Shown here: one piece after another, positions 1 through 63,507 of the stretch
How the letters are laid out: each line of letters begins with the position of its first letter
How positions within the stretch are numbered: the stretch's first letter is position 1
NCBI GenBank assembly: GCA_903952435.1
Contig: CAJBFN010000003.1
Location: forward strand, 1-63,507
DNA from: an uncultured bacterium
GTDB lineage: Bacteria > Patescibacteriota > Saccharimonadia > Saccharimonadales > Saccharimonadaceae
Direction: 5' to 3'
DNA length: 63,507 nt
Translations under genes and position numbers: made by a program
The notes under the pieces: model-generated
The model's input: only the letters and a program-made list of their open reading frames with translations
Told to the model about the DNA's origin: nothing
The model's database searches: none

Positions 1-13
1 ATAAAAAATATTG

Positions 14-1297
14 TTATTTATTTAATTCAACAAGACGTTCAACGGCTTTTTCGGTCAATAACTGATTAGCGACCTCTTGACGAATTTCAGGTTGCTCAAA
101 CTGCTTTAAAGCTTCTGGAGATTTACTGTATTGTTGACGATACGTCTCGATACGAGCATCTAATTCAGCGCTAGTCGCCTCAATTTTTTCAGCCTTGCTA
201 AGTTCAGCTAATACCAAACCAGCTTGAACGCGTTTAATCGCAGCGTCCTTAACCTCGGTTTCTATCCATTTTTTTTCGGATTCAAAACCTTTATTTTCAA
301 GATATTGCGCTAATGACAAACCACGATACATCAAATTATTTGTAAAATCTTTTTTAATCGATTCAGTTTGATCAGCAATTAAAATCTCAGGTACTGGCAC
401 ATGACTCGATTTGATCAACTGACTAACCAAGCTATCTTTTAGCTTATCGCTTGACTCACGCTCTTTTTGAACAGTTAGTTCGCGCTTAATATCAGCCTTC
501 AAATCAGCAGCAGTCTTGAATGGGCCAGCCTTGGCAGCCAACTCATCAGTCAACTCGGGCGTTGCGACTTCTTTTACAGCTACTAGTGTGGTTGTAAATG
601 TAACTTTAGCGCCCTTTAATTCAGCCGAACCATAGTCAGCCGGGAAAGTTAGATCAAGGTCAAAAGTATCGCCAGTTTTATGACCAACGATACCTTCTTC
701 AAAACCAGGAATAAATTGGCCAGAACCAAGGGTTAACGGATAATCGTTACCAGTGCCACCATCAAAAGCCACACCGTCTTTTTTGCCAATAAAGTTAATT
801 ACGGTTTCGTCGCCCATCTTTGCGGCACGATCTACATCTTTCTTTTCGGCAAAGCCCTTACAGACTCTTTCGATAATTTCATCAACTTCTGAATCAGCAA
901 CTCTTATTTTTTCAACCGTAGCTTTTAATTTTTTATAATTGCCTAGTTTTACCGTTGGCAAAATATCAACTTCAGCCGTAAACTCTAACATCTCACCCGG
1001 AACCATTTTCTTAACTTCAACCGCTGGACGATCTAGGGCGCGCAAGCCTTTTTCGGTAAATGCCTCGGCAACTGATTTGCTGATGGCATTATTTAATGTT
1101 TCTTCATGCAACGCCGCTGGGTCAATATTCTTAGCAGCTACGGCAACGGGGGTTTTGCCTTTTCTAAAACCCGGGACCTTTACGTCGCGTGCTAATTTAT
1201 TAGTAGCGACTTGCTCGGCAATTGCTAATTCTTCAGCATCGACTGAGATTGTTAATTCAACCCGAGTATCGGATAAGTTTTTGACAGATATTTTCAT
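14..1297 (-). CDS. tig: Trigger factor, ribosome-associated chaperone and prolyl isomerase
   Basis: Trigger factor binds the ribosome at the tunnel exit and shields nascent chains. The 427-residue length is normal. The N-terminal domain carries the ribosome-docking signature GFRKGKTP near residue 43. The FKBP-type isomerase domain follows (about 155-240, with GSGQFIPGFEEGIVG) and then the helical C-terminal chaperone region. The ATG is preceded by AAGGAG at good spacing. It lies one base after hisS, so the two are co-transcribed in the order hisS-tig. In a small genome this is probably the main nascent-chain chaperone. The stop is close to the window edge, so its terminator is not visible. 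Confidence 0.97.
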   Translation of the reverse strand: MKISVKNLSDTRVELTISVDAEELAIAEQVATNKLARDVKVPGFRKGKTPVAVAAKNIDPAALHEETLNNAISKSVAEAFTEKGLRALDRPAVEVKKMVPGEMLEFTAEVDILPTVKLGNYKKLKATVEKIRVADSEVDEIIERVCKGFAEKKDVDRAAKMGDETVINFIGKKDGVAFDGGTGNDYPLTLGSGQFIPGFEEGIVGHKTGDTFDLDLTFPADYGSAELKGAKVTFTTTLVAVKEVATPELTDELAAKAGPFKTAADLKADIKRELTVQKERESSDKLKDSLVSQLIKSSHVPVPEILIADQTESIKKDFTNNLMYRGLSLAQYLENKGFESEKKWIETEVKDAAIKRVQAGLVLAELSKAEKIEATSAELDARIETYRQQYSKSPEALKQFEQPEIRQEVANQLLTEKAVERLVELNK

Positions 1298-1298
1298 A

Positions 1299-2591
1299 TT
1301 ACTCCTTAATTAATTTCGTAAGCTCTGTAAAGTTTACCTTGTATTCTTCACTTTTGGCAATGTTTTTTATTGTATAAATGCCAGATTTAACCTCGTCTTC
1401 ACCTATGAATAAGATAAATGGAATGCCTTTTTTAAGAGCAGTCTTTAATTGTTTATCAAATTTCTTTTCAGACAAGTTAAGCTCGGTATTTATGCCAGCG
1501 TCACGCATTTCAGAAGCCAATTTAAGCGCCTCGCGCGATACATCGCCCAATGTGACGACATAAACATCAGTTGATGACTGAAGCTTTGGCAATAAATTAT
1601 GAGTTTGCAAAAAGTTCTCCATGGTTGTGCCGCCAGGCGCTACGCCAACAGCCGAAACTGGCTCGACGCCAAACAATCCGACTAGACCATCATAACGACC
1701 ACCGCCAAATAACGCCCGATTATTATCCGGGTGATTGTCGAACACTTCAAAAACCATACCAGTGTAATAATCAAGACCGCGCATTAATGTAATATCAAAA
1801 GTTAAACTCGTAATACCGGCTTTTTCTAAAATCGTGAATAATTGTTGGATTTCATGAATAGCCGAACTAGTTAAAATCTCGCCGGGCAAATCGGCCATTG
1901 TTTTGGCAGATAGCAACGTTTTAATTTTTGAGATACCAGCCTCGGCTTTGTCGCCAAAAATCTCTTTAGCTTGATCAATAAAATCATCTTCGGAAATTTT
2001 ATTTCGTCGATCAAATAGCTTAGCCATTAGCTGAGAGCTAGATGCGTCTAGCTCAAGATATTGAGCCATCATAAAGTTAACCAGTTTACGATTATTGATC
2101 TTAATCGTGTAATCTTCGGGCTTAGCTCCAAATTTCTTCATAATTTTGTCAGACAACATAATAATCTCAGCCTCGGCTGCAACGCTATCATCGCCAAAAA
2201 TATCAACATTTAATTGCCAAAATTCGCGCTCACGACCACGCTGCGGACGCTCGTAACGCATAAAGTTAGCAATTGAGTATAAACGGGCAGGATAAGCCAA
2301 CTCTTGACGCTTTGCAGCCACCATTCGGCAGATACTTGGCGTCATCTCGGGTCGAACCGCTACAGTTCGGCCGCCACGATCTGTAAATGTATATGTTTGC
2401 TCGTTGACTAATTCATTACCGCTTTTGGCAGCATATAATTCAAGCGGCTCTAATACTGGCGCACCGTATTCTTCATAACCGAATGACTCCGACACACTTT
2501 TCCAAATTGAGAATATATAGTTTTGGACTCGTTTATCTTCAGGATAAAAGTCCCGCGTACCTTTATATGGTTGTGATGATAAGCTTTTCAT
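1299..2591 (-). CDS. hisS: Histidyl-tRNA synthetase
   Basis: This class II aminoacyl-tRNA synthetase charges tRNA-His in the cytoplasm. At 430 residues it is of usual length. Visible motifs are the motif-1 region beginning KGTRDFYPED, motif 2 with RYERPQRGREREFWQ, and the histidine-binding segment MRGLDYYTGMVFEVF; an anticodon-binding domain closes the protein (about 340-430). No Shine-Dalgarno sequence precedes the ATG. An AT-rich TAAAAA about 8 bases upstream, with TTGCAA 16 bases before that, could be a promoter giving a leaderless mRNA, but this is weaker than the clear cases elsewhere in the window. Confidence 0.97.
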   Translation of the reverse strand: MKSLSSQPYKGTRDFYPEDKRVQNYIFSIWKSVSESFGYEEYGAPVLEPLELYAAKSGNELVNEQTYTFTDRGGRTVAVRPEMTPSICRMVAAKRQELAYPARLYSIANFMRYERPQRGREREFWQLNVDIFGDDSVAAEAEIIMLSDKIMKKFGAKPEDYTIKINNRKLVNFMMAQYLELDASSSQLMAKLFDRRNKISEDDFIDQAKEIFGDKAEAGISKIKTLLSAKTMADLPGEILTSSAIHEIQQLFTILEKAGITSLTFDITLMRGLDYYTGMVFEVFDNHPDNNRALFGGGRYDGLVGLFGVEPVSAVGVAPGGTTMENFLQTHNLLPKLQSSTDVYVVTLGDVSREALKLASEMRDAGINTELNLSEKKFDKQLKTALKKGIPFILFIGEDEVKSGIYTIKNIAKSEEYKVNFTELTKLIKE

Positions 2592-2705
2592 TAATACAAT
2601 TTTTACATTTTTATCTGTTTATTGCAACTCTTTATATCCCATAATTTCTAGCTTATAAACAAGACCACCAACTATATGTTTTATACAATAGTCGATCTTT
2701 CAAAT

Positions 2706-2730
2706 AAAAAAGCTCGACTTTCGTCGAGCT
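2706..2730 (-). terminator. Intrinsic terminator, second of a tandem pair after gene A
   Basis: On the minus strand AGCTCGAC-GAAA-GTCGAGCT forms an 8-bp stem with a GNRA loop followed by TTTTTT. It sits downstream of gene A and upstream of hisS, separating the two units. Confidence 0.85.
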
Positions 2731-2736
2731 AGTTTG

Positions 2737-2764
2737 CAAAAAAACCGAGCGTTAGCTCTAGGTT
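2737..2764 (-). terminator. Intrinsic terminator immediately after gene A
   Basis: On the minus strand ACC(TA)GAGC-TAAC-GCTCGGT is followed by a run of seven T. It starts about ten bases past the gene A stop, so gene A is insulated by two tandem terminators. Confidence 0.75.
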
Positions 2765-2773
2765 ATTTGCGAT

Positions 2774-3514
2774 TTAAATATGGAATTGCTCCCATGTTGG
2801 GTAAGATACTAGCGAGCCGAAGTCTCTGCCACCATCATCAACTCCGATTTCGATATTCCCATACCCATATTTAACATACAGGTATCTTTTTTTGTCGCTT
2901 TCGCCAACAGACTCTACTGTGCACCCGTGTAGCACATACGCGAAAGGCACAGGGGAAATATTAACAGTTGGCAACCATTCGGGATTTGCCAGAATAGCAC
3001 TTAAAAACTCGATGCCGGCTGAAACAACATTACTACTTAGCTTATCTGATGCAAGTATTTCTGCATCATTAAAGCTTAGCTGAGCACTCAAATTAAGAGC
3101 ACCCCAAAAACAACCTTGCTCGTGGCTTATGCCTGAAAATGAATCGGGGAGAGCCAGAAGATCCTTCAGCTCAGGCGTGATATAAACATACCTTTCGCCA
3201 TGTGTCCACAGTACGTTTTTTACCGCATTCAACAAACTGACCAACGTCAGCTGAAAATCAGCCTTATTACCTTTCGACCTCACGCCAATAATCTTTGAAA
3301 AACCTTTTAAAAGATTATTGGTAAGTTTTTCATCAACAGGCTCCTGATCTACATTCTTTAGATAAATACCGACGGTTACAACTTCACCAGGACCAATTGA
3401 TATCGTCCTTGGTATGTTATCTACGAAATCATGGCTGGTTATATCTAAACCGGCCGCTAAAATCGCCTTCTTTTGGGCTGCAATTGGCAAAAAACCGTTA
3501 TTGTTGAACTCCAT
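2774..3514 (-). CDS. Uncharacterised protein, leader-linked family member A
   Basis: A 246-residue soluble protein that I do not recognise; no signal peptide or membrane segment is seen. The start chosen is the ATG beginning MEFNNNGF because GGAGG lies 8 bases upstream. An in-frame ATG 84 bases earlier has no SD and lies in the loop of the leader hairpin. The C-terminal part (ILANPEW, then PVPFAYVLHGC, then a short beta-rich stretch YLYVKYGYGNIEIGV) resembles member E (MLALNPQI, VVPYMLVAGLAV, GLELDVYDYW). The five members A-E therefore probably share a C-terminal domain. It is a monocistronic unit with its own leader and tandem terminators. Function unknown. Confidence 0.8.
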   Translation of the reverse strand: MEFNNNGFLPIAAQKKAILAAGLDITSHDFVDNIPRTISIGPGEVVTVGIYLKNVDQEPVDEKLTNNLLKGFSKIIGVRSKGNKADFQLTLVSLLNAVKNVLWTHGERYVYITPELKDLLALPDSFSGISHEQGCFWGALNLSAQLSFNDAEILASDKLSSNVVSAGIEFLSAILANPEWLPTVNISPVPFAYVLHGCTVESVGESDKKRYLYVKYGYGNIEIGVDDGGRDFGSLVSYPTWEQFHI

Positions 3515-3654
3515 ATTAAGTTCCTCCAAGCCGTGTAAATTTCTGACAAAGTCAGTTGTCTCAAAGCTAAGAGCTTGAGAACGGCGCAATAAATTCATAA
3601 TTAACTAAATATATAGCGCCGTTCTCAAAAAAATCAGACTAAATGTTAAGGTTC
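3515..3654 (-). promoter_or_regulatory. Structured 5' leader of gene A (box, hairpin, competing strand, helper hairpin, SD)
   Basis: Reading the minus strand: box GAACCTTAACATTTAG (3654-3639); arm 1 TTGAGAACGGCGC (3628-3616); arm 2 GCGCCGTTCTCAA (3587-3575), a perfect 13-bp match; arm 3 TTTGAGA (3565-3559), which can pair with the end of arm 2 instead; helper hairpin CTGAC-TTT-GTCAG (3555-3543); SD GGAGG (3527-3523). A plausible promoter (TTGTGC, 17 bases, TATCGT with upstream TG) ends 8 bases before the box, so the box would be the 5' end of the RNA. The same order recurs before genes C, D and E and partly before B. Confidence 0.75.
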
Positions 3655-3662
3655 GTTAGGCT

Positions 3663-3691
3663 ACGATATCATAAATAGCCAGATTGCACAA
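3663..3691 (-). promoter_or_regulatory. Predicted promoter of gene A
   Basis: TTGTGC (3691-3686), a 17-base spacer and TATCGT (3668-3663) preceded by TG. The hexamer ends 8 bases before the conserved GAAC box; genes C, D and E have an extended -10 at 7, 9 and 8 bases from theirs. Confidence 0.55.
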
Positions 3692-3694
3692 ATT

Positions 3695-3722
3695 AAAAAG
3701 ACCTTCTCCGAAGAGAAGGCCT
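3695..3722 (-). terminator. Intrinsic terminator after gene B
   Basis: On the minus strand GCCTTCTC-TTCG-GAGAAGGTC with a UUCG-type loop is followed by TTTTT. It lies about 30 bases past the gene B stop and just upstream of the gene A promoter. Confidence 0.85.
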
Positions 3723-3751
3723 GGCCCAAGTAGCCGAAAATAGAAAAAATC

Positions 3752-4417
3752 TTAATACTCCCCAACCCGCAAGTTCCTAAAAACCGGCCTAGTAACCTGA
3801 CCGCCTATATTAGTCTGGTGCACACCTTCTATGGACAAATATGGATTAAAAGAAATATTACAGGTCGAAAGCACTATCTGCCTAGCATCAACACCATGCC
3901 CGAATTTGAATGCCGGCACGAGTATACTCCTAGCTAATTTCAAGAGAGCTGAATACAAAACTACTGCATCAAATATCTCAGTCCCCGCCCAGTATGATCC
4001 TTCTTCTAGGTCGCTCGATTTATTTAGTAAATCCAGCACCACAAAGCGAGCACCTCGAAGATAAGATGCCGTATTTATAACAAGATCATCTTCGCTCTTT
4101 TTGAGATGGTCTCGCATACAACCATGGCTAAATTCATCATCGTAAACTTGCCTTATTAAATTAAGGTGTCCATCTATATTTCTTCTGTGTCGCATCCATT
4201 CGCTATCTTGGCCATTGCGATTTGGATCAATATAGATTACAGGTAGACACAACTCCCCTTCCTTTAATTCAAGGTTATTAGGTATTCGAGCGCTCCATAC
4301 ATCATCTGTAGATATACCCCAATAATCCCTTGCTAAAACAATTTTCTCTGTTTTCGATAAAAGTTGTTCTGGCGATTGACTGGCTGCAATTTCTTTGAGT
4401 AACGATGGATTTAACAT
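3752..4417 (-). CDS. Uncharacterised protein, leader-linked family member B
   Basis: A 221-residue cytoplasmic-looking protein with no recognised domain. The start is MLNPSLLKEI because GAGGTGAG lies 7-8 bases upstream. An upstream in-frame ATG (MMVGDAPF) would put the coding region through the leader hairpin and has no SD. The C-terminal half contains a hydrophobic helix (IFDAVVLYSALLKLARSI) followed by a beta-rich region (ARQIVLSTCNISFNP). This fits the pattern of members A, C, D and E but is the most diverged. Monocistronic, with its own leader and terminator. Confidence 0.75.
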   Translation of the reverse strand: MLNPSLLKEIAASQSPEQLLSKTEKIVLARDYWGISTDDVWSARIPNNLELKEGELCLPVIYIDPNRNGQDSEWMRHRRNIDGHLNLIRQVYDDEFSHGCMRDHLKKSEDDLVINTASYLRGARFVVLDLLNKSSDLEEGSYWAGTEIFDAVVLYSALLKLARSILVPAFKFGHGVDARQIVLSTCNISFNPYLSIEGVHQTNIGGQVTRPVFRNLRVGEY

Positions 4418-4521
4418 TATCAAACTCACCTCTTCCAAATATTTTTGCCATTTCATTAAGAACGGCGCGTCGCCCACCATCAAGGCGCCGTCCTTAAGTA
4501 AGTATTAAGATGTTAAAGTTC
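4418..4521 (-). promoter_or_regulatory. Structured 5' leader of gene B, shortened variant
   Basis: Minus strand: box GAACTTTAACATCTTA (4521-4506), arm 1 TTAAGGACGGCGC (4497-4485), arm 2 GCGCCGTTCTTAA (4468-4456; 13 bp with one G-U), then only about 25 bases to the GAGGTGAG SD. The third strand and helper hairpin seen in leaders A, C, D and E are not evident, so this copy can form only the first hairpin. The promoter is less clear than for the other copies. Confidence 0.65.
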
Positions 4522-4554
4522 TATTATGGCAATAGTATTACATAAAATAGTAAT

Positions 4555-5175
4555 CTAGGCAATATCCGTGTCATATAGTATATTCTGTTGCATCCAAACA
4601 TACATTGCAATACCAGCCGCCACGCCGACGTTAACAGACCTGGTCGAGCCAAATTGCTCGATCATAACTGTTTTCGCGGCCGCTTTTTTCATGTCTTCGC
4701 TTAGGCCTGGACCCTCACCGCCAAAGACTAATACTGATTTAGCTGGCAAAATAGTTTTTGATAAAGGCAAGGCGCCATCAATAATATCAACTGCAATAAT
4801 TTCACGCTTTTCAAGGTTCATAGCGGCCACAAAATCGTCAACCGTTTCGTGATGTAAAATATTCATATATCTATCTGTCACCATCGCCCCACGTCGATTC
4901 CAGTGGCGCTTGCCAATAATGTGCACAGTTTCAACATTAAAGGCATTAGCCGCCCTGACAATCGTGCCAATATTAAGATCGTGTTGCCAATTTTCAATCG
5001 CGACGTGCAAAGAAGCCCGATTTTTATCTAAATCAGCCTTAATCGCCTCGACTGTCCAATAACGGTATTTATCCAACACATTTCGCCTGTCACCATTCAA
5101 TAATAGCTCCGGGTCATATATCCCATCATTTGGCCAAGGTTTTTTATATGGCCCAACACCAATCTTGTCATTCAT
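4555..5175 (-). CDS. SpoU/TrmH-family RNA 2'-O-methyltransferase
   Basis: A 206-residue SPOUT methylase that transfers methyl from AdoMet to a ribose in tRNA or rRNA; the exact target cannot be told. Motif 1 (NIGTIVRAANAF near residue 70), motif 2 (VFGGEGPGLSEDM near 150) and motif 3 (STRSVNVGVAAGIAMYVW near 178) are all present and form the trefoil-knot cofactor site. It lies between family members B and C but has its own leaderless-type promoter and lacks their leader, so it is probably an unrelated neighbour. A second, different SpoU gene lies at 28.5 kb. Confidence 0.9.
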   Translation of the reverse strand: MNDKIGVGPYKKPWPNDGIYDPELLLNGDRRNVLDKYRYWTVEAIKADLDKNRASLHVAIENWQHDLNIGTIVRAANAFNVETVHIIGKRHWNRRGAMVTDRYMNILHHETVDDFVAAMNLEKREIIAVDIIDGALPLSKTILPAKSVLVFGGEGPGLSEDMKKAAAKTVMIEQFGSTRSVNVGVAAGIAMYVWMQQNILYDTDIA

Positions 5176-5181
5176 ACAAAG

Positions 5182-5187
5182 ATTATA
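5182..5187 (-). promoter_or_regulatory. -10 box for a leaderless SpoU mRNA
   Basis: TATAAT on the minus strand, six bases before the ATG, with no SD between; transcription would start at or next to the A of the start codon. Confidence 0.65.
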
Positions 5188-5203
5188 GCTTATGAAGAAA
5201 ATA

Positions 5204-5231
5204 ATAGCCCCTAGTTAATACTAGGGGCTAT
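5204..5231 (-). terminator. Intrinsic terminator after gene C
   Basis: A perfect 12-bp stem ATAGCCCCTAGT/ACTAGGGGCTAT with a 4-base loop, followed by TATTTTC on the minus strand, about 20 bases past the gene C stop. Confidence 0.8.
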
Positions 5232-5251
5232 GCTGAACTTGGCCAAATAGC

Positions 5252-5824
5252 TTAAATCGGCGAGTCATTGACATAAACAGTATCATCAAATAATCGTATA
5301 GTGATACTGGCAATAATTTTACCTGACTCTAATGGGTCTTCAATAACAACGTTAATTGGTTGATTTTTTGCCATCAAACAAATTTTAGGGTTTAGCGCCA
5401 AAAACCAAATTGACGTGCAATGTAGTTTTGGCCCGCTAAAATCTAGAGTGTAATTTGGTTGGCCAAACTTTTTAAAATCCAGCCTTACAGTATCTAACCT
5501 TCGCACTCTATTTTCCATAGTGACTAAACTGGTCAACCTGTTTATAAGCCCGTATTCGAATTTAAACTTCAATTTAAGCTCATCGTTTACGAAACTACCA
5601 AGCCAATCAATAGCCTCAAACACATTATATGTTATGTCATGCCCTATCCATACATCCACCCCTACGAAGTAATCATCGTCATGGGAAAGTGTCTCAAGAT
5701 TCTTTGTTAACTGTAAAATCTGAAAATCTTTCAAACTCCATCCTCTATAATAGGCTCTTTCTTTAATTCTGGCCGCTAGTTCATCTAGTGGCGTTAGTAA
5801 ATTGAAAATATCAACGTCTATCAT
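5252..5824 (-). CDS. Uncharacterised protein, leader-linked family member C
   Basis: A 190-residue soluble protein, function unknown. It is visibly related to member E at 57.2 kb: both begin with a helical segment (TPLDELAARIKERAYYRGW here, TPTSELIDRIMKRSEKRGW there), continue with a beta-rich middle, and share LALNPKICLM/LALNPQIYIM near the C-terminus. The ATG is well supported by GGAGGG 8 bases upstream. It has its own leader and terminator. Confidence 0.8.
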   Translation of the reverse strand: MIDVDIFNLLTPLDELAARIKERAYYRGWSLKDFQILQLTKNLETLSHDDDYFVGVDVWIGHDITYNVFEAIDWLGSFVNDELKLKFKFEYGLINRLTSLVTMENRVRRLDTVRLDFKKFGQPNYTLDFSGPKLHCTSIWFLALNPKICLMAKNQPINVVIEDPLESGKIIASITIRLFDDTVYVNDSPI

Positions 5825-5952
5825 GATTTGAACCCTCCTGCCGTAGCTGTCAGTAAACTGATGCTCAAACCTTTGTTTGAATTACGGCACCACATATTCA
5901 CATCCGTAAATACAAGGTGCCGTATTCAAAAGCTATCTGATTTTTAAAGTTC
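5825..5952 (-). promoter_or_regulatory. Structured 5' leader of gene C
   Basis: Minus strand: box GAACTTTAAAAATCA (5952-5938), arm 1 TTTGAATACGGCACC (5930-5916), arm 2 GGTGCCGTAATTCAAA (5891-5876; 15 pairs with one bulged base), arm 3 GGTTTGAGC (5871-5863) able to pair with the end of arm 2, helper hairpin CAGT-TT-ACTG (5860-5851), SD GGAGG (5838-5834). An extended -10 (TGC-TAAATA, 5965-5960) ends 7 bases before the box. The arm sequence differs from leaders A, B and D but the pairing is kept, which is compensatory change. Confidence 0.75.
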
Positions 5953-5974
5953 AAACTGCTATTTAGCAGCTTAG

Positions 5975-6049
5975 TCACACAATAGATGGCATAAAAACAA
6001 CCCCGAACTTATCTAGGGTGTCAGTGTTACTAGCTAGTGTAACTAACAT
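5975..6049 (-). other. Possible small RNA or leaderless 24-residue micro-ORF
   Basis: A near-consensus promoter lies just upstream, yet the only gene it could serve before the gene C promoter is this short stretch. An ATG four bases after the -10 opens a 24-codon frame (MLVTLASNTDTLDKF...) ending in TGA at 5975. Alternatively the transcript is a noncoding RNA of about 55 bases: a hairpin around the palindrome ACTAGCTAGT (6026-6043), then ACCC...GGGT (6019-6000) followed by TGTTTTT. I cannot choose between these. It lies between family members D and C. Confidence 0.4.
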
Positions 6050-6053
6050 CTTA

Positions 6054-6082
6054 ATAATATCACAAATAGAGTAATATGTCAA
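6054..6082 (-). promoter_or_regulatory. Near-consensus sigma-70 promoter with no annotated gene
   Basis: TTGACA (6082-6077), exactly 17 bases, TATTAT (6059-6054), with TG one base before the -10 (extended -10). This is the best match to the canonical promoter that I found in the window. It fires toward the interval between genes D and C. Confidence 0.7.
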
Positions 6083-6091
6083 TAAATTATT

Positions 6092-6116
6092 AAACCCCGT
6101 TATAAAAACGGGGTTT
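6092..6116 (-). terminator. Intrinsic terminator after gene D
   Basis: A perfect 10-bp stem AAACCCCGTT/AACGGGGTTT with a 5-base loop, followed on the minus strand by AATAATTT, about 20 bases past the gene D stop. Confidence 0.75.
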
Positions 6117-6134
6117 ATGAATCTATAATTTAAA

Positions 6135-6794
6135 TTAGCGACTCGAATTTAACGTCTCCACGCTAGGTACTACGGAAAAAGTATGACTATTAAGATCTTC
6201 TACTACGTTAATCGATATTCTATTGCCAGAGATAGATACACTTATAGTCTTAGGAAGTTTAGATCCTTTTGGATAAAAATGCAGTCCAGCCATAACCATA
6301 TTTAATGGTCTATAGCTACTAATCTTTTGAAAATAATCCAGGGAAAAAACTATACCCCACAGCGCCTGCAATGAAGCGAGGACACAATCGCCCGACTGAT
6401 ATAAATTATTAATTATAATACCGTCATGAGGGTTGTAATTTTTCACAAAATTAATTTTTGCAACTTCAACCCCAGGTTTAGAATCTCCTTCTGCGAGTCT
6501 TAACCCATCAAGGCGATCAAGTATCTCTTTTGAAACCGAAATTTTAATTTTTGAAATTTTTTCTCTTTTTTTAAGAAATTTTATTATTTCCAAAAATGTT
6601 CTTTGTAGGGAATCAAGCCCGTCAGCCTCAGGAAGATAGGGCGATATTACAATAAGCTCACTATTAGTGTCAATGACAAAATCTACTGTCGGAAATTTGA
6701 AATCAAAAAAATCATTAGGCAATCCCCATTTTAATGCATCAGCTATTATTCCAGCTTCGCGTTTTTGAGCAGATAAAAAATCATCCCAATACAC
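6135..6794 (-). CDS. Uncharacterised protein, leader-linked family member D
   Basis: A 219-residue protein of unknown function. The start is GTG (MYWDDFL), supported by AAGGAG 8 bases upstream. A charged helical middle region (about 75-105) precedes a C-terminal segment (LASLQALWGIVFSL, then RPLNMVMAGLHFYP, then a beta stretch TISVSISGNRISINV). That matches the helix/P-x-x-x-x-x-AG/beta pattern of members A and E. Its own leader and terminator make it a stand-alone unit. Confidence 0.75.
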   Translation of the reverse strand: MYWDDFLSAQKREAGIIADALKWGLPNDFFDFKFPTVDFVIDTNSELIVISPYLPEADGLDSLQRTFLEIIKFLKKREKISKIKISVSKEILDRLDGLRLAEGDSKPGVEVAKINFVKNYNPHDGIIINNLYQSGDCVLASLQALWGIVFSLDYFQKISSYRPLNMVMAGLHFYPKGSKLPKTISVSISGNRISINVVEDLNSHTFSVVPSVETLNSSR

Positions 6795-6938
6795 AGACTA
6801 CACTCCTTGGCCGCATAAATTTACCTTTTACTAAAAGATAGCCTCAAACTATATTATTTGAGAACGGCGCTACGGCTACCTGTAAAACAGCTAGGCATAG
6901 CATGCCGCCCTCAAAGAGTCACTAAATTTTTAAGGTTC
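6795..6938 (-). promoter_or_regulatory. Structured 5' leader of gene D
   Basis: Minus strand: box GAACCTTAAAAATTTAG (6938-6922), arm 1 TTTGAGGGCGGC (6915-6904), arm 2 GCGCCGTTCTCAAA (6870-6857; 12 pairs including two G-U), arm 3 GTTTGAGGC (6849-6841) able to pair with the end of arm 2, helper hairpin CTTTT-AGT-AAAAG (6837-6825), SD AAGGAGT (6808-6802). The loop between arms 1 and 2 can itself fold (CTGT-TTT-ACAG). Confidence 0.75.
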
Positions 6939-6947
6939 TAATTTATA

Positions 6948-6976
6948 TCTATAACACAAAAAATACACCAATACAA
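6948..6976 (-). promoter_or_regulatory. Predicted promoter of gene D
   Basis: TTGTAT (6976-6971), 17 bases, TATAGA (6953-6948) with TG one base upstream. It ends 9 bases before the GAAC box, so the box would lie at about +2 of the RNA. Confidence 0.6.
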
Positions 6977-7032
6977 TAAAACTCTCTTTAAGGCTTTTAA
7001 AATATGAACTAATTTGCTACAATATCACTAAT

Positions 7033-7116
7033 GCGCGAGTGGTGGAATGGTAGACACGCTAGCCTTAGGAGCTAGTGCCGCAAGGTGTGAAGGTTCAAGT
7101 CCTTTCTCGCGTACCA
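7033..7116 (+). tRNA. tRNA-Leu, anticodon UAG
   Basis: Cloverleaf with a long variable arm. The anticodon stem CTAGC/GCTAG encloses CTTAGGA (anticodon TAG), the T loop is TTCAAGT, and CCA is encoded. The variable arm closes with a GCAA loop. The acceptor stem GCGCGAG/CTCGCGT has a G1-U72 wobble at the end pair. An extended -10 TGC-TACAAT lies at 7015-7023 and a terminator follows. Confidence 0.95.
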
Positions 7117-7123
7117 AATTAAG

Positions 7124-7146
7124 AACCGGCCTTTTGGTCGGTTTTT
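7124..7146 (+). terminator. Intrinsic terminator of tRNA-Leu(UAG)
   Basis: ACCGGCC-TTTT-GGTCGGT followed by TTTTG, eight bases past the CCA end. Confidence 0.85.
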
Positions 7147-7159
7147 GATTTGGTCTTTG

Positions 7160-7291
7160 CTGTGAAAAGATTTGAATTTTCACCCAGGCGTGAAGGCGAA
7201 AACTGCAAGTCTGCAGTTTGAGAGTCGGAAACCTGGATGGCGGTAACGCCACCAAGTTGAGACGGGGTCGCGGAAATTTGCAAAGCAAATT
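7160..7291 (+). other. Dense unassigned structured element, possible ncRNA
   Basis: About 130 bases with four perfect hairpins and one enclosing helix: GTGAAAA/TTTTCAC (7162-7183), CCAGG (7184-7188) with CCTGG (7232-7236) enclosing AAACTGCA/TGCAGTTT (7200-7219), TGGCG-GTAA-CGCCA with a GNRA loop (7238-7251), and AATTTGC/GCAAATT (7275-7291). It is more GC-rich than its surroundings. It lies between the tRNA terminator and the promoter of the FAD oxidase. No own promoter, U-tract terminator or convincing protein is visible, and I could not match it to SRP RNA, tmRNA, RNase P RNA, 6S RNA or a known riboswitch. The strand is uncertain because perfect hairpins exist on both. Confidence 0.45.
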
Positions 7292-7319
7292 ATCTGTGAC
7301 TAAGTCCTTAATAATAATT

Positions 7320-7349
7320 TTGCCATCCCCTTCCTGCTTGTGCTATCAT
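7320..7349 (+). promoter_or_regulatory. Promoter of the FAD oxidase gene
   Basis: TTGCCA (7320-7325), 18 bases, TATCAT (7344-7349) with TG one base upstream. A GGGGGA Shine-Dalgarno sequence follows about 11 bases before the ATG. Confidence 0.6.
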
Positions 7350-7380
7350 AAAGATAGTAAATTTGGGGGAATTTTGACTA

Positions 7381-8994
7381 ATGAATAAAATTGCACAATA
7401 TCTGAACGAACATATTTTAGGCGAGGTCACCAGCAATAAGTCAATTTTAGAGCAATTCTCGCGCGATGGCAGCGTTCTTAGCATTAAACCAGAATTAGTC
7501 ATCAGCCCCCGAACAACTAACGATATCCGCAAAATCGCCCGATTTACTTGGCAGCTAGCTGAAAAAGGTCATGTTATGCCAATTACGGTTCGCGGTAGCG
7601 GATCAGATAAAGCTGGCGCCGCTATTGGTAAAGGTATTATCGTCAGCACCTTGGCTCATTTAAATAATATTATTTTTGTAAACTTGCAAAAAAAAGAACA
7701 GTTTATACATGTTCAGCCAGGCATAAACATCAGAACATTAAATGAAGTTTTAAAATCTCATGGCCTAATTATTCCTGGTGATTTTGCGTCCGAAGCTTAC
7801 AGCACCTTAGGCGGCGCAGTTGCTAATAATTACAGCTCGGTCGGCAATATGCTGACACGCATGGAAGTCGTGTTGGCAAATGGCGATTTAATCGAAACTA
7901 GCCGAATCAGCAAACACGAGCTAAGCAAGAAAAAAGGACTACAAACATTCGAGGGCGAACTTTATCGCACAATCGACGGTATTATTGAAGATAATGAAAA
8001 ATTGCTAATCGGCAAAAACAGCGATTTGCCAAATAATAACGGTTATTTTGGAATTACAAAAGTCAAACAACGCGACGGATCATTTGATTTAACTCCATTG
8101 ATTATTGGCAGCCAAGGCACACTTGGGGTTATCTCGGAAATCGTAATTAAAACTAATTTTTATAATAGCCAAGAATCCGTTTTGGTTGCAACATTTGAAA
8201 ACAGCCAAACTTCTAGAGCCGTGGCCAACAGTCTGCTGCAGCTGCAACCAAAGCAACTGGACATAATTGACGGAAAAATCTTTGAAAAAGCCAACGAAAT
8301 TGGCAAACATTACATCTTCACTGATGATGTTAGTGAGGTTAATTCAGTTTTATATATAAGTTTCGGCGATTTTAGCGAAGGCGCTAGACGGCACAAGATA
8401 AAAAAAGTAGCTAAAATCATATCAAAACTAGATATAAATGCAAAAATATTCACCAGCAATGACCACTCTATCGAAGATCTTTACGCAGTTCGTGAGGTCA
8501 GTTCGGTTATATTGCAATCCGAAACTGACGGCGAATCTATGCCGCCAATTATTGACGGAATCATCGCCCCAGCTGATAAAAGACAAGAATTAATCACCGC
8601 AATCGAGGAATTGGCTAATAAAAATCACATTGACTTGCCTATGCAAATTAATTGGCTAACTGGCGTAATTAACACACGCACCGGATTGCAGTTACATAAT
8701 ATTACCGATAGACAAAAGCTATTCAAATTAATAAATGACTGTGCCGAATTAGTTACGAAACTAGATGGTAACATAACCGCAGATTCGGGTGAAGGTCGCC
8801 TAAAAGCACCAGCAATTTATGCTCAGACGGATACCGAAATGCTAGAAATATATAAACAAATTCGTGAAGCTTTTGACCCATTCGGCACACTAAATCCAGG
8901 CGTCAAACAAACAACTGAACTAAAAACCTTAATCGCAGCCCTAAATCCTAGCTATAGTCTGGCCGATATCGCCAAATACGCACCACGAATTTAA
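7381..8994 (+). CDS. FAD-linked oxidase, GlcD/D-lactate dehydrogenase type
   Basis: A 537-residue flavoprotein of the PCMH/VAO fold. The N-terminal FAD-binding domain shows TVRGSGSDKAGAA near residue 77, the adenine-dinucleotide segment STLGGAVANN near 142 and GSQGTLGVISEIVIKT near 240. The C-terminal cap ends in FDPFGTLNPGVK near 505, typical of glycolate oxidase subunit GlcD and D-lactate dehydrogenases. It probably oxidises a 2-hydroxy acid such as D-lactate, with electrons going to a quinone or other acceptor; the substrate is inference. No Fe-S domain is fused and no GlcE/GlcF partner is adjacent. Monocistronic between two tRNA-Leu genes. Confidence 0.88.
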   Translation: MNKIAQYLNEHILGEVTSNKSILEQFSRDGSVLSIKPELVISPRTTNDIRKIARFTWQLAEKGHVMPITVRGSGSDKAGAAIGKGIIVSTLAHLNNIIFVNLQKKEQFIHVQPGINIRTLNEVLKSHGLIIPGDFASEAYSTLGGAVANNYSSVGNMLTRMEVVLANGDLIETSRISKHELSKKKGLQTFEGELYRTIDGIIEDNEKLLIGKNSDLPNNNGYFGITKVKQRDGSFDLTPLIIGSQGTLGVISEIVIKTNFYNSQESVLVATFENSQTSRAVANSLLQLQPKQLDIIDGKIFEKANEIGKHYIFTDDVSEVNSVLYISFGDFSEGARRHKIKKVAKIISKLDINAKIFTSNDHSIEDLYAVREVSSVILQSETDGESMPPIIDGIIAPADKRQELITAIEELANKNHIDLPMQINWLTGVINTRTGLQLHNITDRQKLFKLINDCAELVTKLDGNITADSGEGRLKAPAIYAQTDTEMLEIYKQIREAFDPFGTLNPGVKQTTELKTLIAALNPSYSLADIAKYAPRI

Positions 8995-9057
8995 AATAGA
9001 TTATAGAATATAAAATAATCTCAACAATATCTTAATTGTAATATAATAATACCCAAT

Positions 9058-9143
9058 GCGGATGTGGTGGAATGGTAGACACGCTAGATTCAGGTTCTAG
9101 TGTTAGTAATAATATGAAGGTTCGAGTCCTTTCATCCGTACCA
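9058..9143 (+). tRNA. tRNA-Leu, anticodon CAG
   Basis: Anticodon stem CTAGA/TCTAG around TTCAGGT (anticodon CAG), long variable arm, T loop TTCGAGT, encoded CCA. The acceptor stem GCGGATG/CATCCGT again ends in a G1-U72 wobble, as in the other tRNA-Leu. TATAAT at 9042-9047 is a likely -10. Confidence 0.95.
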
Positions 9144-9145
9144 AA

Positions 9146-9175
9146 AAAATGATAGCATTACGGCTGTCATTTTTT
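9146..9175 (+). terminator. Intrinsic terminator of tRNA-Leu(CAG)
   Basis: AATGATAGC-loop-GCTGTCATT followed by TTTT directly after the tRNA. A possible ATG at 9149 lies inside this stem, so it is unlikely to be the start of the next gene. Confidence 0.8.
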
Positions 9176-9223
9176 ATATCATCATATTTAATGTATTATT
9201 TTTATATGACCTTGAAAGTTATC

Positions 9224-9874
9224 ATGTCTAATAAATCAGATGGCTCTATGAAATCTAGCCATGGTTTAAATTTTTCAGAAAATAATAAAAAGCGCACAGA
9301 ATTCCTTCAAAAAAATCACATAAATCCAGATAATGTCACTTTAGTCAGGCTTAGTTACGATAGCGACAATTACAAACGCTACCTTACTATTGATGACAGT
9401 CTCAAGGGTGACGGAATAACCATAGAGTCAACAATAAAAGCCGATGCCCTAGTCGTGACAAAACCAAATCACGCACTATTCCTGCCCCTAGCTGATTGCA
9501 TTGGCGCGGTTATATACGACCCGATGTTAAATATCTTAATGGTTTCACACCTTGGCAGGCACAACTTGGAACAATATGGCGGCACAGAATCTATAAATTA
9601 TCTAGTCAAAAATCATAACGTAGATCCGAAGAGATTAACTGTATGGCTTAGCCCGTCTGCTGGCAAAGACTCATATCCAGTTTTTAAATTCAATAATCAA
9701 GGACTAAATGAAATCGCAATCAAGCAATTAACAAAAGCTGGCGTGCTGACAGAAAATATAACAGTCTCACCTATCGATACGACCAATGATGAAGATTACT
9801 ATTCTCACAGCCAATTCTTAAAAGGCAACCAGCAAGACGACGGCCGATTTGGAATAGTGGCATATTTTTCTTAA
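9224..9874 (+). CDS. YfiH/PgeF-family multicopper-oxidase-like protein
   Basis: The conserved core is present: LADCIGAVIYDP followed by SHLGRHNL, corresponding to the family's metal-site Cys and His region. Members have been described as peptidoglycan-editing factors and as purine-nucleoside-processing enzymes, so either cell-wall quality control or purine salvage fits. The annotated start gives 216 residues; it avoids an upstream frame that runs through the tRNA terminator, but the SD (GAAAG) is weak and the ATG at 9245 is also possible. Convergent with rsmD across a shared terminator. Confidence 0.75.
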   Translation: MSNKSDGSMKSSHGLNFSENNKKRTEFLQKNHINPDNVTLVRLSYDSDNYKRYLTIDDSLKGDGITIESTIKADALVVTKPNHALFLPLADCIGAVIYDPMLNILMVSHLGRHNLEQYGGTESINYLVKNHNVDPKRLTVWLSPSAGKDSYPVFKFNNQGLNEIAIKQLTKAGVLTENITVSPIDTTNDEDYYSHSQFLKGNQQDDGRFGIVAYFS

Positions 9875-9881
9875 ACCAATC

Positions 9882-9910
9882 AAAAATAGCGGTCTAAACC
9901 GCTATTTTTT
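9882..9910. terminator. Bidirectional terminator between pgeF-like gene and rsmD
   Basis: AAAAATAGCGGT-CTAA-ACCGCTATTTTT, a 12-bp stem with A and T runs on opposite sides, serving both convergent genes. It overlaps the last codons of rsmD. Confidence 0.85.
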
Positions 9911-10441
9911 TCGGTAGAATGCAAGGGACGCTGTTCCGTAGCTACGATTGTCCACCACAACAATTCCATTGACGGGCGGCACCTCACCTTTACCTGGGTA
10001 AGATAATACCATAAGCCCATTTGGTTTTAACAGCCCGCCCAATCGTGCTACTGTGGATAACTGCAAATTATTATAGGGCGGGTCGGCAAAAATAATGTCG
10101 TAAAAATTACCTTGATTTTTATCAATCCAGGTGCTAACACCCATAGAATATGTTGTTATTTTATCATCAACGCCTAAAGATTGTATATTCTCTGTTAATA
10201 TTCGTCCTGCTACCCTGTCACGCTCGACAAATACGACTGATTTAGCGCCTCGACTTAAAGATTCTAAACCTAGCGACCCAGTCCCAGCAAAGGTGTCTAA
10301 AACTTCAGCATTTTCGAATTCGCTGCCAATAATACTGAATAACGAACCACGGATACGATCACCCATCGGATGAGTAATGCGACCATCGGGCGCCTGAATT
10401 GTGCGTCCGCCAAATTTTCCAGCTATGATTCGTAGATTCAT
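9902..10441 (-). CDS. rsmD: 16S rRNA (guanine966-N2)-methyltransferase
   Basis: A 179-residue Rossmann methylase that modifies G966 of 16S rRNA during 30S assembly. AdoMet motif VLDTFAGTGSLGLESLSRGA (about 46-65) and catalytic DPPYNN (about 120) are present, and the start MNLRIIAGKFGGRTI is typical. AAGGA lies just before the ATG. It is seven bases downstream of recG and probably in the same transcript. Length is normal. Confidence 0.95.
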   Translation of the reverse strand: MNLRIIAGKFGGRTIQAPDGRITHPMGDRIRGSLFSIIGSEFENAEVLDTFAGTGSLGLESLSRGAKSVVFVERDRVAGRILTENIQSLGVDDKITTYSMGVSTWIDKNQGNFYDIIFADPPYNNLQLSTVARLGGLLKPNGLMVLSYPGKGEVPPVNGIVVVDNRSYGTASLAFYRKK

Positions 10442-10448
10442 CTTGTCC

Positions 10449-12509
10449 TTAATTTAATGTCGTTAACCGTTGATAATATTGAACTTGATCGGCTAACTGT
10501 GTATATTCTAACAGATTACTACCAGACTCGACAAAGACCTTGGCCTGCATCGAAGCCCGACGAATTAGTTTAGTATCGGCCAGCGTCGCAATTTGCAAAT
10601 TCAATGCGCCATGTTGGGCGCGACCATAAATTTCACCTGGGCCACGAAGTTTTAGATCGACCTCAGCCAAATAAAAACCATCGTTACTTTTTTCAATTTC
10701 TTTCAGCCGCTGAGTCGGCTTGGCACTAGTGCTAGTAACCAAATAGCAATAGCTTTGATGAACACTACGGCCAACTCGTCCCCGCAATTGATGAAGCTGT
10801 GATAGACCAAATCTATCGGCATTTTCAATCATAATAACGGTGGCATTTGGCACATCAACGCCAACCTCGACAACAGTTGTACTGACTAATATATCAAATT
10901 CATTGGCCGCAAATTTTTGCATAACTTCACTTTTTTCGGCCGATTTTAGTTTGCCATGAAGCAACCCAATTTTACGATGTTTAAAAATTGAGTTTTGCAA
11001 TTTTACATGCTCAGCTTTGACACTTTTTATCTCATTTTCAGGATTATCGTCAATCAGACTACAAATAATATAAGCTTGCCGACCGATAACCAGCTGTTCA
11101 TCAATCTCGGCATATAATTGCGCCCGGCTGTTTGGCGACCAAATCTTGGTTTTTATCGGTAAACGACCCGCCGGTAGCTCATTCAAGATACTAATATCCA
11201 GTTCACCATAAACCGTCAAAGCTAAGCTGCGTGGAATCGGGGTCGCCGTCATAGCCAACATATGCGGCATATATTGTGACTTTTTAAGCAATTCCTGCCG
11301 CTGATTGACTCCAAAACGGTGCTGCTCGTCAATTACCACAAAACCAAGTTTATGAAATTTGACTGGTTCTTGAATCAAGGCATGCGTACCAACCACAACC
11401 TGTACTGTACCATCTTGAATATGATTATAAAGCTCTTTTCTAGCCGCGCCTTTAACGCTGCCAGTTAATAAACCAACGTTTAATCCAAATGGCTGCAACA
11501 ATTTAACTAAAGTTTCGGCATGTTGTGATGCTAATATTTCGGTTGGTGCCATGATTGCAGTTTGCAGACCAATATGTGAAACTTGACAAGCAACCAGCCC
11601 AGCTACAACTGTTTTGCCAGACCCAACATCACCCTGAAGCAACCGATTCATTGGCGTTTTTCGCTCTAAATCTTGAATTATTTCCCAGGCAGAAATTCTT
11701 TGCGAATTAGTTAATTTAAATGGCAATTTTTTTACAAAATCACCCACGATATTTTTATTAAATGGTATCTGCCAACCAATTAATTTTGCATTTTCCTGCC
11801 TGTTTAATTGACTGGCTAGTAATAATTGAAATAATTCCTCAAAAGCCAGACGCTCACGAGCTTTTTCGATGTCATCAATATTTTCCGGGAAGTGCATCGT
11901 TAGGACCGCCTGGCTGCGAGATATTAGCCCTTCATCTTTAATCACCTTAGCCGGTAAAGTCTCGGGCAACATCGAAATCAATGGACGAAGCTCATTTAAG
12001 ATCTTACGCACAATCGGTGTTTTCAGACCCTTAATCGAACGGTAAATCGGTAAAATTCGATCAGTTTGGACTGGCATATCCTTGACCAGTTCAGCACTAG
12101 GATTAGTTAACTGATAGCGATTATAGCTAAATTCAAACTCACCCGAAAAAAAGAACTCTTCGCCAGACCCGCCTGTCTGTTCGACAGAACGGGCAGGTTT
12201 TAACTGAGTCTCGCGATACGGTTGGTTAAACCAAACCGCCTGAATTTTACCAGTATCATCAAATAAAGTCGCCGTTGTAATACGCAACCCCCTACGAACC
12301 GGTCTGGTTGAAATCTTTTCACAACGCGCCCGTATAGTCATCTTGCCAGGATGTATATTAATAATCGATGTAACCTGTGAAAAATCTTCGTAAGCCCTAG
12401 GTAAAAAATCAATCAAGTCGCCGACTGTGTAAATTCCAGCCAAAGTAAACTGAGCCCCAATTTTTTCACCAACACCTTTTATCCTCGCCAATGGCGACAG
12501 TAGATTCAT
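10449..12509 (-). CDS. recG: ATP-dependent DNA helicase RecG with an in-frame insertion
   Basis: A 686-residue branched-DNA helicase for fork regression and recombination repair. The N-terminal wedge/OB domain (about 1-180) is followed by helicase domains with Walker A GDVGSGKTVVA near 294, DEQHRFG near 393 and the motif VI region QLRGRVGRS near 590. About ten residues (ARSVEQTGGS) sit between KP and GEEFFF in the wedge domain, encoded by a palindrome; without them the sequence reads as an ordinary KPGEEF turn. TGC-TAGAAT six bases before the ATG suggests a leaderless mRNA. Confidence 0.95.
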   Translation of the reverse strand: MNLLSPLARIKGVGEKIGAQFTLAGIYTVGDLIDFLPRAYEDFSQVTSIINIHPGKMTIRARCEKISTRPVRRGLRITTATLFDDTGKIQAVWFNQPYRETQLKPARSVEQTGGSGEEFFFSGEFEFSYNRYQLTNPSAELVKDMPVQTDRILPIYRSIKGLKTPIVRKILNELRPLISMLPETLPAKVIKDEGLISRSQAVLTMHFPENIDDIEKARERLAFEELFQLLLASQLNRQENAKLIGWQIPFNKNIVGDFVKKLPFKLTNSQRISAWEIIQDLERKTPMNRLLQGDVGSGKTVVAGLVACQVSHIGLQTAIMAPTEILASQHAETLVKLLQPFGLNVGLLTGSVKGAARKELYNHIQDGTVQVVVGTHALIQEPVKFHKLGFVVIDEQHRFGVNQRQELLKKSQYMPHMLAMTATPIPRSLALTVYGELDISILNELPAGRLPIKTKIWSPNSRAQLYAEIDEQLVIGRQAYIICSLIDDNPENEIKSVKAEHVKLQNSIFKHRKIGLLHGKLKSAEKSEVMQKFAANEFDILVSTTVVEVGVDVPNATVIMIENADRFGLSQLHQLRGRVGRSVHQSYCYLVTSTSAKPTQRLKEIEKSNDGFYLAEVDLKLRGPGEIYGRAQHGALNLQIATLADTKLIRRASMQAKVFVESGSNLLEYTQLADQVQYYQRLTTLN
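12165..12198. repeat. Palindromic element inserted in the recG reading frame
   Basis: The core CCTGTCTGTTC-GACA-GAACGGGCAGG (12172-12197) forms an 11-bp hairpin with two G-U pairs. It is GC-rich against an AT-rich gene. An insertion of 30 bases (ten codons) would restore a canonical KPGEEF at this point in RecG. No second copy was found in the window. Confidence 0.6.
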
Positions 12510-12515
12510 AAGTAT

Positions 12516-12521
12516 ATTCTA
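12516..12521 (-). promoter_or_regulatory. Extended -10 for a leaderless recG mRNA
   Basis: TGC-TAGAAT, six bases before the recG ATG, no SD. Confidence 0.6.
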
Positions 12522-12532
12522 GCAGTAAATGA

Positions 12533-13747
12533 TTAACGAACTAAAACGAAACTGTTTTTACCTTTTTTAATCAAGATTGTCGTACTAATAATCATATTAT
12601 CAGTAACTTTTTTACCATTAATAGATATCGCATTATTCATAATTAAACGCCTAGCCTCACCATTACTACTAGCCACACCCGACTCGGTTAAAGCTTCTAC
12701 AACAAAATTACCAATCTTAACTGACGGTATCTCCTGGGCCAATAAATCTAAATCACCATTATTTAAAGATGAAACTCCAGAGTCACCAAACAAGACGTCT
12801 GTTACGCGAACAATACTATCAGCACGATCTTGACCGTGAACCAATTTTGTAACTTCATATGCTAAAGTTTTTTGGGCTATCCTGGACGATGGATTATCTT
12901 TAGTTTTTGTTTCTAAATCGTCAATCGTGGATTTATCTAGTAAGGTATAGATTTTAAGATAATCGATTACACCCTCATCATCAGTATTTAACCAAAATTG
13001 ATAAAATTTATAAACGCTAGTTTTATTCTCGTCCAGCCAAACAGCGCCATCTTCGGATTTACCAAATTTAACACCAGTAGCTTTATTCATAATAAGAGGC
13101 ATGGAATAAATATTAGCCTCGGCAGATTCCATTCGACGAATCAAATCAACTCCAGCTAAGCAATTACCCCATTGATCAGCTCCACAAAGTTGCAAAGATA
13201 CACCATATTCACGGAACAAATGAACAAAGTCATAACCTTGAATTAGGGCATAACTAAACTCAGCATAACTAATTCCGGCACCATTATCACCCAAGCGAGA
13301 CTTAACAAATTCACGACCCATCATTTGATTAATTGGCACGTTTTTTCCAACATCCCTTAGAAAATCAAGATAATTTATATTTTTAAACCAATCATAGTTA
13401 TCGACTAGAGTAAAATTTTTACCAGCAAATAAGGTGGAATATTGACTGGCGATACCGGCCTTATTTTTAGCTATTTCCTCAAGCGTCTTTAGATTGCGCT
13501 CATTGGCTTTGCCATCCGGATCGCCAATTAAACCAGTTGCTCCACCAACCAACAGATACGCCTTATGACCATAATCTATAAAATGACGATTCATCATTGC
13601 AGCCGCTAAATTACCAACCGTCATACTGTCAGAACTAGGATCTACGCCAAAATAAAATGAAATCGGCTCACCATCAAGTATTGATATATCACTATATGTC
13701 GTCTGATTTACAAATCCACGCCAATTCAGTTCTTCGGAAAGCTTCAT
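12533..13747 (-). CDS. tyrS: Tyrosyl-tRNA synthetase
   Basis: A class I synthetase of 404 residues charging tRNA-Tyr. The HIGH equivalent lies in FGVDPSSDSMTVGNL (near 33-47), so the signature is degenerate (TVGN). The GDP/GDPDGKANER segment and the KMSKS equivalent KFGKSEDG (near 229) follow, and a C-terminal S4-like RNA-binding domain ends the protein (about 340-404). GGAGATAAA precedes the ATG. An extended -10 TGA-TATAAT lies at 13783-13778. About 23 bases upstream of recG; recG also has its own promoter. Confidence 0.95.
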   Translation of the reverse strand: MKLSEELNWRGFVNQTTYSDISILDGEPISFYFGVDPSSDSMTVGNLAAAMMNRHFIDYGHKAYLLVGGATGLIGDPDGKANERNLKTLEEIAKNKAGIASQYSTLFAGKNFTLVDNYDWFKNINYLDFLRDVGKNVPINQMMGREFVKSRLGDNGAGISYAEFSYALIQGYDFVHLFREYGVSLQLCGADQWGNCLAGVDLIRRMESAEANIYSMPLIMNKATGVKFGKSEDGAVWLDENKTSVYKFYQFWLNTDDEGVIDYLKIYTLLDKSTIDDLETKTKDNPSSRIAQKTLAYEVTKLVHGQDRADSIVRVTDVLFGDSGVSSLNNGDLDLLAQEIPSVKIGNFVVEALTESGVASSNGEARRLIMNNAISINGKKVTDNMIISTTILIKKGKNSFVLVR

Positions 13748-13777
13748 TTTATCTCCGTTACTATTAATTCATCTGTT

Positions 13778-13783
13778 ATTATA
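13778..13783 (-). promoter_or_regulatory. Extended -10 of tyrS
   Basis: TGA-TATAAT on the minus strand, about 30 bases before the ATG, leaving room for the GGAGATAAA SD. Confidence 0.6.
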
Positions 13784-13839
13784 TCAAAGTTCTATAGGTT
13801 ATGTATATAAATAATTATACCGATTACCTTAATTTAGTG

Positions 13840-13845
13840 TATAAT
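13840..13845 (+). promoter_or_regulatory. -10 box of the PBP1A gene
   Basis: TATAAT about 37 bases before the start codon; the -35 region is poor. Confidence 0.5.
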
Positions 13846-13881
13846 TGTAAGCATTAATACTTATAGGAGCGTGGTTTTAAA

Positions 13882-16542
13882 GTGAAAAAATTTCTAGCTA
13901 AACTTAAGAAGAAAAGTAAATCACAAAAACTAAGTGTTTATTCTAATCTTGGCAAATCCCGCAAGTCAAAAAAAGAAACTAAACATATAAAAAATTCCCA
14001 ATACCTTGCGGCTTTGCCCAAGAATCCACTCAAAAGATTCGTTTATTTTTTAAAACCTAAAAATTTTGCGCATTATTGGTTTAGCAAACGCGGCTTGATT
14101 ATGTTTGGCAAAATTGCTGGAATCGGATTGTTATTATTATGCTTGCTAATTGGCGGACTTTTTGTCTATTTCCGACAAGATTTAAATGCTATCAGCCCTG
14201 GCGAAATTAACAAACGCGTCCAAAGCACAGTAAATGTGTATTTAGATCGTAACGGTCAGGTCTTATGGGAAGACAAAGGCAGTGGCGATTATAAATTAGT
14301 TGTAGACAGCGACCAAATTAGTCAATATTTAAAAGATGCAACCGTCTCGATTGAAGATAAGGATTTTTATAAACACGCTGGTGTTAGTTTATCTGGCTTG
14401 ACTAGAGCATTTTTTAACAACCTTGGTGGCGGTAGTATTCAAGGTGGATCAACATTAACCCAACAGTTAGTCAAACAAGTTTATTTTGCTGACGAAGCCC
14501 AGCAGCGCGGCTTAAATGGCATACCAAGAAAGATTAAAGAGTTAGTCTTATCAATTGAAGTTGAGAGAATGTACAACAAAGATCAGATCTTAACGCTTTA
14601 CTTAAACGAATCACCTTATGGTGGCCGACGAAATGGCGTAGAATCTGGCGCTCAAACATATTTTGGCAAGTCAGCTAAAGATCTAAATATAGCCGAAGCT
14701 GCATTATTGGCCGCAATACCTCAAAATCCATCTGTATTTAATCCTTATAACATTGCCGGGCATGATTCACTTTTAGACAGACAACACACAGCAATAGATA
14801 ACATGGCTGATCTGGGCTATATTACCAAGGACCAAGCCGATGAAGCTAAAAAATACCCAATTATAGATAATTTATTACCAGAGTCTGATCAATTTAAAAA
14901 CGTAAAAGCGCCTCATTTTGTCCAAATGGTTAAAACTCAACTAGAAGATTCTTTGGGTAAAACTGTCGTCGGTAAGGGCGGGCTAACTATTACAACCACT
15001 CTGGACCTAAGAATACAAACAAAACTAGAAGAAGCCATGAATGACATGTTCGCATCCTCTATGCCAGATTATGCTGGCTTTAGTGACGGCGCCGGTACTG
15101 TTGAAGATACAAAGACTGGTCAAATAGTAGCGTTACTTGGAAGCCGAGACTATAATTATCCGGGCTTTGGTCAAGATAATGCAGCAATCTCAAGTATTCA
15201 ACCAGGGTCAACAGTAAAACCATTTGTATACGCTGAACTGTTCCAGCAAAAGCCAAAAGGCCAACAAAATTATGGTAGCGGCAGTATATTAAGTGATGTA
15301 AATATCGACTCGTTATATGGAGCTGTATTCCGAAACGCAGACCAACAATTTAGAGGTGATATAACCATAAGATCCAGCCTGGCTACATCTCGAAATATAC
15401 CAGCAGCTAAAGCTATGTATATATCCGGAGTTAAAGCGACATTGGATACTATTCATAGCCTTGGCGGTACAAGTTACTGTACCCAGGGCGACGAAGTAAA
15501 TGTCGGCTTAGCAGCTTCAATTGGTGGATGTGGCATAAAACAAGTCGATCTTGTAAATGCCTATGCCTCATTATCGCGACAAGGTGTATATAAGCCACAG
15601 TCAACAGTCCTAGAAGTAAAGGATAATGTCTCGAACCAAATCTTACAAAAATGGGCCGATGTAGCCGGTGACCAAATTATTGATCCACAATCAGCTTATA
15701 TAGTTACCGATATTTTAACCGACAAAATCGCCAGGATACCACTAGACGGAGTCCATCCAATCGGTATGGAAATACCCGATGTCCAGACTGCTTCAAAAAC
15801 CGGCACATCAGACAAAGGCGGATTATCAAGAGATATTTGGATGGCCGGGTACAGCCCAGTATTGGCAATGGCTGTATGGCTGGGAAACCCAGATGGTACA
15901 ATCCTCGAGCGTGGATATTCAATAATCCCGGGCCCAATCATAGCTAAGGTTATGGAATATGCCCATAAAGAGGTATACGGACCAGCCGGCCTATGGAAAT
16001 CAGGTGACTGGTATACCCAACCATCGGGCATTCAAAGAGTAGGTAGTGAATTATACCCTTCATGGTGGTCAAAAGCTCAAAGTCAAACTACAGTCAAGAT
16101 GACATTTGATACAGTCTCAAAAAAGAAAGCGACTGATTTGACTCCGATTGATGCTAGAGTAGAGCTTGATGTCACAAAAATGATAGACCCAATAACCAAA
16201 AAGGACGTCTTTATCGCTCCAGAAGGTTTTGACAGCACAAAAGATGATGACGTACATCTTAGCACGGGCGCACCAACGATATCTCTAGCCGTAACCACTA
16301 GCGCAGATAACGTTTCTACAATCACAGCTACAATCATACCTGGTAACTTCACAGTTAAAGGCGTTGAGATTAAAGTTGGAGACATAACACCAACGCTAAT
16401 ATCTAACTATGTCTACACATACACAACTACGGCTGCAAATATAACGCCACAAACCGTATCAGCAAAACTATCAGATAGCGGCTTTTATAACCCATCTGCA
16501 ACCGCGATTATCCCCGCTTTCGCATCACCAACAGAACCCTAG
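13882..16542 (+). CDS. Bifunctional penicillin-binding protein 1A (transglycosylase/transpeptidase)
   Basis: An 886-residue class A PBP that polymerises and cross-links peptidoglycan. A very basic cytoplasmic N-terminus (about 70 residues) precedes one membrane segment (about 73-97). The GT51 transglycosylase domain has SIEDKDFYKHAG near 156 and GGSTLTQQLVKQ near 192. The transpeptidase domain has SxxK (GSTVK near 443), SxN (SRN near 503) and KTGTS near 639. A Ser/Thr-rich C-terminal extension of about 150 residues looks like a beta domain. Start is GTG, with TAGGAGCG at somewhat long spacing. Cells therefore make their own wall cross-links. Confidence 0.95.
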   Translation: MKKFLAKLKKKSKSQKLSVYSNLGKSRKSKKETKHIKNSQYLAALPKNPLKRFVYFLKPKNFAHYWFSKRGLIMFGKIAGIGLLLLCLLIGGLFVYFRQDLNAISPGEINKRVQSTVNVYLDRNGQVLWEDKGSGDYKLVVDSDQISQYLKDATVSIEDKDFYKHAGVSLSGLTRAFFNNLGGGSIQGGSTLTQQLVKQVYFADEAQQRGLNGIPRKIKELVLSIEVERMYNKDQILTLYLNESPYGGRRNGVESGAQTYFGKSAKDLNIAEAALLAAIPQNPSVFNPYNIAGHDSLLDRQHTAIDNMADLGYITKDQADEAKKYPIIDNLLPESDQFKNVKAPHFVQMVKTQLEDSLGKTVVGKGGLTITTTLDLRIQTKLEEAMNDMFASSMPDYAGFSDGAGTVEDTKTGQIVALLGSRDYNYPGFGQDNAAISSIQPGSTVKPFVYAELFQQKPKGQQNYGSGSILSDVNIDSLYGAVFRNADQQFRGDITIRSSLATSRNIPAAKAMYISGVKATLDTIHSLGGTSYCTQGDEVNVGLAASIGGCGIKQVDLVNAYASLSRQGVYKPQSTVLEVKDNVSNQILQKWADVAGDQIIDPQSAYIVTDILTDKIARIPLDGVHPIGMEIPDVQTASKTGTSDKGGLSRDIWMAGYSPVLAMAVWLGNPDGTILERGYSIIPGPIIAKVMEYAHKEVYGPAGLWKSGDWYTQPSGIQRVGSELYPSWWSKAQSQTTVKMTFDTVSKKKATDLTPIDARVELDVTKMIDPITKKDVFIAPEGFDSTKDDDVHLSTGAPTISLAVTTSADNVSTITATIIPGNFTVKGVEIKVGDITPTLISNYVYTYTTTAANITPQTVSAKLSDSGFYNPSATAIIPAFASPTEP

Positions 16543-16543
16543 A

Positions 16544-16584
16544 AAAAAAAACCATAACATAACTAGAACTTAGTTTTGTTTATG
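16544..16584 (-). terminator. Terminator between convergent PBP1A and PIN-TRAM genes
   Basis: On the minus strand a hairpin centred on AACTAAGTTCTAGTT with flanking CATAA/TTATG pairs is followed by nine T. It clearly serves the minus-strand gene; in the plus direction it lacks a strong T run. Confidence 0.65.
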
Positions 16585-16590
16585 ATTTCA

Positions 16591-17430
16591 CTATCGCTTA
16601 TTTGCTAAATTAACTAAGTTATCTTCAACTTTTGATAATTTGCTTTTGTATTGTTTTTTATAATTAAATTTAGGCTTTAATTGGCTATTACGCTGATCTT
16701 TATTCTGTCGCCGATTATCAGTTTTATTCGACTTATCTAGATTAACAATCTTTGCAAACATCATCTTACCAGCTGCGGTCTGTAAACTGCGAATAAATTC
16801 AACCTCGACAGTTTGACCGATTTTGCCATTAGCGTGTTCAACAACAACCATTGTGCCATCTGATAAATGACCGACAGCCTGATGAGAATCCTGGCCCTTT
16901 TGAGTTAGCTCGATTAATGTTTTTTCGCCAGGCAGATAAGCCATACGGAGGCTCATCGCTAAATCATTTACATTCAAAACAGGAATACCTTCAACCTGAG
17001 CGACTTTATTTAGATTATAATCTATCGTGCAAATCGAGCCATTATATCTTTTAGCAAGTGTCAACAATTGCTCGTCAACACCATTTTTTGCCCGCGAACC
17101 ATCTTGAAGTATCTCAGTTGTCACTAGTATTGTATCCTGAAGAATAGAAACAACATCAAGCCCATGCCTAGCCCTTGAGCGTTTTTCGGCATCGGCATTA
17201 TCAGCTAAAAATTGCAACTCACCAATAACGCTGCGCGGAATCACCAATTTGCCGCTGATAAAACCCGATTGCGCCACGGCTATAATACGACCGTCGATTA
17301 AAACCGACGTATCGACAAAAATCGGCCTTATCTCTTTACGATGAGCAAGCCTTTTTGTGTTTACTAACACTAGATATGTGACTTGAGCTAATATCACAAC
17401 CAGTAAAATAATAATAAAAATGTTTTCCAT
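16591..17430 (-). CDS. Membrane-anchored PIN-TRAM domain protein, YacL-like
   Basis: 279 residues: one N-terminal membrane segment (about 3-23), then a PIN nuclease domain with conserved acids (FVDTSVLIDGR near 40, GVDEQLLTLA near 117, TIDYNL near 135), then a TRAM RNA-binding domain (about 180-240), and a basic, Lys/Gln-rich tail. This matches the PIN/TRAM family represented by YacL of Gram-positive bacteria. A role as a membrane-associated RNase is inference. AAGGA precedes the ATG, which is 40 bases after radA. Confidence 0.85.
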   Translation of the reverse strand: MENIFIIILLVVILAQVTYLVLVNTKRLAHRKEIRPIFVDTSVLIDGRIIAVAQSGFISGKLVIPRSVIGELQFLADNADAEKRSRARHGLDVVSILQDTILVTTEILQDGSRAKNGVDEQLLTLAKRYNGSICTIDYNLNKVAQVEGIPVLNVNDLAMSLRMAYLPGEKTLIELTQKGQDSHQAVGHLSDGTMVVVEHANGKIGQTVEVEFIRSLQTAAGKMMFAKIVNLDKSNKTDNRRQNKDQRNSQLKPKFNYKKQYKSKLSKVEDNLVNLANKR

Positions 17431-17469
17431 ATTTTTTCCTTTTTCCTCGCAAAAAATGCGAATTAAGAT

Positions 17470-18825
17470 TTATTTTTGTAAATAATCAATCAAAGCAGTG
17501 CGCAAATCACCAACCTCTTTAATAAATGAGTTCTTTGAAGCTCCAGCGGGCGCAATTGCTAGCTTAAAGCCTAATTTTTTAGCCTCGGCCACTCGTCGAT
17601 CAGCCGAATAAGCCGATCTAATCTCGCCACCCAGTCCAACTTCGCCGAAAACAACCACACCATCATCAATCCGCCTAGATGCTGCCGCGCTAGCTATTGC
17701 CATACAAACCGCCAAATCGGCCGCTTGATCATTTAATTTCAGCCCGCCGACAACATTAATATAAATATCCTTATCTGATAAATTCAGTTTTGTCCTTTTT
17801 TCCAAAACCGCGACTAGTAAATTCAACCGGTTTAAATCAAAACCGCTGGCGGTTCGCTTTGGATAACCAAAACTAGTCGGGTTAACTAATGCCTGGATTT
17901 CTACTAATAGAGGCCTAGTGCCTTCAATTGTAGCTAAAACCACCGATCCATCAGAATTTTGCCTTTCGGCCAGCAAGGCAGCAGAAGGATTTTCAACTAG
18001 CCTCAAACCGTCTTGATTCATCTCAAAAATAGCCGCCTCGTTAGTTGAGCCAAACCTGTTTTTAGCCGCCCTCACAATCTTGAAACCGCCATATCTATCA
18101 CCCTCAAACTGCAGAACAACATCGACCAAATGTTCAAGCACCTTAGGCCCAGCGATACTGCCCTCTTTTGTAACATGGCCGACCAAAATTACCGCCGCAC
18201 CAGATTGTTTAGCTGCCCTGATAATCACATTGCTACTATTAGTGATTTGACTAACCGTTCCAGGGGCGGACGCAATTTCGTCCAGTGATAATGTCTGAAT
18301 CGAGTCAATTATAACTAATTTATAGCCACCCGAACGAATAGTTGCGGCAATATCATCAGCACTAGTGCTAGACACAAAACTAAGTTGCTCGTGCTTATCA
18401 GCACCTAGTCGTTTAGCACGCAGTTTAACTTGTCCAGCCGATTCCTCGCCACTAGCATACAACACAGCTACACTGCGCGCTATATGGGCTGAAACCTGAA
18501 GAAGTAATGTACTTTTACCTATACCCGGCTGTCCGGCCATTAAAACAACACTGCCCGGTAAAACACCCCCACCTAAAACATCGTCTAAATCCTTAAACCC
18601 TGTCAAAAGTCTTTGGCTACCCTCTTTTTCGTCAATTGAACCTATAGTCTGAGCCATAAGAACTTTGCCTGAAGTACTACTCCTGGAAACGGCCGATTTA
18701 CCGTTATCGACAGCTAGCTGCTCGACCATCGTATTCCACTGTCCACAATTATCACACCTACCCGACCACTTAGAATAGGACGTCCCGCAATTTTGACAAA
18801 CAAATTGAGTTTTTGATTTTACCAT
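17470..18825 (-). CDS. radA: DNA repair protein RadA
   Basis: 451 residues, a RecA-like helicase that promotes branch migration in recombination. It has an N-terminal zinc ribbon (CQNCG...CDNCG, residues 9-27), Walker A AGQPGIGKST near 99, the RadA-specific KNRFG motif (AAKNRFGSTNE near 253) and a C-terminal Lon-like domain. A TATAAT ends eight bases before the ATG with no SD, suggesting a leaderless mRNA in addition to read-through from the upstream HExxH gene. Confidence 0.95.
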   Translation of the reverse strand: MVKSKTQFVCQNCGTSYSKWSGRCDNCGQWNTMVEQLAVDNGKSAVSRSSTSGKVLMAQTIGSIDEKEGSQRLLTGFKDLDDVLGGGVLPGSVVLMAGQPGIGKSTLLLQVSAHIARSVAVLYASGEESAGQVKLRAKRLGADKHEQLSFVSSTSADDIAATIRSGGYKLVIIDSIQTLSLDEIASAPGTVSQITNSSNVIIRAAKQSGAAVILVGHVTKEGSIAGPKVLEHLVDVVLQFEGDRYGGFKIVRAAKNRFGSTNEAAIFEMNQDGLRLVENPSAALLAERQNSDGSVVLATIEGTRPLLVEIQALVNPTSFGYPKRTASGFDLNRLNLLVAVLEKRTKLNLSDKDIYINVVGGLKLNDQAADLAVCMAIASAAASRRIDDGVVVFGEVGLGGEIRSAYSADRRVAEAKKLGFKLAIAPAGASKNSFIKEVGDLRTALIDYLQK

Positions 18826-18833
18826 TTATATAT

Positions 18834-18839
18834 ATTATA
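18834..18839 (-). promoter_or_regulatory. -10 box for a leaderless radA mRNA
   Basis: TATAAT in the 16-base gap between the upstream stop and the radA ATG, eight bases from the ATG. Confidence 0.6.
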
Positions 18840-18841
18840 GC

Positions 18842-19843
18842 TTATATCGATGGGGTTGGAGCCAAGTTGCTGTCGATGCTTTTGTATAAGTCTTGAGATT
18901 GAGTAGCTAGCGAATTATACTCACCAAGAATTACATTATATTGATTTATTTCGTTATTTAGATATACCCTTCTTGAATCAATCAAATCTATATTATTCAC
19001 CAGTTGCTCTCTTTGAATATCGAACTGCTCTTGAGATAAGAAAACATTATTTTTTGCATCTTCATTAAATGATTGGATGTCACTATTTAGCTTATTAATA
19101 CTTGAGTTATATTGATTAGTCTTATCGGTAATATCAGTTGCAATTATATCCATTTTTGACTTTAAATCGCTAGCTTTGTCCCTTACGGTCTTGAATACAG
19201 TTATATATTTTTGATTTAAGCTGACAACTTTTTGTCGATCAGAAAAATATTTACCATAATATACCTCAAGCTCTGGATTTATCGAAGCAACTTCTGTGCC
19301 TATAATCGAAAAAAGTTCATTATCACGCTGCCCAGCTTCCGAACGATCATAAAAGGCCATTTTTTCCTTAAAATCGCTGTCAGAAATCAATTTTGCATAC
19401 TCCGACTCCAATAATAAGTTTATTTTTGATTTTTCTGATTCACCTATTCTTGAATAAATAGCATGCAGCGCCTCGTGGGCAGCAGTGACCTCACGGATAC
19501 CATCCAATTTTGGATCAATCACATTATAGATATAAATTAGACCATTATTGTAACAGCCTAAAATAGAAGTCGTGACCTCGACTCGTTGACAATTATTATT
19601 AAAATCTTGTGCAGTTTCTATTTTTGGCTGGCCAGCAAGATAAAAGAACTTTCCGTTATCGTTCATGCCGGCCCGGTCAACCAAATCTAAGACACCAGCT
19701 GCCGGGATAAACCGCCAAACCGTAACCCTATCAATAATATATTGCTTGTTTAAATAGGCTAAAGTCGCCAAAAAAACAAACGACACTAAAATAATAGATT
19801 TTACGACTAATTTAAATATTTTACGGCCTTTCTTTAACGGCAT
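18842..19843 (-). CDS. Membrane-anchored protein with HExxH motif and coiled coil
   Basis: 333 residues, not recognised as a named family. One N-terminal membrane segment (about 12-30) points the rest outside. HEALH at residues 123-127, inside TAAHEALHAIYSRIG, is a zincin-type metallopeptidase signature. Two Cys (85, 97) could form a disulfide. The C-terminal third (about 210-320) is a long polar coiled coil. A surface or wall-associated peptidase is a reasonable guess; the third zinc ligand is not obvious. AGGGGGT precedes the ATG and TATAAT lies about 22 bases upstream. Confidence 0.75.
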   Translation of the reverse strand: MPLKKGRKIFKLVVKSIILVSFVFLATLAYLNKQYIIDRVTVWRFIPAAGVLDLVDRAGMNDNGKFFYLAGQPKIETAQDFNNNCQRVEVTTSILGCYNNGLIYIYNVIDPKLDGIREVTAAHEALHAIYSRIGESEKSKINLLLESEYAKLISDSDFKEKMAFYDRSEAGQRDNELFSIIGTEVASINPELEVYYGKYFSDRQKVVSLNQKYITVFKTVRDKASDLKSKMDIIATDITDKTNQYNSSINKLNSDIQSFNEDAKNNVFLSQEQFDIQREQLVNNIDLIDSRRVYLNNEINQYNVILGEYNSLATQSQDLYKSIDSNLAPTPSI

Positions 19844-19871
19844 CCGACCCCCTATTTGTTTATATTATAAA

Positions 19872-20993
19872 CTACTCGGCGATTTCCTGAACAGCTTCAA
19901 GCAAACTATCTTCAATATTTTTACTGCTTTTAGGTGCAGCTTTAACGACTGGCTTGGCTTGCTCAATATCAAGTTCATAACCAGTTAAACGGCTAGCTAG
20001 GCGTACGTTTTGTCCAGCACGGCCAATAGCAATTGATTGCTGGGATTCGTCAACTGAAACAGTTGCTCGTTTTGCTTTCTCGTCAATTGTTACTTTTGCA
20101 ATTTCAGCTGGGCTTAGAGCATTTTTAATAAATTGGCTCATATCTTTATCATAAGACACGATATCAATTTTTTCTTGATCACCAATTTCATTCATGACAG
20201 CCTGAACACGAGTTCCATGACCACCAACAAATGTACCGACTGGATCAATACCGGGAACGGTACTTGCAACTGCAATCTTTGTACGACGACCAGCTTCTCT
20301 GGCGATAGCTTTAATTTCAACTGCGCCAGTTTCAATTTCTGGAACTTCTTGACGGAAAAGATACTCAACAAATTTTTCATTGCCGCGACTCAAAATTAAT
20401 TGCTGACCACGACTATCGCGTTCGATTTCCTTAATAAAAACCTTAATCCGACTACCGACATTATAAAATTCACCTTGAATTTGTTCGCTTTGTGGAATAA
20501 TACCAGTAGCTTTGCCAAGGTCAACACGAATAACGCGAGGTTCGATTCGTTGCACGATACCATTTACAACTGTGCCAATTTTGTCTTCATATTCTTCTAG
20601 GACAACTTCGCGTTCAGCCTCACGTAATCGTTGCAAAACAACCTGCTTAGCAGTCTGGGCAGCCACACGGCCAAAAGTAGTAACGGCATGTTTTTCTTCG
20701 ATAATATCACCCAATTTAGCGTCTTTTTTAACTTTTTTAGCATCAGACAAACTGATCTCAACGGCTGGCAGGCCGACCTCTTCAACAACTTCACGCGACA
20801 CAAAAACATTAGCTGTGCCATCATTGATATTTAATTCACTGCGAACTTCTTGTTCACGATCACCATTATCTCGACGCCAAGCGGCGGCGATAGCTTGTTC
20901 AATAACCGCTAAAACAGTTTCTTCTGGTAGATTTTTTTCCTCTGCAATAGTTCTGACTGCTAGAGTTAATTGTTTGATATTTAGTTCTTCCAT
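19872..20993 (-). CDS. nusA: Transcription factor NusA
   Basis: 373 residues: N-terminal RNA polymerase-binding domain (about 1-125), S1 domain (about 130-200, beginning GTVVNGIVQRIEPRVIRVDLG) and tandem KH domains (about 205-345, ending SIAIGRAGQNVRLASRLTGYEL). It lacks the acidic C-terminal repeats of proteobacterial NusA, as is usual outside that group. It modulates pausing, termination and antitermination. AAAGGAG precedes the ATG. A terminator separates it from the upstream nuclease gene. Confidence 0.95.
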   Translation of the reverse strand: MEELNIKQLTLAVRTIAEEKNLPEETVLAVIEQAIAAAWRRDNGDREQEVRSELNINDGTANVFVSREVVEEVGLPAVEISLSDAKKVKKDAKLGDIIEEKHAVTTFGRVAAQTAKQVVLQRLREAEREVVLEEYEDKIGTVVNGIVQRIEPRVIRVDLGKATGIIPQSEQIQGEFYNVGSRIKVFIKEIERDSRGQQLILSRGNEKFVEYLFRQEVPEIETGAVEIKAIAREAGRRTKIAVASTVPGIDPVGTFVGGHGTRVQAVMNEIGDQEKIDIVSYDKDMSQFIKNALSPAEIAKVTIDEKAKRATVSVDESQQSIAIGRAGQNVRLASRLTGYELDIEQAKPVVKAAPKSSKNIEDSLLEAVQEIAE

Positions 20994-21016
20994 ATTTTTC
21001 TCCTTTGTTTTCTTAT

Positions 21017-21043
21017 TTAAAAAAGCCGACCTGCCGGCCGACG
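21017..21043 (-). terminator. Terminator between the DUF1524 nuclease and nusA
   Basis: On the minus strand GCCG-GCAGGT-CGGC followed by TTTTTT, about 45 bases after the nuclease stop. Confidence 0.65.
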
Positions 21044-21084
21044 ATATGCAATGTACGATTTACACTTTTAATTATATATCACAA

Positions 21085-21783
21085 CTACGGACTTGGCAAC
21101 ATCTGACCGGGGCATTTCGATAAAACACCATTAATTGAATCTTTTTCAGATTGAGTAACCCAAAGACTATACTTTTGCTTGACGGCAATTTGTCGAGACA
21201 CATACTGGCAGCGAAAAGGCTTATTAGATGGCAGCCAAGCTGACGCATCACCATCGCTTTTTTCCATATTCGCTTTGCCATCAACCGCTAAAAGCTCTAA
21301 TGGATCATTAGCTAATTTTAATCTTTCGGTCGAAGTCATCTGCCAAGCGCCAGTTCGCCAGGCGTCCGCCAAGGCTACGACATGATCAATTTGTATATCG
21401 CCACTAGTATCAGCGCCTCTTTTAAAATTAATTGCCCTTCCGGTATATGGATCGGCTAATTTGCCGCTAACAACTTCACATTTGTCATTTACTGCAGTAT
21501 CAACTAAATCTCGATTTAATATAATATTACGAGTATCACAACCGCCTACGGATATCCAGTCTGAGCCAAATTTATCTCTAGAATAATCAGCTTGCATTGC
21601 ACTATCTCTTACAATTAATCTATCTAAAGCATCCTTTGCCGGACTGGTGACTATTTTATCAATATTACCTATCGGCCTATTCACTTCAACAGAATTTGGA
21701 GAATTACCGATGATTATAAAAATTAAAGATAAAAGTAATATAAAAAAAGCCAAAATTCGCCTTTTACGCAATATAGGTGACAT
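21085..21783 (-). CDS. Secreted or membrane-anchored HNH nuclease, DUF1524 family
   Basis: About 232 residues. A basic N-terminus and one hydrophobic segment (about 10-27) form a signal peptide or anchor. The rest matches secreted HNH nucleases with a DUF1524/GmrSD-C-like fold: GCDTRNIIL, DPYTG, catalytic IDHVVALADAWRTGA, NDPLELLAVDG and the closing ASAWLPSN...RQIAVKQKY. It probably degrades external DNA for nucleotide uptake, important for an organism without nucleotide synthesis. The start is uncertain: a GTG five codons upstream also opens the frame and neither has a strong SD. Confidence 0.85.
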   Translation of the reverse strand: MSPILRKRRILAFFILLLSLIFIIIGNSPNSVEVNRPIGNIDKIVTSPAKDALDRLIVRDSAMQADYSRDKFGSDWISVGGCDTRNIILNRDLVDTAVNDKCEVVSGKLADPYTGRAINFKRGADTSGDIQIDHVVALADAWRTGAWQMTSTERLKLANDPLELLAVDGKANMEKSDGDASAWLPSNKPFRCQYVSRQIAVKQKYSLWVTQSEKDSINGVLSKCPGQMLPSP

Positions 21784-21885
21784 AAGTCTATTATGCACCC
21801 ATGCAACAATAATGGCTGAAACTTACCATAAGGTGGTGCCTATAAAACAAGATAAAAAATATCACGCAAGCTAATTATCGCATTA

Positions 21886-22596
21886 CTAGAACTCATTTTC
21901 TCCATAACTATGCAGTAACTCTACATAAGATATGCCCTTGATACCTATCTCCATTTCTTGATAAAAACTTTTGTATGTATTTTTTTCGTTCTTCATATCA
22001 TCAAACGAGCGCCATTCATTATGGCCACCCTCAAAATCATCAATAAGTTCTCCACTAGCCTTTTGGCATAACATAATATGAAAAATTTTGTCTTCCACTA
22101 TTTCGCCATTAGTATCATGCATAACACGCTCATGAAATATCCCACGATGTTCAAATTTACCATTCAGACCAGTTTCCTCTTTTAATTCGCGACTAGCAGC
22201 ATCAATAATTGACTCTCCCCAGCGGACCTTGCCAGTAGGTGCACCCCAAAAACCATAATATGGGTGTTTGCGGCGTTGCTGTAACAAATACTCTTTTGTG
22301 CCGCTAGCCTCACGCTCGATCACCAACATAACAACAACTTTTGGCTGTCTTTCTATCACGCCAGCATCTGTATCTAGTTTATTGGCGTATTCTTTACCGA
22401 TAATAGTCAGCATATACTCACCTTTTTGCGTTTTATCTACATAGCCAATTTCGACAAGTCTTCCTATATGAAATTTAAAGTGGTCACTGTCTAGTCCGCT
22501 ATTTTTTTGAACATCTGCAAATCTAGCCGATTTAACAAATAATAAATCACGCAATATTAACGTTTGAACTTCATGAATCTTAGCCTCGTATGTCAT
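21886..22596 (-). CDS. Nudix hydrolase with N-terminal winged helix
   Basis: 236 residues. An N-terminal winged-helix segment (about 1-75; KIHEVQTLILRDLLF..., RLVEIGYVDKTQKGEY) precedes a Nudix domain whose full box is GKVRWGESIIDAASRELKEE (about 118-137). Proteins of this layout resemble NrtR-like regulators and Nudix enzymes; here the Nudix box keeps all catalytic Glu, so hydrolysis of a nucleotide diphosphate is likely. AAGGAG lies 6-7 bases before the ATG. Monocistronic. Confidence 0.85.
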   Translation of the reverse strand: MTYEAKIHEVQTLILRDLLFVKSARFADVQKNSGLDSDHFKFHIGRLVEIGYVDKTQKGEYMLTIIGKEYANKLDTDAGVIERQPKVVVMLVIEREASGTKEYLLQQRRKHPYYGFWGAPTGKVRWGESIIDAASRELKEETGLNGKFEHRGIFHERVMHDTNGEIVEDKIFHIMLCQKASGELIDDFEGGHNEWRSFDDMKNEKNTYKSFYQEMEIGIKGISYVELLHSYGENEF

Positions 22597-22647
22597 ATTA
22601 TTAACTCCTTGCTATTAAGATTAGCCCGAACGGCTTTTTAAATCTAG

Positions 22648-22674
22648 GGAAGTGGGCTTCCCTAGATTACTATT
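22648..22674. terminator. Strong hairpin between divergent Nudix and aminopeptidase genes
   Basis: AATCTAGGGAAG-TGGG-CTTCCCTAGATT, a near-perfect 11-12 bp stem. The genes diverge here, so it does not close either. It may block antisense read-through or act as an operator/leader element of the Nudix gene, which lies 50 bases away. Confidence 0.45.
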
Positions 22675-22694
22675 ATGCATCGCCTGGCAGGTGT

Positions 22695-22700
22695 TACAAT
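22695..22700 (+). promoter_or_regulatory. -10 box for a leaderless aminopeptidase mRNA
   Basis: TACAAT seven bases before the ATG at 22708, no SD. Confidence 0.6.
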
Positions 22701-22707
22701 AGTTAAC

Positions 22708-25224
22708 ATGCAAAATGTCCCAAGATTAATCGACCAATTTATTCCCGAAAATTACAAACTAGAGTTAGAGCTAGATCGCACCAAAAGATTATTTTTTGGA
22801 GCAGTTATAATTATCGGCGAAAAAAAATCAAAAAACATTATATTACATAGTAAAGACTTAATAATTGAATCTGTTTTTATTGATAATAAAAAATCTAATT
22901 TTACTTATGGAGACAACGATGAGCTTATTATCGATGCGGGTAAAAATGAAGTTGAAAAATGCCAAATAAAAATAAATTATAAGAGCAAAATTACCGACTC
23001 AATGCACGGCCTCTATCCATGCTATTACGAGCATAATGGTTTTAAAAAAGAGCTTTTAGCGACCCAATTTGAAAGTCACCATGCCAGGGAGGTTTTTCCT
23101 TGTATTGATGAGCCAGCCGCTAAAGCTACATTTGACCTAACCCTGTCAACTGAGGCTGAGGTCACAGTGCTCGGCAATATGCCAATCAAAAAACAAACCA
23201 AAAAAGACGAAAAACTAATCACAACTTTTGAGACAACACCAAAAATGAGTAGCTACTTATTAGCCTGGGTGGTTGGCGAGCTTCATAAAAAAACCGCCCA
23301 CACTAAAAGTGGCGTCGAAGTTAATATTTGGGCCACTCTAGCACAACCAAAAAACAGCCTAGACTTTGCACTAGATATTGCTACCCGATCAATCGATTTT
23401 TTTGATAATTATTTTGACACACCATATCCGCTAACAAAAGCCGACCACGTCGCCCTGCCTGATTTTTCATCAGGAGCAATGGAAAATTGGGGTCTAATCA
23501 CATACCGCGAAACAGCATTATTAGCAGACCCAAGTAAAACATCAATCTCAAGCAAACGATATATCGCCACAGTTATCGCTCACGAACTTAGCCATCAATG
23601 GTTTGGCAATCTAGTAACTATGCAATGGTGGAACGATTTGTGGCTAAATGAAAGTTTTGCGTCGCTAGTCGAATACGACGCAGTTGATAATTTAGAGCCA
23701 GACTGGAATTGCTGGTTAGATTTTGCAACTTTTGATAGCTTAATGGCATTAAAACGTGACAGTCTTGATGGCGTTCAGCCAGTCCAAACCGAAGTTCATC
23801 ACCCAGATGAGATCGGCTCACTATTTGACGGTGCTATCGTGTACTGTAAAGGCGCGCGCTTACTGCAAATGGTGCGCGAATATATCGGCGAAAGCGCTTT
23901 CCGTGAAGGCCTAAAAAAATATTTCAAAAAGTATGCCTACAAAAATACTGTAGCCAACGAATTATGGAAAGAACTAGACAAAGCCAGCGGCAAAGACGTA
24001 ACAAATCTAATGAATACCTGGATATCACAACCAGGATTTCCAGTTATCCATGCAAGCCTAAATGATAATGAATTAATTTTAAGACAAGAAAAACTATCCA
24101 GTAATCGCGATCAAGAAAACGCTATGTTATGGCCAATACCACTAAATTCGAACTGTAAAGAATTGCCAGATATACTAGGAACAAAGTCATTAACTAAAAA
24201 AATCAGCAATAAAAAACCCATAAGACTTAACATCGGCAGTTATTCTCATTTTATAACGCACTACGATGACAAGATGCTACACGCAATAATCCAAGAGTTG
24301 AAGTCTGGCAAGCTATCAACAATCGACAGACTACAGCTATTAAATGAACAATCACTTTTAGCGAATGCTGGAATAATAAGCTATGCCGGACTTATTCCGC
24401 TGCTTGAATCCTATAAAGATGAAACCGAGGAGCCGGTTTGGGATATAATTGCAATCACGATTGGCGAACTAAAGAAATTCGTTTATAACAACGAACTAGC
24501 CGAGAAAAAACTAAAAAATCTAGCTAAATCGCTGGCAGTAAAACAATACTCAAAGCTTGGACTGCACGGTAAAATAAATGAGCCAGAAACCGACAAAAAA
24601 TTAAGGCTCTTAATCCTAGGCCTGATGATATATTCAGAAGATAAAACCGTTATTTCAGATGTATTATCGGTATTTAACAACTCCAAAATAAATAAGCTTG
24701 ACCCAGACTTAAGAAGCTCGATAATATCAGCGGCCGTTTATCACACTGAAGATGAAAAAATATCAAAAGATTTAATTAAGACTTATAAAAAAACCTCGGT
24801 AGACCTAAAGCAAGACATTGTTTTTGGCTTAACTTCATCTAAAAATAGTAATTTTATAGATAGCCTATTAAAAATGATTAAAGATAAAGAAATAGTTAAG
24901 CCGCAAGACACTTTCAGATGGTTTGCCTATTTAATACGCAATAAATACGGCCGCGATCAAACCTGGGAATGGATGCAAGAAAATTGGAACTGGATAGAAG
25001 AAACGTTCGGCGGCGATAAAAGCTACGATGATTACCCAAAATATGCAGCCAGCTCATTGATGACGCAAAAACAACTCGACGAATATAAAAAGTTCTTTAA
25101 ACCATTAAAGTCAAACCCGGCGCTAACGCGAGCTATCAATATGGGAATAAATGAAATCACAAACCGAGTCAACCTAATCAATAAAGATGGCGATTTAGTT
25201 ATTAAAAAATTGCTAGACCTCTAA
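22708..25224 (+). CDS. pepN: M1-family aminopeptidase (aminopeptidase N type)
   Basis: 838 residues. It removes N-terminal amino acids from peptides in the cytoplasm, feeding an auxotroph. Substrate-recognition SGAMENWG near 257 and zinc site HELSHQWFGN with the third ligand in LWLNESFASLVEY near 295-325 are intact; a C-terminal ERAP1-like helical domain follows (about 520-838). The start MQNVPRL was chosen over an upstream ATG because a -10 lies seven bases before it. It overlaps the 3' end of rnhB-yraN by 12 bases on the opposite strand. Confidence 0.93.
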   Translation: MQNVPRLIDQFIPENYKLELELDRTKRLFFGAVIIIGEKKSKNIILHSKDLIIESVFIDNKKSNFTYGDNDELIIDAGKNEVEKCQIKINYKSKITDSMHGLYPCYYEHNGFKKELLATQFESHHAREVFPCIDEPAAKATFDLTLSTEAEVTVLGNMPIKKQTKKDEKLITTFETTPKMSSYLLAWVVGELHKKTAHTKSGVEVNIWATLAQPKNSLDFALDIATRSIDFFDNYFDTPYPLTKADHVALPDFSSGAMENWGLITYRETALLADPSKTSISSKRYIATVIAHELSHQWFGNLVTMQWWNDLWLNESFASLVEYDAVDNLEPDWNCWLDFATFDSLMALKRDSLDGVQPVQTEVHHPDEIGSLFDGAIVYCKGARLLQMVREYIGESAFREGLKKYFKKYAYKNTVANELWKELDKASGKDVTNLMNTWISQPGFPVIHASLNDNELILRQEKLSSNRDQENAMLWPIPLNSNCKELPDILGTKSLTKKISNKKPIRLNIGSYSHFITHYDDKMLHAIIQELKSGKLSTIDRLQLLNEQSLLANAGIISYAGLIPLLESYKDETEEPVWDIIAITIGELKKFVYNNELAEKKLKNLAKSLAVKQYSKLGLHGKINEPETDKKLRLLILGLMIYSEDKTVISDVLSVFNNSKINKLDPDLRSSIISAAVYHTEDEKISKDLIKTYKKTSVDLKQDIVFGLTSSKNSNFIDSLLKMIKDKEIVKPQDTFRWFAYLIRNKYGRDQTWEWMQENWNWIEETFGGDKSYDDYPKYAASSLMTQKQLDEYKKFFKPLKSNPALTRAINMGINEITNRVNLINKDGDLVIKKLLDL

Positions 25225-26121
25225 AAAATCGTCAATTTTTGGCGGCTGGCCGCTGACCGATGCTACTGATAGACGCAAGTTCGTATTAGTTATTTTGTTA
25301 TTCAAGGCATAAAAATTAGCCGCAAATTTCATCTGGTTTAACTTTTTGCTAGTTATGGCATCAAGCCCGCCGCCCTGATTAGCATTCTTGCGGTATTTTA
25401 CCTCTGTAAAGTAAATTATGTCCTTAAGTTTTGAAACTATATCAATTTCACAATATTTCGTCTTCCAATTTCGATTTAGTATTTTATGTTTTTGCTTCAT
25501 TAAATAATCAGCCACCACATCTTCAGCATTATCACCTATTTGCTTGGTCGTAGTCGGTTTCTGATATTTTTTAAGCGGGGCAAAAGACAAGCGATGCAGC
25601 GGCGTGACGCCTAATTTATCAATTGCCGTGCTGTGAACGGCTGTGCCATAACCGACATGACTTTCAAATCTGTAGCCTGGATGTTTTTTATCCTGGCTGG
25701 CCATAAAATTATCACGCGCCACTTTTGCAACAATAGAAGCCGCCGAAACGCTTGGAATTAACAGGTCGGCCTTTTTCATAGTCGTCACAAATTTACCCTT
25801 GCTGGTATCTTTCAAAAAATTAATCGTGCCGTCAATAATAATTTCATGATATGGCGTTTTTATCTGCTGCACTGCTAGTTTTGTAGCTAAAACTAACGCT
25901 GCCGACAAGCCAATTTTGTCAATTTCCGACGCCTTGACCCAACCCAAGCCAATACCGGCGGCTTTTTCGCGAATCTCAATATCTAATTTATCGCGCTGTT
26001 TTTTGGTAAGTTTTTTACTGTCAGTTAAACCTTCAATATTAGCGCCGCCCAAAACAACCGCCCCAACCACCAACGGCCCAGCCCAAGACCCGCGCCCAAC
26101 TTCATCAATACCAAGTATCAT
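25213..26121 (-). CDS. rnhB: Ribonuclease HII fused to a YraN (UPF0102) nuclease-like domain
   Basis: 302 residues in two parts. Residues 1-190 are RNase HII, which removes ribonucleotides and RNA-DNA hybrids: GIDEVGRGSWAGPL carries the DE pair, DSKKLT and the later VSAASIVAKVARD are conserved. Residues about 195-302 are a YraN/UPF0102 restriction-fold domain (GDNAEDVVADYL, CEIDIVSKLKDIIYFTEVKYR). The two are neighbours in many bacteria; here they are one polypeptide. An extended -10 TGT-TATGAT ends six bases before the ATG. Confidence 0.93.
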   Translation of the reverse strand: MILGIDEVGRGSWAGPLVVGAVVLGGANIEGLTDSKKLTKKQRDKLDIEIREKAAGIGLGWVKASEIDKIGLSAALVLATKLAVQQIKTPYHEIIIDGTINFLKDTSKGKFVTTMKKADLLIPSVSAASIVAKVARDNFMASQDKKHPGYRFESHVGYGTAVHSTAIDKLGVTPLHRLSFAPLKKYQKPTTTKQIGDNAEDVVADYLMKQKHKILNRNWKTKYCEIDIVSKLKDIIYFTEVKYRKNANQGGGLDAITSKKLNQMKFAANFYALNNKITNTNLRLSVASVSGQPPKIDDFLEV

Positions 26122-26127
26122 TACCCT

Positions 26128-26133
26128 ATCATA
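26128..26133 (-). promoter_or_regulatory. Extended -10 for a leaderless rnhB mRNA
   Basis: TGT-TATGAT, six bases before the ATG, placed directly after the T tract of the rplS terminator. Confidence 0.6.
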
Positions 26134-26134
26134 A

Positions 26135-26160
26135 CAAAAATCACCCTTTCGGGTGATTTA
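26135..26160 (-). terminator. Intrinsic terminator of rplS
   Basis: AATCACCC-GAAA-GGGTGATT followed by TTTG on the minus strand, 17 bases past the rplS stop. Confidence 0.85.
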
Positions 26161-26177
26161 TGATAATAAATTAAATA

Positions 26178-26711
26178 TTATTGTTGTTCGGCGTGCCTGG
26201 CTTCAACTTCGGCTTGTTTAGCCAAAAGTTCAGCTTCGGCAGCAGCTTTTTCAGCAGCCTTAGCTTCGGCTTCAAGATGTTTTTCCTCTTTAATTCGAGC
26301 TTCTTCGGCTTCTGCGACTTCAGCGGCTTCGTCGCTAACATCATTGACAGCTTCACGGTTAAAGTTTTGGTTCTTTAAGCGAGCACCCTTACCGCTACGA
26401 TCACGTAGGAAGCTTAGGAAATTACGGCGAACTTTTGATCGGCGTACAATTTCAATCTTTTCAACTAATGGGCTGTGAATCAAAAAGCTTTTTTCAACAC
26501 CAACACCACTAGCGACTTTACGGACAGTAATGCGTGAAGTGTGAGAATTTTTGCGATCAGTACGGATAACAGTACCTTCAAAAATCTGAATACGTTCTTT
26601 GCTACCTTCTTTAATTTTTTGGTAAACTTTAACAACGTCACCACTGCGAGCAGCGACAACACTAGGTTTTTTCTGGGCTTCATTAACTTTTTTGATCAAT
26701 TCAAAACTCAT
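26178..26711 (-). CDS. rplS: Ribosomal protein bL19 with long Ala/Glu-rich tail
   Basis: 177 residues; ordinary bL19 is about 115. Residues 1-115 are the conserved protein (GDVVKVYQKIKEGSKERIQIFEG, GVGVEKSFLIHSPLVEKIEI, RSKVRRNFLSFLRDRSGKGARL). Residues about 125-177 form an Ala/Glu/Lys-rich helical tail (EAEEARIKEEKHLEAEAKAA...) not in standard bL19. It sits at the subunit interface of the 50S. An extended -10 TGT-TATAGT lies about 50 bases upstream. Monocistronic. Confidence 0.95.
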   Translation of the reverse strand: MSFELIKKVNEAQKKPSVVAARSGDVVKVYQKIKEGSKERIQIFEGTVIRTDRKNSHTSRITVRKVASGVGVEKSFLIHSPLVEKIEIVRRSKVRRNFLSFLRDRSGKGARLKNQNFNREAVNDVSDEAAEVAEAEEARIKEEKHLEAEAKAAEKAAAEAELLAKQAEVEARHAEQQ

Positions 26712-26794
26712 TTTATACTCACTTTTTACAATTTAATAAATACAATCAGCTACTGACTATAACATATCATCTGATAAATTAAAAGGGTTAAAGC

Positions 26795-28417
26795 CTAAAT
26801 TACCTGATTTATCTCATCAAGAGTGGTCTCGCCACGAAGTACAGCCAAAACACCTTGTTCCATCAAAGTCACCATACCACCTTTTCGAGCAGTCTGTTCA
26901 ATGATTTCCGAATGAATACTGGCCTCGTCGCCACGCAAGAAGGCCTGTATAGCCTCTGTGACCACCATCTGCTCCATTATGATAATTCGGCCTTTAAAAC
27001 CAAACGGCGATGCCTCACTAGGCACTGATCGGTATAATTTAAAGTTATCTAGATCTGGTTTTGTAATATGCGCTGGCAAATCTTTTAGCGCATTTTTTAC
27101 CCATTGCTTAGTTGCTTCGTCCGGCTCATATTCTTGTTTTGTCGTATCATCCAAACGACGGACTAACCTTTGCGCGATAACCATACGGATTGCTGAACTA
27201 AAGATTGGATTTACGCCAATTAAATCGATCATACGGCTAAAGGCAGCCGAGGTTGAATTGGCGTGAAAGCTAGATAAGACCAAATGTCCAGTTATTGACG
27301 CCTGAATAGAAGTCCTGGCAGTATCAGCATCTCGAATCTCACCAATCATAACGACATCTGGGTCAAGGCGCAACACCGAACGCAAACCATCAGCAAAACT
27401 TTGACCACTGGTTGTATCAATTGGGATTTGAGTAATACCTGTAATTCCGTATTCTATTGGATCTTCTAGTGTAATAATTTTTCGTTCAGTCGAGTTCAAA
27501 GCGTTTATGATGCTGTAAAGCGTAGTCGATTTACCGCTACCAGTCGGACCAACCATTAAGACCATTCCGCGCGGATGCTTAATGACCTCTTCCAGTTCCG
27601 CCCTTTCGGTCGAGGCAATCCCCAGCCTATCCAAATTCAACATTGATTCATCGAAATTAAATAAACGCAAAACCGCATCTTGCCCATACATCGTCGGCAT
27701 AGTTTCAACACGAATATTTAACAAGTGCGTTGCGCCGCCTTTTGTAATTTCTTTTTGGATATGCCCCGATTGAGAATCTTTGGCCGCAGTTGAAATATTA
27801 GCTCGCGAGGCCAAAGCGCCCAAAATTATCCTATATCGATCATTATCTAAATCCGCGACTAGGTGCAAGACACCGTCAATTCGCATCCTAACTCGCATAT
27901 GAGTTCTCTGATTCTCGATATGAATATCACTAGCACCCAACCTATCGGCCTGATCAATTAAATAATCAAAAACCTCATCACTACCAACTGAGTTTAAGGT
28001 TTTACTGACTTCAGCAATAGTGTCACTATCACCCTCTTTGGCGATTGTAATATCGTCATGAACAACCTTAACGACCGGATCGTATCTATCCATTAATTGG
28101 CGATAACCGCTGTTACTGATCAGGAAAAATTTAGCCGTTTTGCCAGTATCGCTGTATTGTTTTACTAAATCACGGATAAAAGATTGTGGCGTTTGTGTGG
28201 TAGCGGCAAATTGCCAAGTTTGATTTTCTTGATTAACAACTAATGGAACTAACCGATTTTGATGCATGGTTGGGATGTCAAGAACATCCTTGACTAAAGG
28301 AATAGTCTGTTCAAATTGTCGCGCATCAATATAAGTCAGCCCTAAAATCGACGCCCTTTGCATCGTAGATTGTTCGTCTTGCTCGCGACGATTCTGCTGA
28401 ATCTTATCTTCGTCCAT
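26795..28417 (-). CDS. pilB: Type IV pilus assembly ATPase, PilB/GspE family
   Basis: 540 residues. A polar N-terminal domain (about 1-150) precedes the secretion ATPase core with Walker A GPTGSGKST near 288, the Asp box, Walker B-type GEIRDADTA near 352 and the His box SSFHANSTSAAF near 373. The zinc-binding tetracysteine insert of classical PilB is not seen. It powers pilin polymerisation and pairs with the prepilin-like gene at 40-41 kb. TATAGT lies eight bases before the ATG, and the gene diverges from trmH-like. Confidence 0.93.
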   Translation of the reverse strand: MDEDKIQQNRREQDEQSTMQRASILGLTYIDARQFEQTIPLVKDVLDIPTMHQNRLVPLVVNQENQTWQFAATTQTPQSFIRDLVKQYSDTGKTAKFFLISNSGYRQLMDRYDPVVKVVHDDITIAKEGDSDTIAEVSKTLNSVGSDEVFDYLIDQADRLGASDIHIENQRTHMRVRMRIDGVLHLVADLDNDRYRIILGALASRANISTAAKDSQSGHIQKEITKGGATHLLNIRVETMPTMYGQDAVLRLFNFDESMLNLDRLGIASTERAELEEVIKHPRGMVLMVGPTGSGKSTTLYSIINALNSTERKIITLEDPIEYGITGITQIPIDTTSGQSFADGLRSVLRLDPDVVMIGEIRDADTARTSIQASITGHLVLSSFHANSTSAAFSRMIDLIGVNPIFSSAIRMVIAQRLVRRLDDTTKQEYEPDEATKQWVKNALKDLPAHITKPDLDNFKLYRSVPSEASPFGFKGRIIIMEQMVVTEAIQAFLRGDEASIHSEIIEQTARKGGMVTLMEQGVLAVLRGETTLDEINQVI

Positions 28418-28425
28418 TAACTATA

Positions 28426-28431
28426 ACTATA
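28426..28431 (-). promoter_or_regulatory. -10 box for a leaderless pilB mRNA
   Basis: TATAGT, eight bases before the pilB ATG, in the 60-base divergent gap. Confidence 0.55.
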
Positions 28432-28465
28432 CCAAACTGCTTGTGTTTTTTATAGAGCAGAGTGT

Positions 28466-28471
28466 TAAAAT
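28466..28471 (+). promoter_or_regulatory. Extended -10 for a leaderless SpoU-family mRNA
   Basis: TGT-TAAAAT six bases before the second ATG (28478); no SD. Confidence 0.55.
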
Positions 28472-28477
28472 AAGATG

Positions 28478-28963
28478 ATGCCAGAAATTATTGTTATTGC
28501 CCATAATATACGCTCGACTCATAATATTGGGTCTATTTTTCGTACCTGTGAGGGTTTTGGAGTATCAAAAATCATAGTTAGCGGCTACAGCCCGTACCCA
28601 AAATTACTAGTCGACGACCGATTGCCTCACTTATCCGAAAAACTAACAGGCCAAATTCATAAAACTGCCCTTGGCGCCGAAACAATGGTACCGTTTGAAT
28701 ACCAAGAACTGCCAGATTTTAAGTCGCTAAAAAAACAAGGTTATATAATTGTCGGTTTAGAGCAAAACGAGCGCAGCATATCCTTAAAAGATTACAAAAG
28801 ACCAGATAAAATCGTCCTTTTGCTTGGCGAAGAAGTCTTTGGCATCACTAATGAAATGATCGATGAATGTGATGACTTAATCGAAATCCCAATGCACGGA
28901 AAAAAAGAGTCATTTAATGTCAGTGTTGCAGCCGGAATCGCACTTTACGCCTTAACTACTTAA
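28478..28963 (+). CDS. Small SpoU-family RNA 2'-O-methyltransferase
   Basis: About 161 residues, the minimal SPOUT fold: HNIRSTHNIGSIFRTCEGFG near 9, VLLLGEEVFGITNEMI near 109, FNVSVAAGIALYAL near the end. The size and lack of an N-terminal domain resemble TrmL-type tRNA methylases, but the target is not determined. The first of two adjacent ATGs (28475) is only three bases from the -10, so the second was chosen. It overlaps the 3' end of dnaE by eight bases on the opposite strand. Confidence 0.88.
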   Translation: MPEIIVIAHNIRSTHNIGSIFRTCEGFGVSKIIVSGYSPYPKLLVDDRLPHLSEKLTGQIHKTALGAETMVPFEYQELPDFKSLKKQGYIIVGLEQNERSISLKDYKRPDKIVLLLGEEVFGITNEMIDECDDLIEIPMHGKKESFNVSVAAGIALYALTT

Positions 28964-31900
28964 GAACTACGCTGGCTTCGCCCAAAATCTTGCCTAATTT
29001 TTCAACCAAAATATTACTTATATCAACCCTGAATGGTAATTTTATAGCAGATTTTTTATCTTCACCCAGTACTAAAACAACATCAGACAGACCGATATAA
29101 TCACCGCAAACTTGTTTTAAGGACACTAACGCATCACGATCATCCGGGTCCTTGACATGAATATATAATTTTCTATCGTCTTTTTGCTCTATTTTTATAG
29201 GTGTTGATACAGACGGCGCCGATGCAGCCTTTGTTGGTTGATGCTTTCTAAACGTTTTAACACCACCAGCACTTACCTTTGGTTTGTCCATTTTTCGGCC
29301 AGTGCTTTCATAATTATCCAATTCACCATCACTTACAAATTGAATTTCATCAGCAATAATTTTAGCCTCTGTGCCTAAATTACCATCACGGTCCCGAGCG
29401 CTAATCTTGCCGCTAGCCCTAATAACAGCATCTTGAACTAATTTTGCACCAACTTGCTCAAATAAATTCGGAAAAACAATCACTTCTCCATCACCGGTTT
29501 TATCCTCTAGACCGACAAATGCCATTTTGGACCCGCTTTTTGTAATAATAGTCCTGACGGTTGAAATCAAACCACCAACAGTAGCTTTTTTTCCATCAAC
29601 ATCTGGTTTTATCTGAGACAGCGATATTGTTTGTTCTTCAAAATATTTATCGTAACTATCAAGTGGATGAGCACTAATATACAGCCCCATCAATTCGCGC
29701 TCCCAGGCCAATCTTTCCTTGTTTGTGTGTTTTACGGGCGCAGTCTGCAAAACTAATGTCGGCTGAATACTAGAACCGCCGCCAATTAAACTACCAAATA
29801 AATCAGTTTGGCCACTTAAAGCTTCTTTTTGAAGTTTGCTAGCAAAAGCCTGGACAGTTTCAAGATTAAACAGCAAATCAGATCGATCACCTAAACTATC
29901 AAAGCCACCTGATTTTATTAATGAGTCCCAGGCTTTTTTGTTAAACTTATTAACCGTAACTCGTTTGGCAAAATCCTCGATACTAGTAAATTTGCCTTCT
30001 TTTCTGGCTCGAAGCACTTCTTCAACAGCGCCAGTTCCGACACCCTTCACGGCTGCCATACCAAAACGAATTTCTTTTTTATCAGGCACAACAGCAAATT
30101 CGACGAATCCTTCGTTTACATCCGGTGGCATGACAGATATGCCCATTTTTTTACACTCATTAATTTCTATCGCTAAACGATCGATATCATCCTGGTCGCT
30201 AGTCATTAACGCCGCCATAAAAGCCTCGGGATAATGCGCCTTTAGATAAGCCGTCCAGTAAGCAATCAAGGCATAGCAAGCAGCATGAGATTTATTAAAA
30301 CAGTAATTAGCGAATTCCTCTAATTGACCCCAAAACTTTTCGGCTAGTGCTGGATCAGCGCCGCTAAACTTCACCGCACCTGTAACGAAATCTTCTTTTA
30401 CTTTGCGCATTAAATCAATCTTTTTCTTACCGACAGCTTTTCGAAGCGTATCAGCTTGACCGCCAGTAAAGCCAGCAAAATCTTTCGATATCTGCATAAA
30501 TTGTTCTTGATAAACCAAAATACCATAAGTCTGCTTCAATGCAGCTTCAAATTTAGGGTGCAAATAAGTTATTGCTTCCTGGCCATGTTTTCGCTTAATA
30601 AAACTGTCAATAAATTGCATTGGACCAGGTCGATAAAGCGCCACCATAGCAATAATATCGTCAAATGCCGTCGGTTTAAGCTCGCGCAAATAGCGCTTCA
30701 TACCGGCCGATTCTAACTGAAATACACCCGTCGTATCACCGTGTTGTAATAATTCGTAGGTAGCGGTATCGTCCAGTGGCAAGCTGTCTAAATCTATCTT
30801 TACACCATTAACCTTTTTGATAATACGAAGGGCATTATTAATCGTCGTAAGGTTTGATAAACCTAAAAAGTCCATCTTCAAAAGCCCCAACTCTTCAACC
30901 GGACCCATCGGATACTGAGTGGCCACTACACCCTTTTGAGCCATTTCAAGCGGAACATATTTAACGATATCGTCAGGCGCAATCACAACACCGGCCGCAT
31001 GAACACCATGAGATCTAATAGTACCTTCTAGCTGAATCGCAAAATCAAAAACCATCTTTGCAGTCGGATTGGTCTCGTACTCATGTTTGAGATCGGCATC
31101 ATTTTGAACGCTATCTTTTAGGCTGATATGTCGGCCCTGAACTGGCGGTGGTATCATTTTAGACAATCTGTTAGCCTCGGTATAAGGAACCTGCATAACC
31201 CTAGCTACATCACGAACCGCAGCTCTAGCCGCCATCTTGCCGAATGTAACAATATTAGCAACCCGTCCAGCGCCGTATTTTTCAGTACAATGGGCAATTA
31301 CCTCATCACGACGCGTATCCTGAATATCAATATCAACATCGGGCATACTGATACGATCAGGGTTAAGGAAGCGCTCGAACAGTAGGTCGTATTTTAATGG
31401 ATCAAGTTCGGTTATTCTTAAGGCATATGCCAAAATCGAGCCAGCCGCGCTACCTCGACCAGGACCAAATATAATACCTTGATCTTTACCCCAATTAATA
31501 AAATCTTGAACAATCAAAAAATATCCGTTAAATCCCATTCCTTCGACAACACCAAGCTCATATTCAGCCCGTTTTAATACATTTTCAGGAACATACTTTT
31601 TAGCCTCATCAATTGCCATCTCGAACACATCTGACCTTTTCAAACCACCATAACGCCAAGCTAAGCCACGCCAGACCAAATTGTCTAATAGTTCTTTTTC
31701 GCTTTCCCCGTTTGGAGTTGGAAACTTTGGGATCAAAATTCCACCAAGATCGAGCTTAACATCACAACGATCAGCAATAACTTTTGTGTTAGTTATTGAC
31801 TGAGGATGCGATTCACCCCAGTGCTTGATAATATCATTAGGGTCAGTCACATGCAGGTCAAAATCTTTAAAACTCATTCGCTTTTCATCACTCAAATATG

Positions 31901-32648
31901 CACCAGTACCAACACACAACAAAATTTCATGAGCATTTTGGTCTTCGTGTAATAAATAATGGCCGTCGTTGCTAACAATCAAAGGTATATCTAATTCTTC
32001 TGACATTTTTGCCAGCTCTTTATTAATCTTAGTCTGCACAGCCCAGGCATTTGGGTTATCGGGGTGTCCGTGATCTTGCATTTCAAGATAATAACGATCA
32101 CCAAATAAATTTTTATACCATAATGCAACTTTTTTAGCTTCCTCTAAATTTCCGTTGGTTATATGCTCGCTAACCTCCCCGCCAGCACAACCAGAAAGTA
32201 TTATCAGACCCTCATTATATTGCTCTAATATTTCACGATCGATTCTGGGCTTATAATACATTCCTTCTAGATTAGCCAATGTGCTAAGCTGCATCAAATT
32301 CTGATAACCCTTGTTATTCATAGCCAGCACAGTTAAATGATAACGAGCCCTGTCTTTTGCCGGGTCACGATCATGTCTGGTTCTAGCTGCAACATAAACT
32401 TCCAATCCGATAATAGGCTTAATTTCAGCCTCAATTGCAGCCTTGTAAAATTCAATCACACCCGACATAGTCCCGTGATCAGTTATTGCCACAGCTTCCA
32501 TACCATAATCTTTGACCTTACTCACAAGTGCCGGAATTTTTGTAAGGCCATCTAAGAGACTGTGGTGTGTGTGATTATGTAAGTGAACGTAATCAGATGG
32601 TTTTAGCTGAGCCTGAGCGTCAGCCGCCGTGCTTGATTTAACCCCCAT
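28956..32648 (-). CDS. dnaE: DNA polymerase III alpha subunit with intact PHP site
   Basis: 1230 residues, the replicative polymerase. An N-terminal PHP domain (about 20-290) keeps the metal ligands: HLHNH (22-26), D33, DH in ITDHG (57-58), E83, H104, then Cys in LSGCAGG and Asp/His in NDGHYL. The palm has the catalytic PDVDIDIQ. A tandem HhH and OB-fold region closes the protein (about 1010-1160). The intact PHP site implies built-in 3'-5' proofreading, as in Thermus and mycobacteria. TATACT lies ten bases before the ATG, inside a terminator stem. Confidence 0.96.
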   Translation of the reverse strand: MGVKSSTAADAQAQLKPSDYVHLHNHTHHSLLDGLTKIPALVSKVKDYGMEAVAITDHGTMSGVIEFYKAAIEAEIKPIIGLEVYVAARTRHDRDPAKDRARYHLTVLAMNNKGYQNLMQLSTLANLEGMYYKPRIDREILEQYNEGLIILSGCAGGEVSEHITNGNLEEAKKVALWYKNLFGDRYYLEMQDHGHPDNPNAWAVQTKINKELAKMSEELDIPLIVSNDGHYLLHEDQNAHEILLCVGTGAYLSDEKRMSFKDFDLHVTDPNDIIKHWGESHPQSITNTKVIADRCDVKLDLGGILIPKFPTPNGESEKELLDNLVWRGLAWRYGGLKRSDVFEMAIDEAKKYVPENVLKRAEYELGVVEGMGFNGYFLIVQDFINWGKDQGIIFGPGRGSAAGSILAYALRITELDPLKYDLLFERFLNPDRISMPDVDIDIQDTRRDEVIAHCTEKYGAGRVANIVTFGKMAARAAVRDVARVMQVPYTEANRLSKMIPPPVQGRHISLKDSVQNDADLKHEYETNPTAKMVFDFAIQLEGTIRSHGVHAAGVVIAPDDIVKYVPLEMAQKGVVATQYPMGPVEELGLLKMDFLGLSNLTTINNALRIIKKVNGVKIDLDSLPLDDTATYELLQHGDTTGVFQLESAGMKRYLRELKPTAFDDIIAMVALYRPGPMQFIDSFIKRKHGQEAITYLHPKFEAALKQTYGILVYQEQFMQISKDFAGFTGGQADTLRKAVGKKKIDLMRKVKEDFVTGAVKFSGADPALAEKFWGQLEEFANYCFNKSHAACYALIAYWTAYLKAHYPEAFMAALMTSDQDDIDRLAIEINECKKMGISVMPPDVNEGFVEFAVVPDKKEIRFGMAAVKGVGTGAVEEVLRARKEGKFTSIEDFAKRVTVNKFNKKAWDSLIKSGGFDSLGDRSDLLFNLETVQAFASKLQKEALSGQTDLFGSLIGGGSSIQPTLVLQTAPVKHTNKERLAWERELMGLYISAHPLDSYDKYFEEQTISLSQIKPDVDGKKATVGGLISTVRTIITKSGSKMAFVGLEDKTGDGEVIVFPNLFEQVGAKLVQDAVIRASGKISARDRDGNLGTEAKIIADEIQFVSDGELDNYESTGRKMDKPKVSAGGVKTFRKHQPTKAASAPSVSTPIKIEQKDDRKLYIHVKDPDDRDALVSLKQVCGDYIGLSDVVLVLGEDKKSAIKLPFRVDISNILVEKLGKILGEASVVLK

Positions 32649-32651
32649 ATA

Positions 32652-32684
32652 TAAAACTAGTATACCGAATGTATACTAGTTTTG
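32652..32684 (-). terminator. Terminator hairpin that also holds the dnaE -10
   Basis: Perfect 10-bp inverted repeat ACTAGTATAC-ATTCG-GTATACTAGT followed by TTTTAT on the minus strand, 27 bases after the YtxH-like gene. TATACT within its distal arm is the likely -10 of dnaE. Confidence 0.7.
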
Positions 32685-32710
32685 CATGTAGTAGAAACTA
32701 CCTATGCTAA

Positions 32711-33037
32711 TTATTTCTTTTCGATAAAACCTTTTTTAGCACCCTTAATCGCATAATCTGCTCGTTCTTTTAGATCAGCGACATTAAGATTTACTTCTTT
32801 TATAGCCTCTCCAGCAATAACCTTTGCTTCGCCTATTATTTTGTCAGCTTTATTAGCTACAATCTCAATATCTTTTTCAGCCTCATCCTTAATCTCACCA
32901 GCTTTTTTAGAAATATCAGCCCTAGTTGCCTTGCCACTTTGTGGTGCTGCCAAAACACCAGCAACAGCCCCAGCTATTGCACCTACAGCTACGCCTATTC
33001 CAACTGCTACTTTATTGTTACTTTTTTTAGTTGTCAT
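32711..33037 (-). CDS. YtxH-like small membrane protein
   Basis: 108 residues. A glycine/alanine-rich membrane segment (about 11-30, VGIGVAVGAIAGAVAGVLAA) is followed by APQSGKATR and an amphipathic helical tail with alternating Lys/Glu, the layout of YtxH-type envelope stress proteins. Role unknown. Its start overlaps the end of the upstream gene by 11 bases, so the two are translationally coupled. Confidence 0.75.
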   Translation of the reverse strand: MTTKKSNNKVAVGIGVAVGAIAGAVAGVLAAPQSGKATRADISKKAGEIKDEAEKDIEIVANKADKIIGEAKVIAGEAIKEVNLNVADLKERADYAIKGAKKGFIEKK

Positions 33038-33299
33038 TTTTTTCCCCTTTTTTATTAGATTTTTTAAACTTGTTAATAAACCGACTAATCATTTCCGAGA
33101 AAAATATCGGTGTTATCATCTTGGTCGCCTGTGAAACAGCAGATTCAATATCATCAACTGTTCGTTCAGCCGATTTTGTGACTTTACGAATTTGCGCACT
33201 TAGTTTTATCAAGTAGACTGCTAAAATTGTCGCGAACACCAAAAATACCGACAATACTATCGATAAGATCACAACCAAGACTTCTGCTGCCGAACTCAT
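33027..33299 (-). CDS. Small membrane protein, DUF948-like
   Basis: 90 residues: one N-terminal membrane segment (about 5-30), a helical middle resembling DUF948 (LIKLSAQIRKVTKSAERTVDDIESA) and a very basic end. GGGGGT precedes the ATG. With the YtxH-like gene it forms a two-gene envelope operon, a pairing common in Gram-positive bacteria. Confidence 0.7.
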   Translation of the reverse strand: MSSAAEVLVVILSIVLSVFLVFATILAVYLIKLSAQIRKVTKSAERTVDDIESAVSQATKMITPIFFSEMISRFINKFKKSNKKGEKNDN

Positions 33300-33382
33300 A
33301 CCCTACTACCCCCTTTATTCATAATCACTACAGCTTAATATATACCTTATTATAAACCGATTTCATTAAGTTGGCAAATATA

Positions 33383-34255
33383 TTATTTTAAGCGATCTCG
33401 TAAATATTTTTCAAAAGCCTGTCCATATTTTTTACTAAACAAAGCTTCATCCACAACAGCCTGTAGATATTTAAACTGATCACCTGTGTCATGCCAAACA
33501 CCGTCGATTGAACATCCATAAACCGCATCGCTGTGCATTAAATCAATGATACTATCAGCCAACATAATTTCGCCATTTTTACCAGTTTTTTTCATATTAA
33601 CAAACCGCAATATATCGGGCGTTAAAAGATAACTACCAGCCGAGGCATAAGATGATGGAGCGTGAGCCTCGTCAGGCTTTTCGATAAAATTCTTTAGCTT
33701 GAATACCCTATCAGAAACTTTCTCTCCAAGCTCAACCATACCATACTGGTAAGAATCCTTTTTATCTATCTCCACCAAAGAGATAACAGACTTTCCGGTT
33801 TTATTATAAGCATCTTTTAATTGAATTGGCCAAGGAGTATCTGACCTAAAATAATCGTCTGGAAAGAAAACAAAAAACGGCTCATCATCAATTAAATGTT
33901 GAGCAGCTAAAACCGGACAAGCACTGCCATAATCTGAACCTTTTTGACGTATATAAATAAAATTAGCAAGTTCAGCAATCGCTTGAATCTGATCGGCCAT
34001 TTCACCTTTACCGGTGCTGCGTAATTTTTCTTCTAATTCAACGCTTCGATCAAAATGATCCTCGACGGCCCTTTTTGTGCTGCCTGTAACAATTATAATT
34101 TCCGTAACACCAGCTTTAACTACCTGTTCAACAATAATTTGAATGACTGGTTTATCAATAATAGGCAGCATTTCCTTTGGCATAGCCTTAGTTTGGGGTA
34201 AAAATCTAGTTCCTAGTCCTGCGGCACAAATAATAGCTTTTGTTGGTTGTTTCAT
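33383..34255 (-). CDS. galU: UTP-glucose-1-phosphate uridylyltransferase
   Basis: 290 residues. It makes UDP-glucose for cell-surface glycans. The nucleotidyltransferase signature AAGLGTRFLPQTKAMPKEML lies at residues 11-30; FFPDDYF near 118 and the later FIEKP near 187 are typical. It is last in the gatC-gatA-HEPN-gatB-galU run, starting three bases after gatB, which ties translation and envelope precursors into one transcript. Confidence 0.94.
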   Translation of the reverse strand: MKQPTKAIICAAGLGTRFLPQTKAMPKEMLPIIDKPVIQIIVEQVVKAGVTEIIIVTGSTKRAVEDHFDRSVELEEKLRSTGKGEMADQIQAIAELANFIYIRQKGSDYGSACPVLAAQHLIDDEPFFVFFPDDYFRSDTPWPIQLKDAYNKTGKSVISLVEIDKKDSYQYGMVELGEKVSDRVFKLKNFIEKPDEAHAPSSYASAGSYLLTPDILRFVNMKKTGKNGEIMLADSIIDLMHSDAVYGCSIDGVWHDTGDQFKYLQAVVDEALFSKKYGQAFEKYLRDRLK

Positions 34256-34258
34256 TTG

Positions 34259-35719
34259 TTATTTTATCCTTTCTCTTATTAATTTTTGAGCTAGTTCCGG
34301 ATTAGCCTTGCCTTGCGACTTCTTCATAACCTGGCCAACTAAAAAGCCGATAACTTTTTCGTTGCCATCTTTAAAATCAGCAACAGCTTTAGCGCAAATT
34401 GGATCACTTATCACTTCATCAACAATTAATGCAATTGCTGATTCATCACTAACCTGAATTAGGTTTTTTTCTACAGCAATAACATGAGGATCTTTATCGC
34501 TAGTCAACATTTCCAGCAAGACCTCTTTAGCGGCAGTTGAGTTTAATTCACCGCCTTCAACCATTTTTGATAAACCAATAAATTGATTATCTGTAACTTT
34601 TATATTAGTATCGCCAAGATTGCCATCGACATCACCCTGGTCGCCTGAAATTATAGACAACCACAAACCAACTCTACGAGCTGTATTATTATCTGATTTT
34701 TCATATACGCGCTGCAACAATTGCGCGATTGATTGCGATAATAATAAAGCATTAACAACGGTTACATCTAAACCAAAACCTTGCCACTGCTGCCGATAAA
34801 ACGGAGGCAAAGCTGGCATACTATTTTGGATTTTTCCAATTTCATCATCAGACAATACAATCGGCGGAATATCCGCATCTGGCATATAACGATAATCTTG
34901 AGCATCCTCTTTGCTACGTTGAGATGTGGTCGTTTGACTGGCTTCATCCCAACCACGCGTTTCTTGAACAACCATTTCGCCAGCTTCAAGCAATGCAACC
35001 TGGCGACGAAATTCAAAATCAGCCGCCCGTTCAACACTTCTAAATGAGTTAAGATTCTTAACTTCAGACCTAATACCTAATTTACCAGCACCAATTAAAG
35101 CTGCTGAAATGTTAACATCAAAACGCATATTACCATGATACAAATCACCATTCGTCACGCCAGCATAAGTCATTAAACGATATAATTCAGTCGCATAAGC
35201 TTTTGCCTCGGCAGCCGAATGGATATCAGGCTCGGACACGATCTCAATCAATGGCGTTCCAGCACGATTTAAATCTACCAAACTATGATCACCATGATGA
35301 GTTAACTTACCAGCATCCTCTTCAAGATGAGCATGATTAATTCGAACATCAATCGAGCCACCGTCTTCTAGCGGAATATTTATAGACCCCGCCAAAATTA
35401 TCGGCTGATACATTTGCGTGGTCTGATAACCCTTTGGTAAATCTGGATAAAAATAATGCTTGCGATCAAAGCGGCTAACGCGCGCGATCTCGCTGTTTAA
35501 GGCCTTACCGGCCCTTATGGCTAATTCAATAGCCTTATAATTCAAAACCGGCAACATTCCAGGTAATGCATAGTCAATCGGGCTTACAACACTATTTGGA
35601 GATTTATCGCGCGCATCATTATCAGCCCCACTGAATAATTTAGTTGTTGTTGATAATTGAACATGACATTCAATACCAACCGTCATCTGATATTTTTCTA
35701 AAATCTCATCATCAATCAT
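34259..35719 (-). CDS. gatB: Aspartyl/glutamyl-tRNA amidotransferase subunit B
   Basis: 486 residues. With GatA and GatC it amidates Glu-tRNA(Gln) and/or Asp-tRNA(Asn). The signature VGIECHVQLSTTTKLFS near 14, the FYPDLPKGYQTTQ segment near 91, and the C-terminal YqeY-like tail (about 335-486) are present. Its ATG overlaps the stop of the HEPN-like gene in TAATG, so translation is coupled. Confidence 0.96.
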   Translation of the reverse strand: MIDDEILEKYQMTVGIECHVQLSTTTKLFSGADNDARDKSPNSVVSPIDYALPGMLPVLNYKAIELAIRAGKALNSEIARVSRFDRKHYFYPDLPKGYQTTQMYQPIILAGSINIPLEDGGSIDVRINHAHLEEDAGKLTHHGDHSLVDLNRAGTPLIEIVSEPDIHSAAEAKAYATELYRLMTYAGVTNGDLYHGNMRFDVNISAALIGAGKLGIRSEVKNLNSFRSVERAADFEFRRQVALLEAGEMVVQETRGWDEASQTTTSQRSKEDAQDYRYMPDADIPPIVLSDDEIGKIQNSMPALPPFYRQQWQGFGLDVTVVNALLLSQSIAQLLQRVYEKSDNNTARRVGLWLSIISGDQGDVDGNLGDTNIKVTDNQFIGLSKMVEGGELNSTAAKEVLLEMLTSDKDPHVIAVEKNLIQVSDESAIALIVDEVISDPICAKAVADFKDGNEKVIGFLVGQVMKKSQGKANPELAQKLIRERIK

Positions 35720-36138
35720 TAGATTGCCCCTACATCTTTCAATGCTTTTCTAAAATTTGCAAGCGCCGACCTAGCCTGATCATAAGTAACATAAACATCT
35801 GATTCGTGGGCGATTTTATTGCGTAGTTTATGAGCGCTCCATATGCCATTTTGATCCGAAAAAGTTTTTGATGCATTTTTCATTCGCTCACCCATTGTCT
35901 TGCCGCTAAAACCCCTATCAGTTAATGCTTTGTCTAATAATTTATCAGCATTAATAATTGACAGATGATAACTTGAAAATTCATCTCGTTTTAATTGATG
36001 TTCAATCTCTAGACATTTGGCACGATAATATTCAACATTTAGATATTTGCGACCTTTTTTATTCGAACAGATTAAAGTCAGAATCAAAGCTCCGACCAAT
36101 ATAACTGCTGCCAAAAAGAATATAACTGTTTGGTCCAT
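35719..36138 (-). CDS. Membrane-anchored HEPN-like protein inside the gat operon
   Basis: 139 residues. One N-terminal membrane segment (about 5-24) precedes a compact all-helical domain. Residues 106-111 read RNKIAH, the Rx4H signature of HEPN RNase/nucleotide-binding domains, within a helix LRNKIAHES; an upstream helix (about 55-75) completes the bundle. HEPN proteins are often RNases in toxin or stress systems. It is coupled to both neighbours by TAATG junctions between gatA and gatB. I do not know a named family with this architecture; whether it is an active RNase is inference. Confidence 0.7.
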   Translation of the reverse strand: MDQTVIFFLAAVILVGALILTLICSNKKGRKYLNVEYYRAKCLEIEHQLKRDEFSSYHLSIINADKLLDKALTDRGFSGKTMGERMKNASKTFSDQNGIWSAHKLRNKIAHESDVYVTYDQARSALANFRKALKDVGAI

Positions 36139-37520
36139 TATTTGTCCTCCAATGATTTTGCCAAAGATAATAATTTTGCATCGCTCTTCATCGGCCCAAT
36201 CAGCTGCACACCGACTGGCAGGCCCGTCTTGTCCATTCCAGCTGGAACGCTAATTGCCGGTAATCCAGCTAGCGAAGTCGGCACCGTCATAATATCGCCA
36301 AGATACATTTTTATCGGATCGGACGTATTTTCACCCAAACCAAAAGCAGTTGTTGGCGTCACTGGTCCAATTAAAACATCATAACTAGTAAATAATTTAT
36401 TAAATTCATTAATCAACAACGTGCGAGCTTTTTGCGCTTTTAAATAATACGCATCAAAAAAACCACTCGATAACACAAAACTACCAATCATAATTCGACG
36501 CTTGTTTTCAGTCACAAAACCCTCATCACGCGTCTTGCCATAAACTTCAGCCAAGTTAATGGCATTTTCAGCCCGCAAACCATAACGAATACCATCATAT
36601 CTAGCCAAGTTGCTGCAAATTTCAGCCGGCACAATAATGTAATACATTGCCAACGCATATTCGGCCATCGGCAGCTTTACCTCTTCAATAATATGCCCAT
36701 TTTGGCGTAATTTATCAGCGTATTTATTAATCTTCTCGCGCACGTCGCCATCAACATCGTCAGTCATAAAATCACTAATCAGACCGATTTTTTGATTTGG
36801 CTTTAAATCATTTTGAATTTCAAAAAAATCAGGCAAAGTCGTCATGTCACGCTCATCCTGGCCAGCCATTATATCCATAACAACCTCAGCATCAGCAATA
36901 TTTTGCGTAAACACGCCAATCGTATCGGTACTGCTAGCCATTGCCACGACACCATAACGACTGACGGCGCCATAGGTTGGCTTTACTCCAACTACACCAT
37001 TAAAACTAGCCGGCTGACGAATTGACCCGCCAGTATCACTGCCCAGTGCAAATGGAACAACGTCAAGTGCCGTAATCACAGCCGATCCACCACTACTACC
37101 ACCAGCAACCTTAGTTCTATCAACTGCATTTTTAGTTGGTCTAAAAGCCGAATTTTCAGTACTACCGCCATGAGCAAACGCATCAAGATTTGATTTACCG
37201 ATACAAATAGCGCCCTCCGCCTCGAGTTTTTCAACAGCCGTCGCCTGTAGTGGTGCATTAAAGTCTTCAAGCATTTTGCTAGCAGCCGTAGTTGGCGCAC
37301 CAAAAGCCAAAAAATTATCTTTTACGACAAACGGAACACCAGCTAATTTACCGACAATTTTACCGCTGTCAATATCATCAGCGCGCCGCAATGCCCTCTC
37401 GGCCGTTAAACTTAGTAATGCATGGTATTCGCTTTTTTCGTCCGCCAATTTTAAAGCATTTTCAATTACAGCCCGTGCCGAGCTGTCTTTAATCTTTTGT
37501 TGTATATCTGAAATCGTCAT
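36138..37520 (-). CDS. gatA: Aspartyl/glutamyl-tRNA amidotransferase subunit A
   Basis: 460 residues, the amidase that releases ammonia from glutamine. The amidase signature region GGSSGGSA near 139 and the Ser-cisSer-Lys triad elements (Lys in FVVKDNF near 67, GSDTGGSIRQPA near 161) are intact. It begins two bases after gatC. It implies that the cell lacks direct charging of Gln and/or Asn tRNAs. Confidence 0.96.
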   Translation of the reverse strand: MTISDIQQKIKDSSARAVIENALKLADEKSEYHALLSLTAERALRRADDIDSGKIVGKLAGVPFVVKDNFLAFGAPTTAASKMLEDFNAPLQATAVEKLEAEGAICIGKSNLDAFAHGGSTENSAFRPTKNAVDRTKVAGGSSGGSAVITALDVVPFALGSDTGGSIRQPASFNGVVGVKPTYGAVSRYGVVAMASSTDTIGVFTQNIADAEVVMDIMAGQDERDMTTLPDFFEIQNDLKPNQKIGLISDFMTDDVDGDVREKINKYADKLRQNGHIIEEVKLPMAEYALAMYYIIVPAEICSNLARYDGIRYGLRAENAINLAEVYGKTRDEGFVTENKRRIMIGSFVLSSGFFDAYYLKAQKARTLLINEFNKLFTSYDVLIGPVTPTTAFGLGENTSDPIKMYLGDIMTVPTSLAGLPAISVPAGMDKTGLPVGVQLIGPMKSDAKLLSLAKSLEDK

Positions 37521-37522
37521 AA

Positions 37523-37813
37523 TTATAAAACCTTTGGTACCTTTACGCAGTTTTCAAGTGATTCTGGCGCTAAATCTAATAATGCCTCGCGCGAAATACT
37601 ATAATCAATAACCTCATCCTCACGCCAAACATTTTGCAAACCAGTCACCTGATAAGTCGGTTCAACACCATCTGTATCTAAATTATTTAATTTTTCGACA
37701 TAACCTAAAATATTACCGATATCTATTTGTAGATTGTCGATTTCAGATTCATCTAATTTCAGGCTAGATAGCTGTGCTAAATGCAGCACATCCTCGCGAG
37801 TTATCTGTGTCAT
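37523..37813 (-). CDS. gatC: Aspartyl/glutamyl-tRNA amidotransferase subunit C
   Basis: 96 residues, normal length. The small belt subunit stabilising GatA-GatB: ITREDVLHLAQLSSLKLDESE at the start and TYQVTGLQNVWREDEV near 69 are typical. First gene of the operon; TATAAT lies seven bases before the ATG with no SD, so the operon mRNA is probably leaderless. Confidence 0.94.
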   Translation of the reverse strand: MTQITREDVLHLAQLSSLKLDESEIDNLQIDIGNILGYVEKLNNLDTDGVEPTYQVTGLQNVWREDEVIDYSISREALLDLAPESLENCVKVPKVL

Positions 37814-37820
37814 GTTTTAT

Positions 37821-37826
37821 ATTATA
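37821..37826 (-). promoter_or_regulatory. -10 box for a leaderless gat operon mRNA
   Basis: TATAAT, seven bases before the gatC ATG. Confidence 0.65.
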
Positions 37827-37853
37827 GCGTAAATAGGTATAAGTTTGTATTAC

Positions 37854-38363
37854 TTATTCATTAGGAGTAGGGTTTATTGTACCAGACATATTTTTTATAA
37901 TTTTGACAAAATTTTGAGTCGAGCTACTGTTTATGTCATTACAATTTACGAAAGTTGGATTCTTATAGTTATATAAGTATCCATTAAATATCTTACCTAG
38001 ATTATTACTGTCGCTATCATCGCTGCCCTCTACTAGCCTGGTTATTCCACCCAAACTAGAACCAGATTGACAATCGCTAATACTACTCGAAGTAAATAAC
38101 AAATCTTCACTAGTCCCATTATTTACTATCGAGTAGCTAAGATCTGGCAAGTCTTTGTAGGCTAGATTGACCGACCATTCGGTTATTGTTATATTTTTCA
38201 ATGGCGAATAAATAGGTGTATTATTTGGCTGATTTTGAGATGATAATTGACCTTTTAGGTTGTTATTCCAAAATATATAACCCAACCCACCCAGCACTAA
38301 TACAACCAACACGATAGAAACAATTAAATGAGTATTACCTAATTGAAGTTGCCCCTTGCCCAT
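37854..38363 (-). CDS. Uncharacterised single-pass membrane protein
   Basis: 169 residues, not recognised. One membrane segment (about 13-32) follows a short cytoplasmic tail; the remainder is Asn/Ser-rich and would lie outside, with two Cys (about 98 and 140) that could form a disulfide. AGGGGGT precedes the ATG. It stands alone between the DEAD helicase and gatC. Confidence 0.65.
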   Translation of the reverse strand: MGKGQLQLGNTHLIVSIVLVVLVLGGLGYIFWNNNLKGQLSSQNQPNNTPIYSPLKNITITEWSVNLAYKDLPDLSYSIVNNGTSEDLLFTSSSISDCQSGSSLGGITRLVEGSDDSDSNNLGKIFNGYLYNYKNPTFVNCNDINSSSTQNFVKIIKNMSGTINPTPNE

Positions 38364-38433
38364 AATAACCCCCTACTAAATAATGCTTTAGTTTTATTAT
38401 AGACCAAACCAGGCTTTATATAAACAACAAAGA

Positions 38434-39681
38434 TTATCGTCTTATTTCTATAAAGGTATGCGCATGACCAGATGCGCCGGCACGACCAGTTCGGCCAATA
38501 CGGTGGACATAATCTTCGTAATTTTGAGGAGTGTCAAAGTTGATAACATGCGATACATTTGGAATATCTAGACCTCTGGCTGCAACATCAGTTGCGACCA
38601 TAACGCGAACACGACCATCTTTGAATTGCTTCAAAGCGCGAGCACGCTGTGATTGATTTTTGTTGCCATGAATGGCGATTGATGGAATGCCGCTATTGTC
38701 TAAGTGATCAGACAATCGCTGAACGCCAAATTTAGTTTCACCGAAAACTAAAACTTTATCATAGCCTTTACCTCGGAGCATTTCAGTTAATAACTCAACC
38801 TTGTGAGTTTTATCACGGGCTTCGATAACATCCTGTTCAACATGCTCAGCGGTTTCGCTGGTACGAACAGATATAGTAACTGGATTTTTAAGAAATATAT
38901 TTGTCAAAGCTGAAATCTCAGGCGTAATAGTCGCACTAAAAAATAGTGTTTGACGATTTTCAGGAGTTTGACTAACAATTGAACGGATATCTGGCAAAAA
39001 GCCCATATCTAACATTCGATCAGCTTCATCTAAAACTAATGTATTAATATTTTGTAAATCAATGTGGCGACGTGTAATCATATCTTTTAGACGACCTGGA
39101 GTACCGATAATAAAGTGTGGACGTCGTTTAAGTTCACGAATCTGTCGATCAGCGGGAACTCCACCAACAACCACTGCAGAATAAAGATTCAAACCCATAG
39201 CAAAAGAACGAAATTCATCGTCAATTTGTTGAGCAAGCTCACGGGTTGGAGCGATAATCAAAACACTTGGACGATAATTTTCGCCCAATTGATGCTCGAT
39301 AATAGGCAGCAAGAAAGCTGCAGTTTTACCAGTACCAGTGTTAGCAAGACCAATTACATCTTTACCTTCTAAAATTGGCTGGATTGCTTGATCTTGAATC
39401 GAAGTGGTTTTTTCATAACCCTTCTTAATGATATTCTGTTTTAATTGATCACTAAAAGCAAAGTCTGAAAATGTATGTTCAGACACATAAGGCACTTCGT
39501 CGACTTTAGCGACGGCCTTGTTAATAAACTTACTTGGATGAATATATTTTTTTGCTGGGCCGCGAGATCCACCGTTTCGTCCGCGATTAAAACCAGGGCG
39601 ACCGTTGCCGCTTACACTTGGACGACTATTTGATCGTCCGCCGTTGTTAGGGCGTGAACCGCCCTTTTGATAATATGCCAT
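38434..39681 (-). CDS. DEAD-box RNA helicase with N-terminal RG-rich region
   Basis: 415 residues. An Arg/Gly/Asn-rich disordered segment (about 1-55) is placed at the N-terminus, whereas most bacterial DEAD helicases carry such tails at the C-terminus. Then come the Q motif, Walker A ANTGTGKTAA near 113, DEAD near 218, SAT near 250 and HRIGRTGRAG near 391; the protein stops shortly after. Likely roles are RNA unwinding in ribosome assembly or mRNA turnover. It is preceded by a 140-base structured 5' region. Confidence 0.93.
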   Translation of the reverse strand: MAYYQKGGSRPNNGGRSNSRPSVSGNGRPGFNRGRNGGSRGPAKKYIHPSKFINKAVAKVDEVPYVSEHTFSDFAFSDQLKQNIIKKGYEKTTSIQDQAIQPILEGKDVIGLANTGTGKTAAFLLPIIEHQLGENYRPSVLIIAPTRELAQQIDDEFRSFAMGLNLYSAVVVGGVPADRQIRELKRRPHFIIGTPGRLKDMITRRHIDLQNINTLVLDEADRMLDMGFLPDIRSIVSQTPENRQTLFFSATITPEISALTNIFLKNPVTISVRTSETAEHVEQDVIEARDKTHKVELLTEMLRGKGYDKVLVFGETKFGVQRLSDHLDNSGIPSIAIHGNKNQSQRARALKQFKDGRVRVMVATDVAARGLDIPNVSHVINFDTPQNYEDYVHRIGRTGRAGASGHAHTFIEIRR

Positions 39682-39834
39682 TAAAAATAGCCTTTCTTAT
39701 TAGTTATATTGTTTGCAATTTGGATATATTAGAGATTAATTCGGTGGTAGCGCCTAAATATTACCTTAAAAGTAAAGGGTGCGCTCATCTTTGAAAGAGG
39801 CCCTAGCATCATCGAATGCAATAAACTAATAATA
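39682..39834 (-). promoter_or_regulatory. Long structured 5' region of the DEAD helicase gene
   Basis: An extended -10 TGC-TATTAT (39834-39829) implies a leader of about 140 bases. It contains a nested hairpin (AGCGC 39785-39781 with GCGCT 39753-39749, and TTAC/GTAA inside). SD AAGG lies close to the ATG. Long leaders of this kind are common for cold-induced RNA helicase genes; that link is inference. Confidence 0.5.
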
Positions 39835-39874
39835 GCACAGTTTTTATAAATATGCAAGTTTAATAGCTAGATTA

Positions 39875-41116
39875 TTACCAGCTTATAACAACTCGACCGC
39901 TATCAGTATTAGTGTCGGCTACGGCAAATTGATTTGTTGCAGATGGGAGTATATAAGAACCGCCACCTTCGCCAATATTAGTCCAAGCGCCTCCATATTC
40001 TAAACCGCTGCTGCCACTACTGCCGCCGCTATAACCACCACCAGAGCCAGCAGTTGTATTACAATAACCTACATAATCCGCTACTGCACCGCCGCCGAAA
40101 CCTCCTGGTTGATAGGAATATGCAGCATCACTGCCAACAGCCTGACCGCCAGCGCCACCCTGAATAAAACCAAAGCCGCCAGCCCCAACTCCAGCATAAT
40201 ATCCATCTGGATCTTCTATGGGATTACTATAATACATACTATCATTACCGCCTGACGTATAAAAACCGCCACCGCCACCGCCACATTCTGCAATCGGTGC
40301 CCCATTACCATCCATACCGGCATTATAGCCGCTGCCGTTACCAGAGCTATTTATATTAACAACCTGGCCGCCTCGTCCAGTACCGGAGCCCTGTCCACCA
40401 CCGCCACCGCCAGCCACTATCATTGGAGTAGACGTTGTATAATTTGATCCTAATGCTACAAAAGTACCGCCACCGCCACCAGGAAAATAATAGCCATAAT
40501 CACTAGAAGGTGAATAAGGATGCTGTCCGACCAATATAGATAAGACCTGACCAGAGCTTATGGAAAAATCAGCACTAACATAAGCACCCTTGCCGCCAAC
40601 AGAATCATAATCATAACCACCCTGAGCACCTTTGGCGGTTACATTAATTTTTGTAACACCAGCAGGAACAGTCCAATTCACAATACTGCCAGTATAATTA
40701 AATTCTGCAAAGTTACTGGATGCAGTAATTGACGGAGAGGTTGATTCCGTAACTGAACCAATAGACGAACCTCCGTTTGAAGTACTAATAGTAAATCTTT
40801 GTGGGTCATTATTAGTATTAATATAACTGTCAAGATCAACCCCGGAAGATAATTTTAAACAATACTTATTATCTGCTTTCGGATTAGATGGACAATTATT
40901 TGCATCTAATTTGGTAGGATAAGACCCATACTCAGCTTGATAAAGTTGCAATGTCGTCTTTGCATTGTTCAGGTCACTCTGTAGAACAGCGGTTTTTGCT
41001 CGTTGAGTAATGCCACTATATGAAACTACAGATATAGCAGCCAATATACCTATGACCACAATCACCACTAATAATTCGACTATAGTAAATCCTCGAGAAG
41101 ATTTAATTTTAAACAT
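39875..41116 (-). CDS. Type IV prepilin fused to a large glycine-rich domain
   Basis: 413 residues. Prepilin signal SSRGFTIVELLVVIVVIGIL (6-25) has the G/F cleavage site and Glu5 of the mature protein. A pilin-like helical stalk (to about 125) follows. From about 137 on comes a glycine-rich module: YTGSIVNWTVPAGVTKINVT, AKGAQGG, then many Gly runs, matching the ALK/LTK-type glycine-rich domain in pattern. It is likely a surface pilin or minor tip pilin acting in adhesion. PilB at 26.8 kb could assemble it. Confidence 0.85.
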   Translation of the reverse strand: MFKIKSSRGFTIVELLVVIVVIGILAAISVVSYSGITQRAKTAVLQSDLNNAKTTLQLYQAEYGSYPTKLDANNCPSNPKADNKYCLKLSSGVDLDSYINTNNDPQRFTISTSNGGSSIGSVTESTSPSITASSNFAEFNYTGSIVNWTVPAGVTKINVTAKGAQGGYDYDSVGGKGAYVSADFSISSGQVLSILVGQHPYSPSSDYGYYFPGGGGGTFVALGSNYTTSTPMIVAGGGGGGQGSGTGRGGQVVNINSSGNGSGYNAGMDGNGAPIAECGGGGGGFYTSGGNDSMYYSNPIEDPDGYYAGVGAGGFGFIQGGAGGQAVGSDAAYSYQPGGFGGGAVADYVGYCNTTAGSGGGYSGGSSGSSGLEYGGAWTNIGEGGGSYILPSATNQFAVADTNTDSGRVVISW

Positions 41117-41157
41117 AAGCTAATTATACACCACACAAGAACAGCTTGGCCATAAGA

Positions 41158-43125
41158 TTAGAGTTTATCTTTAATTTCTTTTATTTGGTCACGAAGTTCA
41201 GCGGCTTTTTCAAATTCTAGGTTGGCACTGGCAAGCTCCATTTGGCCAGTTAACTCACGAACTAGCATCGGGTATTCATCCTTCGGAATCTTATTTAGAT
41301 TCAACTTATTCGATTTTTCTTTTTTAGGAATCAATGATCGCAAACCTTCGTCAACCGCCCTAATAATACTTTCGGGTGTAATATTATGATCGATATTGTA
41401 TTGAACTTGAACTTTACGACGACGATCCATCTCGCTGATGGCTTTACGCATCGATTCGGTCATATTATCGGCATACATATAAACTTTGCCGTCAATATGT
41501 CGGGCAGCGCGACCACTGGTTTGGATTAAAGCGCCAGCGCTACGCAAAAAGCCTTCTTTGTCAGCATCCATAATCGCTACCATACTAACCTCGGGCAAAT
41601 CCAGACCTTCACGAAGTAAATTAATACCAACCAATACGTCATAAACACCAGTTCGTAAATCCTTTAAAATATCACCACGTTCCATAGTGTCAACTTCGCT
41701 ATGGATATAAGCCGTCTTAATACCCATATCCTGTAAATATGTAGATAAATCTTCGGCCATTCGTTTAGTTAAAGTTGTTACCAAAACTCGTTGTTTTCTG
41801 GCAACTCTAATGTTGATTTCGGATATCAAATCTTGGATTTGATTTTTAGTAGGTCTAATAATAACCTCTGGATCAACCAAACCGGTTGGACGAATTATTT
41901 GTTCGGCCGGTGCTGGACTGTGCGACAATTCGTATTCGCTTGGCGTTGCTGAAACATAGATTGCTTGATTAATATGACCGTTAAATTCCTCAAAAGTTAA
42001 TGGACGATTATCTAGAGCGCTAGGCATACGAAAGCCATATTCAACCAAAACTTCTTTACGCGCCCGATCGCCATTATACATACCGCGAACTTGCGGCAAT
42101 GTCATATGAGACTCATCTATAAGCAATAAAAAATCATCCGAAAAATAATCCATCAACGTTGCCGGTTGCTGACCTGGCTCGCGGTTAGTTAAATATCGAC
42201 TGTAATTTTCAATACCTTTGACAAAACCGGTCTGTTCAAGCATTTCAATATCAAACTTGGTGCGCTGAGATAATCTTTGGGCTTCCAAAAATTTGTCATT
42301 TTTTTCAAAATAACCTAACCGCTCGTCAAACTCTTTTTTAATACCTTCAATCGCACGTTCAAGTTTTTCTTTTGGTGTAACATAGTGGCTACTTGGAAAA
42401 ATAGAAATCTGTTCAGGCTCGGCTAATATCTCACCCGTTAGCGGATCAATCCTAGTTAAACGTTCAACAATATCACCATAAAATTCAATCCTATAAGCAC
42501 TGTCACTACCAGCTGGAAAAACATCAACTATATCACCGCGTACCCTGAAAGTACCACGCGAAAAATCAATATCGTTACGATGATACTGGATATCAGTTAG
42601 TAAACGAATAAATTTATCCTGTAAGCGGCGTTCGTCCTTTGTGATAGTTATCGACATAGCTGAATAATCTTCGGGCGAGCCGATACCATAAATACAACTG
42701 ACGCTAGCAACGATAATCGTGTCACGCCTAGTTAATAATGCCATCGTAGCCGCATGGCGCAAACGATCAATCTCGTCATTGATCTTACTGTCTTTTTCAA
42801 TATAAGTATCGCTACTGGCCATATAGGCTTCTGGCTGATAATAGTCAAAATAGCTAACAAAATAGTGAACTTCGTTATCTGGGAAAAACGATTTAAATTC
42901 GCTATATAATTGAGCTGCTAAAGTTTTATTGTGCGCCAATATCAGCGTCGGAACATTACGATCGGCAATAATATTCGCCATCGTAAAAGTCTTACCGCTA
43001 CCGGTCACACCTAGCAACACTTGCTCTTTTTCGCCCGCATTTAAACCAGCTATTAATTGCTTTATAGCTGCTGGCTGATCGCCAGTTGGTTGGTATTTAG
43101 TCTCTAGACGAAATTTTTGGTTCAT
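41158..43125 (-). CDS. uvrB: Excinuclease ABC subunit B
   Basis: 655 residues, normal size. The damage-verification helicase of nucleotide excision repair: Walker A GVTGSGKTFTMA near 39, beta-hairpin region YYQPEAYMASSDTYIEKD near 94, DESHMTLPQV near 338, and a C-terminal UVR motif for UvrC/UvrA contact (about 620-655). TATAAT lies seven bases before the ATG with no SD, so a leaderless mRNA is likely. Confidence 0.97.
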   Translation of the reverse strand: MNQKFRLETKYQPTGDQPAAIKQLIAGLNAGEKEQVLLGVTGSGKTFTMANIIADRNVPTLILAHNKTLAAQLYSEFKSFFPDNEVHYFVSYFDYYQPEAYMASSDTYIEKDSKINDEIDRLRHAATMALLTRRDTIIVASVSCIYGIGSPEDYSAMSITITKDERRLQDKFIRLLTDIQYHRNDIDFSRGTFRVRGDIVDVFPAGSDSAYRIEFYGDIVERLTRIDPLTGEILAEPEQISIFPSSHYVTPKEKLERAIEGIKKEFDERLGYFEKNDKFLEAQRLSQRTKFDIEMLEQTGFVKGIENYSRYLTNREPGQQPATLMDYFSDDFLLLIDESHMTLPQVRGMYNGDRARKEVLVEYGFRMPSALDNRPLTFEEFNGHINQAIYVSATPSEYELSHSPAPAEQIIRPTGLVDPEVIIRPTKNQIQDLISEINIRVARKQRVLVTTLTKRMAEDLSTYLQDMGIKTAYIHSEVDTMERGDILKDLRTGVYDVLVGINLLREGLDLPEVSMVAIMDADKEGFLRSAGALIQTSGRAARHIDGKVYMYADNMTESMRKAISEMDRRRKVQVQYNIDHNITPESIIRAVDEGLRSLIPKKEKSNKLNLNKIPKDEYPMLVRELTGQMELASANLEFEKAAELRDQIKEIKDKL

Positions 43126-43132
43126 CTAGGAT

Positions 43133-43138
43133 ATTATA
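43133..43138 (-). promoter_or_regulatory. -10 box for a leaderless uvrB mRNA
   Basis: TATAAT, seven bases before the uvrB ATG. Confidence 0.65.
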
Positions 43139-43145
43139 TTACTAT

Positions 43146-43754
43146 TTAGCCCTTATTAACACTAAAACGAGATATATGATTGTCCGTGCCATCGTGTTTA
43201 AAACCAGCATTCTTATCATCAAGTGCTGCAATAACTTTTTCAACCAATCTAGAAGGATTGACGTCATAAATAATGTTCTTTGAGCCAGGAGCTTCAATAT
43301 TTTGCATTAATGTCGGAATATAATCAGCTAATCCGCCACTACCTAGCAAAACGCCAACCACCTTGTGACTTTCTATAGCTGTTGCAAACTCGTGCAAACT
43401 ACCTATTCGTCCACCTACCGTGATTAGGGCGTCGCTACTGTGGACCAAATGAACATTGCGACCAACATAGTCCATACTTGTAAAATTAATGTAGTCAAAT
43501 TCAACCGTAGGCAACTTATAAGTTATAACGTGTTCGCGAAATGAGCTAGCTGGCGAATAGCCAATCGAAAAACCCTTACGATCTTTGACACCATAAAAAC
43601 CCTGTGCCGCATACCAAGGCAAGCCAATTGTCGCCCCAGTCGTTAAAGTTTTACCGGCTTTAGCAAGTGCCACACCTAAGTCATAAGCTAATTGATGCGA
43701 TGCTTCTACCGTCTCGCCTGATGCTGCACCGGAAACACAAATTTGATATCTCAC
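43146..43754 (-). CDS. LOG-like Rossmann-fold protein
   Basis: 202 residues. It resembles the LOG / 'lysine decarboxylase-like' nucleotide-binding family: an N-terminal CVSGAASG turn, KTLTTGATIGLPWYAA near 36, and GGRIGSLHEFATAIESHK near 113, which replaces the usual PGGxGTxxE with a conserved Glu still present. LOG enzymes cleave nucleoside monophosphates at the N-glycosidic bond; activity here is not assured. GTG start with AGAAGGG upstream. It follows pfkB by 47 bases. Confidence 0.75.
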   Translation of the reverse strand: MRYQICVSGAASGETVEASHQLAYDLGVALAKAGKTLTTGATIGLPWYAAQGFYGVKDRKGFSIGYSPASSFREHVITYKLPTVEFDYINFTSMDYVGRNVHLVHSSDALITVGGRIGSLHEFATAIESHKVVGVLLGSGGLADYIPTLMQNIEAPGSKNIIYDVNPSRLVEKVIAALDDKNAGFKHDGTDNHISRFSVNKG

Positions 43755-43801
43755 TGATTAAAACCCTTCTAATAACGCTTATGTTTTTATAAATTATACA
43801 C

Positions 43802-44770
43802 CTAAAATGGCTTTTCGCTAAGTGGCATAGCGTGCAAATTAGCGCCTTTATGCAAAATACCAGCCTTGGCGCCAATTTTTGTCACAACCGAAGTTGAATT
43901 GGCGCTAGCAAAAACAATCGAATCCTTTAAAGATTTGCCTTGGGAAAAATAAGCAAGAAAACCCGACCCAAAAGCGTCACCCGCCCCAGTTCGATCGATT
44001 ACCTTAACATCTTCATACATCCCAGCCCTAACGATTGTATTTTTGTCGCTGGCGACAACACCGTTTGGACCGTCACTAACTATTGCCATTGGCACGTAAT
44101 TAAGCAGCCGCCTGGTTAATTCTTCTAAGCTGTGGCCATCGACAATTTGCATCGCCTCTTCTTTATTAACTGATAAAATATCAACGTCCTCTAGTAGAGA
44201 TTTTAATTCTTTAATTTGTTTTAATTCGCCTTTGCCCGGATTCAAGAATACCTTCATGCCTTTGACTTTGGCCTGGCGCAAAACTTTGTCGAGTAATTCA
44301 ATATTGCCAGCTAGGCTAGATAAATAAAGCCAGTCAGCCTCGACCTCGTCAAGATTAAAATTCTTTAATTCATAGTGAGTTGATGCACCGCGATATGTCA
44401 AAATAGTGCGCTCGCCACTGGGGGCTAACAGTAGCGTAGAATAACCAGTATTAAACTTGTCCGAATAGCTAATATGAGTCGTATCAACGCCTTCTTTATC
44501 CATATCTGCAAGAACCGCCTCGCCAGCAGGATCATGACCAATTGTACCCATAAACAAAGCGTGCAATCCCTGACGCGCAAAAGTCACCGCTGCATTAGTA
44601 GCGCCACCACCAGTGCTAAAATTGATATTATTCACATCAGCCTTGGCGCCTAAATCTAGCTTCATAAAAACTTCATGCGCTGGCACATCGGTTACTGGCT
44701 TGAACTCAATACTATGGCTTAAAAATACATCTTGAACGGCCGCCCCAATTGATAAAATTTTGATCGTCAT
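43802..44770 (-). CDS. PfkB-family sugar kinase
   Basis: 322 residues, ribokinase fold. GGGATNAAVTFARQG near 53 and the catalytic signature DRTGAGDAFGSGFLAYFSQG near 258 are intact. The substrate is not decidable from sequence; its place directly after a class II aldolase, with an overlapping start, suggests a sugar phosphate such as fructose 6-phosphate or a similar hexose phosphate, which would supply the missing phosphofructokinase step. Last gene of the sugar-phosphate operon. Confidence 0.87.
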   Translation of the reverse strand: MTIKILSIGAAVQDVFLSHSIEFKPVTDVPAHEVFMKLDLGAKADVNNINFSTGGGATNAAVTFARQGLHALFMGTIGHDPAGEAVLADMDKEGVDTTHISYSDKFNTGYSTLLLAPSGERTILTYRGASTHYELKNFNLDEVEADWLYLSSLAGNIELLDKVLRQAKVKGMKVFLNPGKGELKQIKELKSLLEDVDILSVNKEEAMQIVDGHSLEELTRRLLNYVPMAIVSDGPNGVVASDKNTIVRAGMYEDVKVIDRTGAGDAFGSGFLAYFSQGKSLKDSIVFASANSTSVVTKIGAKAGILHKGANLHAMPLSEKPF

Positions 44771-45684
44771 AAAACCGCCTTACCAGCGCTACCAAAAGCG
44801 CTAATCTTTTCTTCAACTACCGCTTGGACCGCATCGTATACCTTTGGCATTAATTTCACTACCGCATATTCCTTTGGGTTATCTTTTAAAACTTGGTCAA
44901 GAGTTGTTCTAAATGTGTATCGCAAATCACTATTAATATTAATCTTGCTGACACCAATTTTGGCAGCATCCTTAAAATAATGCAGTGATGTATCGCTACC
45001 ACCATGCAAACTAATCATCACCCTAGGGTCAACCGCATCGCGAACTTTTTGTAACAAATCTAAATCTAAAACTTTTGGAACTGGGTATTTACCATGTAAG
45101 TTGCCGATTGCGGCGGCAAAAATATCAACGCCAGTTTCATCACAGAATTTTTTTGACCCTTCAGGCGTGCTAAAAGTTTTTTTGACCTCTTCGTAATCAA
45201 TTGGCTTATCATAAACATCTGACGAACCAATGAAATAATGTGGCTCGGCCTCGACAATTGCACCTGTAAATTTAGCATATTCAACCACCTCTTTAGTCCT
45301 AGCAATAATATCTTCATCGGTTGCATCATGGTTAGCCTGGCTAATATCAATATGGATAAATTCATAACCAATATCTATTGCTCGTTTGCAATCTTCAACC
45401 GTCGGACTATGGTCAAGATTAATATACATCTCGATACCATATTCTTTTTTGTAATTATCAACCAAATCACGAACATTCTGTAGACCCATCGAAGTTACTT
45501 CATTTTTACTAAGTTCCACTAAAACTGGCGAGTTTAGTTTTTGAGCAGCTCTAGCTATAGCGATTAAGGTTTCTTGATTATCGATATTAAAAGCGCCAAC
45601 TGCAAAATGCTGGTTTTTACTACGCTGCAACAAATGCCTGGCACGAATTACGTTGTCCCTGATTTGATTTATAGTTAAACCCAT
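44767..45684 (-). CDS. fba: Class II fructose-bisphosphate-type aldolase
   Basis: 305 residues. Zinc ligands and active-site signatures are present: LDHSPTVEDCKRAI near 88, IGNLHGKYP near 192 and SLHGGSDT near 221, with KININSDLRYTF closing the phosphate site. LDHS replaces the more common LDHG. It cleaves or forms a ketose bisphosphate; fructose 1,6-bisphosphate is the likely substrate from context, tagatose bisphosphate is possible. AGGAGG precedes the ATG. Confidence 0.9.
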   Translation of the reverse strand: MGLTINQIRDNVIRARHLLQRSKNQHFAVGAFNIDNQETLIAIARAAQKLNSPVLVELSKNEVTSMGLQNVRDLVDNYKKEYGIEMYINLDHSPTVEDCKRAIDIGYEFIHIDISQANHDATDEDIIARTKEVVEYAKFTGAIVEAEPHYFIGSSDVYDKPIDYEEVKKTFSTPEGSKKFCDETGVDIFAAAIGNLHGKYPVPKVLDLDLLQKVRDAVDPRVMISLHGGSDTSLHYFKDAAKIGVSKININSDLRYTFRTTLDQVLKDNPKEYAVVKLMPKVYDAVQAVVEEKISAFGSAGKAVL

Positions 45685-45692
45685 ATTACCTC

Positions 45693-46691
45693 CTAATATT
45701 CCCTATGATATTGCGATTTTTGATGAACAAAGTTTTCAATTTTTTTAGCCATATGCTCGCCAGTTAGCCCAAAAAAATCGAATAACTCATCAGGCTCACC
45801 GCTTTCACCGTAACGGTCCTCAATGCCGATTCGAAGTATTGGCGTAGGCAAATGTTCACCCAAAACTTCAGCAATCGCGCCACCGAGTCCACCAACTATT
45901 TGTGCCTCTTCGGCAGTTGCGACCCGGCCAGTCCTTCGGGCACTAGCGATTATAACCTCTGTATCAATTGGCTTAATCGTCGGCACATGGACAACCTCGG
46001 CGCTAATACCTTTTTCAGCCAAAATGTTTGCAGCAACTAATAATTGATAGGTCGTAATGCCGGTGCCAAATAAACTAATGTCGCGACCATCGCGCAAAAT
46101 ATAGGCTTTGCCGATTTCAAATGGCGACTCTAGCGTACTAAAAACTGGTGTTTTTGGACGAGCTAGTCGCAAATAACTTGGCTTTTTATTGCCAGCAATC
46201 GCCAGTGTCGCTTTTTCGGCCTCGATGCTGTCACCTGGCGCGATTACAATCATATTTGGCATAACGCGCATCATAGCGATATCTTCAAGCATTTGATGAG
46301 TTGCGCCATCTGGCCCAACCCCAACACCGGCATGCGAAGATATAATTTTGACAGGTTGATCGTTCAAGGCAATCGTAGTCTTAATCTGCTCCCAATTTCG
46401 TCCAGGGCTAAAAGCGGCATAAGCAGCCGCAAAAGGAATCTTTCCAACTGCAGCCAAACCACTGGCGACCGAAACAAGGTTTTGCTCGGCGATGCCGACT
46501 TGAATAAATCTATCAGGGAAACTTTCAGCGAATAAATGAGTCTGCGTACTTTCGGTCAAATCAGCACAAAGCGCTACAATATTTTTGTCTTTTTCGCCCG
46601 CCAACTTTAAACCTCGACCATAACCAAGCCTAATTGGCTCTTGCAATACGTCTTTGTCAAATAATTTCGAATTTAGTTGGTAGTCGCTCAT
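45693..46691 (-). CDS. Transketolase, C-terminal (pyrimidine-binding and C) subunit
   Basis: 332 residues, the second half of a split transketolase. Catalytic Glu region AEQNLVSVASGLAAVGKIPF near 68, followed by the pyrimidine domain and a C-terminal domain with VATAEEAQIVGGLGGAIAEVL near 256. It pairs with the N-terminal subunit gene, whose stop overlaps this start in ATGA. It transfers two-carbon units in the nonoxidative pentose phosphate pathway. Confidence 0.93.
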   Translation of the reverse strand: MSDYQLNSKLFDKDVLQEPIRLGYGRGLKLAGEKDKNIVALCADLTESTQTHLFAESFPDRFIQVGIAEQNLVSVASGLAAVGKIPFAAAYAAFSPGRNWEQIKTTIALNDQPVKIISSHAGVGVGPDGATHQMLEDIAMMRVMPNMIVIAPGDSIEAEKATLAIAGNKKPSYLRLARPKTPVFSTLESPFEIGKAYILRDGRDISLFGTGITTYQLLVAANILAEKGISAEVVHVPTIKPIDTEVIIASARRTGRVATAEEAQIVGGLGGAIAEVLGEHLPTPILRIGIEDRYGESGEPDELFDFFGLTGEHMAKKIENFVHQKSQYHREY

Positions 46692-47551
46692 TTTGAATCC
46701 TCTGAATTTATCTTGCCATCCAGTGTATGAAGTTTCTTCAGGGCTTCTTTAGCCTGATCGCTATTTGGCGCTACGCCGTGCCATTTATAATCATATTCCA
46801 TAAAATCGACACCCTTACCAGGAATAGTGTGCGCAATAATTACACTTGGTCGATTAGTAATTGCCCTGGCAGTACTGGCAGCATCAATAATACTTTCAAT
46901 ATTATTGCCATCGATTTCCAAGACATGCCAACCAAAAGATTCCCATTTGCCGCGTAGATCCTCAAGCGGCATCACATCCTCGGTATTGCCATCAATTTGG
47001 ATGTTATTTCTATCAACAAAAACAACTAATTGCGATAATTTATATTTACCGGCGAACATCGCCGCCTCCCAAACATTGCCCTCATCTAGTTCACCATCAC
47101 CCATAATCACATAGACAAACCGGTGTTTTTGATTATCTAAATACTGAAAAGCATACGCCATGCCAGATGCTTGTGATAAGCCACTGCCAAGTGGGCCGCT
47201 GGTGTTTTCTAGCCCTGGTAATCTAGCTCTTTCAGGATGACCCTGCAAACGACTACCTAATTTACGCAAAGTTTTAAGCTCTGACTTTTCAAAAAATCCC
47301 GCCTCGGCCATAGCCGCATACTGGACTGGTACGGTATGGCCATTACTCAGCAAAAATATATCTCTATCGGCCCAATCAGGTTTTTTTGGGTCAATATTCA
47401 TAATATTAAAATAAAGCGCCGCTACAATATCAGCTAAATCAAGCGAGCCAGCCGTATGGCCACTACCAGAAACAGTTAACATCTCAATAATATCCTCACG
47501 AAGGATATTGGCTTTATGCTTTATTTGAGGAATTGTTAATTTTAAACCCAC
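46688..47551 (-). CDS. Transketolase, N-terminal (TPP-binding) subunit
   Basis: 287 residues. It holds the diphosphate/Mg site of TPP: GDGELDEGNVWEAAMFAGKYKL near 152 (GDG...N motif), plus LLSNGHTVPVQYA near 66 and GPLGSGLSQASGMAYAFQ near 118. GTG start; the nearest AAGGAG is 13 bases away, so the start is a little uncertain. Split two-subunit transketolases are common in archaea and many CPR bacteria. Confidence 0.92.
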   Translation of the reverse strand: MGLKLTIPQIKHKANILREDIIEMLTVSGSGHTAGSLDLADIVAALYFNIMNIDPKKPDWADRDIFLLSNGHTVPVQYAAMAEAGFFEKSELKTLRKLGSRLQGHPERARLPGLENTSGPLGSGLSQASGMAYAFQYLDNQKHRFVYVIMGDGELDEGNVWEAAMFAGKYKLSQLVVFVDRNNIQIDGNTEDVMPLEDLRGKWESFGWHVLEIDGNNIESIIDAASTARAITNRPSVIIAHTIPGKGVDFMEYDYKWHGVAPNSDQAKEALKKLHTLDGKINSEDSK

Positions 47552-47556
47552 CTTGG

Positions 47557-48210
47557 CTAAATCACTCCTTGTTTATTTATTTCGCGTGTCAACTCGGCAA
47601 ATACGCCAGCTGGATCCTCTGTATTACTTAAAGCGCCGCCCACATTTAAAACATTAACTCCGCCTTGAGCTAAAGTAAACGCATTATCAAGTGATACGCC
47701 ACCATCCCAACCAATTTCAATTTCTGGATTTATGGACCTAATCAGACGAACTTTTTCAAGTTGCATTAGACTAGCCGTTCCACCATAATGGCCCAGATCA
47801 CCCGAAAATACCAAAACATGATCAGCCGCTTTAATAGCATTTTCAATCATTGATGGCACAGTTGGTTTTAAAACCGCTATGCCTGCTTTGATGCCAGATT
47901 TTTTAATCTTTTCCAAAAGCGGCAAAATCATATTTTCACCATTTTCAGCATGAAGCGTAATCATATGCGGCCCAAGCGCAATCAATCTCTCAATATATTC
48001 AGCCGGCCTGCTAACCATAGCATGTATATCAACCACCCATTCACGCGGCCACCATAAATCATCAACTGAAAACAATAAAACCGGTGCAAACTCACCGTCA
48101 CTAACATCAATATGAACTCGCTGAGCGAAAGGCCTGTATCTATCAACTGCAGCCTTATATTGTTCGGCTGTTTCGACGGTTATACTAGGGGCGATTACAC
48201 TAGTCATCAA
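47557..48210 (-). CDS. rpe: Ribulose-phosphate 3-epimerase
   Basis: 217 residues, TIM barrel interconverting ribulose 5-phosphate and xylulose 5-phosphate. HIDVSDGEFAPVLLF near 34 corresponds to the family HxDxMDGxFVPN but is diverged; HAENGENMILPLLEKIKKSGIKAGIAV near 88, and EIGWDGGVSLDNA near 172 are present. Its start overlaps the stop of rpiB by four bases. The divergence leaves some room for a different pentose or hexose phosphate. Confidence 0.85.
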   Translation of the reverse strand: MMTSVIAPSITVETAEQYKAAVDRYRPFAQRVHIDVSDGEFAPVLLFSVDDLWWPREWVVDIHAMVSRPAEYIERLIALGPHMITLHAENGENMILPLLEKIKKSGIKAGIAVLKPTVPSMIENAIKAADHVLVFSGDLGHYGGTASLMQLEKVRLIRSINPEIEIGWDGGVSLDNAFTLAQGGVNVLNVGGALSNTEDPAGVFAELTREINKQGVI

Positions 48211-48653
48211 AACTCATCTATCTGTTCATTGCGACGTTTAAAACGAGCCGCACCAGCGAACGGAGTATTTAGCCAAGTTTCAATTACACCCTGCCACTCA
48301 TCATTCCCATCAAAGATGCGAGATGGTAAACATAAAATATTGCTTTCATTATCATTTCTAGTCATTTTTGCCTCATATGCGTCCCATATCACACTAGCCC
48401 TAATACCGCGGAACCGGTTAGCCGCCATAGCCATACCTTGGCCGCCTCCACATAATAAAATTGCCCGCGGATCTTTGTCTTGGCTGCCAATAACTTTTAA
48501 CGCCGCCATCTGAGCAAACTCTGGAAAATCATCATTTGGGTCTAATGTCTTATCCCCAACATCTTCAACCAAGTAATTATGTTTTGCGAGATAAGCAAAA
48601 ACCTTTTCCTTTAAATGAAACCCCTGATGATCGCTACCAATGAATATTATCAT
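48207..48653 (-). CDS. rpiB: Ribose-5-phosphate isomerase B (RpiB/LacAB family)
   Basis: 148 residues. FIGSDHQGFHLKEKVFAYL at the start carries the phosphate-binding and Asp residues, and ALLCGGGQGMAMAANRFRGIRAS near 65 is the family signature, with Gly where catalytic Cys is common in other members (CGTGIG is CGGGQG here, Cys kept). First gene of the sugar-phosphate operon, with TATACT six bases before the ATG. Confidence 0.9.
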   Translation of the reverse strand: MIIFIGSDHQGFHLKEKVFAYLAKHNYLVEDVGDKTLDPNDDFPEFAQMAALKVIGSQDKDPRAILLCGGGQGMAMAANRFRGIRASVIWDAYEAKMTRNDNESNILCLPSRIFDGNDEWQGVIETWLNTPFAGAARFKRRNEQIDEF

Positions 48654-48659
48654 ATTTAA

Positions 48660-48665
48660 AGTATA
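48660..48665 (-). promoter_or_regulatory. -10 box for a leaderless sugar-phosphate operon mRNA
   Basis: TATACT, six bases before the rpiB ATG, no SD. Confidence 0.6.
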
Positions 48666-48707
48666 AGCTTTATGGGGTCAATTGTGCAAGCTTACTAGAA
48701 AATAAAG

Positions 48708-48713
48708 TATAAT
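48708..48713 (+). promoter_or_regulatory. -10 box for a leaderless relA/spoT mRNA
   Basis: TATAAT, eight bases before the ATG at 48722, no SD. Confidence 0.65.
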
Positions 48714-48721
48714 AATATTAT

Positions 48722-50245
48722 ATGGGAAAGGCCGAATTAATCGAACAAGCCAAATCACATTATAATGAGGCCGAGATCTCTACTTTAGAAGTGGCAATTA
48801 ACTTTGCCACCAAGGCGCACGCCAACCAAAAACGCGCTAGCGGTGAAAAATTCATAACTCACCCAATGGCAGTAGCTAATATTTTAATTAGTTGGGGTAT
48901 GGATATAGATAGTGTAATAGCTGGTGTTATGCACGACGTCATTGAAGACACCGAGACCGAATTAGATCAAATAAAAGAGCTGTTTGGCAATGATATCGCT
49001 TTTCTAGTTGACAGTGTCACAAAAGTGTCCAAAGCCCGCACTGGCATGCGTGATTTAGGTGATTATTCTCAACAAACCAAAGATAACTTATCAAAACTTT
49101 TAATTGCAGTTGGGCAAGATATTCGCGTTATTATCATAAAACTAGCAGATCGTCTACATAATTTAACCACATTGCAGTATTTGCCAAAAGAAAAACAGAC
49201 CAAGATTGCTCGCGATTCATTAGAGATATTCGGACCGATTGCCGATAGACTAGGAATGGGCCGCGTCAGAATGGAAATCGAAGAGCTTGCCTTTAAATAC
49301 CTAGACCCTGCTGAATTCAAAAGAACCCAAAACCTAATGAAAAAAAGGCTTGGCAAAAGCGCCCGTAGGCTCGGCGTAGTTCGTAGCGAAATTGAAGCAG
49401 AGCTCAAAAAACAGGGAGTATTAGTCGAAATTAATGGACGAGTAAAAAGCCTATATAGCCTTTATCAAAAATTGAAAAAAGTAAAAGATATAAATAACGT
49501 ATATGACTTAATGGCACTCCGTATAATAGTTGATAAAAAAGAAGATTGCTATTTAGTACTAGGTGTAATTCATAGCCTATACAAACCGATGATTAACCGC
49601 ATAAAGGATTATATCGCTACACCAAAACCCAATGGCTACCAAAGTTTACATACAACAGTTTTAACGCCAAGCGAACAAATCGTTGAATTCCAAATTAGAA
49701 CCCAACAAATGCATGAATTTGCCGAGCGTGGTTTGGCTGCTAGTTTTCATTACCACGAACAAAAATCTTCCAAAAACTATACTGATCGCAATCAGCCAAC
49801 TGCGCTACCAGCTAATTTGCAATGGATAACCCGTCTACAAGAGATAGCATCTAGATTAAAAGAAGGCAAGGAAATATCAAAAGACCAGTTAAATATTGAC
49901 TTGTTTCAAAATCGTATATTTGTCTATTCGCCAAAAGGCGATATTTATAACCTACCCGAAAATGCCCTGCCACTTGATTTTGCATATTTAGTACACAGCG
50001 ATATCGCCAACCATGCCTATGGCTTCCGCGTAAACAATAAGATTCACCCATTCGATAAACCATTAAAAAATGGTGATATTGTCGAAGTTATAACGCGACA
50101 GATGTCGCGTCCCAAACAAGACTGGAAGGAATTAGTTATGACAACACATGCTAAAAATAAATTACGCAGTTATCTAAGACAAAACGATAAAATTAATACC
50201 GTTACAAAGATTAGTAATATATTTATTAAAAGAAGTAAAAAATAA
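48722..50245 (+). CDS. Bifunctional (p)ppGpp synthetase/hydrolase, RelA/SpoT family
   Basis: 507 residues: HD hydrolase domain (H47, HD at 71-72, and LADRLHNLTTL near 141), synthetase domain (RIKDYIATPKPNGYQSLHT near 292, EFQIRTQQMHEFAERG near 321) and TGS domain (about 390-455). The C-terminal helical, zinc-finger and ACT domains of long RSH proteins are absent, so ribosome-based amino acid sensing may be simplified. Both catalytic centres look intact. Convergent with ppa; stop codons are one base apart. Confidence 0.94.
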   Translation: MGKAELIEQAKSHYNEAEISTLEVAINFATKAHANQKRASGEKFITHPMAVANILISWGMDIDSVIAGVMHDVIEDTETELDQIKELFGNDIAFLVDSVTKVSKARTGMRDLGDYSQQTKDNLSKLLIAVGQDIRVIIIKLADRLHNLTTLQYLPKEKQTKIARDSLEIFGPIADRLGMGRVRMEIEELAFKYLDPAEFKRTQNLMKKRLGKSARRLGVVRSEIEAELKKQGVLVEINGRVKSLYSLYQKLKKVKDINNVYDLMALRIIVDKKEDCYLVLGVIHSLYKPMINRIKDYIATPKPNGYQSLHTTVLTPSEQIVEFQIRTQQMHEFAERGLAASFHYHEQKSSKNYTDRNQPTALPANLQWITRLQEIASRLKEGKEISKDQLNIDLFQNRIFVYSPKGDIYNLPENALPLDFAYLVHSDIANHAYGFRVNNKIHPFDKPLKNGDIVEVITRQMSRPKQDWKELVMTTHAKNKLRSYLRQNDKINTVTKISNIFIKRSKK

Positions 50246-50246
50246 A

Positions 50247-50789
50247 CTAAGCCTGACGGTCTTTTTCATCATTCCATCGCTTAATTGAACGATATATAAT
50301 TTCCCTTGCCTCGTCCTTACCTGCCCAACCTTTAACTAATGTGGAACCAGGATTCTGCAGATTCTTATAATTATTAAAATGATGTGTGATTTGTTTGATT
50401 TTTTGACTAGAGATACAACCCAAGGTGTTAATTTCACCCTCCATCCCAACAGAATCGTCCGGTACCACAATAATCTTATCGTCAATTTCACCATTATCTT
50501 CAAATTTCATTACACCGATAATTTTTGCCCGTACAAACAAACCAGTTGGTAATGGTTCATCGGTGATTATGATTGCGTCCAACTCATCACCGTCCTCATC
50601 TAATGTTTGCGGAATAAATCCATAATTAGTCGGTTTAGCAAAAATAGAGGGCTCGATTCGTTCAAGCTGCATAACCGCTTTTTCTCGATTCCACTCAATT
50701 TTATTTTTACTACCTGCTGGAATTTCGACCACGACATTAACAAACCCATCTTCGACGTCTCCTGGCGTTAAAATCTGATTAAAATCCAT
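50247..50789 (-). CDS. ppa: Inorganic pyrophosphatase, family I
   Basis: 180 residues, hydrolyses pyrophosphate to pull polymerisation reactions. FVNVVVEIPAGSKNKIEWNR near 14, YGFIPQT near 57 and the metal-binding DEDGDELDAIII (about 64-75) are present. AGGAG precedes the ATG. Last of the run pheS-pheT-FKBP-trxB-ppa. Confidence 0.94.
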   Translation of the reverse strand: MDFNQILTPGDVEDGFVNVVVEIPAGSKNKIEWNREKAVMQLERIEPSIFAKPTNYGFIPQTLDEDGDELDAIIITDEPLPTGLFVRAKIIGVMKFEDNGEIDDKIIVVPDDSVGMEGEINTLGCISSQKIKQITHHFNNYKNLQNPGSTLVKGWAGKDEAREIIYRSIKRWNDEKDRQA

Positions 50790-50819
50790 AGTTTAGAACT
50801 CCTATAATTAAAATTAATT

Positions 50820-51749
50820 TTATAAATTACTTAAATATTCTCGAATATTCAGTGCGGCCGTAGCACCTTCGCCAACAGCGCTAGCAACCTGCATAGTCGA
50901 GCCGCTACGAACATCGCCACTGCAATAAACACCAGGAAAGTTAGTCTGCAGATTACAATCAGTTTTTACAAAACCAATTTCATCAAGTTCGATGCCGCTA
51001 CCAACTAAAAATTGAGTGTTGGGTTTCAAGCCAGCAAAAATAAACACACCATTAATTTCAATTAAATTAGTTTTGCCATCCTTAGTAACTTTTACGGAAG
51101 AAACTTTATTGTCAGTTGCAACAATCTCATCTGTTGTAGTTCCAGCATGAACCATAATCTTACCCTCATTAATCATCTGCTGTAATTCCTTTTGCAAAAC
51201 ATCGCTCGCCTTGACCGTGCTACGAACTAGTAAATGAATATGTTTAGCAAATCTGGTTAAATATATAGCTTCTTGAACTGCAGAATTGCCACCGCCAATC
51301 ACAGCTATTTCTTTGCCTCGATAAAATGCACCATCACAAGTCGCACAATAATGTACACCGCGTCCGTAATATTCAACCTCGCCCGGAACGCCTATTTTAT
51401 TATAATCACTGCCAGTCGATATCAAGACAGCCTTAGCTCTTATTTCTTTGTTGTCAACAATTAAAATTTTAATACCATTTTCATCTCGCAAAGCCGTTAC
51501 TTCGCCAACTTCAATTTTAGTGCCAAATTTTTCAGCTTGTTTTTGCATCCGATCGGTTAATTCAAAACCATCAATCCCATCAGGAAAGCCCGGATAATTA
51601 TCGATTTTATCGGTAATCGCAGCCATACCACCGACCACCGCCTTTTCATAAAGAACAGTTTCAATATCTTCACGTGCAGTATAAATTGCTGCCGTCAACG
51701 CACTTGGACCGGCGCCAATTATTATTAAATCATGTATTTCTTTACTCAT
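50820..51749 (-). CDS. trxB: Thioredoxin reductase
   Basis: 309 residues. FAD-binding GAGPSALTAAIYTAR near 12, redox-active CATC near 139 within HYCATCDGAFYRGKE, and NADPH-binding GGGNSAVQEA near 159. It feeds electrons into thiol systems. It follows the FKBP gene by three bases. With VKOR at 60.5 kb it marks an organism that manages both reducing and oxidising thiol pathways. Confidence 0.94.
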   Translation of the reverse strand: MSKEIHDLIIIGAGPSALTAAIYTAREDIETVLYEKAVVGGMAAITDKIDNYPGFPDGIDGFELTDRMQKQAEKFGTKIEVGEVTALRDENGIKILIVDNKEIRAKAVLISTGSDYNKIGVPGEVEYYGRGVHYCATCDGAFYRGKEIAVIGGGNSAVQEAIYLTRFAKHIHLLVRSTVKASDVLQKELQQMINEGKIMVHAGTTTDEIVATDNKVSSVKVTKDGKTNLIEINGVFIFAGLKPNTQFLVGSGIELDEIGFVKTDCNLQTNFPGVYCSGDVRSGSTMQVASAVGEGATAALNIREYLSNL

Positions 51750-51752
51750 TTT

Positions 51753-52331
51753 TTAAGCCGCCTGACTGTTATCGATCGCATGAACTTCAACAATAAACTG
51801 CAATGGCGAATTAGCCGGAATAGCACCGGAGCCTTGCGCGCCATAGCCCTTGTCGGATGGAATGGTTAACTTGACCACACTGCCGACTTTAACGCCAGTC
51901 AGACCTTCTGTCCAACCAGAGATAACACCGTTAAGTGGAAATGTAATTGGCGCATCATCATTGCCAGCCTTTTTACTACTGTCAAAAATTGTTCCATCTG
52001 ATAGCCAGCCAAAATAACTGCAATTAATCGAGTCCGACGCCGCAACTGCCGCACCATCACCCTGTTTCAAGACTTCAACATTTAATTTCGTAACCGATGA
52101 ATCAAAAGTCTGGGCAGTATAACCACCAAAACCTTCAGAGCTAACAGCATTCGCCTGAGAAGCTTGATTTTGCTGAGCTAAATACTCATCATAGGCTTTT
52201 TGTTGAGCTGCTTGATCGATTTTTTGATTATTTACACTCAACCCCATAACTAAAAAAGACCCTAATGTGCCAATTGATAAAACAATTGCGATTATCCAAA
52301 TACCAATACGCTGCGCTTTTGGTGTTGCCAT
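51753..52331 (-). CDS. Membrane-anchored FKBP-type peptidyl-prolyl isomerase
   Basis: 192 residues: an N-terminal membrane anchor (about 10-31), a Gln/Ala/Asn-rich linker, then an FKBP domain (about 83-190) with DGTIFDSSKK, VISGWTEGLTGVKVGSVVKL and IPSDKGYGAQGSGAIPANSPLQF. It would fold exported proteins outside the membrane. GAGGTTTT precedes the ATG. Confidence 0.9.
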   Translation of the reverse strand: MATPKAQRIGIWIIAIVLSIGTLGSFLVMGLSVNNQKIDQAAQQKAYDEYLAQQNQASQANAVSSEGFGGYTAQTFDSSVTKLNVEVLKQGDGAAVAASDSINCSYFGWLSDGTIFDSSKKAGNDDAPITFPLNGVISGWTEGLTGVKVGSVVKLTIPSDKGYGAQGSGAIPANSPLQFIVEVHAIDNSQAA

Positions 52332-52370
52332 AAAACCTCATTCTTATTTCAAATTTATTTGTCTATTATA

Positions 52371-54836
52371 TCAAATAACGATCGCATCAAGCTTAGCAAC
52401 AACTGAATTTACAACATTATTTATAACTTCTGTCACCTCATCGCCATTTAATGTGTGACTATATGAGACCAATTTAATACGAACTGTCACATTTTTTGTT
52501 TCAGATTCTTTTTTGTAAATATCAATCACTTCGATCGATGATTCCAAATCAGTTTTTAATAAAATTTCGTTAGCGCTATCGATAATTTGGCCACAATTAA
52601 TTACCTGATTGACCCTAAAACAAATATCTCGCTCAGTTGATGGGTAGCGACTTAGCGGCTTGTAATCTTTACCAACTGTTTTTACTAAATTAAACAATTC
52701 TAAAGTATTAACCTCAAATCCAGCCGAGCAAACTGGTAATTTAAAATTCTTGATAACAGATTTCTTATACTCACCAATAAAACCAATTGTTTTGCCATTA
52801 GCACCAATTAATTCAGCACTCCGCTTAGGTTCAAATGGCGATAAAATTGGGTTATTAGACTCAGTAATTTTCTTGTAGGTAATATTTAAATCACCCATAA
52901 TAAATTCCAATATGCGCCTCGCTCGATAATAAGCCGTGCCACTACCGGCTTTAGCAGCAAAAATCAAAGCCATCCTATCAATTTCCAATGGCACTTCTTC
53001 ATCAGTTAACCCATCTGGTTTATAGTGACACTTATTAATCTCAAATAAAGCAAATTCATCGTAACCCTGTTTTATATTTGGTTGCGTAATACTCAATAAA
53101 CTTGGCATTAATGTTTGGCGATAATATTGCAGATCTGGACTAATTGAGTTTATCAATCGATAAGAATCTTCGGGATTTTGACCAGCTTTTTTAATAATAT
53201 CACCGTGAATAAAGCTATAAGTCAGAACTTCGTTTGCACCAGACTTAACTAAGGTTCTGCGCAAGTTATTACGGAAAATATCAAAACCATCTGGCATTAC
53301 AGCGGTAAAATCTCGCATCGGCAGGGTTGATTTAATATTATCAAAACCATTAATGCGACCGATTTCTTCGACCACATCTTCTAATATATGAATATCTGAT
53401 CGCCAATACGGAACTTCGACATTCATTATTAATGAATCTTCAATCTTAACGCCAAATCCAGCGTGACTGATTGAATTAGCGGCATCCAAAATACTCATAT
53501 CAACGCCCAATATGTCATCTACTTTTTGTAGCGGCACTTTTATAGTTTGTCTTTCTCTTTTACCAGGATAAGTATCAGCCACAGACGTTACTGGTTGCAT
53601 GCCAGTCCATTCACGAACTAATCTAACAGCTTCGCCCAGAACTGGTGCCGTCAGCTCAGCCGGCTGACCCTTTGTAAACCTTGTAACCGCCTCACTAAAA
53701 ATACCGTGGCGCATTTGCGTAGCTCGTAATTTATACAAGTTAAATGAAGCGGACTCAATAATTATAGTTTTGGTACTTTCATCAATTTCAGTATTTGCTC
53801 CCCCCATAGCTCCAGCCAAGGCAATTGCAGTTTCGCCAGCTGCAATAACTATATCGTCTGACGATAAATCAATAACTTTACCATCCAACAATTCTAATTT
53901 TTCGCCCTCACGGCCAAATCTGACATGAATTTCGACATTATCGCCACAAATTGAGCGAACTTTATCAAAATCAAAAGCATGCAACGGCTGACCAGCTAAC
54001 ATCATTAAATAATTTGTCACATCGACAATTGCGCTAATCGGTCTAACGCCAACCCGAGCCAGATAGGTCTGCAAAATCATTGGCGATTGTTTTTTACTAT
54101 CACCATCTGTCATAACCATAGCTTGATAGCGGTCTGATATGTCTGCATCGTCAATAACTATGCTAATATTACCGCTGCCTTCACCAAAATAAGGATTTAA
54201 ATTCATAATCCAATCCGGACTAACAAAATCTTTACCCATTATTGCCGAAACTTCTCTGGCAAAACCAATAATTCCAAAACAATCAGGTCTATGAGTTAAT
54301 GATTTATTCTCAATATTTAACAGATAATCATCTAATTCGTATTCCTTAGCGAATGAAGTACCGGGTTCTATATCGCCATCAAGCACTAATATACCAGTAT
54401 GTTCATCAAATAAATCCAATTCCTTAGCACTAGCAATCATGCCGTTACTAATAACTCCGCGCAAATTGCGAGTATCTAACATAAACGGCTGCGCAGTGCC
54501 AAAAGTTTGAGGCACAACTGATTTTGGAGGCAACCAGACAACTGTTTGGCCTGATGTAATATTTGGCGCGCCACAAACTACTTGAATTAAATTATTTTCA
54601 TCTCGTTCGACATAGTGATTTGCGCCGCCATCATTAATTTTAACGACGCTTAAATGATCGGAACCTTCAAGTGACTTAACTTCAACGGCCTTAACAATTA
54701 AAATGTTTTTATATTTTTCGCTAATATTAACTACTGACTCAATTTCAACCAGTCGAGTATTAATTAATTCAGCCAGCTCATCAACCGAAATATCAATATT
54801 AGTAAATTTCTTTAACCAATTTAGTGAAATAATCAT
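52371..54836 (-). CDS. pheT: Phenylalanyl-tRNA synthetase beta subunit
   Basis: 821 residues. N-terminal EMAP-like tRNA-binding domain (about 40-155, with VVCGAPNITSGQTV), B3/B4 editing domain, B5, catalytic-like core and the C-terminal ferredoxin-fold anticodon-binding domain (about 730-821, RYPSTERDICFRV). Its ATG overlaps the pheS stop in ATGA. Length is normal. Confidence 0.96.
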   Translation of the reverse strand: MIISLNWLKKFTNIDISVDELAELINTRLVEIESVVNISEKYKNILIVKAVEVKSLEGSDHLSVVKINDGGANHYVERDENNLIQVVCGAPNITSGQTVVWLPPKSVVPQTFGTAQPFMLDTRNLRGVISNGMIASAKELDLFDEHTGILVLDGDIEPGTSFAKEYELDDYLLNIENKSLTHRPDCFGIIGFAREVSAIMGKDFVSPDWIMNLNPYFGEGSGNISIVIDDADISDRYQAMVMTDGDSKKQSPMILQTYLARVGVRPISAIVDVTNYLMMLAGQPLHAFDFDKVRSICGDNVEIHVRFGREGEKLELLDGKVIDLSSDDIVIAAGETAIALAGAMGGANTEIDESTKTIIIESASFNLYKLRATQMRHGIFSEAVTRFTKGQPAELTAPVLGEAVRLVREWTGMQPVTSVADTYPGKRERQTIKVPLQKVDDILGVDMSILDAANSISHAGFGVKIEDSLIMNVEVPYWRSDIHILEDVVEEIGRINGFDNIKSTLPMRDFTAVMPDGFDIFRNNLRRTLVKSGANEVLTYSFIHGDIIKKAGQNPEDSYRLINSISPDLQYYRQTLMPSLLSITQPNIKQGYDEFALFEINKCHYKPDGLTDEEVPLEIDRMALIFAAKAGSGTAYYRARRILEFIMGDLNITYKKITESNNPILSPFEPKRSAELIGANGKTIGFIGEYKKSVIKNFKLPVCSAGFEVNTLELFNLVKTVGKDYKPLSRYPSTERDICFRVNQVINCGQIIDSANEILLKTDLESSIEVIDIYKKESETKNVTVRIKLVSYSHTLNGDEVTEVINNVVNSVVAKLDAIVI

Positions 54837-55840
54837 ACAAACTTCCTCAAGAACGCTAATTTACCAGATTCAAAGTGGCGGATATCTTCAATACCATATT
54901 TCAACATCACTAAACGATCAATTCCACCACCCCACGCAAAACCACGATACTTTTCAGGATCAATACCCGCCGATCTTAAAACATTAGGATGAATCATTCC
55001 ACAACCAAGCATCTCAAGCCACTCGCCAGGTTTACCACCTAAAGCTACTGGTTTTTCAATCGCAAATTCTAGGCCTGGTTCGACAAACGGAAAATAAGCC
55101 GGCTGAGTTTTAATCTTTAATTTTTGGCCATAATAGACCTCAAAGAAACTACGCAAAGTTCCAAGCATTTGCCCCAACGTCGCATCTGAACTTACAAAAA
55201 CGCCTTCGCACTGATAAAAGGTGTGCTCATGAGTAGCATCAATATCCTCATTACGAAAAACTCGGCCATAGCTAACAGCTGCGATTTGACCATCAGCTTC
55301 TAATTTTGCCTTGCCGGCTTTTAAAATACGATTTTGCATCGTACTAGTATGAGCTGGCGGAATAAAACCTTCTTCGGTGCGAAAAGTATCATAGCCATCA
55401 CGCGCTGGATGGTTGTCGGGAAAGTTAAGCGTACCAAACATATGATTATCGTCGTCAATCTGACGCGATTCAATCGCCTCAAAACCCATGCGCGTAAAAA
55501 TATTTATAACATTTTCTAATTCCGTAGTTAATGGATGTGAAGACCCATTTTCAGCCGAAAGTAAGCCAATTTTGCCACCATTTACATCAAACGGTGCCGT
55601 AATATCAATCTGTTCGACACTTAAATCCTCTGCTTCGGTTTCTTTTGTCAGCACCGCCGATTCAAGTACTATCTTTAAATCATTAATTGACTTGCCATAA
55701 ATACCACGTTGTTCAACTGGCATTGAACTAATTGCACCATAAAGCTTTTTAAGCTCTGATGACTTTAAAATTTCTCGCGGAAAATCACTTGCCGCTATTT
55801 GCGACAATAGATTATTTTTTACATCTTCGATATTCTGCAT
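54833..55840 (-). CDS. pheS: Phenylalanyl-tRNA synthetase alpha subunit
   Basis: 335 residues. N-terminal coiled coil (about 1-75), then the class II core: HPARDGYDTFRTEEGFIPPAHTS near 137, FRNEDIDATHEHTFYQCEG near 202, and the motif 3 region GFAWGGGIDRLVMLKYGI near 302. TATAAT ends ten bases before the ATG, so the mRNA leader is at most a few bases. Confidence 0.96.
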   Translation of the reverse strand: MQNIEDVKNNLLSQIAASDFPREILKSSELKKLYGAISSMPVEQRGIYGKSINDLKIVLESAVLTKETEAEDLSVEQIDITAPFDVNGGKIGLLSAENGSSHPLTTELENVINIFTRMGFEAIESRQIDDDNHMFGTLNFPDNHPARDGYDTFRTEEGFIPPAHTSTMQNRILKAGKAKLEADGQIAAVSYGRVFRNEDIDATHEHTFYQCEGVFVSSDATLGQMLGTLRSFFEVYYGQKLKIKTQPAYFPFVEPGLEFAIEKPVALGGKPGEWLEMLGCGMIHPNVLRSAGIDPEKYRGFAWGGGIDRLVMLKYGIEDIRHFESGKLAFLRKFV

Positions 55841-55882
55841 GTTATTAGTAATTATACGATAAAACAGCCCCGACGCGCCATA

Positions 55883-56113
55883 CTATTTAACTATTAACCA
55901 AATTGCAACGCCAACAGCGGCAAACAAGATTAATATCCAGGCCCAGGCTAGACTAGTTGTGCTTTTTGTACCTTCAATATACTTCGAATCATCCACACCA
56001 TCTGGTAAATCGGCTGTTTTAGCTTTTAATTTTGCCTTTTCTTGCAACTCCATTGCTAATTTATTTTGTAGTTCAGATCGTGAATCAAAATCCTGTTTTA
56101 AAAATAGAGCCAT
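55883..56113 (-). CDS. Small tail-anchored membrane protein
   Basis: 76 residues: a charged helical N-terminus and one C-terminal membrane segment (about 54-74). Not recognised. AAGGA precedes the ATG and an extended -10 TGC-TATACT lies about 40 bases upstream, so it is expressed on its own. Confidence 0.65.
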   Translation of the reverse strand: MALFLKQDFDSRSELQNKLAMELQEKAKLKAKTADLPDGVDDSKYIEGTKSTTSLAWAWILILFAAVGVAIWLIVK

Positions 56114-56222
56114 TTTTTTATTCCTTAATTTTATTAACTAACTCTTAGTATAGCACTAGTGTTTACTTTCGAAATATTATGTTATACTAAATTTATATTT
56201 CACTTTAAGGAGGGGAAACAAT

Positions 56223-57065
56223 ATGGCGAATACCAAAGCCAAAAAGACAGTCAAAAAAAAGACAGTCAAAAAGCCAGAAACGGCTAAAGTTCAAACATCA
56301 AACATAAAATCAGTTGGCGCAAGCATCAAAACAATGCTTACCTGCAAATGTAATGCCATACCAGGCATGCCATCAGTTGGTGCACTAATCGCCGAATTTA
56401 TTGGCGCTTTTTTATTGGTCGCCTCGGTCTTTACAGTCCAAGGTCAACCATTATTTGTCGCCTTTGCGGTCATCGGTATCGTTTTGATAATTGCCGGTAT
56501 CTCAAAAGCGCATATCAACCCAGCAATTACAATCGGTTCTTGGATAACTCGCAAGATTTGTTCAGTTTGTGCAATTGCCTACCTAGCCGCTCAAGCCCTA
56601 GGTGCTAGTGCAGCGTTCTTGACACTTAGCGCATATCTAGATGGAACAAAAACCGACAGCCTATACAGCGCAGCGCCTACATTATTTCACGCTGCATCTG
56701 TCGCTTCAGGTAAAGAATGGTTTATTCTATTCGCCGAATTGATGGGTATGTTTATCATCAGCTTTGGTGTAGCTAGAGCTATAAAAGCCGGTAAATTATT
56801 TTACGCCGTCACCTACGGTTTTGCCGTATTGGTAGCTTTGCTGATTGCCGGATCGCTAACATCAATGTTACTAACAGAACAAAATACTTCATTAATATTC
56901 TTGAACCCAGCCATAGCATTTGCTGCTGATGCAGTAAAGTGGAGCCTATGGCCAATTATGATCTATGTAGTTGCTCCTATTATTGGTGCAGTTGCTGGAT
57001 TCGTAATTAACGATTTACTAACAGCCGACATGTGCGACTGTGAAGATAGTCAATGTAATTGCTAA
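56223..57065 (+). CDS. Aquaporin/glycerol-facilitator (MIP family) with Cys-rich tail
   Basis: 280 residues with six predicted membrane segments. Two NPA boxes are present: HINPAITIG near 99 and FLNPAIAFA near 225; the Arg that normally follows the second NPA is replaced (NPAIAF), which suggests altered selectivity. The N-terminal about 45 residues are Lys-rich with TCKCNA, and the protein ends in CDCEDSQCNC; these Cys-rich ends are unusual for the family. AAGGAGGGG lies 8 bases before the ATG. Monocistronic, with its own terminator. Confidence 0.88.
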   Translation: MANTKAKKTVKKKTVKKPETAKVQTSNIKSVGASIKTMLTCKCNAIPGMPSVGALIAEFIGAFLLVASVFTVQGQPLFVAFAVIGIVLIIAGISKAHINPAITIGSWITRKICSVCAIAYLAAQALGASAAFLTLSAYLDGTKTDSLYSAAPTLFHAASVASGKEWFILFAELMGMFIISFGVARAIKAGKLFYAVTYGFAVLVALLIAGSLTSMLLTEQNTSLIFLNPAIAFAADAVKWSLWPIMIYVVAPIIGAVAGFVINDLLTADMCDCEDSQCNC

Positions 57066-57081
57066 GATTTAGCTAAAAACT

Positions 57082-57113
57082 AAAAATCCCCGCCTAATAG
57101 CGGGGATTTTTTT
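57082..57113 (+). terminator. Intrinsic terminator of the aquaporin gene
   Basis: AAAAATCCCCGC-CTAATA-GCGGGGATTTTTTT, a 12-bp stem with a long T run, about 17 bases past the stop. Confidence 0.92.
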
Positions 57114-57121
57114 ATCCAAAT

Positions 57122-57153
57122 AAAAAACTCTCCAAATAAATTTGAAGAGTTTT
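57122..57153 (-). terminator. Intrinsic terminator of gene E
   Basis: On the minus strand AAAACTCTTCAAA-TTTA-TTTGGAGAGTTTT followed by TTA, a 13-bp stem with one G-U pair, about 45 bases past the gene E stop. Confidence 0.8.
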
Positions 57154-57197
57154 GGTGTCAGAAAAACCAAAGCAATTCCAGACAAAATAACCAACTA

Positions 57198-57917
57198 CTA
57201 AGCATAATCCCTAAAAGACACTATCGTGGCCTGGCCCCAACGATGGCCATCCCAGTAGTCGTAAACATCTAATTCGAGGCCATTACGATAAAAGTATGGT
57301 ACATAAATACAAGAACTGCCTAGATTAGAACCGACGGCCAACCCAGCCACTAACATATACGGTACGACTCTGCCATCCATCATAATATATATCTGCGGGT
57401 TGAGAGCCAACATGACCGCGACCTCTAGGCCAGGCCATTTTTCACGTCTTGGCCTTTCATCCTTAACCTCAACACCGTCATTAGGTTTCAAGAATGTCTG
57501 AAGATCGAGGTCAGCAATTTCAAGAGACTTCTTGCCAGACATTTCGCTGCCTGGGAAAAACGAGAGCTGAGACACACTGAAACGCTCCTTGAATTCATAA
57601 CCCAAAGCTTCAACCTCGTCCTTGATCCAAAGCATTAGCTCGTACCAATTAAATTTGAGAGTCTTACCGAGCCACAACTTTACACTTGTAGGATATAAAT
57701 CACCACAATGGTCGTGCATCGTAATAGCTAATTTGTCGGCATCGGTTTTCGTAAAACCCCAGCCGCGCTTTTCACTGCGTTTCATAATGCGATCAATCAG
57801 TTCGCTTGTAGGCGTCCACGGAAGTGTTAACATCGGCTTCGTCTCATTGACAACTTCTGATAGGCTACCTGCCTGAATGGAGTTTACGAGAGTATTAGTA
57901 TTATAATTGGTAGACAT
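57198..57917 (-). CDS. Uncharacterised protein, leader-linked family member E
   Basis: 239 residues, function unknown. The start MSTNYNTN was chosen because AAGGGAGG ends nine bases upstream; another ATG three codons earlier touches the SD. Helical N-terminal part (TPTSELIDRIMKRSEKRGW) and C-terminal LALNPQIYIMMDG...PYMLVAGLAV match member C and member A respectively, making it the best link between the members. It is about 50 kb from the others but has the same type of leader. Confidence 0.8.
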   Translation of the reverse strand: MSTNYNTNTLVNSIQAGSLSEVVNETKPMLTLPWTPTSELIDRIMKRSEKRGWGFTKTDADKLAITMHDHCGDLYPTSVKLWLGKTLKFNWYELMLWIKDEVEALGYEFKERFSVSQLSFFPGSEMSGKKSLEIADLDLQTFLKPNDGVEVKDERPRREKWPGLEVAVMLALNPQIYIMMDGRVVPYMLVAGLAVGSNLGSSCIYVPYFYRNGLELDVYDYWDGHRWGQATIVSFRDYA

Positions 57918-58063
57918 AACGTCCATCCTCCCTTATGCCCCGTTCATGCAAAAGCATGACAGTCAAACATCTGATCGTGTTTGAATTTGGCATTTCATGG
58001 TAGTTCTATAAATTAAATACCACATAATGCCAAATTCATATAAATGCTTAATTTTTAAGGTTC
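57918..58063 (-). promoter_or_regulatory. Structured 5' leader of gene E
   Basis: Minus strand: box GAACCTTAAAAATTAA (58063-58048), arm 1 TGAATTTGGCAT (58038-58027), arm 2 ATGCCAAATTCA (57993-57982; perfect 12 bp, extended by GTGGTA/TACCAT), arm 3 GTTTGAC (57968-57962) able to pair with the end of arm 2, helper hairpin CATGC-TTTT-GCATG (57958-57945), SD GGGAGG (57932-57927). Extended -10 TGA-TATGGT (58077-58072) ends 8 bases before the box. Confidence 0.75.
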
Positions 58064-58119
58064 TTAAGATAACCATATCATAAATCAATGTTTTTTAGTA
58101 ATTTTTAACTAGAATTAAT

Positions 58120-59184
58120 CTATTCGTCACTTCGCGGTTTATCAAGCAATAATGGATCAACGCCAGGATCCGAGCCAGCGATTTTAATAACATCTTTGTC
58201 AACTTTTCCTAATTCTTTATGGGCAGCATTATAGTGATTAACTGTTGTACTTAGCGAATTACCAAGCTTTTGCATAAACTCGTCAAATCTGCCAATATGC
58301 TGGCCTAATTGACCAACACGGATCTGAATATCCTTGGCTTGTTCTTCAATCTGTAAACTGCGCAGACCCTGCAAAACAGTCTGTAAATACGCCATAAAGC
58401 TAGTTGGACTGACAATTATAACCTTTTTATCCCTAAATGCATATTCAATCAAATCCCTGGCGCTTGAACCGGTGCCGACATCGCCAATCAGCAAATCGTA
58501 ATACAGTGACTCGCTAGGAATAAACATAAATGCAAAATCCATAGTTTTTTCAGCCGGCCTAATATATTTACTAGTTTCATCAATTCTAAGCTTTAAATCC
58601 GTGCGAACTTTGGCTAGTAGCTTTTCGCGCTCGGACTTACTGTGTTCGCCAACCATACGATTATAATTTTCAAGGCTAAATTTGCTATCAATCGGAAGTA
58701 TTTGACCTTTATCTAAAAACACAACCGCATCTACAATTTCACCGTCCTTAAATTTATACTGCATCTGATAATTTTTAGACGGCAATATATTGTCCAAAAC
58801 CGATTCCAAATAATATTCACCAAAAACTCCACGCTGTTTTGGATTTTGTAAAACATTTTGCAAAGTCTTCAATTCATCGGCCACATCAACCACGCGCTTA
58901 TTTGTTTCGTCTAGCTTTGCCAAGCGCTGCGTAACATCACTAACTAACTTCGCGCTCTCGCTAAGCTGTTTTTGCATCGATGCCTGCATTGAATTGTTAT
59001 TATTATCTAATTTATCGCCAACGACTTGCTGTAAATTATTAATGCCCCGTGATAATTCGATCACATCACTTTTTAATAATTCAACCGCACTTGAGCTTTT
59101 TAACTCTTTCAAACGCTGGTTTAAGATATAAATTACAATCCCAAAACCCAATAAAATCGCCACCAAGATAATTGCCTGTTCCAT
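58120..59184 (-). CDS. rmuC: RmuC-family protein
   Basis: 354 residues. N-terminal membrane segment (about 3-20), a coiled coil (about 25-105), then the RmuC nuclease-like domain (GVFGEYYLESVLDNILPSKNYQMQ near 120, LPIDSKFSLENYNRM near 162, VIIVSPTSFMAYLQTV near 253). RmuC proteins limit DNA inversion and rearrangement and are predicted nucleases. TATACT lies six bases before the ATG. Confidence 0.93.
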   Translation of the reverse strand: MEQAIILVAILLGFGIVIYILNQRLKELKSSSAVELLKSDVIELSRGINNLQQVVGDKLDNNNNSMQASMQKQLSESAKLVSDVTQRLAKLDETNKRVVDVADELKTLQNVLQNPKQRGVFGEYYLESVLDNILPSKNYQMQYKFKDGEIVDAVVFLDKGQILPIDSKFSLENYNRMVGEHSKSEREKLLAKVRTDLKLRIDETSKYIRPAEKTMDFAFMFIPSESLYYDLLIGDVGTGSSARDLIEYAFRDKKVIIVSPTSFMAYLQTVLQGLRSLQIEEQAKDIQIRVGQLGQHIGRFDEFMQKLGNSLSTTVNHYNAAHKELGKVDKDVIKIAGSDPGVDPLLLDKPRSDE

Positions 59185-59190
59185 AATACT

Positions 59191-59196
59191 AGTATA
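59191..59196 (-). promoter_or_regulatory. -10 box for a leaderless rmuC mRNA
   Basis: TATACT, six bases before the ATG, no SD. Confidence 0.6.
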
Positions 59197-59199
59197 GCA

Positions 59200-59637
59200 T
59201 TATAAACCGACGACGACACGGGCTGCGATGACGATCAAAACAATCGCAATCAGAGCAAAAATCAGCCTTAAATGATGAATTAACCCCGAAAACAAAACAT
59301 AGGCCATCGAAAACAGCATCATACACCAAATCGCAATCTCGAACCAAACCAACCCATCAAACCAGACAGCCAAACCCCACAAAACAGCGCCAGTGGACAC
59401 GGCGATAATCAACGGCTGAACCATTTTTTGCCAAACCATAGCCGAAATACCAGTCACGGCGGTTAATATCATGGCAATACCACTAGCTGCCGCCAATGGC
59501 AATAATGGCCTAAATGCTAAGTAAATTAAGATATAAACTACGCCTAAAATCCCGCCAATAACTGCGTTTTTCCAAATCGAATAAGATGAGCTATTTAATT
59601 GATTAAAATCTACACTATTGCTTATAATCTGTGCCAT
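59200..59637 (-). CDS. Uncharacterised polytopic membrane protein
   Basis: 145 residues with about five hydrophobic segments and short loops; no recognised motif. A GGAGC SD lies eight bases before the ATG. It lies between heliorhodopsin and rmuC on the same strand; the 68-base gap to heliorhodopsin leaves co-transcription possible. Confidence 0.65.
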   Translation of the reverse strand: MAQIISNSVDFNQLNSSSYSIWKNAVIGGILGVVYILIYLAFRPLLPLAAASGIAMILTAVTGISAMVWQKMVQPLIIAVSTGAVLWGLAVWFDGLVWFEIAIWCMMLFSMAYVLFSGLIHHLRLIFALIAIVLIVIAARVVVGL

Positions 59638-59705
59638 TTAACAAAGCTCCGTTTAATAACCCTTATTATAGGCTTTTATTGCTATTTTAGCAAAACTAGT
59701 GCAAG

Positions 59706-60470
59706 TTACGGGCGAAGTGTGCCAGCAAATACTTGCCAGGCCAACAAAGATTTAGCAACTAAACTTAAAACAATATAGGCAAACTCGCCATAAAGATAGT
59801 TTTTCCAATTACCAATCTTTTTGTATTGCAAAATCATATTAATCGCAAAACAGTTAAAGAAGATAAAAATCGAAACAAATATCCAATAAACGAAATCTGG
59901 CGCAGCCTTGCCGTTGTCGGCGCTCATCCAAAAATAAAATGCAATAACAACCCAAGGTATTGCCCCCGCTAAACAACCAATAATATAACTTAACCAGCTA
60001 GTCTTTTTTGTTGTCTGATTGTGAACTTCCATGACCAAGCCCATAAGATTCATAACAGAGGTTAATGCAAATATCATAACCAAACTCATTGCATCATAAA
60101 CACCAACCAACAAGGCTATTGCAACCATCATTATACTGGCCGATATCGAATATTCTATCCAGCGAGCTTTATTAATGCCCTTTTCAAGATCCGAATTGTA
60201 TTTTTTATTATAAACTGTGGCAATTATTAAGTGCGCAGTAGCCGAAAGGAAGAAAAATATCGCAATTAACATCGGCAAGGGCAAATCAAATAAAACCTTT
60301 GTCGCCGGCTCTAGATGAAAAGTAGCCTCGTTAAATTTTAAAAACGTCCCATTTATCGGCAGTGTAAAAACTTTGCTTAAAATTAATATTGCGATACCCT
60401 GGGCAAGATGAAGACCGCCCATTACTAAGTTAAAATTCCTTAACCTGTTTTTTGTGATTGGTTTACTCAT
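59706..60470 (-). CDS. Heliorhodopsin
   Basis: 254 residues, seven membrane segments, a retinal-binding photoreceptor with inverted topology relative to type-1 rhodopsins. The last helix has LSLVAKSLLAWQVFAGTL, placing the Schiff-base Lys at 240. The third helix has RWIEYSISASIMM with the counterion Glu at 106. His21 and His80 match the two buried His of the family; these positions are within one or two of the reference protein. No retinal or carotenoid synthesis gene is in the window, so retinal may come from outside. It diverges from VKOR, and both have leaderless-type promoters. Confidence 0.9.
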   Translation of the reverse strand: MSKPITKNRLRNFNLVMGGLHLAQGIAILILSKVFTLPINGTFLKFNEATFHLEPATKVLFDLPLPMLIAIFFFLSATAHLIIATVYNKKYNSDLEKGINKARWIEYSISASIMMVAIALLVGVYDAMSLVMIFALTSVMNLMGLVMEVHNQTTKKTSWLSYIIGCLAGAIPWVVIAFYFWMSADNGKAAPDFVYWIFVSIFIFFNCFAINMILQYKKIGNWKNYLYGEFAYIVLSLVAKSLLAWQVFAGTLRP

Positions 60471-60476
60471 AACTTA

Positions 60477-60482
60477 AATATA
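60477..60482 (-). promoter_or_regulatory. -10 box for a leaderless heliorhodopsin mRNA
   Basis: TATATT, six bases before the ATG, no SD; 22 bases from the divergent VKOR -10. Confidence 0.6.
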
Positions 60483-60504
60483 ACATAACCGTAAAAAATT
60501 TTGA

Positions 60505-60510
60505 TATAAT
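60505..60510 (+). promoter_or_regulatory. Extended -10 for a leaderless VKOR mRNA
   Basis: TGA-TATAAT, six bases before the ATG, no SD. Confidence 0.65.
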
Positions 60511-60516
60511 TAAATT

Positions 60517-61110
60517 ATGATAAACTTAAATTTCTTCAAGAACCACACCAATCAAAAAAACCTTTATATGACCATGACAATATCAGCCATCGTAGGACTT
60601 ATCGCCTCTTTTTGGCAGATGATCGAGAAAATCGCCATTTTAACAGCCCCAACCGAGCCGCTGTCTTGCAATATCAATGCCATCTTCAACTGCTCAAACA
60701 TCTTGAATGTCTGGCAAAGTTCAGTCTTTGGATTCCCAAATTCATTAATGTGTATCGTTTTCTTTGTAATAATACTGGCTATTGGCCTGGTCGGCTGGAC
60801 TGGCGGCACAATTAATAAAAACCTACGCCTAACGCTGCAAGCTTTCACGCTATTTTTCATAGGTTTTGGTTTTTGGTATTTATGGCAAAGTATTTTTACT
60901 GTCGGCGCTATCTGTATATTTTGCTTATTCTGCTACGCAGCCGTTTTAGCAATCAGCTTTACCTGGCTACGAATCAACCAGCACGACTTGCCTATCAGTA
61001 AAAATGCTAAAAAATTTATTGACGCTACGGTCGCCGATGGCTCAGATTTATTCATATGGCTATCGATTGCTTTAATAATTATTGGCGAAATGGTTTGGCA
61101 ATTCGCCTAA
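60517..61110 (+). CDS. Vitamin K epoxide reductase (VKOR) family protein
   Basis: 197 residues, four to five membrane segments. Loop cysteines C51 and C59 (SCNINAIFNCS) and the active CxxC C133-C136 (GAICIFCLFCY) are present, with FGFPNSLMC between them. VKOR re-oxidises a DsbA-type partner and passes electrons to quinone, making disulfides in exported proteins. No thioredoxin domain is fused and no DsbA is adjacent. The GyrI-like gene follows 11 bases later. Confidence 0.92.
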   Translation: MINLNFFKNHTNQKNLYMTMTISAIVGLIASFWQMIEKIAILTAPTEPLSCNINAIFNCSNILNVWQSSVFGFPNSLMCIVFFVIILAIGLVGWTGGTINKNLRLTLQAFTLFFIGFGFWYLWQSIFTVGAICIFCLFCYAAVLAISFTWLRINQHDLPISKNAKKFIDATVADGSDLFIWLSIALIIIGEMVWQFA

Positions 61111-61121
61111 GGAAAATTTAA

Positions 61122-61634
61122 ATGAAAGCATTTGTTCCAGAATTAACAAATTTAAATGACAGAAAAATGCTAACGATAAACAGTGTTGGCGACCCAAATA
61201 TAGTTGGCAATGATATCTTTCCAGTACTTTATGGCACTGCCTATGGAACTAAATTTAAGACTTTCAAGCCAAAAGGCATAAAGATGGAACTTGGTAAATT
61301 ATGTGCCATCTGGCCTGATGCTCATATCAAACCAAAGAGTCAATGGACTGGAATTTGGGCAGTGCCAGTACCAGATTTTGTAACCGAATCTGACATAATC
61401 CAGAAAGACCCTAAACGGCCAGTCAAGCTAGTTGTTTGGCTAGGCGGAACTTATGCCCAAATACTACACAAAGGCAAATACACCGACGAAGCCCCAACTA
61501 TTGCGAAACTCCACGAATTTATCGAAAGCAACGGCGTTAAAATGGAAAACGTTATTGGCGCCCACGAGGAAGAATATCTAACCTCACCAGATGCTAAAGA
61601 AGTAAAAACAATTATTCGTTACCGAATTAAATAA
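61122..61634 (+). CDS. GyrI-like small-molecule-binding domain protein
   Basis: 170 residues. The second half follows the GyrI-like effector-binding fold: GGTYAQILHKGKYTDEAPT near 112, then KLHEFIESNG, and HEEEYLTSPDAKEVKTIIRY at the end. No DNA-binding domain is fused. Such stand-alone domains bind or hydrolyse small hydrophobic compounds; the ligand is unknown. AAGGAAAA precedes the ATG, directly downstream of VKOR. Confidence 0.8.
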   Translation: MKAFVPELTNLNDRKMLTINSVGDPNIVGNDIFPVLYGTAYGTKFKTFKPKGIKMELGKLCAIWPDAHIKPKSQWTGIWAVPVPDFVTESDIIQKDPKRPVKLVVWLGGTYAQILHKGKYTDEAPTIAKLHEFIESNGVKMENVIGAHEEEYLTSPDAKEVKTIIRYRIK

Positions 61635-61636
61635 TA

Positions 61637-61990
61637 TTATTCAACTGTGATATGGATACCGTTTTTATCGATATCGATTTGTTTGCTTGGCGAACTGACA
61701 ACGTGACTGTCGCCAAGCGCTACAACAGCGATTGCGCCCAAAGCAAATATAGCCAAGATGACCGATAATATCTTCCAAACTATATTATGAAGAGATAAAA
61801 CCGATAAACCGGCTGCGATTATAAATAATGGCCATAAACCAACAATACTAGACCAATTTATATGCGCAAAACCAAAATTACTAGCAATTAACATAGAACC
61901 AATCAGAATCAGCAATAATCCCCAAAAAATCCGACCCACGCCCCACTCTTTTGTTTTTTTGCTATCGGTCATTTTAAAATTATTTTCCAT
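61637..61990 (-). CDS. LiaI/DUF5668-like membrane protein
   Basis: 117 residues: three hydrophobic segments, the first two forming the RIFWGLLLILIGSMLIASNF...WPLFIIAAGLSVL pattern of LiaI-LiaF-like/DUF5668 proteins, followed by a short polar tail. GGGGGT precedes the ATG, which lies within the last codons of the PspC gene (11-base overlap). Envelope-stress role by analogy. Confidence 0.8.
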   Translation of the reverse strand: MENNFKMTDSKKTKEWGVGRIFWGLLLILIGSMLIASNFGFAHINWSSIVGLWPLFIIAAGLSVLSLHNIVWKILSVILAIFALGAIAVVALGDSHVVSSPSKQIDIDKNGIHITVE

Positions 61991-62441
61991 TTTTTACCCC
62001 CTTAGTAAAAACAAAGATGCCAGCAAAAATCAATATAACTGGCCAAATAAATTCCCATTTAAATATTCCCCAAGCAGGAAAAAGTTGCGCCAGTAACAGC
62101 CAACTACCAAAAATAACCAGACCACAACCAAGATAATTTCGAATCCGACTAGCCGATCCATTAGATTGCATTTCGTGGCCTAAATCTTTAATCTTCTGGC
62201 TAATTTCTTCACCATCAACCGAAGCGTGAGCCTTAATCGTTGCGCCATCATCAACTGGCAATATTATTGCCAAAATAATATAAAGTAAAATCGCAGCGCC
62301 ACCAGTAACAAATATGCCTACAACAAAAATAACCCTTATTAGAGTTACATCAAAATCAAAATAATCCGCCAACCCAGCACAAACACCAGCTATTCGCCCC
62401 TGTTTTGGTGATCGATACAACGGCCTTTTTATATTAACCAT
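61980..62441 (-). CDS. PspC-domain protein with DUF5668-like membrane segments
   Basis: 153 residues. PspC domain (about 5-62): LYRSPKQGRIAGVCAGLADYFDFDVTLIRVIFVVG, then two further membrane segments with NYLGCGLVIFGSWLLLAQLFPAW. PspC proteins sense or respond to membrane stress. AGGAGATTTT precedes the ATG. Two-gene operon with the LiaI-like protein. Confidence 0.88.
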   Translation of the reverse strand: MVNIKRPLYRSPKQGRIAGVCAGLADYFDFDVTLIRVIFVVGIFVTGGAAILLYIILAIILPVDDGATIKAHASVDGEEISQKIKDLGHEMQSNGSASRIRNYLGCGLVIFGSWLLLAQLFPAWGIFKWEFIWPVILIFAGIFVFTKGVKNGK

Positions 62442-62494
62442 AAAATCTCCTATTTATACATATTATTCTACTACTAATAATAGTAAAACTTCAA

Positions 62495-63214
62495 CTATAA
62501 ACCTGTTGTGTGAAATATATTACCTATAATGTAAGTTACCGACATTGCAATCATACCGCCAACGATAACCCTTATAGTAGATTTACGAATATTTGACCCG
62601 CTTGCCCTAGCACTCAGAACCCCAGCGATGGCCAAAGCAACAACAACCGCCCCAAACGTTACGGGAACGGAAAAGTCGCCAACAGGTAGCATAATAGCTA
62701 CTAGCGGTATCAATGAACCTACAATAAACGAACTGGCCGAGGCTATCATAGAAACCCATGGATTTGTCAGATGTTTTGGATCAATATGCAAATCGACATC
62801 AGCGTGAACGGCTAGTGCATCGGCTTTTGTCAGTTCTTTCGCAACCGAATTAGCAGTTTTAAGATCTAAGCCCTCAGCCTTATAGATCGAAACTAAATCA
62901 TCCAACTCTTCTTTTGGATGATTTTTTAGGTCTAGTTTTTCTTCATTCAACAAAGATTCTTCTGTGTCGCGCTGTGTGCTAACCGAAATATATTCACCAA
63001 CCGCCATGGACATTGCGCCAGCAATAATCCCAGCCAACCCGGCTGTTAATATGGCCGACTTGGATTGGGCGGCCTCTGCAACACCAATAACCAAACCGGC
63101 AATAGACACTATACCGTCATTAGCGCCCAAAACCGCAGCTCGCAGACGGTTCTCTTTTTTGTTTAGATTAACACCGCTATTTGAATTAGTCCAAGACCGT
63201 TGGTATTTATGCAT
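62495..63214 (-). CDS. VIT1/CCC1-family transporter
   Basis: 239 residues with a start chosen at MHKYQRSW. LRAAVLGANDGIVSIAGLVIGVAEA near 27, GAMSMAVGEYISVSTQRD near 69, a cytoplasmic helical region (about 85-140) and three C-terminal membrane segments are typical of VIT family proteins that move iron or manganese ions. An upstream ATG would overlap the small PspC gene. No clear SD; TATTTT lies five bases before the ATG. Confidence 0.85.
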   Translation of the reverse strand: MHKYQRSWTNSNSGVNLNKKENRLRAAVLGANDGIVSIAGLVIGVAEAAQSKSAILTAGLAGIIAGAMSMAVGEYISVSTQRDTEESLLNEEKLDLKNHPKEELDDLVSIYKAEGLDLKTANSVAKELTKADALAVHADVDLHIDPKHLTNPWVSMIASASSFIVGSLIPLVAIMLPVGDFSVPVTFGAVVVALAIAGVLSARASGSNIRKSTIRVIVGGMIAMSVTYIIGNIFHTTGL

Positions 63215-63230
63215 AGTCAAAAATACGGTT

Positions 63231-63440
63231 CTATTTTTTAATTTTAGCGCCGCCACTAACTGGCATAACAAGAATTAGTATCAAATAAATCCAAAATCCA
63301 GCACTGCCCAAGAAAGCACCAACAACGAATAATACCCTCATCAAAGTCACGTCCATATCGAAATAATCTGCCAATCCAGCACAAACTCCGGCTATTTTTC
63401 CATCTTTAGGAATTCTATACAAGGTTTTTTTCGTTGCCAT
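63231..63440 (-). CDS. Small PspC-domain protein
   Basis: 69 residues, a bare PspC domain: LYRIPKDGKIAGVCAGLADYFDMDVTLMRVLFVVG followed by one membrane segment and a short basic end. Very similar to the N-terminus of the 62 kb PspC protein, indicating a duplication on either side of the VIT gene. AGGGGACTAATT precedes the ATG. Confidence 0.88.
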   Translation of the reverse strand: MATKKTLYRIPKDGKIAGVCAGLADYFDMDVTLMRVLFVVGAFLGSAGFWIYLILILVMPVSGGAKIKK

Positions 63441-63507
63441 AATTAGTCCCCTATTTTATTGTTTTATTGTTTTATTAATTACAATGATACTACAGATTCA
63501 AGAAATA

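Follow-up and report, generated by a model that had tools for sequence, protein, structure and literature searches.

The open reading frame at positions 59,706 to 60,470 of the window, namely the whole 63,507-nucleotide stretch of DNA under analysis, raises the question of whether it encodes a working heliorhodopsin (HeR) and, if so, from where the protein obtains its retinal and with which neighbors it acts. The frame is intact, lies on the minus strand, begins with ATG, and encodes a HeR of 254 amino acids. It is the single HeR of the window genome, which is 686 kb in length and 97.9% complete. The gene and the codons for its key residues are as follows.

59706..60470, minus strand: HeR (PF18761, 334 bits; NCBIfam HeR, 337 bits; fold match to 6is6, TM 0.90)
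60408..60410, minus strand: codon for H21, invariant in 36 HeRs
60231..60233, minus strand: codon for H80, invariant in 36 HeRs
60153..60155, minus strand: codon for E106, the Schiff-base counterion, equivalent to E108 of TaHeR (E108D column of 7clj; invariant in 36 HeRs)
59751..59753, minus strand: codon for K240, the retinal Schiff-base lysine (SLVAK, TM7; 6is6/7clj alignment; invariant in 36 HeRs)

Identity of the protein and its supply of retinal

The sequence matches Pfam family PF18761 over its full length, with a score of 334 bits against a cut-off of 26.7 (E-value 5e-100), and the NCBIfam HeR equivalog model NF038020 with 337 bits, the cut-off there being 100. The best sequence match among solved structures, as found with phmmer, is TaHeR (6is6, 285 bits). 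The nearest HeRs in named genomes belong to Candidatus Saccharibacteria/Patescibacteria, one of them a Ca. Saccharimonas, and identity to the HeRs of the same genus is ∼70-83%. These scores and relatives bear out the initial annotation, which had described a HeR in a Saccharibacteria-like genome, divergent from a VKOR gene.

In the alignment to 6is6 and 7clj, K240 falls within the segment SLVAKS of TM7, and E106 occupies the column that is Asp in 7clj, the E108D mutant entry of TaHeR. Both the SxxxK retinal lysine motif of TM7 (S236-K240) and the glutamate counterion of TM3 are present, and when 36 HeRs from named genomes are aligned, no variation is seen at H21, H80, E106, S236, or K240. The AlphaFold2 model, with a pLDDT of 91.6, displays the seven-helix HeR fold including the ECL1 strands, and it superimposes onto 6is6 with a TM score of 0.90 and a deviation of 2.1 Å. 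The corresponding TM scores are ∼0.85 for 48C12 and ∼0.6 for type-1 rhodopsins, such that the close folds are HeRs only. Because the model fits 6is6 in this manner, the lysine and the glutamate are positioned within the retinal pocket rather than outside of it, and the earlier claim of an intact retinal lysine, counterion, and pair of conserved histidines holds. The window gene is a genuine HeR with an intact retinal site. By homology, it would be expected to share the inverted topology, retinal binding, and slow, non-pumping photocycle of the family. A second match to PF18761 in the window genome (C1:22165, E-value 8e-4) was rejected as a chance one, given that its frame is interrupted by two stops and differs from that of the genes it overlaps.

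The occurrence of HeR in Saccharimonadia is not new, 80 having been counted in that class (Chiriac et al. 2022, PMC9166423), and the window gene is ordinary for its group of very small, episymbiotic bacteria. It shares with those proteins the family, the host class, and the SLVAK motif of TM7, and no categorical difference is observed. The fold, counterion, histidine pair, and lysine are likewise those of TaHeR (6is6, 7u55; TM 0.90) and 48C12 (6su3, 6uh3; TM 0.85), to which the window HeR is 56% and 42% identical, respectively, although the genomic neighbors differ.

Genes for retinal synthesis and for a type-1 rhodopsin were sought throughout the genome, the initial annotation having reported no retinal synthesis genes in the window. 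Phytoene synthase (SQS_PSY, PF00494) and a CrtI-like oxidase (Amino_oxidase, PF01593) are absent genome-wide, the same searches being positive in seven and 14 control genomes, respectively. Blh (PF15461) gave no match genome-wide in a search without a positive control, three other HeR-bearing genomes also giving none. A type-1 rhodopsin (Bac_rhodopsin, PF01036) likewise gave no match genome-wide, and since this search also had no working positive control, both of these absences are weaker. The lack first noted in the window thus extends to the whole genome, with these differences in strength.

Because the genome has no phytoene synthase, CrtI-like oxidase, or type-1 rhodopsin, the retinal would be scavenged from outside. 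Most likely the apoprotein is loaded with retinal of the host or of a neighboring microbe; a retinal-forming enzyme of a novel kind in the window genome is possible. Retinal scavenging by rhodopsin-bearing Saccharibacteria has been proposed and is backed by retinal uptake assays, and retinal binding by HeR is fast (PMC9296517). The SacR proteins, which are type-1 rhodopsins of Saccharibacteria, resemble the window HeR in their use of external retinal without retinal synthesis, but they are proton pumps of the type that gave no match, in a search without a positive control, in the window genome (PMC9296517).

The window gene very probably encodes a canonical, non-pumping HeR photoreceptor with borrowed retinal, next to which VKOR and the 145-residue membrane protein (p145) came to lie through a deletion and not as partners. 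According to this scheme, retinal from the host or a neighbor would load the apoprotein, light would drive the slow photocycle, and the resulting conformational change would be passed to a partner protein. As such, the gene represents one more retinal-scavenging HeR in an already documented group.

HeR copies were also observed in other settings. One in a Saccharibacteria MAG (UBA8109; L179:6001-6652) carries a frameshift and many stops, and is either a pseudogene or an assembly error. Two reside on plasmids, one (NZ_CP141705.1:4149-4922) on a mobilizable Lactococcus petauri plasmid of 10.5 kb and the other (CP069395.1:72588-73325) on a Chloroflexota plasmid of 180 kb; their identities to the window HeR are 50% and 51%, respectively. 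None was found on phages.

The genes flanking the heliorhodopsin

The features surrounding the HeR gene are listed below.

58120..59184, minus strand: RmuC (PF02646)
59200..59637, minus strand: p145, a 145-aa membrane protein; a genus-wide neighbor of rmuC, not specific to HeR
60477..60482, minus strand: TATATT, a -10-like box separated by 6 nt from the HeR ATG, of the leaderless type, with the same spacing at other window starts
60505..60510, plus strand: TATAAT, a -10-like box separated by 6 nt from the VKOR ATG
60517..61110, plus strand: VKOR-family thiol oxidoreductase (PF07884), the second paralog of the window genome; a neighbor only, a link to HeR not being supported

The HeR and VKOR genes diverge from a gap of 46 bp. 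It had been suggested that a leaderless promoter in front of HeR, close to that of VKOR, placed light sensing and thiol oxidation under joint control. The boxes themselves are real, each ending 6 nt before its ATG, and they are 22 bp apart. The pattern, however, is generic. A TATAAT-like box lies 4-9 nt before the ATG at 10 of the 37 window starts that have an upstream gap, and in seven of these the distance is exactly 6 nt. Examples of the latter on the minus strand include the genes at 4555-5175, 21085-21783, 25213-26121, 39875-41116, 48207-48653, and 59706-60470 (HeR), and on the plus strand that at 60517-61110 (VKOR). Leaderless transcripts seem to be common in the window genome. A two-hexamer promoter scan gave no site in the HeR/VKOR gap, and its count for the region was 7 versus 6.8 in shuffles.

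The same proposal can be judged from gene order. A divergent, jointly controlled module, in which light sensing is coupled to disulfide formation, would account for the proximity of the two boxes within the gap and for the presence of the same divergent pair in G021, and redox genes are known to be enriched near HeRs in other phyla (PMC8612252). The pair is limited, however, to two of the 15 HeR-bearing genomes of the genus, namely the window genome and G021. Close orthologs of the window VKOR occur only in G016 and G021, the other VKOR of the window genome being located at G000:C2:46058. Note that G016, which has no HeR, shares this VKOR paralog and has ABC-ABC-PAP2-p145-RmuC after it, with the ABC pair situated between VKOR and PAP2. 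Because this HeR-less genome keeps the longer arrangement, the HeR/VKOR adjacency reads as an accident of deletion; the simplest reading is that it is a by-product of the loss of the ABC exporter pair in the window and G021 lineages. Given also the generic boxes and the result of the promoter scan, joint control of HeR and VKOR is very improbable.

On the far side of VKOR, positions 61637-63440 encode PspC and LiaF/LiaI-like membrane proteins, of the envelope stress type, arranged around a 258-aa membrane protein. This cluster adjoins VKOR and a GyrI-like protein.

The suggestion that p145 might be a partner of HeR fared no better. The two genes are on the same strand with a gap of 68 bp, and p145, a small membrane protein with no assigned function, would be a convenient target for a signal from HeR, either itself or together with RmuC further downstream. 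Yet a search of 24 same-genus genomes gave p145 in 21, at least 10 of them without HeR, and it adjoins rmuC in the loci read; the p145-RmuC pair is thus genus-wide, both with and without HeR. Additionally, p145 is merely 26-45% identical between genomes, and the two-hexamer scan places a separate promoter-like site in the HeR-p145 gap. An action of HeR on p145 or RmuC is considered very unlikely.

A different set of neighbors surrounds HeR in the sister genomes G005, G007, and G026. Two ABC half-transporters lie directly upstream of it there and a PAP2 lipid phosphatase directly downstream, all on one strand. The complete order in G005 is RmuC-p145-PAP2-HeR-ABC-ABC, and contig ends cut the genes beyond PAP2 in G007 and G026. 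Loci with the ABC exporter pair, HeR, and PAP2 are L092:8183-13034, L075, and L078. The order RmuC-p145-PAP2-ABC-ABC occurs without HeR in G008, G012, and G016. The ABC proteins of the sister loci match MsbA/Smd-type exporters. The window locus has neither the ABC pair nor PAP2, and the best ABC match in its own genome is 31% identical. A move of the pair to another site in the genome was rejected, as only paralogs of at most 31% identity are present. We propose that the ABC pair and PAP2 were lost at the window locus, an event that would have left HeR alone with its own promoter.

In another bacterium, a HeR has been shown to modulate a heterodimeric ABC exporter in response to light (OcHeR-OmrDE; Nat Commun 2024, PMC11109279). 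The sister genomes resemble that system in their gene order, HeR coming after the two genes of a heterodimeric ABC exporter and sharing their strand; the window genome differs in having lost the adjacent pair. Because the ABC pair persists without HeR, a functional link between exporter and HeR in the sister genomes is circumstantial.

HeR is absent from 13 of the 28 genomes of the genus, several of which are at least 96% complete, and for this reason its role appears to be dispensable. That the window HeR is a non-functional relic of the ABC and PAP2 loss is highly improbable: its ancestral neighbors are gone and many sister genomes do without the gene, but the reading frame is full length, every pocket residue is kept, and the identity to same-genus HeRs is still ∼70-83%. 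The preferred reading thus remains that of a canonical photoreceptor with borrowed retinal. The comparison removes the tempting VKOR and p145 lead and offers two others in relatives, namely the ABC exporter-HeR-PAP2 operon and an order-wide HeR-msrA pair.

Divergent homologues at an order-wide locus

Among 150 genomes of the order, 67 contain HeR-family matches above the family cut-off, and of the 74 HeR-family loci with a readable neighborhood, 32 share a common slot. On one side of it are secA, hpf, serS, a PD-(D/E)XK nuclease, rsmE, and rumA or a HAD hydrolase, and on the other msrA, DUF427, lysS, greA, and proS (secA, hpf, serS, lysS, greA, and proS were named by eye from sequence, the remainder by Pfam). 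In ∼10 slot loci, msrA is on the same strand as HeR and either overlaps it or is at most 47 bp away; direct HeR-msrA neighbors are seen at L032, L051, L052, L054, L056, L058, L063, L067, L068, and L101. The pair agrees with the role in oxidative stress that has been proposed for HeRs, and a literature search returned no paper containing both "heliorhodopsin" and "methionine sulfoxide reductase." The window genome has no MsrA, which was consequently rejected as a partner of the window HeR. That the window genome also carries a degenerate slot HeR was likewise rejected, the profile of the divergent lineage matching only the known HeR.

The retinal lysine is replaced in 13 of the 32 slot proteins, by R in four, Q in three, S in two, L in two, A in one, and T in one. 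Outside the slot it is kept in 41 of 42 HeRs, the exception being L053 (V), itself in a related neighborhood. The counterion glutamate is also replaced in most of the lysine-less homologues, and several divergent proteins that have the lysine carry Asp or another residue in place of the glutamate. Intact and conserved reading frames without the lysine are L049, L051, L053, L056, L059, L060, L062, L063, L065, L067, L068, L101, L102, and L103.

A profile-profile alignment of the canonical and divergent sets extends over 248 columns with a probability of 100 and an E-value of 5e-55, and is ungapped through TM3 and TM7. The profile of the divergent set matches only HeR structures in the PDB. On the basis of this alignment and these matches, the divergent slot proteins are, as judged from sequence, HeR homologues in which the retinal site has changed, rather than members of another family brought in by misalignment. 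The tree, which is unrooted, places them on one side of a branch with support of 100/96, and the slot HeRs that have the lysine fall between them and all others. The window HeR groups with the non-slot set, composed of HeRs of archaea, Chloroflexota, Actinomycetota, and other Patescibacteria. Type-1 rhodopsins carry the retinal lysine, and thus the more likely direction is that HeR entered the slot and subsequently lost its retinal site.

The protein encoded at L049:8882-9703 scores 192 bits, above the NCBIfam HeR cut-off, even though its lysine and glutamate are both Ser, and it would therefore be named a heliorhodopsin automatically; L067 and L101 score below that cut-off. Earlier HeR surveys, including that of PMC9166423, required the TM7 lysine motif, and because of this the lysine-less slot homologues would have fallen outside of them. 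No report of a lysine-less HeR lineage in a conserved slot was found in the literature.

On balance, we favor the view that the slot harbors a vertically kept HeR lineage at the fixed locus serS-PD(D/E)XK-rsmE-rumA/HAD-HeR-msrA-DUF427, which in many families is without the counterion and often without the lysine. Still a conserved membrane protein and commonly in line with msrA, the slot protein would descend from a photoreceptor but act independently of retinal, perhaps in redox repair, and it coexists in several genomes with a canonical HeR like that of the window. If the lysine-less proteins are truly free of retinal, it may be asked what a HeR does once it is blind to light, and this eroding lineage beside msrA is the part worth following. 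A slot protein is accompanied by a HeR at another locus in G096, G100, G129, G131, and G136.
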